From positions 248,001 through 312,000 of the forward strand of contig NZ_JAMSHO010000001.1 of assembly GCF_040147005.1 (NCBI RefSeq): a stretch of DNA of 64,000 nucleotides, given 5' to 3'. Shown in pieces: positions 1-64,000 of the stretch. The stretch's first letter is position 1; every line of letters starts with the position of its first letter. The notes under the pieces were generated by a model. That model ran no database searches. It saw nothing but the letters and a program-made list of their open reading frames with translations, and was not told the origin of the DNA. The stretch is from Halomonas sp. H10-9-1 (GTDB taxonomy: Bacteria > Pseudomonadota > Gammaproteobacteria > Pseudomonadales > Halomonadaceae). A program made the position numbers and the translations under genes.

Positions 1-2565
1 TTGCAGCGCGGCCACGGTGACGTAATGACGATCCACCTCGAAGTGGCGGCGCAGGGCCTGGCGGCTGTCGGAGCGGCCGAAGCCGTCGGTGCCCAGCACC
101 TCGTAACGCCGCGGCACGAAGGGTCGAATCTGTTCGGCGAACAGCCGGATGTAGTCGGTGGAGGCGATGACCGGTCCTTCGGTGCCTTCCAGGCACTGTT
201 CGACATAGCTCTTGCGCGGTCTGTCCCCGGGATGCAGCCGGTTCCAGCGCTTGACGGCGTGGCCGTCGCGGGCCAGTTCATTGAAGCTCGGGCAACTCCA
301 GACGTCGGCCGCCACGCCCCAGTCGTCGCGTAGCAGGTCCACCGCCGCAATCACTTCGTTGAGGATGCTGCCACAGCCCAGCAGCTGTACCCGCGGCCCC
401 TTGCCCGCGGCCTTGCTGAAGGGGTACATGCCCTTGATGATGCCCTCTTCGGCGCCATCGGGAAGCGCTGGATGATGGTAATTCTCATTCAGTGTAGTGA
501 TGTAGTAGAAGACGTTCTCCTGGTCCTCGTACATGCGCTTGAGGCCGTCGCGCACGATCACCGCCACCTCGTAGTGGAAGGTGGGGTCATAGGCCATGCA
601 GTTGGGGATGAACTGGGCGAACAGCTGGCTATGCCCGTCCTGGTGCTGCAAGCCCTCGCCATTCAGGGTGGTGCGCCCCGAGGTGCCGCCGATCAAAAAA
701 CCCCGCGCCAGCATGTCGCCGGCCGCCCAGGCCAGGTCGCCGATGCGCTGGAAGCCGAACATGGAGTAGTAGACGTAGAACGGGATCATGGTGACCCCGT
801 GGTTGCTGTATGACGTGGCCGCCGCGATCCACGACGACATGGCCCCGTCCTCGTTGATGCCTTCCTGCAGGATCTGGCCTTTCTGGTCCTCCCGGTAGGG
901 CATGATCTCCTCGGCGTCCATGGGCACGTACTTCTGCCCTTCGGGAGCGTAGATACCGATCTGCCGGAACATGCCTTCCATGCCGAAGGTGCGCGACTCG
1001 TCGGCGACGATCGGGGTCAGCCGCGGCCCCAGGGTCTTGTCCCGGGCCAGGGAGACCATGATGCGCACCAGGGCCATGGTGGTGGACATGGTGCGCTCGC
1101 CGGTGTCTGCCAGCACCTGCTTGAACATGTCCAGGGGCGGCGCCTCGAGCAGATCGCCGTTGCGTTGGCGCTGGGGGAGGTAGCCCCCCAGCGCCTTGCG
1201 CTGCTCGTGCAGGAACTGCATTTCGGCGCTGTCCTCCGGGGGCTTGAAGAACGCCGCCTGGGTGACCTGTTCGTCGCTGAGGGGCAGGTCGAAGCGCTGG
1301 TGGAAGTACCTGAGGTGATCCTCGCCCAGTTTCTTCTTCTGGTGAGTGATGTTCTGGCCCTCGCCGCCCTCGCCCATGCCGTAGCCCTTGACGGTCTTCA
1401 TCAGCAGCACCGAGGGCTTGTCCGTGGTGTTGACCGCGGCGTGATAGGCCGCATAGACCTTCTGCGGGTCGTGGCCACCGCGGACCAGCTTGTAGTAGAT
1501 GTCGTCGTCCGACAGGTGGGCGACCATTTCCTTGAGCTCCGGGTACTTGCCGAAGAAGTGCTCACGGATGTAGCCGCCGCCCTTGACCTTGAAGTTCTGA
1601 TACTCGCCGTCGACGCACTCCTCCATGCGCTTGCGCAACAGCCCCTTGGCGTCCTTGGCCAGCAGTTCGTCCCAGCCCGACCCCCACAGGCACTTGATGA
1701 CGTTCCATCCCGCGCCCCGGAAGTTGCCTTCCAGTTCCTGGACGATCTTGCTGTTGCCCCGCACCGGGCCGTCCAGACGCTGCAGATTGCAGTTGATCAC
1801 GAAGATCAGATTGTCCAGCTTCTCCCGGTTGGCCAGGGCGATGGCACCCTGGGACTGGGGCTCGTCCATCTCGCCGTCGCCCAGAAACGCCCAGACCTTT
1901 CGACCTTCGGTGTCGGCAAGCCCCCGGTGCTGGAGATACTTCATGAAGCGTGCCTGATAGATGGCCATGATCGGCGCCAGACCCATGGAGACGGTGGAGA
2001 CCTGCCAGAAGTCCGGCATCAGATAGGGGTGGGGATAGGAGGAGAGCCCCTTGCCGTCCACCTCCAGGCGGAAGTTCTCCAGCTGCTCCTCGGAGAGCCG
2101 TCCCTCCAGAAATGCCCGCGCGTAGATACCCGGCGCGCAATGGCCCTGTACGTAGATGATGTCACCCCCGTGGCTGTCGCTGGGGGCATGCCAGAAATGG
2201 TTGAAGCCCACCTCGTACATCACCGCCGAAGACGCGTAGCTGGCGATATGTCCCCCGGGTTCGGCGGGTTTCTTGTTGGCGCGCACCACCATGGCCATGG
2301 CGTTCCAGCGCAGATAGGCGGTCAGCCGCTGGAGCAACTCCGCGTCGCCGGGCAGCTTGGCCTCCTTGTGGGGCGGGATGGTGTTCACATAGGGCGTGCG
2401 GGTGGTGTCCGGCGGCTCGGCGCCGGCCCCGTAGGCTTCTTCCACCGCCTTGTGCAGCAGGTAGGTGGCCCGCTCGGGGCCCACCCGTTCCACCACCACG
2501 TCGACGGCTTCCTGCCACTCCCGGGTTTCTTGAGGATCGAAGTCGTTGTAGTTGTCGAAGGCCAT
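1..2565 (-). CDS. aceE: Pyruvate dehydrogenase E1 component, homodimeric type (3' end outside window)
   Basis: Thiamine-diphosphate-dependent E1 of the pyruvate dehydrogenase complex; it decarboxylates pyruvate and acetylates the lipoyl group of E2 in the cytoplasm. The first 855 codons are present and the frame runs off the left edge of the window; the family is usually about 890 residues, so roughly the last 30-40 residues are missing. The protein begins MAFDNYNDFDPQETREWQ. The diphosphate-binding GDGEMDEPQ motif lies near residue 229, followed by the Asn-containing VINCN stretch. The ATG at 2565 is preceded by AAGGGAG at good spacing. The E2 gene would be expected to follow beyond position 1. 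The reading frame shows no interruption. Confidence 0.96.
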   Translation of the reverse strand, partial: MAFDNYNDFDPQETREWQEAVDVVVERVGPERATYLLHKAVEEAYGAGAEPPDTTRTPYVNTIPPHKEAKLPGDAELLQRLTAYLRWNAMAMVVRANKKPAEPGGHIASYASSAVMYEVGFNHFWHAPSDSHGGDIIYVQGHCAPGIYARAFLEGRLSEEQLENFRLEVDGKGLSSYPHPYLMPDFWQVSTVSMGLAPIMAIYQARFMKYLQHRGLADTEGRKVWAFLGDGEMDEPQSQGAIALANREKLDNLIFVINCNLQRLDGPVRGNSKIVQELEGNFRGAGWNVIKCLWGSGWDELLAKDAKGLLRKRMEECVDGEYQNFKVKGGGYIREHFFGKYPELKEMVAHLSDDDIYYKLVRGGHDPQKVYAAYHAAVNTTDKPSVLLMKTVKGYGMGEGGEGQNITHQKKKLGEDHLRYFHQRFDLPLSDEQVTQAAFFKPPEDSAEMQFLHEQRKALGGYLPQRQRNGDLLEAPPLDMFKQVLADTGERTMSTTMALVRIMVSLARDKTLGPRLTPIVADESRTFGMEGMFRQIGIYAPEGQKYVPMDAEEIMPYREDQKGQILQEGINEDGAMSSWIAAATSYSNHGVTMIPFYVYYSMFGFQRIGDLAWAAGDMLARGFLIGGTSGRTTLNGEGLQHQDGHSQLFAQFIPNCMAYDPTFHYEVAVIVRDGLKRMYEDQENVFYYITTLNENYHHPALPDGAEEGIIKGMYPFSKAAGKGPRVQLLGCGSILNEVIAAVDLLRDDWGVAADVWSCPSFNELARDGHAVKRWNRLHPGDRPRKSYVEQCLEGTEGPVIASTDYIRLFAEQIRPFVPRRYEVLGTDGFGRSDSRQALRRHFEVDRHYVTVAALQ

Positions 2566-2762
2566 GGAGCGTCTCCCTTGGTTGGGTCGGACTTGTTTTC
2601 TTCAGTATCCAGCGCATGTGTACGGCTCTCGGCGTCGCACGCAGCGGCTACGACGCCTGGCGACAGCGTGGCGGTGAGCCACCTCCGAGGCACCGCCAGC
2701 AAGCCGTCACCGACCAGCGTGTGGCTCAGTGAGGTGCCGGCGGCGCGGGCGATGATCGGAAA

Positions 2763-2793
2763 GCGCCGAGCCCGGCTCTGTCAGGCTCAGCGC
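2763..2793 (-). terminator. Probable terminator of the lut operon
   Basis: Imperfect 10-bp stem (GCGCCGAGCC at 2763-2772 against GGCTCAGCGC at 2784-2793, one mismatch) with an 11-nt loop. It overlaps the lutC stop codon and, read on the minus strand, is followed by a short TTT. It lies between the end of lutABC and aceE. The weak T tract makes this a candidate only. Confidence 0.4.
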
Positions 2794-3467
2794 GTGGCTT
2801 TAGGTGGTTCTCCGGCATGGCGTACGATGACCACCAGTTCGCGGGGGCCGTGCACGCCGTAGGCCAGGGTCTGCTCGATGTTGGCGGTCTTGCTGGGGCC
2901 GGAGATCAGCAGGGCGTTGGTGGGCATGCCGCCGGCCCAAGCGTGAGCCTCGACCACGTCGAAGAGAGTGTCCTCGACAGTGTCGGCGTCGAGCACCGCG
3001 ATATGCAGCGGCGGCACCAGGCTGATCAGCCGAGGCTCGTCCGGCGTGGGCCACAGCCACAGGCTGCCGGTCTCGGCGATGGCGCCACGGGTCGAGGTCA
3101 GGCCGGCCTCCACGCGCTCGAACTGCTCGCGCTGCCACTGTTCGATATCGCGATCCACGCCGACCAGTTCCACGTCGACATCGGCCAGGGCGCTGCGCGC
3201 CTCGACAGCCACCGGGTGCTGCTTGCCCAGCGCCAGCCGACGCACGCCCTTGTCGGCGAGCACCCCGGCCAGCGCCTCGGTCCAGCGAGCCTGGTCGACA
3301 TGGACCACCTCGCCGTGCACCGAGGTGATCCAGCGCTCAAAACGCGCCAGGCGCTCTTCCTGGCTCCAGCCACGGTTCGTCACCACGGCGAAGTCACACT
3401 CGGGGGCGGTCAGCGGACCGTCGGCCCGCTCGCGTAGGCGCTTGAGAATGGTGTCACGGGCACTCAT
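2787..3467 (-). CDS. lutC: LutC-type lactate utilisation protein (LUD domain)
   Basis: Third gene of the lutABC L-lactate oxidation module, 226 residues. It belongs to the LUD-domain family (YkgG/LutC); in Bacillus the LutABC proteins together convert L-lactate to pyruvate. The recognisable LUD signature is the stretch ending GAIAETGSLWLW at mid-protein, followed by the PPLHIAVLDADTVEDTL region typical of the family. The start is the ATG at 3467, which overlaps the lutB stop codon by one base (TGATG), a sign of translational coupling. A longer open frame upstream of this Met lies entirely inside lutB and was rejected. Cytoplasmic; no membrane segment. Confidence 0.9.
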   Translation of the reverse strand: MSARDTILKRLRERADGPLTAPECDFAVVTNRGWSQEERLARFERWITSVHGEVVHVDQARWTEALAGVLADKGVRRLALGKQHPVAVEARSALADVDVELVGVDRDIEQWQREQFERVEAGLTSTRGAIAETGSLWLWPTPDEPRLISLVPPLHIAVLDADTVEDTLFDVVEAHAWAGGMPTNALLISGPSKTANIEQTLAYGVHGPRELVVIVRHAGEPPKATR

Positions 3468-4918
3468 CAGCGCTCCTCCTGGTGGGTCTTGCTCGACTGA
3501 TGACGCTTGACCAGCGCATGCAGGGTGGTGCCGGCCGGCTTCGGTGCGGTGCGATAGTCGGTCCAGGGGCCGAGCCGCGCAGGCGTCAGCGCCCTGAGCT
3601 TGCCCGCCACCGAGGTGCCGGAACGCCAGACGGCGGGGTGGGTGGCCAGCCACTGGAAGCCCTTCCAGGCGGCGACCTCCTTGCGAGTGCGCTTGATGCC
3701 GGCGCCGGGCACGTTACCGCGCCCCTCGCCCACCGACTCCTTGCGCAGCCGCACCAGCAGGTCGGGGATCGGAATCTTCACCGGGCAGACCTCGCCACAG
3801 GCGCCGCACAGGCTGGAGGCGGTGGGCAGGTCCTTGGTCTCCTCCAGGCCCATCAGGTGGGGCGAGAGGATGCTGCCGATCGGGCCGGGGTAGGTGGTGC
3901 CGTAGGTGTGGCCGCCCACCCGGGTATAGACGGGGCAGTGGTTCATGCAGGCGCCGCAACGGATGCAGCGCAGGGTGTCGAGCAGCTCGTCGTCCTGGTA
4001 GATGTTCGACCGGCCATTGTCGACCAGCACCAGGTGGACCTCCTTCGGCCCGTCGTGCTCGCCTTCCTTGCGCGGCGAGCTGATCATGTTGAAGTAGGTG
4101 GTGACGTGCTGGCCGGTGGCGGAGCGGGTCAGCAGGGCGTAGAGGGGCGGCACGTCGCGCAGCTGTTCGACCACCTTCTCGATGCCGGTCACGGCGACGT
4201 GCACCGGCGGCACCGTGGTGGTCATGCGGCCGTTGCCCTCGTTCTCCACCAGGCAGAGGGTGCCGGTCTCGGCCACCGCGAAGTTGACCCCCGAGACCCC
4301 CACATCGGCAGCCATGAAGCGCTCGCGCAGCTGCTGCCGGGCCGCCGCGGTCATGTAGTCGACGTCGCGGGTGCGCTCGGTGCCGGTCTTGTCGTGCAGG
4401 ATCTCGGAGATCTCATCGGTGTTGAGATGGATCGCCGGCATGATGATGTGCGAGGGAGTCTGCTGGTTGAGCTGCACCAGGTATTCGCCGAGATCGGACT
4501 CCAGTGCCTCGATGCCCGCCTCCTCCAGATGGGCGTTGAGGTGCATCTCCTCGGAGACCATCGACTTGCCCTTGATCACCGAGCGCGCCCCGTGGGACTC
4601 GCAGATCTCGCGGACGATACGGCACGCCTCTTCGCCATCCTCGGCCCAGTGCACGCGAATGCCGTTGGCCTCGCAGTTGGCCTCCAGCTGCTCGAGCAGG
4701 TCGGGCAGCCTGGCGAGCGCCCGCAGGCGGATATTGGCGCCCAGTTCGCGCAGGGTCTCGAGGTCCCAGTCATCGAAGCTGTCACGCCGCTTGGACATCA
4801 GGCCATCCATCGCCTTGCGGAAGTTGGCGCGGATCTGCGGATTGCCCAGGGCATCGTGGGCCTGACGATGGAATTCGCGCGGGGTGTAGGTCTCCACGCC
4901 GGGAGGCTGTCCGCTCAT
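3467..4918 (-). CDS. lutB: LutB-type iron-sulfur protein of lactate oxidation
   Basis: A 483-residue LutB/YkgF protein. The N-terminal two thirds is a LUD domain (GVNFAVAETGTLCLVENEGN is its glycine-rich core). It is followed by a bacterial-type 4Fe-4S domain with CIRCGACMNHCP near residue 315 and a second cysteine cluster CGACGEVCPVKIP near residue 370, so it can carry two clusters and pass electrons during lactate oxidation. The start is the ATG at 4918, whose first bases overlap the lutA stop (ATGA). The open frame continues upstream in a non-homologous sequence antiparallel to other reading frames, so that extension was dropped. It sits between lutA and lutC in one coupled operon. Confidence 0.94.
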   Translation of the reverse strand: MSGQPPGVETYTPREFHRQAHDALGNPQIRANFRKAMDGLMSKRRDSFDDWDLETLRELGANIRLRALARLPDLLEQLEANCEANGIRVHWAEDGEEACRIVREICESHGARSVIKGKSMVSEEMHLNAHLEEAGIEALESDLGEYLVQLNQQTPSHIIMPAIHLNTDEISEILHDKTGTERTRDVDYMTAAARQQLRERFMAADVGVSGVNFAVAETGTLCLVENEGNGRMTTTVPPVHVAVTGIEKVVEQLRDVPPLYALLTRSATGQHVTTYFNMISSPRKEGEHDGPKEVHLVLVDNGRSNIYQDDELLDTLRCIRCGACMNHCPVYTRVGGHTYGTTYPGPIGSILSPHLMGLEETKDLPTASSLCGACGEVCPVKIPIPDLLVRLRKESVGEGRGNVPGAGIKRTRKEVAAWKGFQWLATHPAVWRSGTSVAGKLRALTPARLGPWTDYRTAPKPAGTTLHALVKRHQSSKTHQEER

Positions 4919-5670
4919 GAGGTCCTCCGCCACAGGTAACTGGCGATATGCTCGCCCTGGATCGGCTTGTTCAGCTTCTCGAAACGCCCGCCGATGTTCA
5001 TCATGCAGCCGCAGTCGGAGGTCACGAAGCGCTTCGCCCCGCTGGCCTCGATGGCCTGGGTCTTGTCCTCCACCATGGCGGCGGAGACCTCGGGGTGACG
5101 CACCGCGAAGGTGCCACCGAAGCCGCAGCACTCGGCGGCCCGCGCCTGCTCTACCAGCTCGACCTGACCGAGCTTCGCCAGCAGCGCCGGCCCGGTCTCG
5201 GCAAGCCCCATCTCGCGGCGCGCACTGCAGGAGGTGTGCATGGCCACCTTCTCGGGCTCGCCGCGATCCTCCAGGTCCAGGTGGCAGACATGGATCAGGA
5301 ACTCGGTCAGCTCGAAGACGCGCCCGGCCACCTCCTCGGCCTTCGCCTCGAGGTCGGTGTCGGCGAAGAGCTGGGGGTAGTGGGTGCGCATCATGCCGCC
5401 GCAGGAGCCCGAGGGCACCACGATCGGCCAGGGGTCGGGAAAGAGATCCAACTGGGCCGCCGCCACGGCACGCGCCTCCAGCTGATAGCCCGACGTGTAG
5501 GCCGGCTGGCCGCAACAGGTCTGGTCCTCGGGGAACAGCACCTCGATGCCCTCGCGCTCGAGCAGCCGGATGGCATCCATTCCGGCCTCGGGATAGAGGA
5601 GGTCGATCAGGCAGGTGCCGAAGAAGTAGACCTTGTCTGGTCTCGGCGGATAGAGCTTGACTGCGGTCAT
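4915..5670 (-). CDS. lutA: LutA-type (Fe-S)-binding protein, lactate oxidation
   Basis: A 251-residue LutA/YkgE protein built from two cysteine-rich CCG domains: FFGTCLIDLLYPEAG with CCGQPAYTSGYQ in the first half, and TSCSARREMGL with CCGFGGTFAVRHPE in the second. These domains bind Fe-S clusters in the same way as heterodisulfide reductase subunit B and glycolate oxidase GlcF. First gene of lutABC. The start chosen is the ATG at 5670, preceded by AAGGAA eight bases upstream; in-frame ATGs further up (5688, 5736) overlap the operator and lack a ribosome site. The divergent regulator gene and two palindromes lie immediately upstream. Confidence 0.93.
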   Translation of the reverse strand: MTAVKLYPPRPDKVYFFGTCLIDLLYPEAGMDAIRLLEREGIEVLFPEDQTCCGQPAYTSGYQLEARAVAAAQLDLFPDPWPIVVPSGSCGGMMRTHYPQLFADTDLEAKAEEVAGRVFELTEFLIHVCHLDLEDRGEPEKVAMHTSCSARREMGLAETGPALLAKLGQVELVEQARAAECCGFGGTFAVRHPEVSAAMVEDKTQAIEASGAKRFVTSDCGCMMNIGGRFEKLNKPIQGEHIASYLWRRTS

Positions 5671-5708
5671 CGGCGATTCCTTCAACATCTGGCATATGTT
5701 GGCATCCT

Positions 5709-5733
5709 GGTAAAATGGTAAAACCAATTTACC
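5709..5733. promoter_or_regulatory. Operator for the LldR/PdhR-type regulator (lutA-proximal)
   Basis: Inverted repeat GGTAAAATGGT-AAA-ACCAATTTACC: 11-bp arms with a single mismatch and a 3-bp centre. Its core TTGGT-NNN-ACCA matches the pattern described for LldR/PdhR-type FadR-subfamily GntR repressors. It ends about 40 bp upstream of the lutA start, where a repressor would block the lut promoter. Confidence 0.75.
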
Positions 5734-5897
5734 CATTGGAGTTGGCGAACCTTAAGGAGGCCACGGCTACAGTGTCAAACGAGAGGCGGGTTTTTTCTCG
5801 CCATATTGCGCTAGACTTTGGTCTATCGACCGGCAAGGTCATTGCAAGCGCCTGAATTACTGGGGGTAATCGCATTCTCTCCGGAGTGGATTCGGAA

Positions 5898-5924
5898 CAG
5901 GATATTGGTAATACCAATATCCTG
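5898..5924. promoter_or_regulatory. Perfect 27-bp palindromic operator (regulator-proximal)
   Basis: CAGGATATTGGT (5898-5909), centre AAT, then ACCAATATCCTG (5913-5924): perfect 12-bp arms. The core ATTGGT-NNN-ACCAAT is the LldR/PdhR-type pattern. It lies 56 bp upstream of the regulator start, suggesting autoregulation. The two operators are about 190 bp apart, so looping between them is possible but not shown. Confidence 0.8.
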
Positions 5925-5980
5925 GCGTAAGATAGCGCCACATAGACCCTCGATTCCCCAAGCACCGCCGGAGCCTCGCC

Positions 5981-6754
5981 ATGGCCTACCCGCCCCTGCG
6001 CCAGCCTCGCCTGGCCGACGTGATCACTGAGCGTCTCGAAGCGATGATCCTCGAAGGCAGCCTCCAGCCCGGCCAGAAACTGCCCCCCGAGCGCGAGCTT
6101 GCCGAGCGCTTCAACGTCTCGCGCCCCTCGCTGCGCGAAGCCATCCAGAAACTCTCTGCCCGGGGCCTGCTGACCAGCCGCCAGGGGGGTGGCACCTATA
6201 TCAGCGAAGAGCTCAACAGCGGCTACAGCGACCCGCTGCTGGAGATGCTCTCGCGCCACGGCGAATTCCACCTGGACCTGCTGGAGTTTCGCGATGCCAT
6301 GGAGGGCATCTCGGCCTACTACGCCGCATTGCGCTCCACCCCCACCGACAAGGCACTCCTGATCAAGCGCTTCGAGGAACTTGAGGCGCGCTTCAAGGGC
6401 TGCGACCCGGTCGAAGAGGCCAAGGCAGATGCCGCCTTTCACCTGGCCATTGCCGAATCGGCTCACAATGTCCTGCTACTACACACTATCCGCGGTATTT
6501 TCCACCTACTGGAGAAGAGTATTGTCGACAGCCTGGCCCATTTGTTTGAGAAGCCCAAGTCACGTCCTTTGCTGATGCAACAGCACCGTGCTCTGCTCGA
6601 TGCCATCCTTGATGGTCGGGCCGAGGATGCCCGCGCCCGATCTCACGAGCATCTGGTCTTTGTTGAGGAGAGCCTGCTTGAAGTCGAACGCGCCGAGACT
6701 CGAGCCCAGCGAGCCTTGCGCCGAGCACAAGTCATGCCCGCGACCACCCGCTGA
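5981..6754 (+). CDS. lldR: GntR-family (FadR subfamily) transcriptional regulator, LldR-like
   Basis: A 257-residue repressor with an N-terminal winged helix-turn-helix (LPPERELAERFNVSRPSLRE is the classic GntR recognition segment, residues about 33-52) and a C-terminal all-helical FCD ligand domain (DLLEFRDAMEG through the His-containing HLAIAESAHN region). The FadR subgroup with this spacing includes LldR and PdhR, which respond to lactate or pyruvate. It is divergent from lutABC with two matching palindromes in between, so control of lactate oxidation in response to lactate is the likely role. The ATG at 5981 has GGAG eight bases upstream. The symbol is inferred from family and context; PdhR is the alternative, since aceE is close by. 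Confidence 0.85.
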   Translation: MAYPPLRQPRLADVITERLEAMILEGSLQPGQKLPPERELAERFNVSRPSLREAIQKLSARGLLTSRQGGGTYISEELNSGYSDPLLEMLSRHGEFHLDLLEFRDAMEGISAYYAALRSTPTDKALLIKRFEELEARFKGCDPVEEAKADAAFHLAIAESAHNVLLLHTIRGIFHLLEKSIVDSLAHLFEKPKSRPLLMQQHRALLDAILDGRAEDARARSHEHLVFVEESLLEVERAETRAQRALRRAQVMPATTR

Positions 6755-6864
6755 GGCCCGCCATATCAATGCTTTCCCGCTGTTGGGGCTACCCCTGCTC
6801 TGGCTGATGGCACTCGTCGAAATTCAGGATTGTCAGGATACCCGCTGTCAGAGTGACCATTGCG

Positions 6865-8088
6865 TCAATTCTGACGGCTTTCCGCAGCGCGGCAAGCTGC
6901 TGCGGTGAACAGCACGTCGGTGGAGGAGTTGAGCGCCGTCTCGGTGGAGTCCTGGACCACGCTGATCACGAAGCCGATCGCCACCACCTGCATCGCCACG
7001 TCGGTGGAGATGCCGAACAGGCTGGCGGCCATGGGGATCAGCAGCAGCGAGCCGCCGGCCACGCCGGAGACCCCGCAGGCGGCCAGCGCCGAGACCACGC
7101 ACAGCAGCAGCGCGGTGGGGAAGTCCACCGGGATGCCCAGGGTGTGGGCCGCGGCCAGGGTGATCACCGAGATGGTGATCGCCGCGCCCGCCATGTTGAT
7201 GGTGGCGCCCAGCGGGATGGAGATGGCGTAGGTGTCGGGGTCGAGATCGAGCCTCTCGCACAGCGCCATGTTGACCGGGATATTGGCCGCCGAGCTGCGC
7301 GTGAAGAAGGCGGTGATGGCACTGCCACGCAGGCAGGTGAAGACCAGCGGGTAGGGGTTGCGGCGGGTCTGCCAGAAGACGATCAGCGGATTGGTGACCA
7401 GCGCCACGAACAGCATGCAGCCGACGATCACGCCCAGCAGCTGGCCATACTCGAGCAGCGCTCCCAGGCCGGCCTGGGCCAGGGTATTGGCGACCAGGCC
7501 GAAGATGCCCAGCGGGGCGAAGCGTATCACCACGCGCACGATGCCGGAGATGGCCTCGGAGAGGTCGTTGAGCGTGTCGCGGGTGGCCTCGCCGGCGTGG
7601 CGCAGCATCAGGCCTAGGCCGATGGCCCAGGCCAGGATGGCGATGAAGTTGGCCTCCATCAGCGCGGTAACCGGGTTGGCAACGGCATTGAGCAGCAGGT
7701 TGCGCAGGATCTCGATGATGCCGCCCGGCGGGTTGCCACTGACCTCGGGCATGTCCAGCGTCAGGGTGGTGGGGAAGGTGAAGCTGGCCAGCACGGCGAC
7801 CAGTGCCGCCACCAGGGTGCCGACCACATAGAGAAGCAGCACGCCGCGAATATGAGTGGGCTGTCCCTTGCGATGCCCGGCGATGGCTGCCGCCACCAGC
7901 ACGAACACCAGGATCGGGGCCACGGCCTTGAGGGCAGAGACGAACAGCTCGCCGAGCAGCGAGAACGAGGCGGCGAGGTCGGGCGACACGACGGCGAGCA
8001 GGATACCGCAGACGATGCCGATGGCGATCTGGGTGATCAGGCCCAGGCGCAGCAGCGGACGAAGCGGTGATAATAGGTAGGATTTCAT
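6865..8088 (-). CDS. sstT: Serine/threonine:sodium symporter
   Basis: A 407-residue member of the dicarboxylate/amino acid:cation symporter (SDF) family. It resembles SstT throughout: N-terminal [18 protein letters not shown], the serine-rich hairpin segment [17 protein letters not shown], and the conserved [13 protein letters not shown] motif of transmembrane segment 7. It imports L-serine and L-threonine with Na+ across the inner membrane. Start: ATG 8088 with GAG upstream; ATG 8100 (MRFTMK) is an alternative, and neither has a strong ribosome site. The IS1380 element ends only 37 bp upstream, so the original promoter may have been displaced. Confidence 0.92.
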
Positions 8089-8151
8089 TGTAAATCTCAT
8101 TTTTTGAGTATTAGACAGCCCTAACCCGGATATTGCACCGGAAATGAAAAA

Positions 8152-8211
8152 GGCGGCTGAAAATCGGTTATAATTCAAGCTCCTACACAAGAACCAACCG
8201 CTTCAGCCGCC
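8152..8211 (+). other. Hairpin arms enclosing the transposase leader
   Basis: GGCGGCTGAA at 8152-8161 is exactly complementary to TTCAGCCGCC at 8202-8211, which abuts the transposase ATG at 8212. A transcript entering from outside the element would fold the ribosome-binding region into a 10-bp stem. A TATAAT hexamer at 8169-8174 lies inside the loop, so a transcript started there would lack the left arm. This layout fits protection against external activation, as known for other ISs; here it is inference. Confidence 0.55.
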
Positions 8212-9531
8212 ATGACAAAATGTACCACGCCCACCGCCACCTTTCCACGCTGCAAAGGCCGTCAGATCACCGCCAGCTTCGATGGCGGCGAGGTCACCTC
8301 TGACGGTGGCATCCTGCTGCTGCGGCAGCTCGACCGCGAGATGGGCCTGACCCGCGCTATCGCTCGCCGGCTGAGTGATGACCGCGATCCTCAACGCTGC
8401 CTGCATCGCACCGAAACCCTGGTCCGGCAGCGCGTTTTCGGCCTGGCGCTGGGCTATGAGGACTTCAATGACCACCAGGCCCTGCGTCACGACATCGCCT
8501 TGCAGACCGCCGTCGATACCGATGGCGTGCTGGCCAGCCAGTCCACCTTGTGTCGCTTCGAGCAGCAGGCCGATCGGGACTGGGCGGCTACCATCCACGA
8601 GGAGATGATCGAGCAGTTCATCCGCTCGTTCCGGCGGCCACCCAAGAAGCCGCTCTACCTCGACTTCGATGCCACCGACGATCGGGTGCATGGCCAGCAG
8701 CTCGGGCGGCACTTCAACGGCTACTACAACCACTACATCTTCCTGCCGCTGTTCGTGTTCTGTGGCGACCAGCTGCTGGTCAGCTACCTGCGTCCGGCCT
8801 CGCTGGATGCCGCTCACCACGCCGGTGCCATCCTCGCCCTGTTGGTCCGGCGGCTGCGCCAGGCGTGGCATGAGGTGAAGATTGTCTTCCGAGGCGACAG
8901 CGGCTTCTGCCGTCCACTGATCCTCAACTGGTGTGACCGCCACGGCGTCGATTACATCATCGGCCTCGCCGGCAACAAGCGCTTGGCCAAGCTGGCTCTG
9001 GACATCGACTACACGTCGGCTATCCGCTTCGAGAAGAGTTGGGAGAAGGAGCGTGTCTTCGGCTTCATCGAGTACGCTGCCAAGAGCTGGAAGGAGCGTC
9101 GACGAAAGGTCATCGTCAAGTCCGAGACCAGCCGGCGTGGCTTCAACACCCGCTATGTGGTCACCAGCCTGCGCGGCTGCAGCGCCGAGTGGCTCTATGA
9201 CCACCGCTACTGTGCCCGGGGCGAGATGGAGAACCGCATCAAGGAGCAGCAGTTCCTGTTCTCCGACCGCACCAGCTGCCACGAATGGTGGCCCAACCAG
9301 TACCGACTGCTGCTGTCGGGGTTGGCCTACCTGCTGCTGGAGCGGCTACGCCGGATTTACCTCAGGCGCACCGCCTTCGCCCAGGCCCAGGTCAACACCC
9401 TCCGCCTGAAGCTGCTGAAGATCGGCGCTGTCATCACCCGCAACACGCGCACGATTCGGCTGATGTTGAGCAGCCAGTACCCGGAGCAGGACCTCTTCCT
9501 GAAGCTGGCCAACAAGCTGGTGCCCGGATAG
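8212..9531 (+). CDS. IS1380-family transposase
   Basis: A 439-residue DDE transposase. Aspartates of the catalytic core are seen in LYLDFDATDDRVHG (near residue 150) and VFRGDSGFC (near residue 226), and the conserved YCARGEMENRIKE segment supplies the glutamate (near residue 345). These motifs and the length are typical of the IS1380 family. The gene fills most of the element at 8125-9698 and is uninterrupted, so the IS is probably still functional. Confidence 0.93.
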   Translation: MTKCTTPTATFPRCKGRQITASFDGGEVTSDGGILLLRQLDREMGLTRAIARRLSDDRDPQRCLHRTETLVRQRVFGLALGYEDFNDHQALRHDIALQTAVDTDGVLASQSTLCRFEQQADRDWAATIHEEMIEQFIRSFRRPPKKPLYLDFDATDDRVHGQQLGRHFNGYYNHYIFLPLFVFCGDQLLVSYLRPASLDAAHHAGAILALLVRRLRQAWHEVKIVFRGDSGFCRPLILNWCDRHGVDYIIGLAGNKRLAKLALDIDYTSAIRFEKSWEKERVFGFIEYAAKSWKERRRKVIVKSETSRRGFNTRYVVTSLRGCSAEWLYDHRYCARGEMENRIKEQQFLFSDRTSCHEWWPNQYRLLLSGLAYLLLERLRRIYLRRTAFAQAQVNTLRLKLLKIGAVITRNTRTIRLMLSSQYPEQDLFLKLANKLVPG

Positions 9532-9699
9532 CGCCGCGGCGTGCTGTCCCCGGCACAGAAAAGACATGGGGGTGGGGGGAGGTGCGCCCTGAGCACAGGA
9601 ACTTGATCAAAAAGCAGCCAAACTCCACCTCAGATCCCTTTTATCCCCACCGAGCCTGGCATCTGGGGACTTCTGACTGACCCGGTGCAACATCCGGGC

Positions 9700-9823
9700 T
9701 AACTCGGTGCTGTCATTGCCCTGGCAGGCGATCAGGCTCTGCTTCATCGGCCGGGCCCAGAAGGCCTCCAGATGGTGGCGGATGGCCTCCACGGCTTGGG
9801 CCTCGTCACGACCACTATAGTGG
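9700..9823 (-). pseudogene. Fragment resembling formate dehydrogenase delta subunit (FdsD)
   Basis: On the minus strand, from about 9823 down to the IS1380 target site, the frame reads GRDEAQAVEAIRHHLEAFW followed by ARPMKQSLIACQGNDSTEL. The arrangement of an acidic helix, then HL..FW.RPM and a small C-terminal helix resembles the FdsD family (delta subunit of NAD-dependent formate dehydrogenase). Its N-terminus has been replaced by unrelated, IS-like sequence, and its C-terminus was cut by the IS1380 insertion. No other fds gene is nearby. The family call rests on pattern recognition only. Confidence 0.35.
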
Positions 9824-10064
9824 ACCCTGAAATCAACCTGATTCCGTAAAGCCAGCGCCGACACTTCCCCCATCACCGCCAGCGAGCATTTTTTGACCGC
9901 CGATTCCGTCTCAACCGCTGAACGCATCCCGGGGAGGACCAACCATGGCGACGCTGACCGACGAGAGCAGCCCATTTTGACAGGCATTTCTACCCGCCGG
10001 ACACGGTGATACTGGCTGCCGGTGACCGTCAGCTCTCTGCGTGGTGCCTTTGTCCGACAGACGA
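9824..10064. other. Mosaic of mobile-element debris
   Basis: No intact gene. The segment begins with TGGACCCTGAAATCAACC (9821 onward), which looks like an IS terminus, and contains on the plus strand a ribosome site (GGGGAGGA) followed by ATG at 9943 and the short frame MATLTDESSPF before a stop. This could be the beginning of a truncated transposase. An open minus-strand frame of 154 codons spans this segment and overlaps the end of the neighbouring transposase, but it is a chimera of fragments and I do not support it as a gene. Confidence 0.35.
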
Positions 10065-11426
10065 TCAGCATGGCGTGCCTCGGGGATAGCGCAGGCGGCT
10101 TCGCAAGGTGTTCAATACCGTCATGCGTCCGATGTCCTGCCCGAAGTCGAGGATGATCTGCCGCGCCTTGTGAATCACGAGCGCCGCACGATGCACCAGC
10201 TCTTGTAGCACGGTGCGGATCCGGCGCCGCTTGGCGGGATGGCGCACCGGGCTCAGCTCGCCGGTCATGCCCAGCTGCCCCATCAGCCGCAGGATGTTGT
10301 AGGCCAGCTGGGCGAGGTGCAGGATCAGATCGTTGGTGGCGAACTTGCCCGACGGCAGCCGCTCCAGGTCGAGATCGGTCTTGATCTCACTGTGGAATTG
10401 CTCGTGGGTGGCATGCGCCTGGTAGCGTTTGATCACCGCCTCCGGCGCCTCGTCCAGGCTGGTCCACCAGCCTTCCAACTCATAGTCCGGTTCGAGCAGC
10501 AACTGGCCATCGCGATCGGCGGTGCGCTCTACCAGGCGCATCACGCGTTGGACGACGTATTCGGTCTTGTTGTCGTCGTGGATCGAGACGGTCTGCGTCC
10601 ACAGCGCCTGGCGCTTGCCAGGACGCAGCTCTTCCCAGTAGTCCGCCGCCACAGCCAACCAGGTATCCTGATCCGCCGTGGCCGAGCCGCGCGGGTTCCA
10701 TTTGACGACATAGTCGAGCCGGCGCCCCTCGTCGGCAAAGACCTGGCGCTGCTGTTCGAGAAGCGCCAGGTGCGCCTGGCTGTCGAAGCCGCTGTCCTCG
10801 CGTAACAGGATCGGTTGCTTGGTCAGGCCTTGGGCGCGAGGCAGTACCCGCTCCAGGAAGGCGTTGCTCTCCTTCATGGTGTGCTGCTGGCCAGGCCGCA
10901 GTTCCAGACCCAGGCACCACCCTTCGTTGCCCAGATAGGCGGCGATCGGGGTGTAGCCATCGACCTTCTGGTAGGTCCGCGAGACGCCTTCCTTCTTCGA
11001 GTTGCTGTTGTCCATGACGAAGGTGTCGATGTCCAGGCAGACGTGCGTCGTCTCGGCGGTGATCGGTGCTTCGATCAGTGACAGCAGGGTCGTGGACCAG
11101 GTGGCGGTGTGCGCCTGCAGGTCGTTGGCGGCAAGTTTCTCCAGCCGCTGTCGCAGCGTCGCCGCGCTCGGCACCTTCTGCAGGGTCAGCAGTTGTTGGA
11201 GGGGCTTGTCGCGGCGGAAGTTCTCGACAGCGTCATAGTCGCTCATGCCCAGACACAGCAGGCCCAGGTAGCTCTTGACCACATCGCTGGTGCGCATGCC
11301 CAGCGTGGTGGGGAAGCGCCCGTCGATGCTGTCGACGCCAGCGATCTCGAAGCATTGCCCGATGATGGACAGCCCGGCGTGGCTGGTGAGGGTGCGGCGA
11401 CTGGCGCGGAACTTGACGTTGGGCAT
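10065..11426 (-). CDS. IS1380-type transposase (second, different element)
   Basis: A 453-residue IS1380-type transposase, clearly different in sequence from the copy at 8212-9531. Core residues are visible in VCLDIDTFVMDNSNSKKEG (near residue 130), LLREDSGFDSQ (near residue 208) and HEQFHSEIKTDLDLERLPSG (near residue 345). The frame is intact from ATG 11426 to its stop. I could not find a convincing pair of inverted repeats: the flanks are other IS fragments, so the element borders are undefined, probably lying near 9830-9970 on one side and 11490-11560 on the other. Confidence 0.88.
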   Translation of the reverse strand: MPNVKFRASRRTLTSHAGLSIIGQCFEIAGVDSIDGRFPTTLGMRTSDVVKSYLGLLCLGMSDYDAVENFRRDKPLQQLLTLQKVPSAATLRQRLEKLAANDLQAHTATWSTTLLSLIEAPITAETTHVCLDIDTFVMDNSNSKKEGVSRTYQKVDGYTPIAAYLGNEGWCLGLELRPGQQHTMKESNAFLERVLPRAQGLTKQPILLREDSGFDSQAHLALLEQQRQVFADEGRRLDYVVKWNPRGSATADQDTWLAVAADYWEELRPGKRQALWTQTVSIHDDNKTEYVVQRVMRLVERTADRDGQLLLEPDYELEGWWTSLDEAPEAVIKRYQAHATHEQFHSEIKTDLDLERLPSGKFATNDLILHLAQLAYNILRLMGQLGMTGELSPVRHPAKRRRIRTVLQELVHRAALVIHKARQIILDFGQDIGRMTVLNTLRSRLRYPRGTPC

Positions 11427-11569
11427 GGCACTGTCTGGGTGAATGGCGATATTCGCTATATTGCCATGCAGTTCAGTAGGTTAGAAGCATTCTTGGGGGC
11501 CGGTCTCACGGGTTCAGGATCAAGACACTGGTTTAAGATATGCCGAGGCCGATTTCGAAGGGACCAGAG

Positions 11570-11650
11570 ATGTCGAAACAGAAACGTAACACCCACTCAC
11601 CGGAGCTGAAGGCCAAGGGCCATGGCCGCTTCCGGGGCAGTGGGCGATGA
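11570..11650 (+). pseudogene. IS3-family OrfA remnant
   Basis: The ATG at 11570 is preceded by a purine-rich ribosome site (GGGACCAGAG) and starts MSKQKRNTHSPELKAK, the typical N-terminus of IS3-family OrfA. After 16 codons the match ends, and a stop follows at 11648. No OrfB is present. Only the 5' tip of the element survives. Confidence 0.5.
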
Positions 11651-11977
11651 TAGAGGCGGCAAAGGTGCTGCCAGGCTATACCCCCGGTCGCCGCGGGAAG
11701 GTCTCGGCGCCGTGAGGGGCACCCCAATGTCGGGATGAGTGTCGTTGCCTCTGATGCCCGGCTCTCATGAACTTACGATCACTTCATAAGCGGCACATGA
11801 GTTGAAGTTCATTCATCCGTTACATCATCGTTCACAGACTGAAGGATGTTAGTGCTGGCCCTCTCCGCCTTGACCGCTAAAAAACTTACGGCATAGCTAT
11901 CGTAACGAGAGCTCCTTTACCCACCCGCTTTGGCTCCCCGGTCATGTAGGTTGTGTGAGGAGCTCCAAGTATCTTTT
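11651..11977. other. Non-coding stretch downstream of the dctPQM operon
   Basis: No gene that I can support. It holds an inverted repeat ATGAACTT (11767-11774) / AAGTTCAT (11805-11812), and two copies of GAGCTCC near 11911 and 11959. Base composition drops towards AT near the end of dctM. Further IS debris is likely but I recognise none. Confidence 0.4.
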
Positions 11978-13276
11978 TTAGTTAATAAAACCAAGCTGAC
12001 GCGGCAGAAAGAGAGAAAGCTCCGGCACGAAGGTGGTAATCAGCATCACCGGGATACCCACGAAGGCGATCAACTGCAGCGCCGGCGAGAAGGCCTTATG
12101 GATCGACACCCGTCCGATTCGGCAGGCCATGTAGAGGATTGGCGCCACCGGTGGGCTGTTGGCCCCGATCACCACCGAGCAGGCGACGATGGCGCCGAAG
12201 TGCACCGGGTGGACGCCGGTATCGACCATCAGCGGCAGGAACAGAGGCGCGACCACAACGGTGACAGAGACATCGTCGAGTAGGGCACCCGCCAGCACCA
12301 GGAACACGTTCACCGCAATCAGAATCAGCAGCGGGTTCTGGATCAGGGTGGTGATCAACTGGGTAAGGTCCTGCGGCACACGCTCGAAGGCCAGGATGCG
12401 GCCGATCATGAAGGAAAAGAGCAGGATCAGGATGATAGAGCCGGTGGTCTCCGCGGCGGCGATGATGCTTCGTGTGAAGTGCTGGAAGGACTGGTCGCGG
12501 TAGACCAGGAAGCCGATGACGATGGCCGCGAAGGCCGCCACGGCCGCCGCCTCGGTGGGTGTGAATACACCGCCGTAGATCCCACCAAGGATAATGAAGG
12601 GCAGGCTCAGTGCGGGCAACGCCCGCCAGGTGGCTCGGGCCTTGGAGGGCGCCTGGCCAGGCGGATGTGCCGTGCCGGCCACTTCCTGGAAGAGTCGGCC
12701 CGCCGCCAGGCGGTTGACCAGGATCAGTCCCAGGATCAGCAGCAGTGCTGGACCCACCGTGGCCGCGAACAGCGCCGCCACCGATTGTCGGGTCACCACG
12801 GCGAAGAGGATCATGGTGATCGATGGTGGAATCAGGATGCCCAGCAGAGACGAGATGCCGAGCAGTGCCGAGGAGTAGCCGCGAGGATAGCCACGTTGCT
12901 CCAGCGGGCCAATCATGATGGTACCGATGGAAGCCACCGCGGCGGTAGCGGTGCCAGCGATGGCACCGAACACACCGGATGCCAGGACCATGGAAGCGCC
13001 CATACCCCCACGCCGCTTGCCGACCAGTGTCTCGATGAAGGTCACCAGGCGGCTGGCGATGCCGCCACTCTGCATAAGGTAGCCGGTGAGCACGAACAGT
13101 GGCAGGGCGATCAGGATCACCGAATCCACCGAACGAAAGCCTTGCATCATCAGGGTATCGAGGTTGGCATCATAGGCCATGGCCAGGTAGGCCAGCACGC
13201 CGGCGAAGGACCAGGCGATGGGCACGCCAAGTCCCATGAGCACCAGCAGCAGCAGGATGGCGAATAAGCCTTCCAT
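11978..13276 (-). CDS. dctM: TRAP transporter large permease subunit DctM
   Basis: A 432-residue integral membrane protein of the DctM family with about twelve hydrophobic segments. The family hallmarks LLGISSLLGILIPPSITMIL and GGIYGGVFTPTEAAAVAAF are present. It is the channel subunit of a TRAP transporter, which uses an ion gradient to import an organic acid or similar solute. The start is the ATG at 13276, overlapping the dctQ stop by one base (TGATG). The C-terminus ends GFIN close to the IS debris but appears complete. Substrate unknown. Confidence 0.93.
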   Translation of the reverse strand: MEGLFAILLLLVLMGLGVPIAWSFAGVLAYLAMAYDANLDTLMMQGFRSVDSVILIALPLFVLTGYLMQSGGIASRLVTFIETLVGKRRGGMGASMVLASGVFGAIAGTATAAVASIGTIMIGPLEQRGYPRGYSSALLGISSLLGILIPPSITMILFAVVTRQSVAALFAATVGPALLLILGLILVNRLAAGRLFQEVAGTAHPPGQAPSKARATWRALPALSLPFIILGGIYGGVFTPTEAAAVAAFAAIVIGFLVYRDQSFQHFTRSIIAAAETTGSIILILLFSFMIGRILAFERVPQDLTQLITTLIQNPLLILIAVNVFLVLAGALLDDVSVTVVVAPLFLPLMVDTGVHPVHFGAIVACSVVIGANSPPVAPILYMACRIGRVSIHKAFSPALQLIAFVGIPVMLITTFVPELSLFLPRQLGFIN

Positions 13277-13803
13277 CAGGATTCCTCCCTGGTCAATCCA
13301 TAGCTGTCGCGGGCGACTCGCAGATCGACGATTCCTACCCAGAGGTCGCGTATCGCGTAACAGCAACAACCCACGCTAGCAAGCATGATGGCCGCCTGGG
13401 AGATCCATAGCGGAATCGACAGTTCAGGAGTGTGCTGGGGGCGCTGCACGCCCCAGGCGAGCATGCGCTGGGACCAGTAGACGAAGCAGGCGCTGATAAC
13501 CACGACGATCAGCGCCACCAGCACCCGGTGCAGTGCCTTGACTCGAGCGTCGCGCAGCTGCAGTTCAAGGAAGTCCACCACCAGGTGCTCATGGCGACGG
13601 CTCGCGATCATGGCCCCGGTCATGTAGAGCCACATGCCGGCCAACATAACCAGCTCAAGGGTGCCGACCAGTGACCAGCCAAAGACGTAGCGCGCCAGGA
13701 TCAAGAAGAGCATTAGTCCCACGACAAGCAGACTCGTCACGACGGCAATGGCGTTGAGCAGCCAACCGATCTTCTCGTCCAGGGCCTTGAGGAAGGGTTG
13801 CAT
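13276..13803 (-). CDS. dctQ: TRAP transporter small permease subunit DctQ
   Basis: A 175-residue membrane protein with four predicted transmembrane helices and the DctQ signature region LILARYVFGWSLVGTLELVM. It partners with DctM of the same operon. The ATG at 13803 follows an AGGG-type ribosome site, and the gene lies 68 bp downstream of the binding-protein gene dctP. Confidence 0.9.
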   Translation of the reverse strand: MQPFLKALDEKIGWLLNAIAVVTSLLVVGLMLFLILARYVFGWSLVGTLELVMLAGMWLYMTGAMIASRRHEHLVVDFLELQLRDARVKALHRVLVALIVVVISACFVYWSQRMLAWGVQRPQHTPELSIPLWISQAAIMLASVGCCCYAIRDLWVGIVDLRVARDSYGLTREES

Positions 13804-13871
13804 GGAAGGGCCCTCACAACAGGGGCGCCGGCACGTGAAGTGGGCCGGCGCAGGGGTTCAGGTACGCAGCA

Positions 13872-14885
13872 TCACAGCGGCGTGGCGTTGGTTCGAATGG
13901 TGTCCATGATCTCGCTGCCCAGTTCCTCTTCCATGAGTGGCCAGACCTGCTCGCGGGCACGACGAGCAAAGTCCCGGAGGGTCTCCTCGGGCAGGGTGTG
14001 GTACTCCATGCCGTCTTCCTGAGCCTTGGCGATGTAGTACTCGTCACGCTCACGGGCGTCGACGAACTGCTGCTTCATAACCATCTGGGCCGCCTCGCTG
14101 ACCACCTGCTGATGTGCTTCGCTCAGGCGCTCATAGCTGTCCATGTTCATGGTCAGGATGCCGGTCATGAAGAAGTGCTTGGTGTGGACGTAGTGATCCA
14201 AGGTGTCGCGGAAGTATTCATAGGGCCAGTAAATGACATTGCCCGCTTCGCCGTCGACCACACCGGTCTGGAGGGCGGTGTAGACCTCCCCCCAGTCGAT
14301 GGCGGCGGTCTGGTAGCCTAGGGCTTGCATGGTCTGCGGCGCCGGGAAGACGGTCATGGTACGCACCGCCAGCCCCTCGGCACTCTCGATATCGAGCGCA
14401 TACTGGCCGCGCGAAGCCACGCCGTTGAATCCCTCGGGCCAGGGGCCGAAGAACTTCAGGCCGATATCGGCGAAGACGTCGCCAAGCAATTCGTTGACCC
14501 AGCCTCCAGGGCTATAGGCCTCGATGGCCTCGTCCCAGGATAGTGTCATGTAGGGGGTATAGATGACGCCGATGCGCTTGTCGTAGGAGGTCATCGGCCA
14601 GCTGAGCATCATGTCGATGCCGCCGGCAACCAGGAGGTCGAAGACCTCCTGTTGCCCGCCCAGCTCGTTCTGGTAGTAGACCTCGACCGCGAGCTCGCCG
14701 TTCGACTTCTCTTCGATCAGCCGGCTCCATTCATCAAGGGTGTCGCCGGCTGGGGATCCTTGTGTGCCCGAGTCGGTGACCAGGCGAAGGGTCGCAGCTT
14801 CGGCTGCGAGCGAGGCGCCGGCGAGGAAGAGAGCGCCGGACATGGCGGTGATGGTGGCGAAAGCTCTCAGATACTTAGCTGTCAT
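13872..14885 (-). CDS. dctP: TRAP transporter periplasmic binding protein DctP
   Basis: A 337-residue substrate-binding protein. A signal peptide covers about residues 1-28 (AGALFLAGASLAAEA-type segment). DctP-family features include the LGGQQEVFDLLVAGGIDMML segment and the mid-domain LAVRTM arginine that normally pairs with a carboxylate on the ligand (near residue 170). It delivers solute to DctQM in the periplasm. It is the first gene of dctPQM. Substrate cannot be assigned; a carboxylate is the usual choice. A degraded regulator gene lies just upstream. Confidence 0.92.
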   Translation of the reverse strand: MTAKYLRAFATITAMSGALFLAGASLAAEAATLRLVTDSGTQGSPAGDTLDEWSRLIEEKSNGELAVEVYYQNELGGQQEVFDLLVAGGIDMMLSWPMTSYDKRIGVIYTPYMTLSWDEAIEAYSPGGWVNELLGDVFADIGLKFFGPWPEGFNGVASRGQYALDIESAEGLAVRTMTVFPAPQTMQALGYQTAAIDWGEVYTALQTGVVDGEAGNVIYWPYEYFRDTLDHYVHTKHFFMTGILTMNMDSYERLSEAHQQVVSEAAQMVMKQQFVDARERDEYYIAKAQEDGMEYHTLPEETLRDFARRAREQVWPLMEEELGSEIMDTIRTNATPL

Positions 14886-15159
14886 GACACGATCTCACGT
14901 TGTTTGTTTTATAGTGGGCAGAATTGGTTTACCTGCTCACAGGGCGCTCGGTCAAACCAGGACACAACCCTATCGCATCAAAAGAATTAATAAAAAATAG
15001 CGTTATTTTGATAAAAAAATCTATTCATATAAGTATAGCCAGTGAATAACACTGCATATTTACCAAAGCCTAGGGTGCCGGCGACTGCCATCTATCTGAC
15101 ATGGTGTCGCCGTTGCGCTCGTGGATGTCGCTTCAAGGACCTGAACTCAAGCCATAAGC
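14886..15159. promoter_or_regulatory. AT-rich promoter region of dctPQM
   Basis: This 274-bp gap is much richer in A and T than its surroundings, with runs such as TAATAAAAAATAG and CATATAAGTATAG around 14985-15045. It must carry the promoter of the leftward dctPQM operon, but I cannot pick a single -35/-10 pair. No gene is seen. Confidence 0.4.
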
Positions 15160-15576
15160 TCAACGTCGACGGCATCCAGGGTTCCTGAGTATTTCCCCCG
15201 GAACACCTGCGCCAATGCCTGATAGTCGAGCCATGTCCCAGGCGGTCATCCTGCTTCCTGGCAACCTTGCACAGATGTCATACCCCCTGAATTTCAGCAC
15301 GCCTCCGACGACCACCAGATAGTCGAACTCGGCGGGATCCCGGAACCGCTCGCAGGGAGAGATGGCGGCACCGCTGCTGGAAAGCACCGACTCGCTGGCG
15401 CTGCTCATGAAGGTCCAGTGGCAGCGCACCTGACGGCTACGATCCCCCACATCGGCCGCCAGGCGCAGGCAGTCGACGAAGGCGGCGAAGGGGAGTAGCG
15501 TGAAGCGGTGCAACAGCACGAAACCGACCGAGAGGGGCTCTTCGGTCCGACACACGCTCCTGGTATAGAGCGACAA
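15160..15576 (-). pseudogene. Truncated GlxA-family (AraC-type) regulator
   Basis: The frame encodes VGFVLLHRFTLLPFAAFVD and later FDYLVVVGGVL, the start of the DJ-1/PfpI-like ligand domain of GlxA-family AraC regulators (normally about 320 residues). After about 95 residues the similarity is lost, the frame ends, and the DNA-binding half is absent. The 5' end abuts the IS21 element, and the apparent TTG start comes from IS sequence. It probably once regulated the adjacent dctPQM operon. Loss of the C-terminal helix-turn-helix means it cannot act as a normal regulator. Confidence 0.6.
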
Positions 15577-15657
15577 TTACTCTGGCCGGCCGACGACAAC
15601 TACTGTGACCGGTTGCCCTAAGCTTGACCGCTTGTCCCGACCCACCAGGGAGCCGGT

Positions 15658-17181
15658 ATGGCGGTCACCAGCCAACAGGTCACGCTCTATATGTCGCAAC
15701 GTCAACAAGGCCAGACCCAGGAGGTCGCCGCCGCCAAGGCCGGCCTCTCCGTTAGAACCGCTCGCCGCCTCGAACGCCGGGCCGAGTCCTCCGAGCCGCA
15801 GGCATCACGACACTGGCGAACCCGGCCCGACCCCTTCGCTGAGGTGTGGGAGACCGCACTCGTCCCCCAGCTGGCCGCCACCCCGGGCTTGCAAGCACTG
15901 ACCCTGCTGGAGTGGTTGCAGGAGCAGCACCCCGGCCAGTACCCGGACAGCCTGCTGCGAACCCTGCAGCGCCGGGTCAAGGGCTGGCGAGCCGCGCACG
16001 GCCCGGAGAAAGAGGTAATGTTCCCGCAAACCCATGGCCCCGGGCTGCGCGGCCTCTCCGACTTCACCGAACTCAAGGGGATTGTCATTACCGTGGCAGG
16101 GGAGCTGCTTGATCACCGGCTCTACCACTTCCGCCTGGCCTACAGCGGCTGGTGTTATGTCCGGGTGGTGCTCGGTGGCGAGAGCTACCCGGCGCTGGCT
16201 GAAGGCCTGACCCGTGCGCTGGAGCGCCTTGGCGGTGTCCCCGCGGAGCACCGCACCGACAGCTTGTCGGCGGCCTTCCGCAACCTCGGCCGGGAGGCGG
16301 AAGCCGACCTCACCGAGCGTTATGCTGCCCTGTGCGCTCACTACGGCATGACGGCCACCCGCAACAACCCGGGGCGCGGCCATGAAAACGCCAGCATCGA
16401 GTCGCCGCATGGTCACTTCAAGCGGCGCCTGCAGCAGCGCCTGGCGCTGCGTGGCTCCCAGGACTTCGCCAGCCTCGATGACTATCAGGCGTTCCTCGAT
16501 GAGGTGGCCGCCGCGATCAACCGCCGCAACGCGGCCCGCATCACCGTCGAGCGTGGCGCGCTGCAGCCACTGCCCAGCCGGCCCGGTACCGACTACAGCG
16601 AGGTGACGGTGCGCGTCACCACCTCCAGCACTATCCAGGTGCGCAAGGTGCTCTACTCGGTGCCGTCCCGGCTGATCGGCGAGAACCTGCGGGTGCACCT
16701 TTACGATGATCGCTTGGTGCTGCATCACGCACAGCAAGCATTGCTGACGCTGAGGCGGCTGCATGCCACGCCGGAAAGCGGCCGGTTGCGGGTCATCGAT
16801 TACCGCCATGTGATCGGCTGGCTGGTCCGCAAGCCCCGGGCGCTGGCGGGGCTGACGTTCCGCGACGACCTGTTGCCGAGTGCGGAGTGGCGCGAGCTGT
16901 ACGCCCGGCTGACCGCCGCCTTGCCGGTCGCCGAGGCCTGCAAGCGCATCGTTGGCGCTCTGGCGTTGGCCGCCGAGCAGGACCAGGCCGAGGCGATCGC
17001 CAGTTACTGGCTGGGCGCCCTGGCGCGCGGGAAGAGCCCGACGCTGGCCGAGCTCCAGGCCCGCTTCGCCGCCACGCCGAGCGCCACGCTGGTTTTCCCC
17101 CAGGTGACTCAGCATGACATCGCCAGCTACAACCATCTGGTGCCCAGCGTGCCGACCACAGAGGTGGGCTGCCATGCCTGA
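15658..17181 (+). CDS. istA: IS21-family transposase IstA
   Basis: A 507-residue IstA. N-terminal helix-turn-helix (QEVAAAKAGLSVRTARRLER, about residues 21-40), then an rve/DDE integrase core: DFTELKGI (first Asp near residue 133), the HRTDSLSAAF segment (second Asp), and GRGHENASIESPHGHFKRRL with the catalytic Glu. It catalyses strand transfer with the help of IstB. The ATG at 15658 follows GGGAGCC. Its stop overlaps the istB start by eight bases. Confidence 0.93.
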   Translation: MAVTSQQVTLYMSQRQQGQTQEVAAAKAGLSVRTARRLERRAESSEPQASRHWRTRPDPFAEVWETALVPQLAATPGLQALTLLEWLQEQHPGQYPDSLLRTLQRRVKGWRAAHGPEKEVMFPQTHGPGLRGLSDFTELKGIVITVAGELLDHRLYHFRLAYSGWCYVRVVLGGESYPALAEGLTRALERLGGVPAEHRTDSLSAAFRNLGREAEADLTERYAALCAHYGMTATRNNPGRGHENASIESPHGHFKRRLQQRLALRGSQDFASLDDYQAFLDEVAAAINRRNAARITVERGALQPLPSRPGTDYSEVTVRVTTSSTIQVRKVLYSVPSRLIGENLRVHLYDDRLVLHHAQQALLTLRRLHATPESGRLRVIDYRHVIGWLVRKPRALAGLTFRDDLLPSAEWRELYARLTAALPVAEACKRIVGALALAAEQDQAEAIASYWLGALARGKSPTLAELQARFAATPSATLVFPQVTQHDIASYNHLVPSVPTTEVGCHA

Positions 17182-17947
17182 TGCCCAGACGCTGCCGCTG
17201 CTACTGCGACAGCTCCGCCTGCCCACCATGGCCGCCTGCTGGCCCCAGCTGGAAACCCGCGCCCGAGCCGAAAACTGGAGCCTGCCACAAACACTGGCCG
17301 CCCTATGCGAGCACGAGCTGGCCGAGCGTGAGCGACGCCGGCTGGCCCGGCACCTCAAGGAGGCCCGGCTGCCGGTGGGCAAGACGCTGGAGTCCTTCGA
17401 GTTCGACGCCATCGCGGCCGAGCAGCGCCGGCAACTGAGCGCCTTGGCCGGCGACACGCAGTGGGTCGACCAGGCTCACAACCTGCTGCTGTTTGGGCCC
17501 TCCGGCGTCGGCAAGAGCCACGTGGCGGCCGGGCTCGGGCATACGCTGGTCGACCAGGGTTACCGGGTGCGCTACGCCACCGCCTCAAGCCTGGTCCAGG
17601 AGCTCCAGGCTGCCAAGCAGGCACTGCGCCTGAGCGACGCCCTGATCAAGCTCGACAAGTACGCCGTGCTGGTGATCGACGATATCGGCTACGTCCAACG
17701 CAGCGAGGCCGAGACGTCAGTGCTGTTCGAGCTGATCGCCCATCGCTACGAGTCGGCCAGCCTGATCATCACCGCCAACCAGCCGTTCAGCGCCTGGGAC
17801 AGTATCTTCCCCGACAGCATGATGGCCGTGGCCGCCATCGACCGGTTGGTGCACCACGCCACGCTGATGGAGCTGAGCGGGGAAAGCTACCGTAAGCGTG
17901 CTTATCAACGTCAATTACAAGGAGGAAAAGCTGGGTCGTCGGACTGA
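17174..17947 (+). CDS. istB: IS21-family helper ATPase IstB
   Basis: A 257-residue AAA+ ATPase related to DnaC. Walker A is LLFGPSGVGKSHVA (about residues 111-124), Walker B is AVLVIDDIGYV, and a sensor-1 Asn appears in SLIITANQPF. IstB remodels target DNA and recruits IstA. The start at ATG 17174 lies inside the istA stop region, the family norm; an earlier in-frame Met at 17114 lies wholly within istA and was rejected. Confidence 0.93.
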   Translation: MPDAQTLPLLLRQLRLPTMAACWPQLETRARAENWSLPQTLAALCEHELAERERRRLARHLKEARLPVGKTLESFEFDAIAAEQRRQLSALAGDTQWVDQAHNLLLFGPSGVGKSHVAAGLGHTLVDQGYRVRYATASSLVQELQAAKQALRLSDALIKLDKYAVLVIDDIGYVQRSEAETSVLFELIAHRYESASLIITANQPFSAWDSIFPDSMMAVAAIDRLVHHATLMELSGESYRKRAYQRQLQGGKAGSSD

Positions 17948-17984
17948 CGACAACTACCCCACCCAACCGGCCATTTTAATTGGT

Positions 17985-19187
17985 TCATCGCATTTTGCCG
18001 GGAAACGCGGCACGGATCTTCAGGAAGAAGTACGCCGTGTCGCGGTACCCGTAGGCCATCCGCTTGATGACCTTGATTCGGTTGTTCATACCTTCCAGCA
18101 CGCTGGTGTTTAGCCGGTGGCGAGCACTGGATACGATGCCATCCAAGTAGGGCTCCAGCTTCTTGGTGAAGCGCACCAAGGCGTCGATACCGCTGCTCAA
18201 CGCCATACCGGCCCACTCTTGCCAACCGCTGCGTGCCGTCGCCTCGTCCTCGGCAAACCACAGTGTCTTGAGCTGGTCTTTGAGCAGATACACCTTGGTC
18301 AGTGAGGCATTGGCGGCCAGCAGTTCCTCCAGCTTCACCGCTTGCTCAGGCTTGAGGTTGTCTTGATTGCGCAGCAGCAGCCAGCGGCTGCCCTTGATCA
18401 CCTTGCGGGCCGCCTTGTCGTCGCGCAGCTGATTGGCCTGATCGACGCGCACCCGGTCCATCACTTCACGCCCGTACTTGGCCACGACATGGAAGCGGTC
18501 GTAGACCACCTCGGCGTTAGGGCACTGGTCCTTCACTTCGAGATCGAAAGACGCGTTCATGTCCATGGCGACGGCCTCGATCTGCTGTCGCGCATCACCC
18601 AACCATTCGAAGAACGGGCGGATCGCCTCCCGGGAGCGACCTTCGCCGATCCACACCACCTGCTGGGTGTCGGCACACGCAATCACCGTGGCGTAGCGGT
18701 GCCCCTTGTGGAGGGCGAACTCGTCCATCATCAGGCGACGCAGCCGCGTCGGGTCCGGCGCCGGCAGGTCACGCTGTAGGCGCTGCTTATCGATGGCCTT
18801 GACGGTATGCCAGTGCAGGCCGACCAAGTCGGCGACATGCCGGATCGGCAGCAACTCGACCAGACGCTCCACCCACTGGCGCAGCGTGGTGGTCACCGGT
18901 GAACGACCCGGCAACCAGTCAATGCGCTCGCGTGTCGGGCCGCAGACGGGGCAGCGCAGGCGACGTACCGGCACCTCCAGCTCCACCCGGTAGATCAGCA
19001 ACGGCGCCTCTCGGACGCGACGGTGATGCACGTCATGGACGAGAAAGCAGGCATGGTCACAGCCGCTGCAGACTGGCGGGATCAGGTCATCAGGCGCCAA
19101 CTGGAGCCGTAGTGTTTGCTCATCCAGGAATTCGTGATGGGCGACGGTGAAACCTTTCCAGAACAGGCAGAGCGGGGTAGCATCCAT
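17985..19187 (-). CDS. ISL3-family transposase
   Basis: A 400-residue ISL3 transposase. N-terminal zinc-binding region (PPVCSGCDHACFLVHD and RLRCPVCGPT), helix-turn-helix, then a DDE core: MMDEFALHKGHRYATV (first Asp near residue 152), AVAMDMNASFDLEV (second Asp) and LEGMNNRIKVIKRMAYGYRD (Glu). The frame is intact from ATG 19187. Its 3' end is only a few bases from the IS21 border, so one ISL3 terminus may have been lost; I could not identify a pair of ISL3 inverted repeats. Confidence 0.92.
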   Translation of the reverse strand: MDATPLCLFWKGFTVAHHEFLDEQTLRLQLAPDDLIPPVCSGCDHACFLVHDVHHRRVREAPLLIYRVELEVPVRRLRCPVCGPTRERIDWLPGRSPVTTTLRQWVERLVELLPIRHVADLVGLHWHTVKAIDKQRLQRDLPAPDPTRLRRLMMDEFALHKGHRYATVIACADTQQVVWIGEGRSREAIRPFFEWLGDARQQIEAVAMDMNASFDLEVKDQCPNAEVVYDRFHVVAKYGREVMDRVRVDQANQLRDDKAARKVIKGSRWLLLRNQDNLKPEQAVKLEELLAANASLTKVYLLKDQLKTLWFAEDEATARSGWQEWAGMALSSGIDALVRFTKKLEPYLDGIVSSARHRLNTSVLEGMNNRIKVIKRMAYGYRDTAYFFLKIRAAFPGKMR

Positions 19188-19312
19188 GGCAACGGCGGTA
19201 TCCGTAGGCTGGGGTTTGTGGTGAACATCAGTTTACTCGGATTTACCGCCGTTTCTCTATCCCGCCTCTGCCTAAGGTTGCTTCGCTTTCACGCCAGTCT
19301 GCGAAGAACCTT

Positions 19313-19350
19313 TTAATTGTCGCCAAGCGGCCAAAGTAGTTGACGTCGCA
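19313..19350. repeat. Possible solo IS21-like terminus
   Basis: The segment TTTTAATTGTCGCCAAGCGG followed by CCAAAGTAGTTGACGTCG shares the order AATT..., GGCC..., GTAGTTG-CGTC with the right end of the nearby IS21 element read inward. It may be a footprint of a lost IS21 relative between the ISL3 gene and the FAH gene. Similarity is partial. Confidence 0.25.
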
Positions 19351-19374
19351 TACCCAGATAAGGAGAAAATTTCC

Positions 19375-20040
19375 ATGCGCTTTGTCCCACGCTTCACCGA
19401 CGGCCAGGCCTATCCCGAGCGGCTCGGCAAGATCGTCTGCGTCGGCCGCAACTACGCCGACCATGCCCGAGAGCTCGACAATCCGGTGCCCAGCGAGCCG
19501 CTGCTGTTCATCAAGCCGGCGACCGCTGCCGTGATGCTGGAGGCGCCGGTCGAAGCGCCCTTCGACCGGGGCGAGGTGCACTACGAGACCGAGCTGGCGC
19601 TGCTGATCGGAGAGGAGCTTACCTACGTCACCGCCGACGAGGCGGAGCGTGCGGTGGTGGGCATCGGGTTGGCCCTGGACCTGACCCTGCGTGATGTCCA
19701 GTCACGGCTCAAGGAGAAGGGGCACCCCTGGGAGATCGCCAAGGCCTTTGATGGCGCCTGCCCGTTGTCGAACTTCCTGCCGCTCTCCCAGGTGCCCAAC
19801 TGGAGCGCGCTCTCCTTTACCCTGGAGGTGGACGGCGAGAGGCGCCAGCATGGTGAAGGCGCCGACATGCTCTTTCCCGTGCCGACCCTGCTGGCCGAGA
19901 TGAGTCGCCACTTCACCCTGCAGCCGGGCGATGTGGTGCTTACCGGCACGCCCGCAGGGGTCGGCCCGCTGGAGCGCGGCAGCGAGCTGCGCTTCACCCT
20001 GACCGGCGGCCTGGAGGTGACCACCCGCGTGGTGGAGTAG
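19375..20040 (+). CDS. Fumarylacetoacetate hydrolase (FAH) family protein
   Basis: A 221-residue single-domain FAH-family protein of the YcgM/FAHD1 size class. It begins with the typical KIVCVGRNYADHARELDNP. Metal-binding acidic residues are expected in HYETELALLIG, followed by GIGLALDLTLRDVQ and a C-terminal GDVVLTGTPAGVGPL. Such enzymes hydrolyse acylpyruvates or decarboxylate oxaloacetate with Mg2+ or Mn2+; the exact substrate cannot be set from sequence. AAGGAG precedes the ATG at 19375. The upstream region is IS debris, so its original promoter may be altered. Confidence 0.88.
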   Translation: MRFVPRFTDGQAYPERLGKIVCVGRNYADHARELDNPVPSEPLLFIKPATAAVMLEAPVEAPFDRGEVHYETELALLIGEELTYVTADEAERAVVGIGLALDLTLRDVQSRLKEKGHPWEIAKAFDGACPLSNFLPLSQVPNWSALSFTLEVDGERRQHGEGADMLFPVPTLLAEMSRHFTLQPGDVVLTGTPAGVGPLERGSELRFTLTGGLEVTTRVVE

Positions 20041-20107
20041 TGTTAGTCAGTAGGCCCCCCTCTTCGATCTGTCCCCGGCGCCTTCTCGCTCTGCTCTTTT
20101 GGCGCAG

Positions 20108-22030
20108 TCACTCGAGGTAGGTATAGCCCGCCAGGCCCTCGGAGAGGTCGTCAAGGAAGCGCTCCTGCTCGGCCAATTCCAGGCCGCTGGCGGCGAGCTG
20201 CTCGGCCAGGTGGCGGCGCAGCACCTCGGCGTCGAAGTTGACGTAGCTCAGCACGTCGGCCACTCGGTCGCCCTGCTGGATATGGCTCAGGGTCCAGCTG
20301 CCGTCGTCGTTGAGGGTGGCGTCCACCGAGTCGGTATCGCCGAACAGGTTGTGCAGGTCGCCGAGGATCTCCTGATAGGCGCCCACCATGAAGAAGCCCA
20401 GCAGCTTCTCGTCGCCTTCTTGCCACTCCGGCAGGGGTAGGGTGGTCTCCACGCCCTGGCCGTCCACGTAGCCATCGATGCGGCCATCGCTGTCGCAGGT
20501 GATGTCCTGGATGACGCCGCGGCGTACCGGCTCCTGGTCGAGGCCGGAGAGCGGCATCACCGGGAAGATCTGCTGGATGCCCCAGACGTCGGGCACCGAC
20601 TGGAACAGCGAGAAGTTGACGAATAGCTTGTCGGCGAGCTTCTCGGCCAGTTCGTCGTTGATCTCGCGATGCACCCGGTTACGGGTGTCGAGCCGGGCAC
20701 GCAGCCGGGCGCAGGCGGCGAAATAGACGGCCTCGCCCTCGGCGCGAGCGGTGATATTGGTCAGCCCCATCACGAAGCGCTCATGCAGGTCGCCCATGGC
20801 CTGCACCAGGTCGTGCCAGGCCTCCACCAGGCCGCGCTGGTCGGGTGAGGCGCCGAGCAGGTCGTGGACCCGCCACAACTCGTCCAACTGGGGGTCGCCC
20901 TCGACCCGGCGCGCAGGAGCGGCTTCGCTGACCCGCTCCTCCCCGATCACATTACTGATCAGGACCGCATGGTGCGCGGTCAGCGCCCGGCCCGACTCGC
21001 TGATCAGGTGCGGTTGCGGCAGACCGTGCTCCTGGCAGGCCAGGCGGAAGGCGTAGACCACGTTACGGGCGTACTCGAGCATCGAGTAGTTGGCCGAGCA
21101 GAAGCTGCGCGAACGGGTCCCCTCGTAGTCGACCCCCAGTCCCCCGCCCACGTCCACAGTGTCCACCGGAGCGCCCAGCTCGATCAGGCTTTGATAGAAA
21201 CGCGCGCACTCGCGCAGGCCGCGCTGGATGTCACGGATATTGGCGATCTGGGAGCCCAGGTGGAAGTGCACCAACTGCAGGCTGGCCAGGGCATCGGCCT
21301 CGCGCAGCTGCTCCACCACCGCCAGGATCTGGCTGGCGGTGAGGCCGAACTTGGATTTCTCGCCGCCGGTGTTCTGCCAGCGCCCGCGGCCCACGCTGGC
21401 CAGGCGGGCACGCAGGCCGATGCGCGGCGTGACGCCGAGCGCGGCGGCCTCCTCGAGGATCAGCGGCAGCTCGGAGAGCTTCTCCACCACCAGGTAGACG
21501 CGGTGGCCGAGCTTCTCGCCCATCAGCGCCAGGCGCACGTATTCGCGATCCTTGTAGCCGTTGCAGACGATCAGCGAGGGGCCGTCGCCGGAGAGTGCCA
21601 GCACGGCGAGCAGTTCGGGCTTGCTGCCGGCTTCCAGGCCCACCCGGTCGCGACCGCGTTCGGGGGTGGCAAGGATCTCTTCCACCACCCGGCGCTGCTG
21701 GTTGACCTTGATGGGGTAGACCGCGGTGTAGCCACCGCCGAAGTTCTCTTCGGCCATGGCGGTGTCGAAGGCGTGACAGAGCTGCTCGACCCGATCGTGG
21801 AGGATGTCGATGAAGCGCACCAGCACCGGCAGGCGCAGGCCGGCGGCCTTGAGCTCGACCACCAGGTCATCCAGCGGCAGGGCGGGGCCCTCGGTCTCGC
21901 TGCCCAGGGGGCGTACCAGGGCGTGGCCGGAGTCATCCACGTCGAAGTAACCGCTGCCCCACTGGTCGATATTCCAGACGCGTCGCGCGCGCCGCGCCGG
22001 GCTTCCGGTACTGGCCATGGGTCGACTCAT
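20108..22030 (-). CDS. speA: Biosynthetic arginine decarboxylase
   Basis: A 640-residue PLP-dependent decarboxylase of fold type III making agmatine from L-arginine for polyamine synthesis. The PLP lysine lies in the TAVYPIKVNQQRRV motif (near residue 103). The barrel region LVHFHLGSQIANIRDIQ and the glycine-rich DVGGGLGVDYEGTRS follow. Mg2+ is the usual cofactor in the family. The ATG at 22030 overlaps the stop codon of the preceding kinase gene (ATGA), so the two are probably translated from one mRNA. Confidence 0.95.
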   Translation of the reverse strand: MSRPMASTGSPARRARRVWNIDQWGSGYFDVDDSGHALVRPLGSETEGPALPLDDLVVELKAAGLRLPVLVRFIDILHDRVEQLCHAFDTAMAEENFGGGYTAVYPIKVNQQRRVVEEILATPERGRDRVGLEAGSKPELLAVLALSGDGPSLIVCNGYKDREYVRLALMGEKLGHRVYLVVEKLSELPLILEEAAALGVTPRIGLRARLASVGRGRWQNTGGEKSKFGLTASQILAVVEQLREADALASLQLVHFHLGSQIANIRDIQRGLRECARFYQSLIELGAPVDTVDVGGGLGVDYEGTRSRSFCSANYSMLEYARNVVYAFRLACQEHGLPQPHLISESGRALTAHHAVLISNVIGEERVSEAAPARRVEGDPQLDELWRVHDLLGASPDQRGLVEAWHDLVQAMGDLHERFVMGLTNITARAEGEAVYFAACARLRARLDTRNRVHREINDELAEKLADKLFVNFSLFQSVPDVWGIQQIFPVMPLSGLDQEPVRRGVIQDITCDSDGRIDGYVDGQGVETTLPLPEWQEGDEKLLGFFMVGAYQEILGDLHNLFGDTDSVDATLNDDGSWTLSHIQQGDRVADVLSYVNFDAEVLRRHLAEQLAASGLELAEQERFLDDLSEGLAGYTYLE

Positions 22031-22986
22031 GAATCTGCCTCCGGCAGGGGCAGCGCAGCGTGATCGATGCGCGCCTTGAGGATGGTGCGGAACCGCTCGG
22101 GGTCATGGGGGGTGAGGTCGTGGGCCGGTGGGTCCACGTAGATCACCAGCAGGCGTGAGAGCCAGTAGCGCAGCGCGGTCATGCGCAGCATCATCGGCCA
22201 GACGTCGCGCTCGGCGGCGGTCAGCGGGCGGTGTGCCTGGTAGGCGGCGAGGATGGCGTCGTGGCGTTCGGCGTTCAGGCGGCCGTCGGCATCGCTGGCC
22301 CAGTCGTTGATGACGATGGCCAGGTCGAACAGCAGGTCGCCGGTGCAGCCGTTGTAGAAATCGATGATGCCGCCCAGGCGCTCGCCCTCGAACAGGGTAT
22401 TGTCGCGGAACAGATCGCCGTGTAACGCGCCTTGTGGCAGCTCGACAACGTTGTTGAAGATATCCTCATAGGTCTCCACCTCATCCTTCATCAGCGTCTG
22501 GTCAGCCGCGGAGAGATAGCCATGTACCTTGGGGTGAAGAGCCACCAGCCAATGGAGATCGCGAGGATTGGGACGATGGCCGGTGAAGTGTTGCGAGATG
22601 GCGTGCAGGCGTCCCAGTACGCTACCCAGCTCATGGCACTGGGCCAGATTCGGTTCGAGCGGGTGCTTGCCGGGCAGCCTCGGGAACAGCAGTGCCGGCT
22701 TGCCAGCCAGGTTATGCAGGGCCACGCCCTCACGGTCGTGCAGGGGGCCGGGCACCGGCAGGCGATGCTCGTCGAGATAGTCGAGCAGGTCGACGAAGAA
22801 CGGCAGCTCCTCGTGTTCCCCCTGCTCGAACAGGGTCAGCACCAGCTCGCGCTGGTCAGTGGTGACGAAGAAGGTGCTGTTCTCGGTGCCGGCGGGAACG
22901 CCCTCCAGGGAGACCAGTGAGCCGGCGTCGAAGCGGCTCAGGAAGGCCTCGACCTGGGACTCGGTCAGCGGTGTGAATACGGCCAT
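22027..22986 (-). CDS. thrB: Homoserine kinase (APH-fold type)
   Basis: A 319-residue kinase of the aminoglycoside-phosphotransferase fold, the ThrB type of Pseudomonas rather than the GHMP type of E. coli. It begins MAVFTPLTESQVEAFLSRFD, and carries the Brenner motif GALHGDLFRDNTLFEG (catalytic Asp near residue 202) and the metal-binding GGIIDFYNGCTGDLLFDLAI. It phosphorylates L-homoserine in threonine synthesis. Start ATG 22986, preceded by GTGAGAGA; the in-frame ATG at 23010 has no better ribosome site. Synteny with the DUF2782 gene and polA matches Pseudomonas and supports the call over a generic phosphotransferase. Confidence 0.9.
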   Translation of the reverse strand: MAVFTPLTESQVEAFLSRFDAGSLVSLEGVPAGTENSTFFVTTDQRELVLTLFEQGEHEELPFFVDLLDYLDEHRLPVPGPLHDREGVALHNLAGKPALLFPRLPGKHPLEPNLAQCHELGSVLGRLHAISQHFTGHRPNPRDLHWLVALHPKVHGYLSAADQTLMKDEVETYEDIFNNVVELPQGALHGDLFRDNTLFEGERLGGIIDFYNGCTGDLLFDLAIVINDWASDADGRLNAERHDAILAAYQAHRPLTAAERDVWPMMLRMTALRYWLSRLLVIYVDPPAHDLTPHDPERFRTILKARIDHAALPLPEADS

Positions 22987-23061
22987 GTGTCTCTCACCCG
23001 GGAATGCCAAGCCGCCTATTGTAGCGACTTGCGAGTGTGATGCACGCGTCGTCTACTTTGT

Positions 23062-23355
23062 TCAGAAGGTCTTCAGCACCCATTCGGGCACGGCGATGCG
23101 GTCACCCTCCTGGCGTTCGAAGTTGCCGTCGCCGTCGTGGTCGACAAGGTAGTAGGAGGGGCCGGCAGAGGGGCGGATCTCGATGGCGTAGAGCTCGCCG
23201 TTGACGCGGTACTCGTGGATGGTGCGCTCCTCCTCCTGGCGGATGGTGATGTCCGGGGCCAGCGCCTCGTCGGACTGAGCCAGGGCCGGCAGGGCGGCAG
23301 TGAGGGAGAGCCCCACGGCCAGCAGCAGGGCGGTAAGCGAGCGAAGGACGTTCAT
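23062..23355 (-). CDS. DUF2782 family periplasmic protein
   Basis: A 97-residue small secreted protein with a clear signal peptide (MNVLRSLTALLLAVGLSLTA to about residue 27, ending ALPALAQ). The mature part reads TIRQEEERTIHEYRVNGELY then PSAGPSYYLVDHDGDG, the DUF2782 pattern. Function unknown. The acidic DHDGDGNFE loop resembles a Ca2+-binding turn, but this is only a resemblance. Start ATG 23355 preceded by GGAGGT. In Pseudomonas the equivalent gene also sits between thrB and polA. Confidence 0.85.
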   Translation of the reverse strand: MNVLRSLTALLLAVGLSLTAALPALAQSDEALAPDITIRQEEERTIHEYRVNGELYAIEIRPSAGPSYYLVDHDGDGNFERQEGDRIAVPEWVLKTF

Positions 23356-23512
23356 GGTGACCTCCATGCCGCCAGGGGCGGTGAGATGATGTGCCTGTCC
23401 CCCAGTGTAAGGTGTCGTCGCCTTCGCGCCCACTGGTCGCGGCAAAACGGCCGCGCTATGCGTATCATGGTTGACCAGAATCACTCTCCGCTCAGCTTCA
23501 ATGGATGCCTCC

Positions 23513-26284
23513 ATGGCCGATACTCCCATCGTTCTCGTCGACGGTTCCTCCTACCTGTACCGCGCCTTCCACGCCCTGCCGCCGCTGACCACCTCCGAGG
23601 GCCTGCCCACCGGGGCGATCAAGGGCGTGCTCAACATGCTCAAGCGGTTGATCAAGGACTACCCCGACAGCCCAATGGCGGTGGTCTTCGATGCGCCGGG
23701 CAAGACCTTTCGCGACGAGCTGTTCGAGGAGTACAAGTCCCACCGGCCGCCGATGCCGGATGACCTGCGTGACCAGGTGCAGCCGCTGCACGACTGCGTA
23801 AGGGCGCTGGGCCTGCCGCTGCTGTGCATCGCGGGGGTCGAGGCCGATGACGTGATCGGCACCCTGGCCCGCCAGGCGACCGAGGCGGGCCGCGATGCGG
23901 TGATCTCCACCGGTGACAAGGACATGGCCCAGCTGGTCAATGCGCATATCACGCTGGTCAACACCATGAAGGACGAGACCCTCGACGTGGAGGGGGTGAA
24001 GGAGAAGTTCGGGCTGCCGCCCGAGATGATCATCGATTTCCTGGCGTTGATGGGAGACAAGGTGGACAACATCCCCGGGGTGCCGGGGGTGGGCGAGAAG
24101 ACGGCGCTCGGCCTGTTGCAGGGCATGGCGGGCGGGCTCGATGCCATCTATGCTGACCTGGAGAGGGTCAAGGCGCTGGGATTCCGTGGCGCCAAGACGC
24201 TGCCCAAGAAGCTCGAGGAGCACCGCGACCAGGCCTTCCTCTCCTACCAGCTGGCCACGATCAAGACCGACTGCGAGCTGCCGGTGGGGCTCGACGACCT
24301 GGATATCGCCCATCCCGACCGCGAGGCGCTGCTCGAGCTCTATCGCCGGCTGGAGTTCCGGGCCTGGCTCGCCGAGCTGCTCGAGGGCAGGGACGAGGGG
24401 GGTGATGACGTCGCCGGTGGCGGCGCGGTTGCGGATGCGGATGCCGCCGAGGCGAGGGCGCCCGCCGGTGCCGCCGCCCGGGAGGATCATGTGATCCTGG
24501 AGCAGGCCGAGCTGGACGGCTGGCTCGAGCGACTGAAGGCGAGCGATGCCTTCTGCTTCGACCTGGAGACCACCAGCCTGAACTACATGGAGGCGCAGAT
24601 CGTCGGCGTGGGGCTGGCGCTGGCGGCGGGGGAAGCCGCCTATATCCCGTTGGCCCACGACTACCTGGACGCCCCTGGGCAGCTCGACCGCGACGCCGTG
24701 CTCGCCGCCCTCAAGCCGCTGTTCGAGGACGCGACCAAGACCAAGATCGGCCAGAACCTCAAGTACGATATCTCGGTGCTGGCCGGCGCCGGCATCCGGG
24801 TCGCCGGTCCGCTTCAGGACACCATGCTGGAGTCCTATGTGCTCGACTCCACCGCCACCCGCCACGACATGGACTCACTGGCGCTGAAGTACCTGGGCGA
24901 GAGGACCACCTCCTTCGAGGAGGTCGCCGGCAAGGGGGCCAAGCAGCTCACCTTCAACCAGGTGGCCCTGGAGCAGGCCGTGCCCTACGCCTGCGAGGAT
25001 GTCGATATCACCCTGCGCCTGCACCGCGAACTGCGCCCACGGCTGGATAAGGAGGGACGCCTGGCCGAGGTGCTGGAGGAGATCGAACTGCCGCTGATCC
25101 CGGTGCTCTCGCGGATGGAGCTGACCGGTGTGGCCCTGGACCCGCAGCGCCTGCACGAGCAGAGCCGAGAACTCGAGGTGAGGATCAACGAGCTGCAGGC
25201 GCGCGCCCACGAGCTGGCCGGCCGCGAGTTCAACCTGGGCTCGCCCAAGCAGCTCGGCCAGATCCTGTTCGAGGAGCAGCAGATCCCGGTGATCAAGAAG
25301 ACCCCCAAGGGGGCGCCCTCCACCGCCGAGGCGGTGCTCGAGGAGCTGGCGCTGGACTACCCGCTGCCCAAGGTGATCATGGAGCACCGCGGCCTGGCCA
25401 AGCTCAAGTCCACCTATACCGACAAGCTGCCGCGGCTGGTCAACAAGGCAACTGGCAGGCTGCACACCAGCTATCACCAGGCGGTCACGGCGACCGGGCG
25501 GCTCTCCTCCAGCGACCCCAACCTGCAGAATATCCCCATCCGCACGGAAGAGGGCCGCAAGATCCGCCAGGCCTTCATCGCCCGGCCCGGCTATCGCATC
25601 GTCGCCGCCGACTACTCCCAGATCGAGCTGCGCATCATGGCCCACCTCTCCGAGGACAAGGGGCTGCTCGAGGCCTTCGCCGAGGGGCGCGACATCCACG
25701 CCGCCACCGCGGCCGAGGTGTTCGGGGTGGCGCTCGACAAGGTCTCGGGGGACCAGCGGCGCAGCGCCAAGGCGATCAACTTCGGCCTGATCTACGGCAT
25801 GAGCGCCTGGGGGCTGTCGCGGCAGCTGCATATCGAGCGCAACCAGGCCCAGACTTGGATCGAGCGCTATTTCGATCGTTATCCTGGGGTGGCTCGCTAT
25901 ATGGAGCGCATCCGTACCCAGGCCGCCGAGGATGGCTTCGTCGAGACGGTATTCGGCCGGCGCCTCTACCTGCCGGAGATCCGCTCCCAGAACCGTGCCC
26001 GCCGCCAAGGCGCCGAGCGCACCGCCATCAACGCCCCCATGCAGGGCACCGCCGCGGACATCATCAAGCGCGCCATGATCGAGGTGGCCGCCTGGCTGGA
26101 AGAGGGCGAGATGGATGCCTGGATGGTGATGCAGGTCCACGACGAGTTGGTGTTCGAGGTGGCGGAAGGGCAGGTGGAGCGGTTCATCGAGCAGGTCAAG
26201 GCGCGCATGCAGGGCGCCGCCGAGCTCGAGGTGCCGCTGATCGTCGAGGCCGAGTCGGGGGCCAACTGGGACGAGGCCCACTGA
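23513..26284 (+). CDS. polA: DNA polymerase I
   Basis: A 923-residue polymerase with all three domains: 5'-3' exonuclease (starting [18 protein letters not shown] in E. coli style; here [20 protein letters not shown], residues 4-290), 3'-5' exonuclease with [13 protein letters not shown] (DxE motif, near residue 350), and the Klenow polymerase domain. Polymerase motif A is [15 protein letters not shown], motif [16 protein letters not shown], motif [11 protein letters not shown]. It fills gaps in repair and removes Okazaki primers. The start at 23513 is chosen by homology; ATG 23501 in the same frame is possible, and neither has a strong ribosome site. A terminator follows. Confidence 0.97.
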
Positions 26285-26294
26285 CCATCAAAAA

Positions 26295-26320
26295 AACGCC
26301 ACCGCGGCTGCGGTGGCGTT
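26295..26320. terminator. Bidirectional terminator between polA and the iron-binding protein gene
   Basis: Perfect 11-bp stem AACGCCACCGC / GCGGTGGCGTT with loop GGCT. The A run before it becomes a T run on the minus strand, so it is strongest for the leftward gene fbpA. It also sits 10 bp after the polA stop. Confidence 0.88.
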
Positions 26321-26346
26321 TCGGGTTGAGGCGAGGGCCGAAAGGC

Positions 26347-27378
26347 TTAGCGCCAGCCGACGCGATCGAAGATCTTGATGGCCTCGGGGTTGTTCTCGCC
26401 CAGCTTGCTGATGTTCAGGCTGTCCTTCTTGAAGTTGCCCCAGGACTCCAGCACCGGGTTCTTCTTCACGCCCGCCACCACCGGGAACTCGTAGTTGCCG
26501 TTGGCGAAGATCTCCTGGGCGGTGTCGGAGGCCAGGAACTCGAGGAAGCGCACGGCATTCTCGTGGTTGGGAGCCCCTTCGACCACACCGGCGCCGCCGA
26601 CGTTGATATGGGTGCCGCCATCGTCCTGGTTGGGGAAGATCACGCCGACCCGGCGGGCGGCCTCGCGGTCCGCTTCATCGTCGGAGTGCAGCAGGCGCAC
26701 GTAGTAGTAGTGGTTGGCCACCGCCAGGTCGCACTCGCCGTTGGCCACGGCCTTGATCTGGTCGGTGTCGCCACCCGCGGGGTCGCGGGCCATGTTGGCC
26801 ACCACGCCCTGGGCCCACTCCTCGGCACCCTCGGCGCCGTGATGCTCGATCAGCGAGGCGAGCAGCGACTGGTTGTAGATATTGTTCGAGGAGCGGATGC
26901 ACACCTCACCCTCGAATCTCGGGTCGGCGAGTTCCTTGTAGCTGCCGATCTGGCTCGGGTCGAAGCTCTCGCGGTCGTAGAAGATGGCGCGGGCACGCTG
27001 GCTGAAGCCGAACCACAACCCCTCGGGATGACGCATGGCCTCCGGCAGGCGCTCGTTGAGCACCGCGGAGTCGACAGCCTGGAAGATGCCCTCCTGCTCG
27101 GCGCGCCACAGGCGGCCGGCGTCCACCGTGATCATCACGTCGGCGGGGCTGGCCACGCCCTCACGGGTGATGCGCTCGATCAGCTGATCCGAGTCGCCTT
27201 CCAGCAGGTTGACCTCGATGCCGGTCTCCTCGGTGAAGGCCTGGTAGAGCGCCGCGTCGGAGTCGTAGTGGCGCGCCGAGTAGATGTTCAACTCATCGGC
27301 GGAGGCGATGCTGGCGAAGGCGGAGCCGGCCAGCGCGACGGCGATGGGAGCGGCGAGACGAGCGTGCTTGATCATCAT
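26347..27378 (-). CDS. fbpA: Iron(III) ABC transporter substrate-binding protein (Fbp/FutA type)
   Basis: A 343-residue periplasmic binding protein with a signal peptide (to about residue 27, ending ASIASA). The mature start DELNIYSARHYDSDAALYQ and the tyrosine run VANHYYYVRLLHSDD are typical of Fbp/FutA ferric-ion-binding proteins, where adjacent tyrosines ligate Fe3+. It delivers ferric iron to the permease and ATPase encoded nearby. Start at ATG 27378 with GGAG upstream (the adjacent ATG 27375 is equivalent). It is transcribed away from the ATPase gene fbpC, an unusual split. Confidence 0.92.
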   Translation of the reverse strand: MMIKHARLAAPIAVALAGSAFASIASADELNIYSARHYDSDAALYQAFTEETGIEVNLLEGDSDQLIERITREGVASPADVMITVDAGRLWRAEQEGIFQAVDSAVLNERLPEAMRHPEGLWFGFSQRARAIFYDRESFDPSQIGSYKELADPRFEGEVCIRSSNNIYNQSLLASLIEHHGAEGAEEWAQGVVANMARDPAGGDTDQIKAVANGECDLAVANHYYYVRLLHSDDEADREAARRVGVIFPNQDDGGTHINVGGAGVVEGAPNHENAVRFLEFLASDTAQEIFANGNYEFPVVAGVKKNPVLESWGNFKKDSLNISKLGENNPEAIKIFDRVGWR

Positions 27379-27402
27379 GACTTCGATGGCTCCTGATGGA
27401 GT

Positions 27403-27425
27403 GGAATGATAATACGTTGCATTAC
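27403..27425. promoter_or_regulatory. Fur-box-like sequence upstream of fbpA
   Basis: GGAATGATAATACGTTGCAT(TAC) contains the GATAAT half-site of the Fur consensus and an imperfect inverted copy. It lies 25-47 bp upstream of the fbpA start, where iron-dependent repression would be expected. The second half matches poorly. Confidence 0.3.
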
Positions 27426-27590
27426 TGGTGCGCCTATTGAAGCCCCGCATATCGGCGACGTCAAGTGCTCAGGGGGAGATTTCTTGCGCTGAAGCAGGTA
27501 ATTCGTTGAATGCGAGTCGCTTTCAAACGCATTAGCGCTCACGATCGGTTATGATGAGGGCAACTCCACCGACACGACGTCGAGGGCCCC

Positions 27591-28763
27591 ATGAACCAGA
27601 AACTCCAGCAACCGCTCTCCTCCGCTGCACCGGCACTATCGATGCAGGGCATCCACCATGCCTTCGGCAGGCACGAGGTGGTGAAGGGCATCGACCTTGA
27701 AGTGCTGCCGGGCGAGGTCGTCTGCCTGCTGGGCCCCTCGGGCTGTGGCAAGACCACCCTGCTGCGCATCGCCGCAGGCCTCGAGACCCTGCAGCAGGGG
27801 CGAGTGGCCCTCGAAGGCAAGGAGGTGGCACGCTGCGGTGGGCATCATCTGCCGCCCGAAAAGCGCAGCGTCGGCCTGGCCTTTCAGGACTCCGCGCTCT
27901 TCCCGCACCTCTCGGTGCTGGAAAATGTCACCTTCGGGCTCAAGCACCTGCCGGTGGCGGCGCGCCGCCAGCGCGCCCTGGCACTGCTCGAACAACTGGG
28001 CATGGCGGCCCACGCCGAGAGCTATCCGCACATGCTCTCCGGCGGGCAGCAGCAACGTGTGGCCCTGGCCCGAGCCCTGGCGCCCGAGCCGGACCTGATG
28101 CTGCTCGACGAGCCCTTCTCCAGTCTCGATGCGCGACTGCGCGACCAGATCCGTGATGACACCCTGCACGTGCTCAAGAAGGTCGGGGCCGCCACCCTGC
28201 TGGTGACCCACGACCCGGAAGAGGCGATGTTCATGGCCGACCGCATCGCTCTGATGCGTGACGGTCATATCGTTCAGGTCGGTACGCCACGGGAGCTTTA
28301 CTGCAACCCCAGCGATCCCTTCGTGGTGACCTTCTTCGGGGAGGTGAACGAACTCTCTGGAGTGGTGCGCGACGGCAAGGTACTGACGCCGGTGGGTATC
28401 GTGGATGCCGGCTGGCTGGCCGAGGGCACCACTGCACGGGTACTGGTGCGGCCGGAGGCGCTGCAGGTGGCGCGGTTGGACGCGCCGGCCGAAGCGCACA
28501 GTCACAGCCATATCGTCATGGCCAAGCTGCTGGGGCGCAGCAGCCTGCTGCATATCTGTGCTCATGACTCTGACGGCGATGAAGCCCATATCCATGCGCG
28601 GGTGCCGGGTGTCTTCCTGCCCGCCGAGGGCCAGCCCGTCACCCTGCGGCTGGACCCCTCCCAGGTATTTGTCTTTCCCTCACTTCCCGCCGGGGCGCGA
28701 GCGGCGCATGGCCAGGCTGAGCAGAATCACCGGGACTATGCCTACCACCACGATGGCCAGTGA
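27591..28763 (+). CDS. fbpC: Iron(III) ABC transporter ATP-binding protein
   Basis: A 390-residue ABC ATPase. Walker A GPSGCGKTT (near residue 48), Q-loop in LAFQDSALFPHLSVLENV, signature LSGGQQQRVALARAL, Walker B LMLLDEPFSSLDARL and switch His in LLVTHDPEEAMFMAD, followed by a TOBE-like C-terminal domain. It energises ferric iron import with the permease FbpB. The last 28 codons overlap the 3' end of the convergent permease gene by 84 bp. The C-terminus in this overlap (HGQAEQNHRDYAYHHDGQ) has no clear family counterpart, so its end may be a recent read-through extension. Confidence 0.93.
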   Translation: MNQKLQQPLSSAAPALSMQGIHHAFGRHEVVKGIDLEVLPGEVVCLLGPSGCGKTTLLRIAAGLETLQQGRVALEGKEVARCGGHHLPPEKRSVGLAFQDSALFPHLSVLENVTFGLKHLPVAARRQRALALLEQLGMAAHAESYPHMLSGGQQQRVALARALAPEPDLMLLDEPFSSLDARLRDQIRDDTLHVLKKVGAATLLVTHDPEEAMFMADRIALMRDGHIVQVGTPRELYCNPSDPFVVTFFGEVNELSGVVRDGKVLTPVGIVDAGWLAEGTTARVLVRPEALQVARLDAPAEAHSHSHIVMAKLLGRSSLLHICAHDSDGDEAHIHARVPGVFLPAEGQPVTLRLDPSQVFVFPSLPAGARAAHGQAEQNHRDYAYHHDGQ

Positions 28764-30362
28764 GGCCGTCGAGGCCTCGGCGAGTCGCTCGTCGGCCGCC
28801 AGGCTGTGAGCGCGTACCGCCAGGGTATCGAAGTTGAAGGGGCGCAGGATGATGGTTGCCGGCAGCTCCTTCATCACATCCACGAAGACCAGAATGCAGG
28901 CCGCCAGCAGGCTGCCACGCATGATCGGGGTGTGCACCCGCTTGAGGGTACCGGTCGCGGTCTGACCCAGGGTGCGTGAGGCGGCGTCCATGCTCGGGGT
29001 CACCTTGCCCAGGCTCGCCTCCACGGCATTGAACGACACCGCCAGGAAACGCACCACGTAGGCGTAGATCAGGATGAATGCCGAGCCACTGAAGATCAGC
29101 CCGATCACCTCGCCACGCTGCTCGAGCAACCAGGTGTTGATGGTGTTGTCCAGCCAGGCGAAGGGGATCAGGATGCCCACCGCCACCACCGAGCCCGGAA
29201 TCGCATAACCCATGGCCGAGATCCGCGTGGCGGTGCGCGTCAGCCGCGTATCGTTGAGGCGCACCCCGTAGCTGAGCACCATCGCCAGGGTTACCGCGAT
29301 CAGTGCGGCGATGGTTGCCAGCACCAGGCTGTTGCGGGCATAGCCGATGAAGGCGGTGCCGAACAGCGAATCGCCCTGTGCGATGGCCAGCGCGGCGAGG
29401 ATGCCGCTGGGAATCAGGAACCCCCCCAGGATCGGCAGCAGGCAGGCCAGGAAGGCGCCCGCCGAGGCCCAGCCACCGAGCCGGTACTCCGGCAACTGCT
29501 GATAGCGGCTGGAGGTGTGGAAGTAGCGCCGCTTGCCCCGCGACCAGCGTTCCAGCAGCACCAGGGCGATCACGAAGGCCAGCAGGCAGGCGGCCAGCTG
29601 GGCGGCGGCGACCTGCTCGCCGAGGCCGAACCAGGTGCGGTAGATGCCGGTGGTGAAGGTGTCCACGCCGAAGTACTGCACCGCACCGAATTCGTTCAGG
29701 GTCTCCATTAGTACCAGCGATACGCCGCCCACCAGGGCAGGGCGCGACAGCGGTATGGCCACGCTGCAAAACAGCTGCCAAGGCCCTCGCCCCAGGGTGC
29801 GTCCCACATCCAGCATGCACACCGACTGCTCCATGAAGGAGGCGCGGGCCAGCAGGTAGACATAAGGGTAGAGCACCAGGGAGATCAGCGTCGCCGCCCC
29901 GCCCAGCGAACGGACCTCGGGAAACCAGTAGTCGCCGAAGCGCCAGCCGAACAGCTCGCGCAGCCACCCCTGCAGGGGGCCCGAGAACTGCAGGAAGTCG
30001 GTGTAGGCGTAGGCGATCACGTAGGTGGGCACGGCCAGTGGCAGCAGCAGCGCCCACTCGAACAGCCGCCTGCCCGGGAAGCGGCACATCACCACCAGCC
30101 AGGCGGTGCCGGTGCCGATCACCAGGGTGCCGAGCCCCACTGTGACCACCAGGAACAGGGTGTTGATCAGGTAGCGCGGCAGCACCGTGCTGGCCAGATG
30201 CTGCCAGACGCCACCGGAGGGCATCAGGATGTGCGCCAGCACCGCCAGTACCGGCATTGCCACGATCAGGGCGACCCAGAGCAGCAGAGCGGTCCAGGGG
30301 GTGAAAGAGGGAATCGCCCGGCGCGACAGGGCGGGCAGGTCACCGCTGGAGGGTCGAGACAA
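28680..30362 (-). CDS. fbpB: Iron(III) ABC transporter permease (fused double permease)
   Basis: A 560-residue inner-membrane permease containing two copies of the binding-protein-dependent permease domain, about twelve transmembrane segments. EAA-type loops are seen in DVGRTLGRGPWQLFCSVAIP and MDAASRTLGQTATGTLKRVH. This is the FbpB/SfuB architecture. The preferred start is TTG at 30362, with AGGAG seven bases upstream; the longer frame starting at another TTG (30416) lacks a ribosome site. It is convergent with fbpC and overlaps it at the 3' end. Confidence 0.9.
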   Translation of the reverse strand: MSRPSSGDLPALSRRAIPSFTPWTALLLWVALIVAMPVLAVLAHILMPSGGVWQHLASTVLPRYLINTLFLVVTVGLGTLVIGTGTAWLVVMCRFPGRRLFEWALLLPLAVPTYVIAYAYTDFLQFSGPLQGWLRELFGWRFGDYWFPEVRSLGGAATLISLVLYPYVYLLARASFMEQSVCMLDVGRTLGRGPWQLFCSVAIPLSRPALVGGVSLVLMETLNEFGAVQYFGVDTFTTGIYRTWFGLGEQVAAAQLAACLLAFVIALVLLERWSRGKRRYFHTSSRYQQLPEYRLGGWASAGAFLACLLPILGGFLIPSGILAALAIAQGDSLFGTAFIGYARNSLVLATIAALIAVTLAMVLSYGVRLNDTRLTRTATRISAMGYAIPGSVVAVGILIPFAWLDNTINTWLLEQRGEVIGLIFSGSAFILIYAYVVRFLAVSFNAVEASLGKVTPSMDAASRTLGQTATGTLKRVHTPIMRGSLLAACILVFVDVMKELPATIILRPFNFDTLAVRAHSLAADERLAEASTASLAIVVVGIVPVILLSLAMRRSRPGGK

Positions 30363-30474
30363 GGGAAGGCTCCTGGCAGGCGCGGAAAGGCAAATGCGAG
30401 ACGTTGACGACGGCAAATGGTATCAGTTGCGCCCGGTCGCTGCAGCCAACTTCGGCTGACCGGTGTCAACACGA

Positions 30475-30506
30475 CGACGCCCGCCGTCATATGGCGGCGG
30501 GCGTCG
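30475..30506. terminator. Strong hairpin downstream of the second TRAP operon
   Basis: Perfect 12-bp stem CGACGCCCGCCG / CGGCGGGCGTCG with an 8-nt loop, just after the end of the leftward TRAP permease gene. There is no T run, so it may act as a stabilising structure or a weak terminator. Confidence 0.55.
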
Positions 30507-30528
30507 AGTCGCGGACTGCTCGGAGGGG

Positions 30529-31857
30529 TCAGTAGCCGAGCAGCATCGCCGGCAGGCCGGTGATCAGCACCGGGAAGAAGGCCATCAGCACGCAGGCCAG
30601 CACGATCAGCGCCACGAAGGGAATGACCGCACGATAGAGGTCGATGATCTCCACCCCGGGCGGCGCCACCCCCTTGAGGTAGAAGAGTGCATAGCCGAAC
30701 GGCGGTGTCAGGAAGGAGGTCTGCAGTACCACGGCGACCATCACCACGAACCACAGCATGTCCACGCCCATGCTGTCGACGATGGGCAGCATGATCGGGA
30801 AGCTGAGCAGCACGATGCCGGTCCAGTCCAGGAACATGCCCAGGATGAACACCAGGAACAGCATCAGGATCAGCGCCCCGACGGTGCCGCCGGGCATCGC
30901 CGTCACCACCTCATGGATCACGTCCATGCCGCCGCCGATGGAGAACACGCCGGTGAAGGCGGTCGCCCCCACCACCACCAGCATCACCATGGTGGTGGTC
31001 TTGCTGGCCTCGATCAGGGTGCGATAGCAGGTCGAGGCCTTGCGGTCGCCGAAGATCAGGAACAGCAGGAAGGCGATGAAGACCCCGATGGCCGAGGCCT
31101 CGGTGGCGGTGGCGATGCCCAGGAACAGCGAGCCCAGCACGCCGAGGATCAGCGACATGGGCGGCAGCACATACTTGCCGAGCATGATCAGCAGCTCGCC
31201 GGTCGAGGTCTCGGCGCGCTCCGCGGCCGGCACGGCGGGGCCATAGCTGGGCTTGATGAAGCAGATGATCAGCACGTAGAGCGCGTACATGGTGCCCAGC
31301 ATCACCCCTGGCACCAAGGCACCGGCGAACAGCGCGCCCACCGAGACCGGCGAGTAACTGGCCATCAGGATCAACATGATGCTGGGCGGGATCAGGATGC
31401 CCAGGCAGCCGCTGGCCATGATCACCCCGGTGCTCAGCTCCTTGTTGTAGGAGTACTTGAGCATCGGCACCAGGGCGATCATGCCCATCACCGCGATGGA
31501 GGCACCGACGATGCCGGTGGTGGCGGCCAGCAGCACCGATACGATGACCACGGTGAGCGCCAGGCCGCCGCGCAGGTTGGCCAGCAGCAGGCGCATGGTG
31601 TCGAACATCTTCTCGGTGACACCGGAGTCATTGAGAAAGCGTGCCATCAGCACGAACAGGGGGATGGCCACCAGGACATAGTTGTCCATGGAATTGCCGT
31701 AGATGTTGTTGATCAGGATGCCGAGGGTCTTGGCGCCGGGACCGAGCCAGGCGCCGAGCACGGCGACGCCGCCCAGCACGAAGGCCAGCGGATGGCCCAT
31801 GAACAGGCCGACCAACAGGCCGCTGAACATGAACAGGGTGAGCATCTCGGGGCTCAT
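30529..31857 (-). CDS. TRAP transporter large permease subunit (second operon)
   Basis: A 442-residue DctM-family permease of the larger subgroup that pairs with TakP/FcbT-type binding proteins. Hallmarks: MASGCLGILIPPSIMLILMA and LGIATATEASAIGVFIAF. About twelve hydrophobic segments. It imports the solute captured by the binding protein encoded at 32451-33560 using an ion gradient. The ATG at 31857 overlaps the stop of the small permease gene (ATGA). Confidence 0.92.
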   Translation of the reverse strand: MSPEMLTLFMFSGLLVGLFMGHPLAFVLGGVAVLGAWLGPGAKTLGILINNIYGNSMDNYVLVAIPLFVLMARFLNDSGVTEKMFDTMRLLLANLRGGLALTVVIVSVLLAATTGIVGASIAVMGMIALVPMLKYSYNKELSTGVIMASGCLGILIPPSIMLILMASYSPVSVGALFAGALVPGVMLGTMYALYVLIICFIKPSYGPAVPAAERAETSTGELLIMLGKYVLPPMSLILGVLGSLFLGIATATEASAIGVFIAFLLFLIFGDRKASTCYRTLIEASKTTTMVMLVVVGATAFTGVFSIGGGMDVIHEVVTAMPGGTVGALILMLFLVFILGMFLDWTGIVLLSFPIMLPIVDSMGVDMLWFVVMVAVVLQTSFLTPPFGYALFYLKGVAPPGVEIIDLYRAVIPFVALIVLACVLMAFFPVLITGLPAMLLGY

Positions 31858-32357
31858 GCGGCGGCCTCCTTGCGCAGTTCGCCGAAGGCGCGGATGACGA
31901 TGGCGATGGCCTGCAGCAGCAGCAGCACGGCGGCCACCACGATCACGCCCTTCACCGGGTAGACCGGGATGGACATCATGCCGTAGGTGGTCTCGCCGCG
32001 GCTGAAGGAGCGCTCGAAGAAGGCCCAGCCGAAGGTCAGCAGCATCCAGATGAAGGGCACGAAGAAGAGCAGGTAGCCGAGCAGTTCCAGGGTGGCCTGC
32101 TTGCGGCGGGAGAGCAGGCGCTTGAGGACGTCGACCTCGACGTGGGCATGATGGCGCAGGCCGAAGGCGGCCATCAGCATGAAATGGGCGCCGAACAGCA
32201 TCTTGGTGACATCGAAGGCCCAGTCGCTGGGGCGGCCGATGAAGAAGCGGGCGGCGATATCATAGATCACGATCAGCGTGATCACGGCAAGCAGCGGGGC
32301 GATCAGGCGGCCGAACCCCTCGTTGAGGGCATCGATGGCCCTGGCAATGGCGTTCAT
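31854..32357 (-). CDS. TRAP transporter small permease subunit (second operon)
   Basis: A 167-residue DctQ-family protein with four transmembrane helices; VIYDIAARFFIGRPSDWAFD is the conserved region. Start ATG 32357, with GAGAGCC upstream. The upstream Met at 32381 is less likely. It forms the membrane pair with the large permease gene that follows. Confidence 0.88.
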   Translation of the reverse strand: MNAIARAIDALNEGFGRLIAPLLAVITLIVIYDIAARFFIGRPSDWAFDVTKMLFGAHFMLMAAFGLRHHAHVEVDVLKRLLSRRKQATLELLGYLLFFVPFIWMLLTFGWAFFERSFSRGETTYGMMSIPVYPVKGVIVVAAVLLLLQAIAIVIRAFGELRKEAAA

Positions 32358-32450
32358 GGTGAGGCTCTCGGAAACAGGCAAGTCAGACGAAAGGCGGCGC
32401 CAGGGGCGCCGCAGGGAAGCCGGGTCCCGAGGGCCCGGCGGTTTTCCCGG

Positions 32451-33560
32451 TTACTGGTTCATGCAGGCCTCGAGCTCTTCCAGGGACGGCAGGTTGTCCA
32501 TGGTGCGGCTCATGTTGAAGGGCACGGTCACGTCACGCCAGTTGGCGTAGTGCTCCAGGTAGCTGACCATGGAGTGGTAGACCTTGGCGTGCATCGGATC
32601 CTCGCAGGCACCCTGCAGGATGACCTCGTTGGTGACCTCCTGGATGCGTGCCAGGTCCTCATCGGACAGATGGTTGATCGTCATGCCTTCGTCCTTGAAC
32701 TTGACGGTGGCATCGGTGGAGCCTCGCTCGGACCAGGCCAGCGACCAGGCCATGGTGGCCTCGGCGGCGATCTTCAGCTTCTCCTGGGTCTCCTCCGAGA
32801 GGGCGTCCCAGGCGTCCTTGTTGATCATCACGCCGAACACGCTGGCGGACTGGTGCCAGCCCGGGGTGGACCAGTAGTCGGCGACCTCGCCGAAACCGGC
32901 CTTGTAGTCGACCCCCGGGGTGGAGAACTCACCGGCGTCGATCACGCCGCGCTCGATGGCCTGGTAGACCTCGCCGCCGGCCAGGGTGACCTGGGAACCA
33001 CCGAGCTTCTCGAGCACGCGGCCCTGGTCGCGGCCGGAGAGACGCAGACGCTTGCCCTCGAGGTCGGCGATGCTCTCGATGGGGGTGCCGCCCATGAAGC
33101 CGGACTCGTTGTTGGTGATCCCGTAGGGCAGGTAGACCATGTCGTATTCGCCATAGACTTCCTGATACAGCTCGAAGCCTCCCCACTGGTTGATCCAGTT
33201 GAGGTAGTCGACACCGTTGAACAGGCTGGTGGTGGTGGCCAGCGGCGAGAATGCCGGGCTCAGGCCTGCCCAGTAGCCGGGCCAGTCGGCGGCGGCCTCG
33301 ATGGCGCCGGTCTGGGTCGCGTCGAATACTTCACTGCCGGGCATCAGGGTGCCACCGGCGCGGAAATCGATGGTCAACTCGTCGCCAGCTAGCTTGTTGA
33401 CCAGCTCTACCCAGTGGCGGTCCATCTGGATCAGGTCCAGGTTGTCCGGCCAGGTGGAGGTCATGGTCCACTCTTCCTGGGCTTGGGCAGTGGTGCTCAG
33501 CGTGGCCAGGGCCACGCCGGCGGCCAGGCCAGTGAGTGTGAAGGTGCGTAGTGCTTTCAT
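32451..33560 (-). CDS. TRAP transporter substrate-binding protein, TakP/FcbT type
   Basis: A 369-residue periplasmic protein with a signal peptide (residues 1-27, ending TTAQAQ). The segments NLDLIQMDRHWVELVNKLAG, LRLSGRDQGRVLEKLGGSQV and VIDAGEFSTPGVDYKAGFG place it in the subgroup that includes alpha-keto-acid-binding TakP and the mannitol/chloroaromatic FcbT proteins. The arginine of LRLSGR and the Glu/Tyr motif near residue 220 would contact ligand or metal. Start ATG 33560, preceded by GGGAGAAG. An open frame continues upstream antisense to tmcA for more than 700 codons, but that part is an artefact of high GC. Confidence 0.92.
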   Translation of the reverse strand: MKALRTFTLTGLAAGVALATLSTTAQAQEEWTMTSTWPDNLDLIQMDRHWVELVNKLAGDELTIDFRAGGTLMPGSEVFDATQTGAIEAAADWPGYWAGLSPAFSPLATTTSLFNGVDYLNWINQWGGFELYQEVYGEYDMVYLPYGITNNESGFMGGTPIESIADLEGKRLRLSGRDQGRVLEKLGGSQVTLAGGEVYQAIERGVIDAGEFSTPGVDYKAGFGEVADYWSTPGWHQSASVFGVMINKDAWDALSEETQEKLKIAAEATMAWSLAWSERGSTDATVKFKDEGMTINHLSDEDLARIQEVTNEVILQGACEDPMHAKVYHSMVSYLEHYANWRDVTVPFNMSRTMDNLPSLEELEACMNQ

Positions 33561-33819
33561 GTTCTTCTCCCTTCGGTTCTGAGCAGGCGGCGGCGCTGAT
33601 CGGTGCCCGCCGAATAATGTCGGGTTGCGGCAGCCGTTGCATGTCGCATTGGCAGATCCGCAACTACGGCCCCAAGCTAGCATGCTATTGACGCGCGCGA
33701 CGATCGCGTTGCCATGACGGCGCCGGCTCCCGGCGGTAGGGTGACGATACCGGTGACAGGGTCGTGCGGGCGCGCGGAATTGAAGAAAAAGTGCTTTCTT
33801 ATCAGCTAATTGAATTAGG

Positions 33820-33835
33820 TTTACGTTTACGTCAA
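33820..33835 (-). promoter_or_regulatory. MerR/LiuR-like operator motif
   Basis: On the minus strand TTGACGTAAACGTAAA, a near copy of the binding motif described for LiuR-type MerR regulators in Proteobacteria, which overlaps a TTGAC -35 box. It faces the TRAP operon, whose first gene starts 260 bp downstream. The rest of the 33561-33920 gap holds nothing else that I recognise. No MerR gene is present in the window. Confidence 0.35.
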
Positions 33836-33920
33836 GGTTGCGTTGCGGGTGATTTTCAGCGTTGAATGCCGCATCGTCATAAGACCAAAGTGCTAGCGGC
33901 GCGATGCCAGGAGTGGGGCG

Positions 33921-36101
33921 ATGACCCGCACAGGGGGAGCAGTAGCGAGGGGGCGGAGCGAGGCGGTACGCGCGCTGCTGGCCCATGCCAGGCGACTCGG
34001 TCGCCGTCGCTGGCGGGGGCTTGTGTGGCTGCAGGGGACGCCGCAGGCGTGTCGCGGGGCCGCCGGCGCGCTGTGGCTGGCCGGCGCCTGGCGCTCCCCC
34101 CTCTGGGTAGCGCCCGAGGCGCCTGGGCAGGTCGAGTGCGCGCACTGGCTGGCGCCCGCCCGGGCTCGCACCCGCCTGGGGGGCGAGCATGATCTGCTGG
34201 TGGTCGACGCCGTCTCCTGCGGGGCTGGCCTCGATCCCGACGCGGTCGCCGCCCTGGCCGGCACACTGCGTGCTGGGGGCCTGCTGGTGCTGATGACCCC
34301 GCCCGACTGGGGCGCGCGCCCCGACGCCGACTACGCCCGCCTGGCCGAGCACCCCTGGCGCCCCGAGGCGCTCACCAGCCGCTACCTGGCCAGGCTGGCG
34401 CGGCTGCTCTCGGCCGCCGGCGAGGTGATTCGCTGGCGCACCGGGCAGCTGCCACGCCTGCCCAGGCTGCCCGTCCGCGAGGCGGCCCCCGGGGGAGCGG
34501 TGGCCGACAGTGACTGCCTGACCGACGACCAGGCCCGGGCGGTGGCGCGGCTGGGCCGCCTGCGTCGCCGTCGCCCCCTGGTGATCACCGCCGACCGCGG
34601 CCGCGGCAAGAGCGCCGCCCTGGGGATCGCCTGCGCCCGCTGGCTCGCCGCCGGCGAGCCCGAGGTGCTGGTCACCGCCCCGCGCCCGGCGGCAGTGGAG
34701 CGCCTCTTCGAGCGGCTGGCGGCGCTCTGTCCCCACGGCGAACGGCGGGGTGGTGCCTTCGTCACCGGGCGCGGCACGGTACGCTTCGTGGCACCCGATG
34801 CACTGGCCGAACTCACCCGGACCGGCGATGCTGGCGGTGCCGGCCGGCTGCTGCTGGTGGACGAGGCGGCGGCGATCCCCGCCGGGTTGCTCGGCGAGTG
34901 GCTCGATGCCTTCCCGCGGATTGCCTTCGCGACCACCGTGCACGGCTACGAGGGCTCCGGCCGCGGCTTCGCTTTGCGCTTTCGCGAGCGCCTCGAGCGC
35001 GTCACCCCGGAGTGGCGCGGCCTGCACCTGGCCGCCCCGATCCGCTGGGCGGCCGATGACCCACTGGAACCGCTGCTCCATCGCCTGCTGATGCTGGATG
35101 CCGAACCACCGGCGCCCTCGGTTCGGGCCAGTGGCGACCCGCGGCGGCTGTCCCGGGAGGCCCTGGCCGCCGATGAGCCACGCCTGCGCGCCCTGTTTGG
35201 CCTGCTGGTGCAGGCCCACTACCGCACTACGCCGAGCGACCTGCGCCTGCTGTTGGACGGTCCGGGCCTCTCGATAACGGCCCTGGAGGCGGGGGGGGCG
35301 CCCCTGTCGGTGGCACTCACCACCGACGAGGGGGGCTTCGATGCGGCACTCGCCGAGCGCGTGGCCCGCGGCGAGCGCCGCCCGCGTGGTCACCTGATGG
35401 CCCAGTCCCTGGCTGCCCACGCCGGCGCCAGGGAGGCGCTGACCGGTCGCCTGCGCCGGGTGGTGCGCATCGCCGTGGCCCCCGAGTTCCGTCGCGAGGG
35501 GCTGGGCCAGGCGTTGATCGAGGCGGAGCTTGCCCGGGCGCACGCCGACGGCTGCGACCTGCTTGGCGCCAGTTTCGGTGCCGAGCCGGGGCTGGTCGCC
35601 TTCTGGCGGCGCCTGGGGTTTCGCGTGGTGCGCCTGGGCCTGAGCCGGGAGACCGCCACCGGCGAGCACGCCCTGATGGTGGCGCGGGCCACCGGCGAGG
35701 ACGGCGAGCGCCTGCTGACGGCGCTGACCGCCCGCTTCCAGCGCGCGCTGCCGGGCCTGCTCGCCTTCGAGCTGCGCGACCTGGCGCCGGAAGTCGCCGC
35801 CGCACTGCTGGCGGAGGGCGATGCCCCGGCCCCGGCCGACGACGATCGCCGCGATGCCGAGGATGTGGCCGCCGGCCACCGCGAGCCGGGGCTGGCGCGG
35901 CCGGCGCTGCAGGCGCTGGTGCGTCACGCCCTGGCCCGCGGCGTGCTTCCCGACGATGCCGACCTGGCGCTGCTGGTGGCCTGGAGCTTCCAGGGCCTCG
36001 CCAGCGAGGCCCTGGCTCGGCGCCTCGGCGTATCGGGTCGACGCCAGGCCACCGCTCGGCTGCGCCAGGCGGTAGGGGGGCTGTTGCAGGAGTTGGCATG
36101 A
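33921..36101 (+). CDS. tmcA: tRNA(Met) cytidine acetyltransferase
   Basis: A 726-residue TmcA, which acetylates C34 of elongator tRNA(Met) using acetyl-CoA and ATP hydrolysis. Domain order: N-terminal DUF1726-like region, helicase-like ATPase with Walker A ITADRGRGKSAALG (near residue 225) and Walker B LLLVDEAAAIP, GNAT acetyltransferase with IAVAPEFRREGLGQALIEAE (near residue 520) and FWRRLGFRVVRLG, and a tRNA-binding tail. The ATG at 33921 has AGGAG upstream. It is rich in Arg and Ala like other high-GC homologues. Confidence 0.94.
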   Translation: MTRTGGAVARGRSEAVRALLAHARRLGRRRWRGLVWLQGTPQACRGAAGALWLAGAWRSPLWVAPEAPGQVECAHWLAPARARTRLGGEHDLLVVDAVSCGAGLDPDAVAALAGTLRAGGLLVLMTPPDWGARPDADYARLAEHPWRPEALTSRYLARLARLLSAAGEVIRWRTGQLPRLPRLPVREAAPGGAVADSDCLTDDQARAVARLGRLRRRRPLVITADRGRGKSAALGIACARWLAAGEPEVLVTAPRPAAVERLFERLAALCPHGERRGGAFVTGRGTVRFVAPDALAELTRTGDAGGAGRLLLVDEAAAIPAGLLGEWLDAFPRIAFATTVHGYEGSGRGFALRFRERLERVTPEWRGLHLAAPIRWAADDPLEPLLHRLLMLDAEPPAPSVRASGDPRRLSREALAADEPRLRALFGLLVQAHYRTTPSDLRLLLDGPGLSITALEAGGAPLSVALTTDEGGFDAALAERVARGERRPRGHLMAQSLAAHAGAREALTGRLRRVVRIAVAPEFRREGLGQALIEAELARAHADGCDLLGASFGAEPGLVAFWRRLGFRVVRLGLSRETATGEHALMVARATGEDGERLLTALTARFQRALPGLLAFELRDLAPEVAAALLAEGDAPAPADDDRRDAEDVAAGHREPGLARPALQALVRHALARGVLPDDADLALLVAWSFQGLASEALARRLGVSGRRQATARLRQAVGGLLQELA

Positions 36102-36212
36102 CTCTCAGCGAAGGTCTGCCGGCGGAAAAGCTCTGAGCACTCGAAACTGGCCACCGCTTCCCCTGCCGCAGCGGGCTGAGTAAGGTAGACCGGTCAATCA
36201 GGAAGGATCCCC

Positions 36213-37682
36213 ATGAACGAACATCTCGACCGGCTCGCGCCGCAGCCGCTGTGGCGCCACTTCCGCACCCTCTGCGAGACCCCGCGTCCCTCCGGCCACG
36301 AGGCCGCCCTGGCGGCTCGCCTCGAAGCCTGGGCCGACGCCCAGGGGCTGGCGCATGCGCGTGATGCCTTCGGCAACCTGCTGATCCGCAAGCCCGCGAC
36401 CCCGGGCCGCGAGGACGCCCCGGGGGTGATCTTCCAGGGCCACCTCGACATGGTGCCCCAGGCCAACAGTGATCACCCCCACGACTTCACCCGCGACCCC
36501 ATCGAGACCCGCCTCGGCGACGACGGCTGGCTGCGCGCCAGCGGTACCACCCTGGGCGCCGACAACGGCCTCGGCGTGGCCGCCGCCCTGGCGATCCTCG
36601 AGGCCGACGATCTCGAACACGGCCCGCTGGAGGCGCTCTTCACCCTGGAGGAGGAGTCCGGCATGGGCGGGGCGCTCAACCTCGACGAGGAGTGGCTCAC
36701 CGGGCGCTACCTGCTCAACCTCGACTCCGAGGATCGCGGTGAGGTGTTCATCGGCTGCGCCGGCGGCACCGACGTGGTGGTGGAGGCTCAGTTGCCGACC
36801 GCGGCCATGGCCGACGGCGAGGTAGCACTGCGCCTCTCGTTGACCGGCCTGCGCGGCGGCCACTCGGGGATCGATATCCACAAGGGACTAGGCAACGCCA
36901 ACCGCTTGCTGGTCCGCGCCCTGCGTGCCCTGGAGCGCTTCGATGCGCGCCTGGCGAGCTATCAGGGTGGCACCCTGCGCAATGCGCTGACGCGGGAGGC
37001 CTTCGCCGTGGTGGCGCTGCCCGAAGAGGAGCGCGAGGCCGCCGTGGCCGAAGTGGTGGCCCTCGAGGCCACCCTGCGCGACGAGTTGGCCGGTGTCGAT
37101 GACGCCCTGGCCCTGACCCTGGATGCCTGCGAGGTACCCGCCGACGAGCCACTCACCGCCCAGGCGACCCACCTGCTGCTGGCGGCCCTGCACGCCGCGC
37201 CCTGCGGCGTGGAGCGCATGAGTCAGGAGGTGCCCGGTGTGGTGGAGACCTCCAACAACCTCGGCGTGGTCAGCCTCGCCCGGGGGCGCTTCCAGCTCGG
37301 CGCGCTGGTGCGTTCGCTGCGCGACAGCGCCACCCGGGACCTGGCCGACCGCCTGCGCGCCCTGTTCGAGCTGATCGGCGCCCGGGTGCGCATCGAGAAC
37401 GGCTACCCGGGCTGGACCCCACAGCCGGGCAGCGAGCTGCTGTCGCGTTTCCAGCGCGTGCATCGCGAGCGGTTGGGCAGCGACCCGGCGGTCAAGGTGA
37501 TCCATGCCGGGCTGGAGTGCGGGATTCTCGGCGGCAAGTATCCTGAACTGGAGATGATCTCCTTCGGGCCGCTGATTCGCGGCGCTCACTCGCCGGACGA
37601 GCGGGTCGAGGTCGCCTCGGTGGAGGAGTTCTGGACGCTGCTGTGCGCCCTGGTGGAGGACCTGGCCCGCCCCGCGGCCTGA
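36213..37682 (+). CDS. pepD: Beta-Ala-His dipeptidase / aminoacyl-histidine dipeptidase
   Basis: A 489-residue M20-family metallopeptidase of the PepD type, hydrolysing dipeptides with a preference for Xaa-His. Zinc-site motifs: FQGHLDMVPQ (His/Asp near residue 80), GADNGLGVAAALAILE, the catalytic EEESGMGGALN (near residue 148) and HAGLECGILGGKYP near the C-terminus. Cytoplasmic. The ATG at 36213 follows AGGAAGGA. A strong hairpin terminator lies just downstream. Confidence 0.94.
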   Translation: MNEHLDRLAPQPLWRHFRTLCETPRPSGHEAALAARLEAWADAQGLAHARDAFGNLLIRKPATPGREDAPGVIFQGHLDMVPQANSDHPHDFTRDPIETRLGDDGWLRASGTTLGADNGLGVAAALAILEADDLEHGPLEALFTLEEESGMGGALNLDEEWLTGRYLLNLDSEDRGEVFIGCAGGTDVVVEAQLPTAAMADGEVALRLSLTGLRGGHSGIDIHKGLGNANRLLVRALRALERFDARLASYQGGTLRNALTREAFAVVALPEEEREAAVAEVVALEATLRDELAGVDDALALTLDACEVPADEPLTAQATHLLLAALHAAPCGVERMSQEVPGVVETSNNLGVVSLARGRFQLGALVRSLRDSATRDLADRLRALFELIGARVRIENGYPGWTPQPGSELLSRFQRVHRERLGSDPAVKVIHAGLECGILGGKYPELEMISFGPLIRGAHSPDERVEVASVEEFWTLLCALVEDLARPAA

Positions 37683-37700
37683 ATGCCGGGCGCCAGAAAC

Positions 37701-37731
37701 GACGCCGCCGGGCTTAGGGCCCGGCGGCGTC
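37701..37731. terminator. Bidirectional terminator between pepD and dps
   Basis: Thirteen-bp stem GACGCCGCCGGGC / GCCCGGCGGCGTC with loop TTAGG, between two convergent genes. There is no T run on either side, but its position and strength suggest termination. Confidence 0.7.
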
Positions 37732-37752
37732 ATGAGAGTAGTCCGTTTCGGA

Positions 37753-38226
37753 TCAGGCCAGGTAGCTGGCCAGCATCCATACGGTCTTCTCCTGCTCGCG
37801 GATATAGTCGCCCGCCTGGGCGGCGGTGCCCTCGTCGTCGGCATCCGAGGCCAGCGAGAGGATCTCGCGCTGCAGCTCGATCAACACCTGGTAGCCCGCC
37901 AGCACGCCCTCGACACAGGCCTTGCCGTCCGAGACGCTCTTGTCCTCCTTGATACGCGAGATCTCCACGTAGTCGCTGTAGGCGTGCAGGGGCTGGTGAC
38001 CCAGGGTGAGGATGCGCTCGGCGACCTCGTCGACCTTGGTCAGCAGGTCGGTATAGAGCTCCTCGAACTTCTCGTGCAGCTGGAAGAACTGCGGACCCTT
38101 CACATTCCAGTGGTAGCCGCGCACGTTCATGTAGAAGACCTGGTAGTTGGCCAGCAGCTCGTTGAGCCTCTCGGCCAGCTGGCTGGTGCTGCCCGTGTGC
38201 AGGCCGATACGGTTGGTGTCGCTCAT
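37753..38226 (-). CDS. dps: Dps-type ferritin-like DNA protection protein
   Basis: A 157-residue Dps/miniferritin that stores iron and protects DNA during starvation and oxidative stress. The interface ferroxidase ligands are in GYHWNVKGPQFFQLHEKFEE and the DEVAERI helix. The length matches the family. Start ATG 38226 with AAGGAG upstream; the longer open frame upstream lies in non-coding sequence. Convergent with pepD. Confidence 0.93.
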   Translation of the reverse strand: MSDTNRIGLHTGSTSQLAERLNELLANYQVFYMNVRGYHWNVKGPQFFQLHEKFEELYTDLLTKVDEVAERILTLGHQPLHAYSDYVEISRIKEDKSVSDGKACVEGVLAGYQVLIELQREILSLASDADDEGTAAQAGDYIREQEKTVWMLASYLA

Positions 38227-38362
38227 GCGAATGTCTCCTTGGTCGCGTGGGTATCCATGTTGACCGTGCCGCCACCCGGCGGCCAGCGAAATCTGGCCAT
38301 CGGGATCATAGCCGTGCTGCATGACATCTTGGCGCGCGAGGCCGATTTCAAGTGCCTGGCAT

Positions 38363-38419
38363 CCCCGCTGGCGCCGGATAGCCCCGCTGGCGCTGGATAG
38401 CCCCGCTGGCGTGCGATCA
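38363..38419. repeat. Three tandem 19-bp repeats after the HIT gene
   Basis: CCCCGCTGGCGCCGGATAG (38363), CCCCGCTGGCGCTGGATAG (38382) and a diverged third copy CCCCGCTGGCGTGCGATCA (38401) overlapping the stop codon of the HIT gene. It looks like a recent local duplication; no function is evident. Together with 38227-38362 it makes up the gap between dps and the HIT gene. Confidence 0.8.
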
Positions 38420-38899
38420 GCGGCCGGCTTGCGGGGCCGAAAGCGGCTGGGTAGACGCCGCTTCGGGGGCCGCCTCGGCGCGCAGGTCCAGTCCCTCGAG
38501 CATCGCCAGCACGCGGTCACGCATGGCGGCCAGGGCGTCGAGATCGTAGGGCGTCGCCTCGCCCTGGCCCCACACCGGTCCCGGCCAGGCCGCATCCCCC
38601 TCGCGGCGCAGCACCAGGTGCAGGTGCAGCTGGGGCACCATGTTGCCCAGGCTCGCCACGTTGAGCTTGTTGGCCCCCATCAGCGTCTTGAAGGCGCGGC
38701 CGATCCGGCCCGCCTCCCGCCACAGCTGCTGCTGCTGTGCCTCACTCAGCTCGAAGAGCTCGCTGACCCCGTGTTGCCGGGGGATCAGCAGCAGCCAGGG
38801 GAAGCGGGTATCGTTCATCAACCGCAGCTGGCACAGCGGCAGTTCGGTGACCGGGTAGCTGTCTTCCACCAGGCGGGGGTCAGGCTCGAAGTGGTCCAT
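38417..38899 (-). CDS. HIT-domain protein
   Basis: A 160-residue histidine-triad-family protein. The triad motif is NMVPQLHLHLVLRREGD: the last two histidines are present, but the first is Gln, as in one HIT subgroup. The usual nucleotide-binding stretch LNVASLGNMVPQ precedes it. HIT proteins hydrolyse nucleotide phosphoramidates or dinucleotides; the missing first His leaves the substrate uncertain. Start ATG 38899 preceded by GGAGAG. Confidence 0.85.
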   Translation of the reverse strand: MDHFEPDPRLVEDSYPVTELPLCQLRLMNDTRFPWLLLIPRQHGVSELFELSEAQQQQLWREAGRIGRAFKTLMGANKLNVASLGNMVPQLHLHLVLRREGDAAWPGPVWGQGEATPYDLDALAAMRDRVLAMLEGLDLRAEAAPEAASTQPLSAPQAGR

Positions 38900-38958
38900 C
38901 AGGGCTCTCCGGGGTAATCAACGACGGTATCGCCTGCCTGGCATCATGCCACAGAAGC

Positions 38959-39005
38959 GCTGGCATAGAACTGCTGGCATAGAACTGCTGGCATAGAACC
39001 GCTGG
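38959..39005. repeat. 14-bp tandem repeats upstream of the TauE gene
   Basis: GCTGGCATAGAACT at 38959-38972 and 38973-38986, GCTGGCATAGAACC at 38987-39000, then a truncated copy GCTGGC. They lie in the spacer between the HIT gene and the TauE/SafE gene, 75 bp before the latter. Probably slippage-prone; possible effect on the promoters is unknown. Confidence 0.8.
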
Positions 39006-39079
39006 CTAGAGCCGCCGGGAGTTTTCCCCGGCTGCCCGGGCGGCTAAGCTGTGCAGCCCGACCCCGAAAGGATGCTCCC

Positions 39080-39826
39080 ATGACCCTGCTCGAGGCGCTG
39101 GCCCTGCTGCTGATCGGTACGCTGGCCGGCTTCATCAACGTGCTCTCCGCTGGCGGCTCCATGCTCACCTTGCCGCTGCTGATGTTCCTGGGGCTGCCGC
39201 CCCAGGAGGCCAACGGCACCAACCGCGTCTCCATCGCGTTGCAGAGCGTCTCGGCGGTCTACAACTTCTTCCGCGCAGGGGCGCGCCATGTGGGCCTCTC
39301 GCTGCGCCTCTCGGTGCCGGCAGTGGTGGGCTCGCTGGTCGGGGCCTGGATGGCCCTGCGCACTGGCGATGCCCTGTTCGAGGCGATCCTGATCGTGGTG
39401 ATGGCGGGCTCGGCGTTGCTGATGCTGCTGCCCCAGCCGCGCCTGGACACCCGCCCGCTGACCCCCGAGCGGCTGACGCCGGCGGTCTACCTGGCGATGT
39501 TCGCCATCGGCCTCTATGGCGGCTTCATCCAGGTAGGGGTGGGCATCCTGTTCATCGTGGTGCTGTATCGCATGCTGAAGATTGACCTGGCCCAGGTAAA
39601 TGTCTTCAAGGTGCTGATTGTGCTGGTCTATACTCTGCCGGCGCTGGCGCTCTTCCTGGTCAACGACCAGGTGCGCTGGGGCTATGGCCTGCTGCTGGCG
39701 GCGGGCAGCATGACCGGGGCCTGGCTGGCGGTGAAGGTCAACGTCAGCCCGCGCGGGGCCTTCGTGGTCAAGTGGCTCACCGTGGCGGTGATCGCGGCGA
39801 TCATCCTGCGCTTGCTGCTCGGATAG
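39080..39826 (+). CDS. TauE/SafE-family sulfite exporter-like permease
   Basis: A 248-residue membrane protein with about eight transmembrane segments. N-terminal GTLAGFINVLSAGGSMLTLP and second-half IGLYGGFIQVGVGILFIVV are the two inverted halves of the TauE/SafE fold (Pfam DUF81). The family moves sulfur-containing anions or other small organic acids across the inner membrane. The substrate is unknown. Start ATG 39080 with GAAAGGA upstream. Confidence 0.9.
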   Translation: MTLLEALALLLIGTLAGFINVLSAGGSMLTLPLLMFLGLPPQEANGTNRVSIALQSVSAVYNFFRAGARHVGLSLRLSVPAVVGSLVGAWMALRTGDALFEAILIVVMAGSALLMLLPQPRLDTRPLTPERLTPAVYLAMFAIGLYGGFIQVGVGILFIVVLYRMLKIDLAQVNVFKVLIVLVYTLPALALFLVNDQVRWGYGLLLAAGSMTGAWLAVKVNVSPRGAFVVKWLTVAVIAAIILRLLLG

Positions 39827-39893
39827 GGCAGCGCTTGCCGGTAGCTGCTAAATTACCTCGTGCAACACTCCCAACCCGCAAGGAGGTAGCCCC

Positions 39894-40025
39894 ATGAAAC
39901 GAACACTGGCGATGCTGATGGCGACCCTGTTCGCCGTTTCGCTGCTCTCCGGCTGCAACACCATCCGTGGTGCCGGCCAGGATATCGAGCGGGGCGGCGA
40001 AGCGGTCCAGGACGCCGCGTCCTGA
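39894..40025 (+). CDS. Entericidin A/B-family small lipoprotein
   Basis: A 43-residue protein, MKRTLAMLMATLFAVSLLSG followed by the lipobox cysteine (LLSGC, residues 17-21) and the mature part NTIRGAGQDIERGGEAVQDA. The GxGxDI.rGGeav pattern and the size are characteristic of entericidins. The E. coli pair EcnAB has been described as an antidote/toxin system; here only one gene is seen, so the class cannot be decided. AAGGAGG precedes the ATG at 39894. It is preceded by the TauE gene on the same strand. Confidence 0.88.
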   Translation: MKRTLAMLMATLFAVSLLSGCNTIRGAGQDIERGGEAVQDAAS

Positions 40026-40113
40026 GCCGGATAGCGGCAGGGCGAGCGCCAGTGCGGCCAGGCCGCGCCGGCGCTGCCTTTCTTTCATTTCGTGATGACA
40101 GGGAGCACAAGGC

Positions 40114-40446
40114 ATGAGGGAGAGATGCTGGTACCCGTTGGGGCTCGGCCTGGCGCTGCTGCTGGCGGGCTGCGCTGGGCCGAACACGGCGCCGGGCCCG
40201 GAGCCTGAGCGGGCCCCGCCGCCGCCTCGGGTGGCGGACGGTGACGCCTGCGGTGCCGAGCGCGTCCAGGACCACATCGGGCGTGCCCATGACGCGGCGC
40301 TGGGCGAGGCCATCCGCGCCGAGAGCGGGGCGGCGAGCATGCGCGTGGTGCGCCCCGGTGAGGCGGTGACTCTCGACTACCGGGCGGATCGCCTCAACGT
40401 GCGTCTCGACGCGGATGGCATCATCGCCGAGATCGTCTGCGGCTAA
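40114..40446 (+). CDS. I78-family peptidase-inhibitor-like lipoprotein
   Basis: A 110-residue lipoprotein with lipobox LLAGC near residue 20 and a proline-rich linker. The C-terminal domain runs CGAERVQDHIGRAHDA, ..MRVVRPGEAVTLDYRADRLN and DADGIIAEIVCG, matching the I78 inhibitor pattern with two conserved cysteines. It probably sits in the periplasmic face of a membrane and may inhibit a serine protease. Its TAA stop overlaps the TAG stop of the convergent thioesterase gene. Confidence 0.8.
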   Translation: MRERCWYPLGLGLALLLAGCAGPNTAPGPEPERAPPPPRVADGDACGAERVQDHIGRAHDAALGEAIRAESGAASMRVVRPGEAVTLDYRADRLNVRLDADGIIAEIVCG

Positions 40447-40952
40447 GGCTCCTCGGCGCCGTGCTCGGCCTGGGTGCGGCGCTCCTCCTCCTCGGCCTGC
40501 TTGCGCAGCTTCTTGCGCAACGCGGCCTTCTCGAAGCGCAGCTTCTGCATTTTTGTCTCCAGCGCCAGCGGCGGTACCGGGGCCGGCTTGCCGTCGCCGT
40601 CTACCGCCACCATGGTCAGGTAGCAGCTGTTGGTGTGGCGGATCAGCTTGTGCTGGATGTCCTCGGCCACCACCTTGATGCCGATCTCCATGGAGGAGCG
40701 TCCGACATGGTTGACGCAGGCCAGGAAGGTGACCAGTTCGCCGACGTGGATCGGCTGCTTGAACAGTACCTGGTCCACCGAGAGGGTGACCACGTAGTGT
40801 CCCGAGTAGCGGCTAGCGCAGGCGTAGGCGACCTCGTCGAGCTTCTTGAGGATGGCGCCGCCGTGCACCTTGCCGCTGAAGTTGGCCATGTCCGGGGTCA
40901 TCAGCACGGTCATCGAGAGCTCATGCTGGCCGGGCAGGGGGTGGGCGTCCAT
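40443..40952 (-). CDS. Acyl-CoA thioesterase (YciA-like hotdog)
   Basis: A 169-residue hotdog-fold thioesterase: MTVLMTPDMANFSGKVHGGA at the start (catalytic Asp/Asn region), and HVGELVTFLACVNHVGRSSM at mid-protein. Hydrolyses medium- or long-chain acyl-CoA in the cytoplasm. A charged, Lys/Glu-rich tail (KAALRKKLRKQAEEEERR) follows the hotdog domain and could be a coiled coil. Start ATG 40952. Confidence 0.88.
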   Translation of the reverse strand: MDAHPLPGQHELSMTVLMTPDMANFSGKVHGGAILKKLDEVAYACASRYSGHYVVTLSVDQVLFKQPIHVGELVTFLACVNHVGRSSMEIGIKVVAEDIQHKLIRHTNSCYLTMVAVDGDGKPAPVPPLALETKMQKLRFEKAALRKKLRKQAEEEERRTQAEHGAEEP

Positions 40953-40983
40953 GGGTGGTCTCCTCGTAGGTTATCCACAGCAT

Positions 40984-41015
40984 AACGCCTTGCCCCAGCC
41001 TGGGGACAAGGCGTT
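40984..41015. terminator. Hairpin after the AtoE gene
   Basis: AACGCCTTG / CAAGGCGTT (9 bp) plus an inner CCCCA/TGGGG extension with one bulged base. It lies between the leftward AtoE gene and the thioesterase. No long T run. Confidence 0.55.
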
Positions 41016-41036
41016 TCACCTGGGGGGGAACGGGCG

Positions 41037-42347
41037 TCAGAACCAGGTCAGGCCGATCGAGATCAGCACCCCGGTGATGAACAGCTGGATCAGGCAGAAG
41101 CCCATGATGTCCTTGGCCTTGAGGCCGGCGATACCCAACACCGGCAGCGCCCAGAAGGGCTGCAGCAGGTTGGTCCAGGCGTCACCCCAGGCCACGGCCA
41201 TGGCCACCCGCGGGATCTCCACGCCGAGCGCTTGGGCGGCGGGCAGCATCACCGGTGCCTGCACCGCCCACTGGCCGCCGCCGGAGGGCACGAACAGGTT
41301 GACGATGCCGGCGCTGATGAAGGTCCAGAAGGGCAGGGTCGTTTCGGTAGCGAAGGAGACCAGCGCGCCCGACATGGTTGCCGCCAGGCCCGACTGGATC
41401 ATGATCGCCATGATCCCGGCGTAGAAGGGGAACTGGATGACGATGCCGGCGCCGCCCTTGATCGCCTCCTGCAGGCTGGTCAGCAGGCTGCGCGGGGTGC
41501 GGTGCAGCACGATGGCCAGGAACAGGAACAGGAAGTTGACCACGTTGAGGTTCAGCCCGCCGCCGCGCAGGAAGAAGTGGTCGACCAGGAAGATCAGGCC
41601 GGGGATGCCCACCAGCCAGGCCAGCACCACGCTGTTCTCCATGCGCTCGGCGGGGCGGGTGATGCGCACCTGCTGCTCCTCGTCATCGCCCAGCAGCTTG
41701 GGGTCGACGAAGACGCTCTCGTTCTCGTCGGGGAGCATCATGCGGTTGACCAGCGGCACGGCGATGAACAGCATCACCACGATGGCCAGGTTGAAGAAGG
41801 CGAAGATGGTGGAGCCGGTGCCGATCACGCCGATCTGGTCGGCGCTGAAGTGGCCGTCGGTGGCGATGGTCAGCGGCACCGAGCCGGCCAGGCCGCCGTG
41901 CCAGACGATAAAGCCGGAGTAGGCGCTGGCCACCAGCAGGCGGTAGTCGACGCGCACCAGGCGAGCCAGCTCCTTGGCGAACAGCGCGCCCACTACCAGG
42001 CCGAAGCCCCAGTTGATCCAGCTGGCCGCGAGTGACACATAGGTGACCAGCAGGATGGCACCGCCGGGCCCCTTGGCCAGGGCGGCCAGGCGCTGCAGCA
42101 GCTTCTTGACGGGCGGGGAGCTGGCCAGCATGAAGCCGGTGACCAGCACCAGCAGCATCTGCATCGAGAAGGTCAGCAGGTTCCAGAAACCGTCGCCCCA
42201 CATGCGCATCACCGCCAGCGGCGTCTGGCGTTCCACGGCGATGGCGGCCACTGCGGCGATGATGGTCAGCAGCAGCACGAAGATGTAGGGGTCGGGCAGA
42301 TAGCGATCGACCAGCTTCACCGCTGGTCTCGAGAGAGCCTTGAGCAT
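41037..42347 (-). CDS. Short-chain fatty acid transporter, AtoE family
   Basis: A 436-residue membrane protein of the AtoE family with about eleven transmembrane segments. Conserved stretches: FVPSGGGQWAVQAPVMLPAA and GDAWTNLLQPFWALPVLGIA. It imports short-chain fatty acids such as acetoacetate or butyrate. No ato enzymes are adjacent, so the substrate is inferred from the family only. Start ATG 42347. Confidence 0.9.
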   Translation of the reverse strand: MLKALSRPAVKLVDRYLPDPYIFVLLLTIIAAVAAIAVERQTPLAVMRMWGDGFWNLLTFSMQMLLVLVTGFMLASSPPVKKLLQRLAALAKGPGGAILLVTYVSLAASWINWGFGLVVGALFAKELARLVRVDYRLLVASAYSGFIVWHGGLAGSVPLTIATDGHFSADQIGVIGTGSTIFAFFNLAIVVMLFIAVPLVNRMMLPDENESVFVDPKLLGDDEEQQVRITRPAERMENSVVLAWLVGIPGLIFLVDHFFLRGGGLNLNVVNFLFLFLAIVLHRTPRSLLTSLQEAIKGGAGIVIQFPFYAGIMAIMIQSGLAATMSGALVSFATETTLPFWTFISAGIVNLFVPSGGGQWAVQAPVMLPAAQALGVEIPRVAMAVAWGDAWTNLLQPFWALPVLGIAGLKAKDIMGFCLIQLFITGVLISIGLTWF

Positions 42348-42418
42348 GGCGTTCCCTTTATGTTGTGAGTGTTATGGGTAGTTCAGTATAGAAACTAGCG
42401 CAGCGTCAGTATCTTGCG

Positions 42419-43789
42419 TCATATCGCTGCCAACGGTCCAGGCCTGTCACACCAGTCGCTGCGGCGCCGCTGGCGGTAGTAGGCGATCAGCGTCACCGAG
42501 CGCACCAGGGTGAAGAGGGTGAAGGCCAGCCACAGCCCGTGGTTGGTGAGTGAATCCGGCAGTAGCGCCTGGCCGAGCCACCAGGCGGGCAGGTAGGCGG
42601 CGAGCCCGGCGAAGATGCTGTTGCGCATCTCGCGGATCGCCGTGGCGCCGATGAAGACGCCGTCCAGCAGATAGCTCCACACCGCGATCAGCGGCATGGC
42701 GATCATCCACGGCAGGTAACTGGCGGCGGTGTCACGCACTTCCGGCAGGCCGGTGAGCAGGGCGATCAGCGCCTCGCCGCCCAGGGCGAAGGCCAGGGAG
42801 GCGAGGCCGGCGGTGGCCAGCGAGAACCAGGCCGCGCCACGCACCGTCTGGGCGAACTCCGCCCAGCGCCTGGCGCCTACCGAGCGTCCGGTAAGGGCCT
42901 CGGTGGCATGGGCGAAGCCGTCCAGGGCGTAGCTGGTGAGCATGATGAACTGCAGCAGCACGGCATTGGCCGCGAGCACGGTGTCGCCCTGGGCGGCGCC
43001 CCGGGAGGTGAAGAAGGCCATCACGAAGAGCAGCCCCAGGGTGCGCACGAAGAGGTTGGCGTTGACCGAGAAGAGCTCGGCGTAGGCGGCCAGTGCCAGC
43101 AGCCGATGGCGCAGGAAACGGCCCGCCAGGAGCCTGAACTGGCGAGAGACCAGCCACAGGCCGAAGGCGAGGGCGGTGTAGTCGGCGATCACCGTGGCCC
43201 AGGCCACGCCGTCGCTGGTCATGCCCAGTCCGACCACGAACAGCAGGTCGAGGGCGATATTGACGCCATTGGTGAGCACCAGGATCGCCAGGGTCACCCG
43301 CGCGTTCTGCTGGCCCAGGAACCAGCCCAGGATGGCGTAGTTGGCGAGCACCGCCGGCGCCGAGAGGATGCGGATCTCGGCATACTCGGCGGCCAGCGCC
43401 GTGGCCACCTCGCTGCCGTCGAGCAGCCACAGCCCCAGCGCGATCAGCGGCCGCGACAGCAGGATCAGCGCCGCACCGATGCCCGCCGCCAGCAGCAGCG
43501 ACTGGCCGAGCAGGTTGCGCACATCCGTGTCGCTCTCGCGCCCCACCGCCTGGGAGGTGAGCCCGGTGGTGCCCATGCGCAGGAAGCCGAAGCCCCAGTA
43601 GAGGAAGCTGAACAGGGTGGCGCCCAGGGTCACCGCGGCCAGGTAGCGGGAGTCCGGCAGGTGGCCGACCACGGCGGTATCCACCAGCCCCAGCAGCGGC
43701 ACGGTGATATTGGAGAGGATGATCGGCCAGGCCAGCGTCAGGATGCGCCGGCGCACGGACGCAGGGGACGAGGAATCCGAGCGGCTCAC
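42419..43789 (-). CDS. dinF: MATE-family efflux protein, DinF type
   Basis: A 456-residue MATE exporter with 12 predicted transmembrane segments: LAWPIILSNITVPLLGLVDT at the start and GRSVGARRWAEFAQTVRGAA in the second half are DinF-like. It uses ion gradients to export cationic or oxidised compounds and is SOS-linked in E. coli. Start GTG 43789 with GGGAGA five bases upstream is preferred; ATG 43807 in frame has no ribosome site. No LexA box was noticed in the upstream gap. Confidence 0.85.
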   Translation of the reverse strand: MSRSDSSSPASVRRRILTLAWPIILSNITVPLLGLVDTAVVGHLPDSRYLAAVTLGATLFSFLYWGFGFLRMGTTGLTSQAVGRESDTDVRNLLGQSLLLAAGIGAALILLSRPLIALGLWLLDGSEVATALAAEYAEIRILSAPAVLANYAILGWFLGQQNARVTLAILVLTNGVNIALDLLFVVGLGMTSDGVAWATVIADYTALAFGLWLVSRQFRLLAGRFLRHRLLALAAYAELFSVNANLFVRTLGLLFVMAFFTSRGAAQGDTVLAANAVLLQFIMLTSYALDGFAHATEALTGRSVGARRWAEFAQTVRGAAWFSLATAGLASLAFALGGEALIALLTGLPEVRDTAASYLPWMIAMPLIAVWSYLLDGVFIGATAIREMRNSIFAGLAAYLPAWWLGQALLPDSLTNHGLWLAFTLFTLVRSVTLIAYYRQRRRSDWCDRPGPLAAI

Positions 43790-43847
43790 GAGGGTCTCCC
43801 GAGGCATGCGAGCCGCGCAGCATGGCCGGCGGCGGGGCATAACGCAA

Positions 43848-43873
43848 CCGCCCCGCTTCAAGAAGCGGGGCGG
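43848..43873. terminator. Hairpin terminator after the ferredoxin gene
   Basis: Perfect stem CCGCCCCGCTTC / GAAGCGGGGCGG (12 bp, tiny loop), between the yfhL-like ferredoxin gene and dinF. It is followed by TTGCGTT on the minus strand, a weak T-rich tail. Confidence 0.7.
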
Positions 43874-43905
43874 CGTGGCGTGCTGGCGAGCCGATCAGCC
43901 GGCCG

Positions 43906-46616
<2,711 letters not shown>

Positions 46617-46726
46617 GCCGGATTCCTCGTTGTGCTGTTGGTGTCTACGAGTACGTTATTGAGCGTGGATCATAGCACCCGGCCAGCAGCGGCGTCATGC
46701 GGCCGCCCGGGTTGGGCGGCCTGGTG

Positions 46727-47584
46727 TCAGCCGTTCTGTTCGATGCCCTGCACGTACCAGGGGGCGCCATCGCGCAGCTCGCGCATCAGGTGCCAGGTCT
46801 CGTTGAACTCGTTGTGCTCGCCGTTCTCGTCGAGGATGCCGTGGAAGACCACCGTGGCCTCGGCCTGCTGGCCCACTTCCTGGACCATCCCCAGTTCGGC
46901 GAACAGGCGCACCACCTCGGTGCGGTTGTTCGCCGGGTGACGGGCACGCTCCTCGCGCAGCAAGTTGTAGAGCTCCGGGGTGACGTACTCCTGGATACCG
47001 GCGAAGTCGTTGTTGTCCCAGGCGCGCTGCAGGGTCATGAAGTGCTCCTTGGCACCGGCCAGGAAGCGTTCCCGGTCGAACCACTCGGGCTCGCCGGCGA
47101 AGGCGCCACCGGCTGGAGCAGCACTGGCTGGAGCAGCGCTGGCCTGGAAGGGCTGGGCCGTGGCTCCGCCGCGCGTCTCCTCGGCGCCTGGTGCGGGGCC
47201 TCCCGCCACCGCCGGCCGCCGGCGCGCCAGTAGCCGGAAGAGCAGGAAGGCGATGCCGGCCACCACCAGGATATCCATCAGCCTCAGTTCATCGAAGGCG
47301 CCGCCGAAGAACAGTGCGGCAAGCAGCCCGCCGGCGAGCAGGCCGCCCAGCATGCCGGGCATGCGCGAGCCGGCGCGGCCCTGGGTGGCGCGGGTGCCGG
47401 TGGCCTGATTCTGGGTTGCGGCAGGCTGTTGCTGCACGCTGCGTGATTGGGTGCCGAAGCTCTTGCCGCCACCCAGGCGGCGCGCCTCGGCGTCCTGCAG
47501 GGCAGGGCCCAGGGTGAAGAGGCCGGCTACCAGCATGATCATGAGGTGGCGCAGCAGGGAGGTGTGAGCGAATCGTGAGGTCAT
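46727..47584 (-). CDS. Tim44-like domain protein
   Basis: A 285-residue protein with an N-terminal membrane segment or signal (residues about 12-32), a glycine-rich stretch and two hydrophobic segments (LLAGGLLAALFFGG and DILVVAGIAFLLFRLLA). The C-terminal Tim44-like domain reads REERARHPANNRTEVVRLFA then NGEHNEFNETWHLMRE. The family has no proven function in bacteria; membrane-bound proteins with this domain are widespread in Proteobacteria. Start ATG 47584. Confidence 0.85.
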   Translation of the reverse strand: MTSRFAHTSLLRHLMIMLVAGLFTLGPALQDAEARRLGGGKSFGTQSRSVQQQPAATQNQATGTRATQGRAGSRMPGMLGGLLAGGLLAALFFGGAFDELRLMDILVVAGIAFLLFRLLARRRPAVAGGPAPGAEETRGGATAQPFQASAAPASAAPAGGAFAGEPEWFDRERFLAGAKEHFMTLQRAWDNNDFAGIQEYVTPELYNLLREERARHPANNRTEVVRLFAELGMVQEVGQQAEATVVFHGILDENGEHNEFNETWHLMRELRDGAPWYVQGIEQNG

Positions 47585-47686
47585 GGGGGTGTCGTCACCT
47601 TGTAGGAGATGAGAGTCGAGTCAGACCATTCTAGCGGCTATTCTTGGGGCTTCCATGATAAACGCACAACAAGGGGAGCGAGCGCC

Positions 47687-48262
47687 ATGCGCTTGACACG
47701 AGAAGAGAGCCTGCTGCTGATCGTCGACCTGCAGGCGGGCCTGCTGCCGGTGATCGAGCACGGCGACCAGGCGGTCAACGAGGCGGCCTGGCTGGGCGGC
47801 CTGGCCGAGTCCATCGAGGTGCCGGTCTGGATCACCGAGCAGTATCCCGAGGGACTGGGGGGCAGCGAGCCGCGGCTGCTCGAGGCGCTGCCGGGGCACC
47901 GGCGATGGCAGAAGCTGACCTTCGACGCCTGCGCCAACGCCGAGTTCGCCGCGGCCCTGGCGGAGAGCGGCCGGCGCCAGGTGGTGCTGTGCGGCAGCGA
48001 GGCGCATATCTGCGTGATGCAGACCGGCCTCGGCCTGTTGGCGGCGGGCTACGAGGTCTACTGGCTGACCGAGGCCTGCGCCAGCCGCCGCGCCGGCGAG
48101 GCGCGCCTGGCCCGGGAGCGCATGGTCCAGGCCGGCGCGGTGGCGGTGAGTGCCGACATGGTGGCCTACGAGTGGCTGCATCGCTGCGACGACGAGCGCT
48201 TCAAGCAGGCCCACCGCCGCTTCCTCAAGGCACGCGCCTCGCGGCCGCTGGTGTTTGTGTAG
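47687..48262 (+). CDS. Isochorismatase-family hydrolase
   Basis: A 191-residue cysteine hydrolase. Catalytic triad: Asp in LLIVDLQAGLLPVIE (near residue 13), Lys in RWQKLTFDAC (near residue 72) and Cys in EAHICVMQTGLGL (near residue 112). These enzymes hydrolyse amides or vinyl ethers; YcaC-type members are common neighbours of stress genes. The substrate is unknown. The ATG at 47687 follows AGGGGAGCG. The upstream open part of the frame is discarded. Confidence 0.88.
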   Translation: MRLTREESLLLIVDLQAGLLPVIEHGDQAVNEAAWLGGLAESIEVPVWITEQYPEGLGGSEPRLLEALPGHRRWQKLTFDACANAEFAAALAESGRRQVVLCGSEAHICVMQTGLGLLAAGYEVYWLTEACASRRAGEARLARERMVQAGAVAVSADMVAYEWLHRCDDERFKQAHRRFLKARASRPLVFV

Positions 48263-48325
48263 TCTGGGAAAGCGTGTTGTCAGCGACTTGGTGAGAGGCG
48301 CCGGGACAGCCTCGATTGGGCCAGC

Positions 48326-49105
48326 TCAGGCGGCACCTTCGGAGCGGGTAAACACCAGGGTGTCGCCCTCGCTCATGGCGGCGTTGTAGGCGTAGCCGGC
48401 CACGTCGAAGTCCTTGAGGCCCTCGGGGTCGTCCAGGCGCTGGCGGATCATCCAGGCCGCCATCAGGCCACGGGCCTTCTTGGCGTAGAAGCTGATGATC
48501 TTGAGCTTGCCGTTCTTCTCGTCCTTGAACACCGGGGTGATCACGCGTGCCGTGAGCGCCTTCGCATCGATCGCCTTGAAGTATTCGTTGGAGGCGAGGT
48601 TGACCAGCACCGGGCTGCCGCTCTGCGCCACGGCGCGGTCGAGTTCGGCGGTGAGAGTCGCGCGCCAGAAGGCGTAGAGGTCCTTGCCCGCGGGGTTCTC
48701 GAGCCGGGTGCCCATCTCGAGGCGGTAGGGCTGGATCAGGTCCAGCGGGCGCAGCAGGCCGTAGAGGCCGGAGAGTATGCGCAGGTGCGCCTGGGCGAAG
48801 GCGTTGTCATCGTCGCCGAAGGTGTCGGCCGCAAGCCCCACGTAGACGTCGCCCTGGAAGGCCTGGACGGCGGGCTTGGCGTTCTCCGGGGTGAAGGGCG
48901 TGTGCCACTCGCCGTAGCGGGCGGCATTGAGGGCCGCGAGCTTGTCGCTGATGCCCATCAGGTCGCTGAGCCGCTGGGGTGAATAGTCGCGCAGGATCTC
49001 GATCAGTTCGCGGCTACGCTCGAGGAAGTCCGGCTGGGTGTAGTGGGCCGTGGTGGCCGGGGTCTCGAAGTCCAGCGTCTTGGCGGGCGAGATCACGCTC
49101 AGCAT
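48326..49105 (-). CDS. yaaA: Peroxide stress protein YaaA
   Basis: A 259-residue DUF328/YaaA-family DNA-binding protein. The start [19 protein letters not shown] and the central [12 protein letters not shown] and [18 protein letters not shown] segments are diagnostic. In E. coli YaaA lowers free iron and protects DNA during H2O2 stress. Start ATG 49105 with AGGAG upstream. Divergent from the Sel1-repeat gene; the 279-bp gap between them shows no recognisable element. Confidence 0.94.
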
Positions 49106-49384
49106 GGGGCGCTCCTGAATCCGGTGGGGGTCGGGTCGAGTATACCAAGGGCGCCCCGCCTGAGGGGCTATCGAGGCGATAGCCGGTGGGCGCGGCGAGG
49201 GCGCTCAGGGGGCCGGGTTGGTGTCGCGGCGATACCGCTCCTTCCGGGGTTGAGTCCCCGCGGGGGCGGGCGTATGCTGGCCGGCCGTTATGCCCCGTGG
49301 ACCGGGGTGGGCCAGATGACAGACGCCGCGCACAGGGTGGTGCCGGCTGTCTTTTTCTTGCGATACAGGATTCGGTGGAAGGCC

Positions 49385-49900
49385 ATGACACAGGCATCAT
49401 CACTGTTCACCCGGCTCGAGTACCGCCTGGCGGAGCAGCTCTTCCATACCCGCTGGCTGCCTCGCTCGCCGCGCACCCAGCGTTTGACCATGCACCTCTT
49501 TCAGCGCTGTGCCGACGCCGGTCATCCGGCGGCGCTCTCCACCTATGGGCATATGCTGTTCCATCGTGGCCTGTCGCCCCAGGACAAGGCCCGCGGCGCC
49601 CGTTACGTGCTCGAGGCGGCCCATGCCGGCGACTCCCGTGCCCAGTACCAGGCCGGGCAGATCTACGAGAATGGCTGTGCCCTCTATCCGCGTCGTGACG
49701 ACCGCGCCGTGACCTGGTATGCCCGCGCCGGCGAGGCGGGCCACCCGCTGGCCGCCCAGCGCCTGGCGCGGGCCTACCGCGAAGGCCAGCTGGGCCTCGC
49801 GGTGGACGCCGAGCGCGCCGCCCACTGGCAGTGCCTGGCCGACCGTGCCGCTGGATTCGGCGAGCCGCTGGACAGCGTGGAAGACGAGACGCGACACTAG
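49385..49900 (+). CDS. Sel1-repeat protein
   Basis: A 171-residue protein made mostly of Sel1-like (TPR-related) helical repeats: CADAGHPAALSTYGHMLFHR, then AAHAGDSRAQYQAGQIYENG and RAGEAGHPLAAQRLARAYRE. Such proteins act as scaffolds for protein contacts; the partner is unknown. No signal peptide. ATG 49385 is preceded by TGGAAGG. The following exonuclease gene is on the same strand. Confidence 0.85.
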   Translation: MTQASSLFTRLEYRLAEQLFHTRWLPRSPRTQRLTMHLFQRCADAGHPAALSTYGHMLFHRGLSPQDKARGARYVLEAAHAGDSRAQYQAGQIYENGCALYPRRDDRAVTWYARAGEAGHPLAAQRLARAYREGQLGLAVDAERAAHWQCLADRAAGFGEPLDSVEDETRH

Positions 49901-49963
49901 CCTGCGAGGCGCCGTTCCGACGGCGCCCTTCCTTTCGTGGCTGCCTCGAGGATCCTGCCCGCC

Positions 49964-50464
49964 GTGACGCTACCGACCCTGCTCGATATCGAAGCGTCTG
50001 GATTCGGGCGCGGCAGCTATCCCATCGAAGTGGGGCTGGCCCGCGCCGATGGCAGCAGCTGCGCCTTCCTGATCCAGCCCCTGCCCGAGTGGACCCACTG
50101 GGATCCCAAGGCCGAGCTGCTCCACGGGATCAGCCGGGCCCGCCTTCGGCGTGAAGGGCGCCCGGTGCGCCAGGTGGCGCAGTGGCTCAACGACGAGCTC
50201 GGCGAAGTGAAGATCTGCTACAGCGACAGCTGGGGTTACGACAACACCTGGCTGTCGCTGCTCTTCCATCACGCCGGCATGCTGCCGGCCTTCCGCCTGG
50301 AGGCCTTGCGCAAGCTGCTCGGCGAGGGGCAGCTGGCGCTGTGGACGCCTACCAAGGAGGCGCTGATCGAGGAGCTGGGTATCCACCGGCATCGCGCCGG
50401 CGAGGATGCCCGGCTGCTGCAGCTTACCTACCAGCGTACCCGCGAGCTGGCCGGCGAGGCGTGA
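49964..50464 (+). CDS. DnaQ-like 3'-5' exonuclease domain protein
   Basis: A 166-residue protein with the exonuclease motif I LLDIEASGFGRGSYPIEVGL (DxE, near residue 6), motif II in CYSDSWGYDNTWLS, and motif III in HRAGEDARLLQ (HxAxxD, near residue 147). It lacks the other domains of epsilon or RNase T. Likely RNA or DNA trimming, unknown substrate. GTG 49964 with AGGA upstream is preferred; an in-frame GTG at 49937 has no ribosome site. Its stop codon is one base from the end of the convergent LOG gene. Confidence 0.75.
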   Translation: MTLPTLLDIEASGFGRGSYPIEVGLARADGSSCAFLIQPLPEWTHWDPKAELLHGISRARLRREGRPVRQVAQWLNDELGEVKICYSDSWGYDNTWLSLLFHHAGMLPAFRLEALRKLLGEGQLALWTPTKEALIEELGIHRHRAGEDARLLQLTYQRTRELAGEA

Positions 50465-50465
50465 C

Positions 50466-51014
50466 TCAGCGCGCCAGCCGGGCTTCCAGCATATCCAGCA
50501 GCTCGAGGGGAGTGCTGGCGTCGAACAGCTCGGCGCGGGTGCGGGCATTGAGGAAGCCCTGTTCCACGGTGTTGTCGAGGAAGGCCAGCAGGGGCGAGTA
50601 GAAGCCCACGCTGTCGAGCACGCCGATGGGCTTGTCGTGGAGCCCGAGATAGTGCCAGGTCCAGGCCTCGAAGAACTCCTCCAGGGTGCCGATCCCCCCG
50701 GGCAGCATGATGAAGGCGTCGGCATGGGCTGCCATGCTGGCCTTGCGCTCGTGCATGTTGCGCACATGGATCAGTTGGGTCAGGCCGCGGTGGGCCTGCT
50801 CACGCTCCACCAGGTGATCGGGCATCACTCCGATCACCTCGCCGCCGGCCTCCAGGACGGCATCGGCCAGGGCCCCCATCATCCCGATGCGTGCGCCCCC
50901 ATAGACCAGGGTATGGCCGCGGCGCGCCAGCGCCTCGCCCAGCCTTCGGGCGTCGGCCAGGTACTGCGGGTCACGGCCCTCCCGTGAACCCAGGAAGATG
51001 CAGAATCTCGGCAT
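50466..51014 (-). CDS. LOG-family protein (cytokinin riboside 5'-monophosphate phosphoribohydrolase type)
   Basis: A 182-residue LOG family (TIGR00730) protein. The nucleotide-binding motif is ADAFIMLPGGIGTLEEFFEA (PGGxGTxxE, near residue 104) with LVYGGARIGMMGALADAV in the first third. Members cleave nucleoside monophosphates to the base and ribose 5-phosphate. Start ATG 51014 with AAGGAG upstream. The physiological substrate is unknown. Confidence 0.9.
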   Translation of the reverse strand: MPRFCIFLGSREGRDPQYLADARRLGEALARRGHTLVYGGARIGMMGALADAVLEAGGEVIGVMPDHLVEREQAHRGLTQLIHVRNMHERKASMAAHADAFIMLPGGIGTLEEFFEAWTWHYLGLHDKPIGVLDSVGFYSPLLAFLDNTVEQGFLNARTRAELFDASTPLELLDMLEARLAR

Positions 51015-51128
51015 GCTCTTCTCCTTGGCAAGAGTATCCATCCTGGCGCGCCCTGCGTGGCGTCGCCAGCGTGAACCATAACGCCGAGGGGCGCCACCAG
51101 GCGCCCCTCCAGATCGCGTAGCCGTGCC

Positions 51129-51251
51129 TCAGCGGGCGGCGTCGGCGTCGCGCTTCATGGCCTCGCGCAGCAGCTTGACGCCGACCACGAAGATGCCAAG
51201 CATGCTGATGATCAGGGCGAGGCTGGCAATGACATGAGTATCGACGTACAT
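51129..51251 (-). CDS. 40-residue single-span membrane protein
   Basis: Encodes MYVDTHVIASLALIISMLGI, then a hydrophobic run FVVGVKLLREAM and a charged tail KRDADAAR. AAGGAG lies nine bases before the ATG at 51251, a good ribosome site. One transmembrane helix (residues about 7-27) with a positive C-terminal tail. I do not recognise a family. The strong ribosome site and codon use resemble the neighbours, and it sits between the LOG and DUF501 genes on the same strand. Confidence 0.65.
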   Translation of the reverse strand: MYVDTHVIASLALIISMLGIFVVGVKLLREAMKRDADAAR

Positions 51252-51308
51252 CGGGGGGCTCCTTGTTGAGCATCTTATGGTCAGGGGGTAGAGGGTGCGC
51301 GGGGTGCT

Positions 51309-51830
51309 TCAGGGCAGACAGTCGGCGACGCCGTACTCGGCGTCCATCCAGCGGCCGATGACGTTGTTGCCGCATAGATGGTGGGCGTACTGGGTGTGCA
51401 GGCAGCGCACCTGGTCCCAGTTGGCGATGCCACCGATGCCGCGCTCGGTGAGCACGCCATCATAGCCGAGCCGGATTACCTCAGCCTTTTGTGTCTCGCT
51501 CATGTGTCCCCAACGCGCGGCGACATAGTCACGGTGGCTGGCATGGTAGGCGGCGAGCCACTCGGGCTCCTCCTGCAGGCGGGTCTCGAGCCGCTTGATG
51601 GCGCCGTCGGCTTCGATGCGCGAGATCACCACCTTGAGCCGCTCGGAGCTCAGCCAGTAGAGGGTCGGGAAGGGCTTGCCAGCGACGATCGGCGCCATGC
51701 GCAGCACCAGCGGGGTGCCCTCGCCATCGGTGGCGGCCACGGCCTCTATGCCGCGGGGCGCGCGGCCGAGCTGCTCGGTGATGATCGCCAGCTGGCGGGG
51801 ATCAGGCGGGTTATCGGTCTGGATCACCAT
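51309..51830 (-). CDS. DUF501 family protein
   Basis: A 173-residue protein whose region VLRMAPIVAGKPFPTLYWLS and C-terminal GGIANWDQVRCLHTQYAHHL match the DUF501 pattern, with His and Cys residues that could bind metal. Function unknown. Its start overlaps the end of the upstream small gene by 20 bp, so the two are probably co-translated. Confidence 0.85.
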   Translation of the reverse strand: MVIQTDNPPDPRQLAIITEQLGRAPRGIEAVAATDGEGTPLVLRMAPIVAGKPFPTLYWLSSERLKVVISRIEADGAIKRLETRLQEEPEWLAAYHASHRDYVAARWGHMSETQKAEVIRLGYDGVLTERGIGGIANWDQVRCLHTQYAHHLCGNNVIGRWMDAEYGVADCLP

Positions 51831-52128
51831 CGTCGGGGCCCTGTAGAAACTTGTTTGACTCGCCGACGGCCAGGAAGAAGGCGCGATTGAGCTGGTCGGG
51901 GGTGGGCACGTAGTACCACTCCCGCTCGCAGTATTCCGCGGCCCGCGCTATCAGCACGTCATGGAGTCGATTGAACGGCGCATCATAATCGTAGGGGTCG
52001 GCGCCGAACAAGCGGATATGGGGGTAGTCCGCGAAGCGCTCGACGAAATAGCGCAGCAGTTGCGCCTCCATGGCGCGGTGGCGCTCGGTATCCTCCGGAT
52101 CCAGCCACAGGGTGTAGCGGATGGCCAT
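51811..52128 (-). CDS. Conserved hypothetical protein, 105 aa
   Basis: A 105-residue cytoplasmic protein with no signal or membrane segment. The text YTLWLDPEDTERHRAMEAQL, then EREWYYVPTPDQLNRAFFLA is compact and acidic with many aromatic residues. I recognise no family. It overlaps the DUF501 gene and follows ybaK with a 42-bp gap on the same strand. Confidence 0.7.
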   Translation of the reverse strand: MAIRYTLWLDPEDTERHRAMEAQLLRYFVERFADYPHIRLFGADPYDYDAPFNRLHDVLIARAAEYCEREWYYVPTPDQLNRAFFLAVGESNKFLQGPDDGDPDR

Positions 52129-52170
52129 GGTGGGCTCCTGTGCAGGGTTATCTCTGTTGGCGGACCTCCT

Positions 52171-52656
52171 CTACGACCAGTCCCCGGCGCCTCTGGACAG
52201 TGTAGCCAGGCGTCCGCCGGTGAGCCTGAGCAGGTCGGCAGGTGCCAGGCGGATCTCGAGGCCGCGGCGTCCGCCGCTGACATGGATCGTCGGTTGACCC
52301 TCGGCACTGGCGTCGAGGAAGGTGGCCAGGCGGCGCTTCTGGCCCAACGGGCTGATGCCCCCCACCACGTAGCCGGTGGCGCGCTGGGCCTCGTCGGCCT
52401 CGGCCATATGGGCCTTGCGGGCGCCGGCGGCACGCGCCAGGGCCTTGAGGTCGAGCTTGCGCGATACTGGCACGATGGCCACCACCAGGCGGTCGTCATC
52501 GAGCCGGGCCAGCAGCGTCTTGAACACCTCATCGGCGGAGAGCCCCAGTACCCGGGCGGCCTCCTCGCCGTAGGCGGGGCTGCGCGGGTCATGGTCATAC
52601 TCGGCCAGGGCGAAGTCGACCCCGGCCTTCTCCAACTGCTTGACGGCGGGGGTCAT
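52171..52656 (-). CDS. ybaK: Cys-tRNA(Pro) deacylase YbaK
   Basis: A 161-residue YbaK-type editing protein which hydrolyses Cys wrongly attached to tRNA(Pro). The conserved FKTLLARLDDDRLVVAIVPV (with the editing Lys), TGYVVGGISPLGQKRRLATF (GXXXP loop) are present. The ATG at 52656 overlaps the stop of the upstream thioesterase gene (ATGA). The longer open frame upstream is antisense noise. Confidence 0.92.
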   Translation of the reverse strand: MTPAVKQLEKAGVDFALAEYDHDPRSPAYGEEAARVLGLSADEVFKTLLARLDDDRLVVAIVPVSRKLDLKALARAAGARKAHMAEADEAQRATGYVVGGISPLGQKRRLATFLDASAEGQPTIHVSGGRRGLEIRLAPADLLRLTGGRLATLSRGAGDWS

Positions 52657-53060
52657 GCGTCGACGGGCTCCTCCTGGAGATGGGATTCCAGCGCCTCGCG
52701 CAGCTCGCCCACGATGGGGATGGCCTGCTTGGCGTCGTGGTCGAAGTGCACCATCACGGTGTGGCCCAGGTTGGTGAGCTTGCCGCCCTGGCGTGCCTCC
52801 TGGCTGACGGTGAAGGAGCTGTTGCCGAGCCGCGAGACATAGGTGCGGATCTCGATCTCCTCGCCATACTGCAGCTCGGCGCGATAGTCGACCTCCATGC
52901 GGGCCATGATCAGCCGCCACTTGCGTGGGTCCAGGTCCGGGGTGAAGAGCCGGAAGAGGTCGTTGCGGGCCAGCTCGAACCAGGCCGGCAGGCGGGTGTT
53001 GTTGACGTGGCCCAGGGCGTCGGTGTCGTAAAAGGCGGGCTCGACGGTGCGAACGAACAT
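52653..53060 (-). CDS. Acyl-CoA thioesterase, 4HBT (YbgC/FadM type)
   Basis: A 135-residue hotdog protein. AFYDTDALGHVNNTRLPAWF carries the YxDTDxxGHVNN signature with the catalytic Asp near residue 15. EIEIRTYVSRLGNSSFTVSQ follows. It hydrolyses acyl-CoA esters in the cytoplasm. Start ATG 53060, overlapping with ybaK downstream as an operon. Confidence 0.9.
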   Translation of the reverse strand: MFVRTVEPAFYDTDALGHVNNTRLPAWFELARNDLFRLFTPDLDPRKWRLIMARMEVDYRAELQYGEEIEIRTYVSRLGNSSFTVSQEARQGGKLTNLGHTVMVHFDHDAKQAIPIVGELREALESHLQEEPVDA

Positions 53061-53121
53061 CTGGCGTTTCCTTGTGGTTATCGCTCTAGGATGACTAGCT
53101 TTGCCCCGAGCAAGCGTTCGG

Positions 53122-53961
53122 TCAAGTATCGCGGGAAGGTCTGCCTCTGCCCCGGTGTTCCGCGCGTCGGTTGCCCAGCCAGGCCTGGAGGCGGGTCCAG
53201 GCGACGAGCCACAGGGTGGCCACGGCGAACCCGGCCAGGGTGCCCAGTGCCAGGCCCAGGGTGGGGTAGGCGAAGGAGACGCACAGCGCATAGCTGAGCA
53301 GCGAGCCGAGCCCCATCGGGTAGTGCTTGATCACCGTGGCCACCGGATCGGGACCGTGGGTCAGGTGCAGGATCACCAGGAAGGGATACATGGTGACCGG
53401 GAAGGCGGCCATCACCCCGGCCCAGGCCGCCGGCAGCACATGGGCCAGGCCGGTGATCACGAAGATGATCACGGCGGCAAGCAGGGCGCGTACGACCAGG
53501 GCGGCCCAGGAGAAGCGTCCGGTGGGGCGGGCTATGCTCTCCGGCACGCGGCGGTAGAGCCAGGTGAACAGTGCAATGGCGGCCAGGGTGGTGAGGGTGC
53601 CGGTGAGGCGGTCGAACTCCACCCGGGTCAGCACCAGGCTGACCGCCAGGAAGGCGGCCAGCCCGGCGGCGGTGCCGGCCACTACGCCGGGCAGCCCCGG
53701 GCGGCGCCCGGCCAGCAGGTAGCCGCCGCCCAGCGCCAGGGTGGCGGTGAAACCGGCCAGGGTATGTACGGCGCTCGTGGCGGCGAAGCCCGGCGAGAGC
53801 TCCAGGCCGATGAAGAACAGGGCGATGGCGGTGCCCAGCGGATAGCCCGCCAGCAGCCCCGCCATCCGCGGGCTGACACGCACGGCGATGGCACCGAGGC
53901 CCAGCACCATGCCGATCGATACCGCAAGCTTGGCCAACTGCCAGCTCAGGGGAACTTCCAT
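53122..53961 (-). CDS. Hypothetical multi-pass membrane protein
   Basis: A 279-residue hydrophobic protein with about nine transmembrane segments, including GMVLGLGAIAVRVSPRMAGL and GYPLGTAIALFFIGLELSPG near the start and FPVTMYPFLVILHLTHGPDP at mid-protein. The two GL-AGYP and MAAFPVTM segments suggest an internal duplication of a four- to five-helix unit. No family identified with confidence. A transport role is only a guess. Confidence 0.75.
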   Translation of the reverse strand: MEVPLSWQLAKLAVSIGMVLGLGAIAVRVSPRMAGLLAGYPLGTAIALFFIGLELSPGFAATSAVHTLAGFTATLALGGGYLLAGRRPGLPGVVAGTAAGLAAFLAVSLVLTRVEFDRLTGTLTTLAAIALFTWLYRRVPESIARPTGRFSWAALVVRALLAAVIIFVITGLAHVLPAAWAGVMAAFPVTMYPFLVILHLTHGPDPVATVIKHYPMGLGSLLSYALCVSFAYPTLGLALGTLAGFAVATLWLVAWTRLQAWLGNRRAEHRGRGRPSRDT

Positions 53962-54050
53962 TCTGTTTTCCTTAGCCTTATTTGGCGGTAGTTGTCATGG
54001 AGTGTGTCGCGCCATTCGTCGAAGGCTGGGCCACCAAGCCCGGTGGGCTC

Positions 54051-54497
54051 CTAGATCAGGCGCAGCCCCTGGCGGTCGCGCCAGGCGGCGGGCAGGGCGT
54101 CTGCCAGGGACTCGCACAGATGGGGTGGCAGCGCCGACCGGGCCGTCTCCAGGGAATCGAAGTCACGGTTGCGTAGCCAGCAGTAAGCCCAGGCGCAGGC
54201 CTCGTCGGCATCGCGGGGGCATGGCCGGGCCGGCATCTGCACCAGCAGGAAGGTGGCGGTCCGCGCGGCCCACAGCGGGATCTCGTCGCCGTTCAGCGCC
54301 TCGCTCCAGGCCGTCAGGGTAGCGGCATCGGGAGTGGCGTCCGGCTGGCCGATCCGTACCACCCGGGCGGTCTCGGCGAGCAGCAGGGCCAGATGCTGCG
54401 GGGTATCCTGGCCCAGGTCGCGCCACTGGGCCAGCAGTCGCGGCATGCCGCGGCGTACCTTGGCATAGAAGTCGTCCTGGGGCATGGTCGAGGTCAT
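54051..54497 (-). CDS. Hypothetical protein, 148 aa
   Basis: A 148-residue soluble protein beginning MTSTMPQDDFYAKVRRGMPR, with a central ACAWAYCWLRNRDFDSLETA region. Start ATG 54497 preceded by AGGAAAA. No family recognised. It diverges from patB with a 35-bp gap. Confidence 0.65.
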   Translation of the reverse strand: MTSTMPQDDFYAKVRRGMPRLLAQWRDLGQDTPQHLALLLAETARVVRIGQPDATPDAATLTAWSEALNGDEIPLWAARTATFLLVQMPARPCPRDADEACAWAYCWLRNRDFDSLETARSALPPHLCESLADALPAAWRDRQGLRLI

Positions 54498-54532
54498 GGG
54501 TTTTCCTGGCCGTCGATAAAAGGAGTGAGCGC

Positions 54533-55696
54533 ATGGTGTTCGATTTTGCCACGCCAGTGGAGCGTCGGCACCCGTCCGGTAGCTGGCCATCGCAGAAGTG
54601 GCATCACTACGGCGACAAGGTACTGCCGCTCTGGGTGGCCGACATGGATTTCGTATCGCCGCCGGCGGTGCTGGAGGCGCTGCATGCCCGGGTCGAGCAC
54701 GGCGTCTTCGGCTACGGCCTGGTGCCCGACTCGCTGCGCGAGACAGTGTGCGCCTGGAGTGCGCAACACTATGGTTGGGCCATCGAGCCGGAGTGGCAGC
54801 AGTGGCTGCCCGGGGTGGTGCCGGCGCTGCACCTGGCCAGCATGGCGCTGACCGAGCCGGGCGACGGGGTGCTGACGGTGACGCCCATCTATCCGCCCTT
54901 CCTCAAGGTGGCCGAACGTACTGGGCGCACGCCTCAGCAGGCGTGTATGCGCGAGCCTGCGGCGCCGGGCGAGACCTGGTGCCTCGATCTCGAGGCGCTG
55001 GAGGCGGCGATCACCCCGCGCACCCGGTTGCTGCTGTGGTGTCATCCCCACAATCCCACCGGGCGGGTCTGGGAGCGCGACGAACTGGCCGGCCTGGCCG
55101 AGCTGGTGGAGCGCCATGACCTCTACGTGGTCTCCGATGAACTGCACTGCGACCTGCTGCTGGAGGAGGGCGCCAGTCACGTGCCGCTGGCGGCGGCCTT
55201 CCCGGCGCTGGCCGAGCGCACCATCACGCTGTGGGCGCCCTCCAAGACCTTCAATCTGGCCGGGCTGACCACCGCCTGTGCGGTGATCCCCGACCCCGAG
55301 CTGCGACGGCGCTTCGCGGCGGCGGCCAAGGGGCTGGTGCCGGACGGCAACGTGCTGGGGCTGGCGGCGGCCGAGGCCGCCTACGGACAGGGGGAAGCCT
55401 GGCGGCAGGCACTGCTCGAGGTGCTGCGCGACCACCGCCGCCGCCTGGTGGAACGGGTGGCACACTGGCCGGGAGTCGGCATGGCGCCGCCGCAGTCCAC
55501 CTACCTGGCCTGGCTCGACCTGCGTAAAGCGGGGCTTGGCGAGTCACCTCAGCGAGCATTGCTGGAGCGCGCCGGGGTGGCGCTCTCCGATGGCGCCGAC
55601 TTCGGCCACCCGGGCTTTGTTCGGCTCAACTTCGGTACCACCGCCACCCAACTGGACGCGGCCCTCGCCCGGCTGGATAAGGTCTTGAAAGCGTGA
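54533..55696 (+). CDS. patB: PatB/MalY-type cystathionine beta-lyase-like aminotransferase
   Basis: A 387-residue fold type I PLP enzyme of the PatB/MalY (C-S lyase) group. N-terminal VLPLWVADMDFVSPPAVLEA is diagnostic. CHPHNPTGRVW carries the Asn near residue 170, VVSDELHCDLLLE the PLP-contacting Asp, and WAPSKTFNLAGL the Schiff-base Lys near residue 240. These enzymes cleave cystathionine or cysteine S-conjugates. Ribosome site AAAGGAG precedes the ATG at 54533. The symbol is by family only. Confidence 0.88.
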   Translation: MVFDFATPVERRHPSGSWPSQKWHHYGDKVLPLWVADMDFVSPPAVLEALHARVEHGVFGYGLVPDSLRETVCAWSAQHYGWAIEPEWQQWLPGVVPALHLASMALTEPGDGVLTVTPIYPPFLKVAERTGRTPQQACMREPAAPGETWCLDLEALEAAITPRTRLLLWCHPHNPTGRVWERDELAGLAELVERHDLYVVSDELHCDLLLEEGASHVPLAAAFPALAERTITLWAPSKTFNLAGLTTACAVIPDPELRRRFAAAAKGLVPDGNVLGLAAAEAAYGQGEAWRQALLEVLRDHRRRLVERVAHWPGVGMAPPQSTYLAWLDLRKAGLGESPQRALLERAGVALSDGADFGHPGFVRLNFGTTATQLDAALARLDKVLKA

Positions 55697-55797
55697 AGAG
55701 CGTCGCTTCGCTCCTGGAAGCTTGAAGCTGGAAGTAACTTCAACCCCGATCTCATAAGTTGAGTAGCGGCATTTCTTCCAGCTTATGGCTTACAGCT

Positions 55798-55812
55798 CCG
55801 GGCGAAGCCCGG
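55798..55812. repeat. Hairpin in the patB-cnoX gap
   Basis: CCGGGC-GAA-GCCCGG, a perfect 6-bp stem, within a 139-bp gap that also holds AAGCTTGAAGCTGGAAG (55718 area) and its partial inverse CTTCCAGCTT (55775 area). It resembles a dispersed intergenic repeat of the REP kind, possibly also a terminator for the convergent genes. Confidence 0.45.
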
Positions 55813-55835
55813 TTGGAAGCCGGGCCTCAGTAAAC

Positions 55836-56783
55836 TCAGTAAAGCATCGTAAACAGCTTGCGACGGTAGCTGACCGTGAGCGGGTGGTCGGCGCCCAGGG
55901 CATCGAAGACCCGCAGCAGTGTCTTGCGTGCGGCATCGTCGCCATAGGCACGGTCGGCCTTCATCAGCGCCAAGAGCCCCTCGAGGCCCGGTTCATAGTC
56001 GCCGTCGGCCACCCGGCGCAGGGCCCGCAGGTATTGCGCTTCGCTGTCGTCGCGCTCGCCCAGGGCGGCCAGCTCCTCGGCGGAGGGGGCCTCCTCGCCG
56101 AACTCGATGCTGGCACGCACCCCGCGGGCCGGGGCGGCATCACGCTCCTCCGGCGGCAGGTTGTCGAGCACGCTGCGGGCTTCCTCGCCGCGCCCCTCGG
56201 CCACCAGGGTGCGGGCCAGCTCCACCTGATAGGCGATGTGGTCCGGGTATTGTTGCACCAGCTCCTGGTAGATGGCGCGGGCACCGGCGGCATCCCCGGC
56301 GGCGAGTGCCTCGGCGGCCTGCTCCTCGGGGCTCGCCGGGACATTTTCCGGCGCCGGGAAGTAACGTCCCAGCCACTCGCGGATCTCCTTCTCGGGCAGC
56401 GCGCCCTGAAAGTGGTCGACCAGGCCGCCCTGGCTGACCAGCTTGACATCGGGTACCGAGCGCACGCCCAACTGGGCGGCGATCTCCTGGTTCTCGTCGA
56501 TGTTGAGCTTGGCCAGGAGGAAGGCGCCCTGGTATTCGCGGGCCAGCTTCTCCAGCACCGGCATCAGGTTCTTGCAGGGGCCGCACCAGGGGGCCCAGCA
56601 ATCGAGCAGGACCGGCACCTGCATGGAGAGCTCCAGCACCTGCTGGATGTTGCTGGCGTCGACGTCGATGATGACCTCGGGGGCCTCGCCCGCCTCCGGC
56701 TGGGAAGGTTGCTGCTGGGCTTCCTGCGGGACGCTGGTATCGGCGGTGAGCGGCTCACCGGTACGCGGATCGACGATAGACAT
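55836..56783 (-). CDS. cnoX: Co-chaperone with thioredoxin domain (CnoX/YbbN)
   Basis: A 315-residue protein: N-terminal thioredoxin domain with VLLDCWAPWCGPCKNLMPVL (active WCGPC near residue 67) and SVPDVKLVSQGGLVD, then TPR-like helical repeats (AAGDAAGARAIYQELVQQYP). CnoX protects proteins from oxidation and passes them to GroEL or DnaK. Unlike the E. coli protein, the CxxC motif is intact. Start ATG 56783. Confidence 0.93.
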   Translation of the reverse strand: MSIVDPRTGEPLTADTSVPQEAQQQPSQPEAGEAPEVIIDVDASNIQQVLELSMQVPVLLDCWAPWCGPCKNLMPVLEKLAREYQGAFLLAKLNIDENQEIAAQLGVRSVPDVKLVSQGGLVDHFQGALPEKEIREWLGRYFPAPENVPASPEEQAAEALAAGDAAGARAIYQELVQQYPDHIAYQVELARTLVAEGRGEEARSVLDNLPPEERDAAPARGVRASIEFGEEAPSAEELAALGERDDSEAQYLRALRRVADGDYEPGLEGLLALMKADRAYGDDAARKTLLRVFDALGADHPLTVSYRRKLFTMLY

Positions 56784-57088
56784 GGTTGGGCTTCCCGAAA
56801 ACGAATGGATTTACCCACGAGATGCGGGTGAAGGCAGGCGGATTCAAGGGGCGGTGGCGGGCAAGACGCGCCGACTCCCCCTGCCGGCTACGCGGCCCGA
56901 CGCCGATGATGCCCCGACCCGAGCCTAGATGACCCGTCAGGAGGGGCGAAGGGTGGGGTGCAGTTCAAGGTCCAGCATGACGGAAATCAGCACCGGGATG
57001 AAGAGTATGCTGGATCGATGCCCAGTAGGTGGCAAAGCGAGCTTAGGGGTGCTTAGCTGTAATCGCCAACTGGGTAAAAGGGGCTGTC
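56784..57088. other. Spacer between cnoX and cas1
   Basis: A 305-bp gap with no gene that I can support. It must hold the cnoX promoter (leftward) and the cas1 promoter (rightward); ribosome site AAAAGGGG stands just before cas1. I found no I-F-type repeat and no convincing match to the mini-CRISPR spacer here. Confidence 0.5.
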
Positions 57089-58066
57089 ATGGACGATCTC
57101 TCTCCGTCTGACCTCAAGACGATTCTGCACTCCAAGCGGGCCAACCTTTACTACCTTCAGCACTGTCGGGTGCTCGTCAACGGCGGCCGGGTCGAGTACG
57201 TCACCGATGAGGGACGCCAGTCGAAGTACTGGAACATCCCCATCGCCAATACCACGTCTATTTTGTTGGGCACTGGTACCTCCATTACTCAGGCGGCGAT
57301 GCGCGAACTCGCCAAGGCCGGGGTGCTGGTCGGCTTCTGCGGCGGGGGCGGTACGCCGCTGTTCGCCGCCAACGAAGTCGATGTGGACGTCGCCTGGCTC
57401 ACGCCCCAGAGCGAATACCGTCCCACCGAGTACCTGCAGCACTGGGTACGCTTCTGGTTCGATGACGAAAAGCGCCTGGAGGCCGCGCGGCGCTTTCAGC
57501 AGGCGCGGTTGTCACGTATCCAGCGGCAGTGGCTCGATAGCCGTCCCTTGAAGGACGCCGGCTTTGTGATCTCACCGGATCGCCTGACCGCCGTGCTGGC
57601 GCAGCACGATCAGGCCATCGCCCAGGCGCCTAGTACCGTGGACCTCTTGACCATGGAAGCTCGGCTGACCAAGACGCTGTTCAAGCTAGCCGCCCAGGCT
57701 GTGGGCTATGGCGACTTTACCCGCGCCAAGCGCGCCACTGGCACCGATCCGGCCAACCGCTTTCTCGATCACGGCAACTACCTGGCCTATGGTCTCGGCG
57801 CCACGGCGACCTGGGTGCTGGGTATTCCGCACGGCCTGGCGGTACTGCATGGCAAGACGCGGCGTGGTGGACTGGTCTTCGATGTGGCCGACCTGGTCAA
57901 GGACGCGGTGATTTTGCCCCAGGCGTTTCTCTCCGCCATGCACGGTGACGAGGAGCAAGCGTTCCGCCAGGCCTGCATTGAACAGCTGACCCGTACCGAA
58001 GCCCTCGACTTCATGATCGACACCCTGAAAGCGGTCGCTACCGAGCTGGGGGGCGACGCACCATGA
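57089..58066 (+). CDS. cas1: Type I-F CRISPR-associated integrase Cas1f
   Basis: A 325-residue Cas1 of the I-F type. Metal-binding residues fall at Glu190 (LTMEARLTK), His254 (GLAVLHGKTR) and Asp268 (ADLVKD), consistent with the Cas1 E/H/D metal-binding triad. N-terminal ANLYYLQHCRVLVNGGRVEY and YWNIPIANTTSILLGTGTS are typical of Cas1f. It integrates new spacers together with the Cas2-Cas3 fusion encoded next. The stop overlaps the next start (ATGA). Confidence 0.96.
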   Translation: MDDLSPSDLKTILHSKRANLYYLQHCRVLVNGGRVEYVTDEGRQSKYWNIPIANTTSILLGTGTSITQAAMRELAKAGVLVGFCGGGGTPLFAANEVDVDVAWLTPQSEYRPTEYLQHWVRFWFDDEKRLEAARRFQQARLSRIQRQWLDSRPLKDAGFVISPDRLTAVLAQHDQAIAQAPSTVDLLTMEARLTKTLFKLAAQAVGYGDFTRAKRATGTDPANRFLDHGNYLAYGLGATATWVLGIPHGLAVLHGKTRRGGLVFDVADLVKDAVILPQAFLSAMHGDEEQAFRQACIEQLTRTEALDFMIDTLKAVATELGGDAP

Positions 58067-61000
58067 ACGTGCTGATCGTCTCCCAGTGCAACAAGAATGC
58101 CCTCAAGGAAACCCGTCGGATTCTCGACCAGTTCGCCGAGCGGCGCGGCGAGCGTACCTGGCAGACCTCGATCACCCAGGCGGGGCTGGACACCCTGCGC
58201 AGGCTGCTGAGAAAAACCGCACGCAAGAACAGCGCCGTGGCCTGTCACTGGATCCGTGGCCACGACCATAGTGAGCTGATGTGGATCGTCGGCGATGCCA
58301 GCCGCTTCAACCTGCAGGGTGCCACGCCCACCAACACGACGCGGCGCAATATCCTGCGTACCGAGGACGAGGATGACTGGCATAGCGGCGAGGACATCAA
58401 GCTGCTGGCGAGCCTGGCGGCTTTGCTGCACGACCTGGGCAAGGCCTCCAAAGCGTTTCAACAGCGGCTGATCGGTAAGCGTCAGGGCCGTAATCTCTAT
58501 CGCCACGAGTGGCTATCGCTGCGGCTGTTCCAGGCGTTTGTCGGCGGCGACGATGATGCCGGCTGGCTCCGGCGTCTGATCGAGCCCCCGGCGGACTTCG
58601 TTGCCAGTTGGACGCGCCACCTGCAGTGCGACGGACTCGGTGCCGAGAGTGCCATGCCCTTCCAGCGGCTTCCACCACTGGCCCAGGCGGTTGGCTGGCT
58701 GCTGCTTAGCCACCACCGCTTGCCATTGAAGCCCGGTGATAACCCCGAACGGCTGGGTGGCCGGCTGAGCGGGCTGACTGCTGAAGCGCTGAATGATCTT
58801 CCCGGTCTGCTGACCCATCAGTGGAACGAAGCGTGTCTGGAAGCTGACCCCACGCAGCTGAAGCCCTACTGGCGGCTGGCCGGGGAGCTGCCGGTGGCCA
58901 CAGCCAAGTGGCGGCGGCAGGCAGCGCAAGTGGCGGAAGGGCTTCTCAAGCGCTTGCCACACTACGACGAGCCGCTGCTGGACAACGGCTATGTGATGCA
59001 TCTGGCGCGGCTGTGCCTAATGCTGGCAGATCACTATTACTCCAGTCTCCATGACTCAACGCACGCGGACTGGGTGCAGGGTGATGCGAGTTACCCGCTA
59101 TTCGCCAATACTCAACGCAAAACCGGCATGCCCAGTCAGAAGCTCGATGCCCATCTGCTGGGTGTGGCGCGATTTGCCAAGGAAAATGCCCGCCACCTCG
59201 CCACCCTGAACGACCAACTGCCCCGACTGGCGCGCCACAAGGGCTTTCGCAAGCGCAGTGAAAGCCAGCGTTTTCGCTGGCAGGACCGCGCTTTCGACTT
59301 GGCGGAAGGGCTGCGGGCCGCCTCTCGAAAGCAAGGGTTCTTCGGCATTAATATGGCTTCCACCGGCTGCGGCAAGACGCTGGCCAACGGCCGTATTCTC
59401 TATGCCCTGGCCGACCCCGAGAAGGGGGCGCGTTTTTCGATCGCTCTTGGGCTGCGCACCCTGACCCTGCAGACTGGGCGCGACTATCGCCACCAGATGC
59501 ACCTGGGCGAGGATGAGCTAGCGATTCGCGTCGGTGGCAGTGCTAGCCGTGCGTTATTTGAGCACCATGAGGCACAGGCAGAGCGGACCGGTTCGGCGTC
59601 AACTCAGGATCTGCTTTCCGATGACTCTCATGTGCTGTTCGAGGGCAACTTCTCCGAGCACCCCATCCTCCGGCGTGTGGCGCACGATCCCGCGGTCAAG
59701 AGTCTGCTTGCCGCGCCCATTCTCACTTGCACCGTGGATCATCTAATGCCCGCCACCGAAAGTACCCGGGGCGGTGGGCAGATCGCGCCCATGCTGCGGC
59801 TGATGACGTCCGACCTGGTGCTCGACGAAATCGACGATTTCGATATCAGCGACTTGCCGGCACTCACGCGGCTGGTGAACTGGGCGGGACTGCTGGGATC
59901 GCGGGTGTTGCTCTCTTCCGCCACGCTGCCCCCGGCGTTGGTGGCAGGGCTGTTCGAGGCCTACCAGGCAGGGCGTACCGTCTACCAGCGCAATCGAGGG
60001 GAGGTCGGCCAGCGAGCCCCGGCGGTGTGCTGCGCCTGGTTCGATGAAAATGCCACGCTCGACGCGTCGTGCAGCGAGCGCGCCGATTTTGAAGCCGCGC
60101 ACCGCCAGTTTGTGCTCAAGCGACACCAGAGACTGGCCAAGGACGCAGTGCGTCGCCGGGCCAGAGTGGCAGAGTGGAAGCCTCAATCTCGGCAGTCGGA
60201 CGCCCTTCACCAAGAGCTGGCGGAGCATTTGCGCGGCTACGCACTGGAACTGCACTGTCAAAACGGCACTGCGCTGGAGAGTGGCAAGCGGGTTTCCTTC
60301 GGCCTGATTCGTATGGCCAATATAGATCCCCTGGTGGCGGTCGCCCAGGTGCTCTACCGGCTGGGTGCCCCGGAAAACGTCCAGATTCACCTGTGCGTGT
60401 ATCACTCTCAGTATCCGCTACTGATGCGCTCGGCCATCGAGCGTCAGCTGGACCGTGTTCTGCAGCGCAAGTCGCCAGCAGCCATATTTTCGCTGCCGGA
60501 GGTTCGGCGATGCCTGGAGGTCTCTGACGCGAAGGAGCAACTGTTTATCGTCCTGGGCTCACCGGTCACCGAAGTGGGGCGCGACCATGACTACGACTGG
60601 GCGATCGTTGAGCCGTCATCCATGCGCTCACTGATTCAACTGGCCGGCCGGGTGCGTCGCCACCGCCCAGATCCTTGGGAAACTCCCAATATCCTGCTGC
60701 TCAACCGCAACCTGAAAGCCCTCGAACACCCCGATGGCCGCCGACCGGTGTTTACCCGACCCGGCTTCGAGACCGACGCGTACCGGCTGCAAAGCCATGC
60801 GCTAATAGACGTGCTGATGCCGGAGCAGCGCGATGTGATCGACGCCCGCCCACGTATCCTTCCCCGCGAGCCGCTGGCGCCTCACCACAACCTGGTCGAT
60901 CTGGAGCATGCACGCCTTGAGGCAACGATGGTCGTGCCCGACGTGGCCGATACTCAGGCCATGCCGGTGCTGGGCGAGGATGAGTTGGCGAAGCTTTCCA

Positions 61001-61461
61001 AGCGCAAGCGCCAGCAATATCTGGCGGCCAGGGAGGCACCCGCGCCGGCTCCCAAACTGGGGGCCTATAGCTGGTTCGTGATGCCCCGCCTGACGCTGAC
61101 CGGGGTGATGAGCCAGTGGCGGCCGTTTCGTGACAGCACGGGCCAAGAAGATGAACTGGTGCTGTTACCGGACGAAAGTGGTGAGCAGACCTGCCTGCAT
61201 CGCGTTCACAAGGAGCGCCCCCGAGACCCGGAGCTGCTGGTGCCCTGCGAGACCAGCCTGCAGCGCATCGAGCTGCAGTATGGCCCGCGCATTCAAACCT
61301 GGGGGCCAACGGACTATCTCACGACGCTGGCCGGACTGGCCGAAGCCCAGGGTATAGAGCTGGAGCGCTGTGCCCGGAAGTTTGGTCGGCTGACGTTGCG
61401 CGAGTTGGACGACGATGAGCAGTGGAAGTTTCACCCGGCGCTTGGGTTTTCGCGATTGTAA
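58063..61461 (+). CDS. cas3: Type I-F Cas2-Cas3 fusion nuclease-helicase
   Basis: A 1132-residue protein. Residues 1-90 are a Cas2-like domain (MNVLIVSQCNKNALKETRRI). An HD nuclease domain follows with LLHDLGKASKAF (HD near residue 123). Then comes an SF2 helicase with Walker A NMASTGCGKTLANGRI (near 432), motif II LVLDEIDDFDISD (near 588), motif III LLSSATLPP and motif VI QLAGRVRRHRPDP. It degrades DNA marked by the Csy complex and helps Cas1 in adaptation. All motifs are intact. It is coupled to cas1 by a 4-bp overlap. Confidence 0.97.
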   Translation: MNVLIVSQCNKNALKETRRILDQFAERRGERTWQTSITQAGLDTLRRLLRKTARKNSAVACHWIRGHDHSELMWIVGDASRFNLQGATPTNTTRRNILRTEDEDDWHSGEDIKLLASLAALLHDLGKASKAFQQRLIGKRQGRNLYRHEWLSLRLFQAFVGGDDDAGWLRRLIEPPADFVASWTRHLQCDGLGAESAMPFQRLPPLAQAVGWLLLSHHRLPLKPGDNPERLGGRLSGLTAEALNDLPGLLTHQWNEACLEADPTQLKPYWRLAGELPVATAKWRRQAAQVAEGLLKRLPHYDEPLLDNGYVMHLARLCLMLADHYYSSLHDSTHADWVQGDASYPLFANTQRKTGMPSQKLDAHLLGVARFAKENARHLATLNDQLPRLARHKGFRKRSESQRFRWQDRAFDLAEGLRAASRKQGFFGINMASTGCGKTLANGRILYALADPEKGARFSIALGLRTLTLQTGRDYRHQMHLGEDELAIRVGGSASRALFEHHEAQAERTGSASTQDLLSDDSHVLFEGNFSEHPILRRVAHDPAVKSLLAAPILTCTVDHLMPATESTRGGGQIAPMLRLMTSDLVLDEIDDFDISDLPALTRLVNWAGLLGSRVLLSSATLPPALVAGLFEAYQAGRTVYQRNRGEVGQRAPAVCCAWFDENATLDASCSERADFEAAHRQFVLKRHQRLAKDAVRRRARVAEWKPQSRQSDALHQELAEHLRGYALELHCQNGTALESGKRVSFGLIRMANIDPLVAVAQVLYRLGAPENVQIHLCVYHSQYPLLMRSAIERQLDRVLQRKSPAAIFSLPEVRRCLEVSDAKEQLFIVLGSPVTEVGRDHDYDWAIVEPSSMRSLIQLAGRVRRHRPDPWETPNILLLNRNLKALEHPDGRRPVFTRPGFETDAYRLQSHALIDVLMPEQRDVIDARPRILPREPLAPHHNLVDLEHARLEATMVVPDVADTQAMPVLGEDELAKLSKRKRQQYLAAREAPAPAPKLGAYSWFVMPRLTLTGVMSQWRPFRDSTGQEDELVLLPDESGEQTCLHRVHKERPRDPELLVPCETSLQRIELQYGPRIQTWGPTDYLTTLAGLAEAQGIELERCARKFGRLTLRELDDDEQWKFHPALGFSRL

Positions 61462-61483
61462 AGCCGACCCTAGTGGGCCGGCT
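61462..61483. terminator. Hairpin after cas3, also ending the minus-strand mini-CRISPR
   Basis: AGCCGACCC-TAGT-GGGCCGGCT: 9-bp stem with one A-C mismatch on the plus strand. It abuts the cas3 stop codon. Read on the minus strand it follows the second mini-CRISPR stem-loop and is trailed by TTTACAA, so it can end a small RNA coming from the right as well as the cas1-cas3 mRNA. Confidence 0.6.
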
Positions 61484-61485
61484 CC

Positions 61486-61560
61486 CTGCCTGTCCGGCAG
61501 CACGTTGTTCCCAAAACAGGAAACGATAATTTTCTGAGCTGCCTGGCGGCAGAGCTACAG
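61486..61560 (-). ncRNA. Degenerate mini-CRISPR: candidate Cas-regulating crRNA-like RNA
   Basis: On the minus strand, a first I-F-like repeat occupies 61558-61531: stem CTGCC-GCCA-GGCAG, then the 8-nt handle CTCAGAAA, which in I-F crRNAs is the 5' tag left by Cas6f cleavage. The spacer starts at 61530 (ATTATCGTTTCCTGTTTTGG...) and runs to about 61506-61501. A second stem-loop CTGCC-GGACA-GGCAG follows at 61500-61486. Both stems are identical to the I-F repeat stem (known pattern CTGCC-N5-GGCAG then CTNAGAAA), while the flanking bases have drifted. Handle to second stem is 30 nt, against 37 in a normal I-F unit. No other repeat is near, and the spacer matches the csy1 upstream region beside a PAM. 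The layout matches the Cas-regulating RNAs (CreR) and CreA antitoxin RNAs reported for type I systems. Transcription is not shown by sequence alone. Confidence 0.75.
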
Positions 61561-61601
61561 GTTAGCTATCTTACAGCTTAAGCGCGATAAAATCCCTAAA
61601 A

Positions 61602-61624
61602 CCCTAAACATAAAACTATAATGG
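61602..61624 (-). promoter_or_regulatory. Self-target (protospacer with CC PAM) upstream of csy1
   Basis: Minus strand: CC at 61624-61623, then ATTATAGTTTTATGTTTAGG from 61622 to 61603, ending with G61602. Compared with the mini-CRISPR spacer, 17 of 21 positions agree; mismatches are 6, 11, 12 and 18. Positions 6, 12 and 18 are not read by type I Cascade, so effectively one mismatch remains. Beyond position 21 the match is lost. The site covers a TATAAT hexamer (61617-61622) and touches the GGTGA ribosome site of csy1, eight bases before its ATG. Bound Csy complex here would block csy expression. Confidence 0.75.
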
Positions 61625-61631
61625 TGAAGAA

Positions 61632-62924
61632 ATGCATGAGGCACTAAGCAGGGACGAAATTCATCAGACAATACAGGCGTTTATAGCGGAGCGATTGGCC
61701 GGGAAGCTGGAAAAGCTGGCGACAGACGATCCTAAGCGCGAATCGCTTACCGAGCAGTTTACGTTCGAAAACTGGGTTGGCGATGCTGCCCGCCGGGTCA
61801 GTCAGCTGCAGGTGGTTACCCATGCACTGAAGGCCACACACCCAGATGCCAAGGGCTCCAGTCGCTATGTGGAGCCCGCCACGTTGCCTGAGATTCCTCT
61901 GGTTGGCAGCCATTTGCTGTCCAGTGACTTCAGCGGCGATGTGGTGGGCAACGCCGCCGCACTGGATGTGTATAAGTTTCTCAAGCTCCAGCATCAAGGC
62001 AAGTCGCTGCTAGAGCTAGCGCTTGAGAGGGATGGCTCATTCAGCGCGGCACTGAGCAATAATCCCGAGCAGGCCAAGGAGTGGGTCGAGGCCTTTGCCA
62101 GTATTACTCAGCCTAAGGGAAACGAAGCCTCGCACTCATTGGCCAAGCAGCTGTACTGGGTGGTTGGAGATGACCCCACTGATGATGCGGACTTTCATCT
62201 GCTGGCACCGCTTTACGCTACTTCGCTTGCACATCAGGTATTCCAGCGCATCAACGCTGATCGCTTCGGTGAGGCTGCCAAGGAAGCTCGCCAGGCGCGA
62301 CGTAACAGCAAGCCGTCTGATAAGGGATACCGCGACTATCCCAACCTGGCTGTGCAGAAACTGGGGGGCACAAAGCCGCAGAATATTTCCCAGCTCAACA
62401 GTGAGCGAGGTGGCAACAACTACTTGTTGGCTTCCCTGCCACCCAAGTGGAAAAGCCAGGGCATCAAGCCGCCTTTGCACACCGAGACCATCTTCAAGCG
62501 CTTTGGTCGCCGGCGCGAGGCGCGCTGGCTGGCCAGCGATCTACTTCGGTTTCTTCAAACCAATCCGCCCGACAATCGTTATACCCGTGACCAGGTGGAT
62601 GGCTATGTCGCCGCGTTGATTGATGAGCTGGTGTTGTTCGCCAGCGAGTTCCAGGTACTGGAGCCGGGCTGGTCGGCGGACTCGGCATGTCGACTGCCGC
62701 TGGAGCAGCAGCTATGGCTCGACCCCTGGCGCGGCGAAGAAGACGCTGAGTTTGCCCAACAACGTGAGCAGGGCGAATGGCCCGGGGCCATTCGTGCGGC
62801 CTTCGCCCGCTGGCTCAATGCCTGGTTGAAACCGCTGGGCGTAGGCGATGACGAGCACCGCGAGTGGCAGGCACGCTTGCGGCGTCAGCTGGATATTCTG
62901 CAAGAGGAGTTGCTTCATGGGTAA
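61632..62924 (+). CDS. csy1: Type I-F Csy complex subunit Csy1 (Cas8f)
   Basis: A 430-residue Cas8f, the large subunit that recognises the PAM. Typical stretches: VVGNAAALDVYKFLKLQHQG, EASHSLAKQLYWVVGDDP and NLAVQKLGGTKPQNISQLNS, the last being the best-conserved Csy1 block, and ELEPGWSADS..-like VLEPGWSADSACRLPLEQQL. The ATG at 61632 is preceded by GGTGA. It starts a second transcription unit after a 170-bp gap from cas3. The gap carries a mini-CRISPR and its target. The stop overlaps csy2 by eight bases. Confidence 0.95.
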   Translation: MHEALSRDEIHQTIQAFIAERLAGKLEKLATDDPKRESLTEQFTFENWVGDAARRVSQLQVVTHALKATHPDAKGSSRYVEPATLPEIPLVGSHLLSSDFSGDVVGNAAALDVYKFLKLQHQGKSLLELALERDGSFSAALSNNPEQAKEWVEAFASITQPKGNEASHSLAKQLYWVVGDDPTDDADFHLLAPLYATSLAHQVFQRINADRFGEAAKEARQARRNSKPSDKGYRDYPNLAVQKLGGTKPQNISQLNSERGGNNYLLASLPPKWKSQGIKPPLHTETIFKRFGRRREARWLASDLLRFLQTNPPDNRYTRDQVDGYVAALIDELVLFASEFQVLEPGWSADSACRLPLEQQLWLDPWRGEEDAEFAQQREQGEWPGAIRAAFARWLNAWLKPLGVGDDEHREWQARLRRQLDILQEELLHG

Positions 62925-63873
62925 TGCTGAGCCAAAGGCGTTGCTGGTGTTGCCGCACCTGCACATCCAGAACGCCAATGCGATTTCCAGCCCACTGACC
63001 TGGGGATTTCCCGCCATGAGCGCCTTTGTCGGCTTTATGCACGCACTGGAGCGCCGGCTACCTGAATCCCTGGACTTGCAGTTCAACGCTATGGGTGTGA
63101 TCTGCCACGACTACGAGACCCAGACCCAGCCGGGCTATGTAAAGTCCTTTCACTTGACCCGCAACCCGGTGGGTAAGGATGGCAAAACCGCCGCCATTGT
63201 CGAGGAAGGGCGCATGCATCTTGACGTGTCCCTGGTGCTCGGTGTGGACGGCAAGAGCATTAACGATGTCGATGCCGCGCAGGCCGTGATGGACATCGTC
63301 GCCGGTATGCGTATTGCCGGCGGCAGCATAATGCCGTCGTTGCCCGGACGGCGGCGCTATCAGCCGGAGTTAAAGGTGCTGGGTGATGATCCTGATGATA
63401 GGCAGAAAGCGTTTCGCCAGCTCAAGCGCCGCTGGTTGCCGGGCTTCGCTTTGGTGCTGCGTGACGACCTGCTGCAGGAGCACCACCAGGAACGGCAACA
63501 TGCCCAGCCGGACACCACCTTACTGGATAGCTGGCTGGACCTGTCGCGCCTGAACTGGGAGTGCCACCAGACCATCACCGAGGATGAAAACGGCAAGGAG
63601 GCGACCGAGGTCGAGTGGCGGGTGCGCAAAAAGCCAGGCTGGCTGGTACCGCTACCCGTGGGCTACGGTGCGCTGACTGACGTTTTCGAGGCGGGAGAGG
63701 TCGCCAGTGCTCGAGATGACAGCACGCCCTTTTGCTTCGTCGAAAGCCTGTACTCCATCGGGCAGTGGCGTAGCCCGCATCACCTGAAGGCACCCCGCGA
63801 CCTGCTCTGGTACGTAGACAACAACCTGAAACAAGGCCTGTATCGCCTGAATAACGACTATCAAGCGCACTGA
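62917..63873 (+). CDS. csy2: Type I-F Csy complex subunit Csy2 (Cas5f)
   Basis: A 318-residue Cas5f with an RRM-like fold which binds the crRNA 5' handle. It begins KALLVLPHLHIQNANAISSP, LTWGFPAMSAFVGFMHALER, the hallmark of Csy2, and ends SIGQWRSPHHLKAPRDLLWY. The start is ATG 62917 inside the end of csy1, with AGAGGAG upstream. The longer frame upstream lies in csy1 and was rejected. Confidence 0.95.
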   Translation: MGNAEPKALLVLPHLHIQNANAISSPLTWGFPAMSAFVGFMHALERRLPESLDLQFNAMGVICHDYETQTQPGYVKSFHLTRNPVGKDGKTAAIVEEGRMHLDVSLVLGVDGKSINDVDAAQAVMDIVAGMRIAGGSIMPSLPGRRRYQPELKVLGDDPDDRQKAFRQLKRRWLPGFALVLRDDLLQEHHQERQHAQPDTTLLDSWLDLSRLNWECHQTITEDENGKEATEVEWRVRKKPGWLVPLPVGYGALTDVFEAGEVASARDDSTPFCFVESLYSIGQWRSPHHLKAPRDLLWYVDNNLKQGLYRLNNDYQAH

Positions 63874-63899
63874 GCGCGCCTAACGCAAGGAGCTTTGTC

Positions 63900-64000
63900 A
63901 TGGCCAAGAACGAGTCACTCAAAACTGCCTCCGTCCTCGCCTTCGAGCGCAAGCTCGACCCGTCCGACGCGCTGATGTATGCCGTTGACTGGGAGCAGCG
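63900..64000 (+). CDS. csy3: Type I-F Csy complex backbone subunit Csy3 (Cas7f), 5' part only
   Basis: The window ends 33 codons into this gene: MAKNESLKTASVLAFERKLD then PSDALMYAVDWEQ. This is the typical N-terminus of Cas7f, six copies of which form the helical backbone along the crRNA. AAGGAG lies before the ATG at 63900. It is the next gene after csy2 with a 26-bp gap; cas6f and an array are expected beyond the window. Confidence 0.92.
   Translation, partial: MAKNESLKTASVLAFERKLDPSDALMYAVDWEQ

Follow-up and report, generated by a model that had tools for sequence, protein, structure and literature searches.

A candidate CreR-type mini-CRISPR upstream of csy1 in a type I-F1 CRISPR-Cas locus of Halomonas

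The gap between cas2-3 and csy1 in Halomonas sp. H10-9-1 holds a mini-CRISPR whose guide matches, imperfectly, a PAM-flanked site just upstream of csy1. We consider it probable, from the sequence of the locus and from comparison with its relatives, that this unit is a CreR-type mini-CRISPR of a type I-F1 system, with which the Csy complex would repress csy1-csy4. Directly observed are the anatomy of the unit, the uniqueness of the match, the covariation of guide and target, the absence of a mini-ORF between target and csy1, and the intactness of the csy genes.

Anatomy of the mini-CRISPR and its target

The window, which is the whole 64,000-nt stretch of DNA that was analysed, holds the front part of a type I-F1 system on its plus strand: cas1f (57089..58066; TIGR03637), cas2-3 (cas3f; 58063..61461; TIGR02562), which lies upstream of the mini-CRISPR, csy1 (cas8f; 61632..62924; TIGR02564), which is the first gene 3′ of the target, and csy2 (62848..63873; TIGR02565). 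The csy2 match runs from residue 32, and the actual start of this gene is probably about 30 codons further downstream. Directly beyond the window end lie csy3 and csy4 and then two arrays; Csy1, Csy2, Csy3 and Csy4 all pass their family cut-offs, and the locus has a full, intact I-F1 set of cas1, cas2-3, csy1, csy2, csy3 and csy4. In the first array (L031), two adjacent spacers (AACAGCC... and GACGAGA...; G000:C1:315923-316163) stand in a tandem repeat, an array duplication.

The mini-CRISPR lies on the minus strand of the 170-nt cas2-3/csy1 gap. Its first degenerate repeat, psiR1 (61531..61557), consists of CTGCCGCCAGGCAG followed by CTCAGAAA and folds as a hairpin. It retains the stem and the complete 8-nt handle CTCAGAAA, identical to the array handle, and departs from the array repeat in its first 5 nt, which have diverged, and in its loop, which is short by 1 nt. 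The Rfam model CRISPR-DR4 (RF01317) scores 61531-61552 at 17.4 bits (E 0.65), below its gathering score of 35. The 25-nt guide, psiS, follows at 61506..61530, and then the second degenerate repeat, psiR2 (61478..61505), which also folds as a hairpin and has kept the stem CTGCCGGACAGGCAG (61486-61500) and lost the handle. The target of psiS, at 61602..61622 on the same strand, is identical at 17 of 21 positions, and its position 1 is adjoined by CC, the I-F PAM (61623..61624, minus strand). The target ends 9 nt 5′ of the csy1 ATG (61632).

An earlier note on this DNA had described two minus-strand I-F stem-loops (CTGCC/GGCAG) 52 nt apart, the first with a crRNA handle, and a spacer matching 17 of 21 bases at 61622-61602 with an adjoining CC; each of these proved correct to the base. 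It had also placed three of the four mismatches at positions 6, 12 and 18, as we find, and the fourth is at 11. The comparison with the array repeat that it had called for was run, with a search by exact 15-nt core (L031): the repeat is GTTCGCTGCCGCCCAGGCAGCTCAGAAA in 94 of 94 copies, all with that stem and handle, so an array repeat lacking the two, which the note had named as evidence against its reading, is not what this system has. The arrays share the stem and the psiR1 handle with the unit; they differ from it in having 94 identical repeats and spacers of 32-33 nt, where the unit has a pair of degenerate repeats and a guide of 25 nt that targets its own locus.

Chance was assessed as the frequency with which a 21-nt match adjoining CC within this gap reaches 17/21. 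Not one of 20,000 shuffles did so (5 reached 15), nor did any of 20,334 21-mers from the window, and the best of 92 array spacers stood at 13/21. A search of the whole source genome with the guide pattern, at up to 2 mismatches, gave no site other than the target and the mini-CRISPR. Although CTGCC-N5-GGCAG hairpins are present elsewhere in the source genome outside the arrays, these four controls rule out a chance match. A remnant array is ruled out because relatives hold different guides, each matching its own gap, and a recent self-targeting spacer because of the degenerate repeats, the mismatches at 6, 12 and 18 and the occurrence of the same target in three relatives (G026, G067 and G131). 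With units of differing sequence recurring in 44 of 110 loci with the 6/12/18 mismatch pattern (see below), we give next to no credence to a chance likeness, a remnant array or a newly acquired self-targeting spacer.

A scan of 61400-61700 found no standard sigma-70 promoter and no intrinsic terminator. The csy1 'promoter' therefore rests on a −10-like TATAAT within the target (61617..61622, plus strand), which has no fitting −35 and no promoter call; a possible ribosome-binding GGTGA stands directly after the target. A strong minus-strand hairpin after psiR2 that spans the cas2-3 stop codon (61459..61484; −18.6 kcal/mol, z −5.2) was thus not called a terminator; it has only a short T-run and is a possible end of the guide transcript. 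Upstream of the −10-like hexamer, where a −35 would be expected, there is a direct repeat, CCCT...ACCCTAAA (61593-61609), present also in L035, L041 and L046 and hence in all four loci that share this target; it is possibly the site of a regulator.

We infer the steps from transcription to repression from this anatomy and from a CreA-type guide of an Acinetobacter I-F system, which lowered expression of a gfp reporter in a Csy4-dependent manner in experiments described in passages of PMC10097628. The minus strand of the gap would be transcribed, and Csy4 would cut behind both hairpins to give a crRNA-like RNA of ~53 nt, in which the usual 8-nt handle leads into the 25-nt guide and a hairpin stands at the 3′ end; the predicted 5′ end is CUCAGAAA. 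A guide-loaded Csy complex would then bind the CC-flanked partial site over the TATAAT and block transcription into csy1-csy4. Pairing across 17-21 nt that leaves positions 6, 12 and 18 free would hold the complex without efficient attack by Cas2-3. The effector genes would rise whenever array crRNAs or inhibitors pull Csy off the guide. Since the target is downstream of cas1 and cas2-3, the adaptation and nuclease genes would escape the feedback, and the predicted repression would span csy1-csy4 and not cas1 or cas2-3.

Alternatively, with the same guide and target, the bound complex might stop transcripts that read through from cas2-3 or that start at a promoter upstream of the target, acting as a roadblock and not by covering a csy1 −10 element. 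The missing −35 speaks for such a roadblock, as does the GGTGA just past the target, whose use would require transcription to begin upstream of the target; csy1 could in any case also be reached by read-through from cas2-3. However, TATAAT or TACAAT is kept in 4 of 4 loci with this target, and in three further loci without a toxin (G136, G140 and G141) the targets abut the −35 of a recognisable promoter, which is 66-70 nt away from csy1 on its 5′ side. We regard the roadblock as unlikely, but as the most serious of the alternatives considered here, and prefer direct occlusion of the putative csy1 −10 region by the Csy complex.

Guide-target pairing across related I-F loci

A csy1 match was found in 79 of 275 genomes of the family (81 rows). 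We assembled 110 loci from 76 of these 81 rows and from 34 rows (11 + 23) of class and order samples. Five family rows were excluded, namely two of G170 (the first with stop codons), the second of G140, and those of G158 and G171. The 34 additional rows were the best-scoring ones that had a locus and were new to the set, weaker or locus-less rows being excluded. A scan of genome contigs yielded one locus, that of G026, which was already in the set. A unit was defined as a minus-strand psiR1-like hairpin with handle, together with a same-strand, CC-flanked target matching at no fewer than 12 of 20 positions with at most one seed mismatch. By this definition, 44 of the 110 csy1 loci have a unit with its own partial target. 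Guide sequences vary from locus to locus, and alignment of the cas3-csy1 gap across related I-F loci, a check that the earlier note had proposed, showed that guide and target covary.

The pairs also reveal a pattern of pairing. Among 34 non-redundant guide-target pairs, each of positions 6, 12 and 18 is mismatched in 26, approximately the level of random bases. Mismatches at positions 9, 10, 11 and 13 number 1, 0, 3 and 2, and those at 14, 15, 16, 17, 19 and 20 number 9, 5, 5, 7, 12 and 20; positions 1-5, 7 and 8 are unusable for this profile because the search was conditioned on them. In type I guides, position 18 is unpaired as well. The contrast between 26 of 34 at 6, 12 and 18 and 0-3 at 9, 10, 11 and 13 indicates that type I guide pairing is under selection.

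With the seed condition lifted, 11 or more of 15 core positions match in 43 of the 48 loci that have a strict psiR1, against 8 of 960 shuffled guides. The five that fall below this mark are L053, L069, L145, L158 and L162, the hairpin scored for L145 differing from that of the unit survey. The mini-CRISPRs of L053 and L158 find their best CC-flanked match not on the minus but on the plus strand (14/20 and 17/20, respectively). A control with generous matching, in which guides were combined with foreign gaps, reached 12/20 in 52 of 1850 combinations, so a score of 12-13/20 is weak by itself; this touches L055, L069 and L076.

The psiR2 stem is retained in 44 of 44 loci (10/10 in 41 of them), and the psiR2 handle is reduced to three or fewer of seven positions in 43. 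Csy4 processing would allow decay of both the psiR2 handle and the front of psiR1, because neither part enters the mature RNA. In the gaps of L097 and L098, one guide has two adjoining CC-flanked targets, an arrangement that suggests double binding.

Far and near targets in the cas3-csy1 gap

The target is 155-535 nt 5′ of csy1 in 33 of the 44 unit loci, so the unit in this gap does not as a rule aim at csy1. An SD-led mini-ORF with two adjacent rare codons (AGA/AGG, ATA ATA or TTA TTA) is present in 28 of these 33 loci, the five without one being L043, L112, L116, L118 and L148; AGA/AGG, ATA and TTA are used at 0.9-2.3 per thousand in 27 long ORFs of the window. These 28 loci look like the Acinetobacter CreTA modules that passages of PMC10097628 describe for the same gap. 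In 19 of the 33, the first base of a −35-like hexamer is 2-4 nt away from the target (a count with no shuffled control), which in those loci places the PAM right beside the toxin-unit promoter. For 25 of the 33, the hairpin with the best tail in the creT-csy1 interval measures 9-12 bp and lies ~65-86 nt before csy1; it is perhaps a terminator or attenuator of the toxin RNA. Because termination could then be separate, we make no claim that CreA of these loci represses csy1 as well. The presumed creT mini-ORFs of far-target loci such as L032, L037, L039, L052 and L147 have a common frame like M-I-G-Y, and their tandem rare codon differs by species (TTA TTA, AGG AGA, ATA ATA, AGA AGA). The presumed CreT toxin may switch which tRNA is tied up.

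Near targets, within 115 nt of csy1, were found in 11 loci, and none of the 11 yielded an SD-led mini-ORF in the short stretch available for the search. L055 and L069 are weak members of this group, with 12/20 matches and long gaps containing other genes. The remaining nine of the 44 form the toxin-less class: this locus, G026, G067, G131, G136, G140, G141, G894 and G950. Direct targeting of csy1 is therefore a minority form (9 of 44, the two further near loci being weak). In the first four, the target lies over TATAAT or, in G067 and G131, TACAAT directly before csy1. In G136, G140 and G141, it abuts the −35 of the promoter mentioned above (−35 placement being without a shuffled control), and G140 and G141 have an identical guide. 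G894 and G950 belong to other families of the order.

The prevalence of far targets, and of rare-codon mini-ORFs in 28 of those loci, raises the alternative that the guide studied here is the CreA antitoxin of a CreTA pair with an unrecognised toxin RNA, and that csy1 is affected, if at all, only secondarily. The spacing between psiR1 and target is in keeping with this: it is 67-72 nt in the four loci with our target, and 16 of the 33 CreTA-class (far-target) loci have 65-75 nt. However, just 9 nt separate the target from the csy1 ATG, and the short stretch available in the 11 near-target loci holds no SD-led mini-ORF. An 8-codon mini-ORF at 61621, overlapping the csy1 start, was rejected as a toxin candidate; the frame is not conserved in G026, whose counterpart stops elsewhere. 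We judge a hidden CreTA pair improbable and favour a CreR-type unit, although the shared spacing fits a CreTA unit having lost its toxin segment.

Some gaps hold other genes. In L055 (ORFs ~3094-3703 of the locus) and L059, a HicB-family gene (PF05534, 1.1e-15) follows a gene that we take to be HicA-like and for which Pfam and NCBIfam searches gave no match. The gaps of L067 and L069 are similar in length to these (length only was compared). The L055 mini-CRISPR, with its weak 12/20 target, and the HicA/HicB pair may possibly form a guide-controlled, CrePA-like protein toxin-antitoxin system. In the ~224-nt gaps of L049 and L060, no psiR was found, and there is a minus-strand 60-aa frame that, by eye, resembles the front of the L055 HicB-like protein and has no Pfam or NCBIfam match; it is perhaps a relic of a HicA/HicB pair. 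The same gap length is found in L050, L051, L054, L056, L057, L061, L062 and L064.

Known relatives and evolution of the unit

CreR is an RNA, encoded by a mini-CRISPR, that regulates cas genes (Liu et al. 2023, Cell Host Microbe, as cited in passages of PMC13131331, PMC12737573 and PMC12948488). In these passages, it is recorded for subtypes I-B, I-E and V-A (PMC13131331), for type I generally and V-A (PMC12737573), or with no subtype mentioned (PMC12948488). The unit described here shares with CreR a mini-CRISPR with degenerate repeats in a cas locus, a PAM-flanked partial target just upstream of effector cas genes, and no linked toxin found, the 9 nt between target and csy1 holding no toxin gene and no SD-led mini-ORF. 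It differs from the CreR on record in belonging to subtype I-F1 and in having only csy genes downstream of its target. An I-F CreR was not found in the literature searched, which included passages of PMC10013973 but neither the primary CreR report nor the supplement of PMC10097628 with its additional CreTA homologues, where such loci might be listed.

I-F CreTA is already described in the text of PMC10097628 for Acinetobacter WCHA45, LoGeW2-3 and ANC3789. As there, psiR1-psiS-psiR2 lies in the cas3-csy1 gap pointing away from csy1, with a CC-flanked partial target. In Acinetobacter, however, a 33-bp creT mini-ORF is present downstream of the target, and no SD-led creT mini-ORF was found downstream of the target here; we therefore do not assign this locus to CreTA. 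Haloarchaeal CreA, in passages of PMC8501985, shows the same repeat decay, with two degenerate repeats keeping handle and stem and with guide positions 6 and 12 irrelevant, and the tandem rare-codon toxins of haloarchaeal CreTA are shared with relatives of our locus; in contrast, that system is archaeal, has a toxin as its target and uses the PAM TTC.

The target block, allowing at most one mismatch, occurs once per genome in exactly 4 of the 275 family genomes (the source genome, G026, G067 and G131), always upstream of csy1. At position 4, guide and target are both A in two of these loci and both G in the other two; extra mismatches are at positions 8 and 14 in G067 and at 13-15 in G131. These four loci bear on a further alternative, in which the unit is a CreTA leftover after toxin loss whose guide still pairs and whose regulation no longer matters. 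A tree of 110 Csy1 proteins (a quick tree with some long branches and open forks) scatters the toxin-less label, which takes 7 changes, with starred branches forcing at least 5; it also makes G067, which is toxin-less, the sister of G027, which has CreTA, at a support of 98. Yet G026, of the same genus as the source genome and with a Csy1 83% identical, has the 21-nt target unchanged and a psiS that differs within positions 1-21 only at 18, an unpaired position, and when the four loci are aligned, no stretch of the gap is better conserved than the target and repeat blocks. We consider such a leftover very improbable, slightly more so than a hidden CreTA pair, and retain the functional CreR-type unit as the preferred reading.

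In the same tree, the CreTA label takes 27 changes, 15 of them forced; for the 'hic' label, we assigned four loci by sequence and the others by gap length. Grouping the four loci that share this target into one csy1 clade was rejected (p-AU 3.7e-8), in a test on 72 of the 110 proteins with long branches removed and with the group named after inspection of the tree. The scattered labels and the rejected clade indicate a faster turnover of guide-target cassettes, by gain, loss or exchange, than of csy1. We tentatively suggest, with a little less than even confidence, that the cas3-csy1 gap of gammaproteobacterial I-F loci serves as a socket into which exchangeable cassettes of guide plus target fit, coupled either to a rare-codon toxin (CreTA) or to the effector operon (CreR). 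These would be swapped or converted independently of csy1, with toxin loss turning an addiction module into an immunity autoregulator, or the reverse.

The 34 natural guide-target pairs provide a field-made view of the guide positions that matter for binding. If the CreR-type reading is true, RNA-guided Cas autorepression would extend to type I-F, with its much-studied Csy complex and anti-CRISPRs, and the presence of a toxin at this site in some natural loci and its absence from others would make the interconversion of CreTA and CreR testable.
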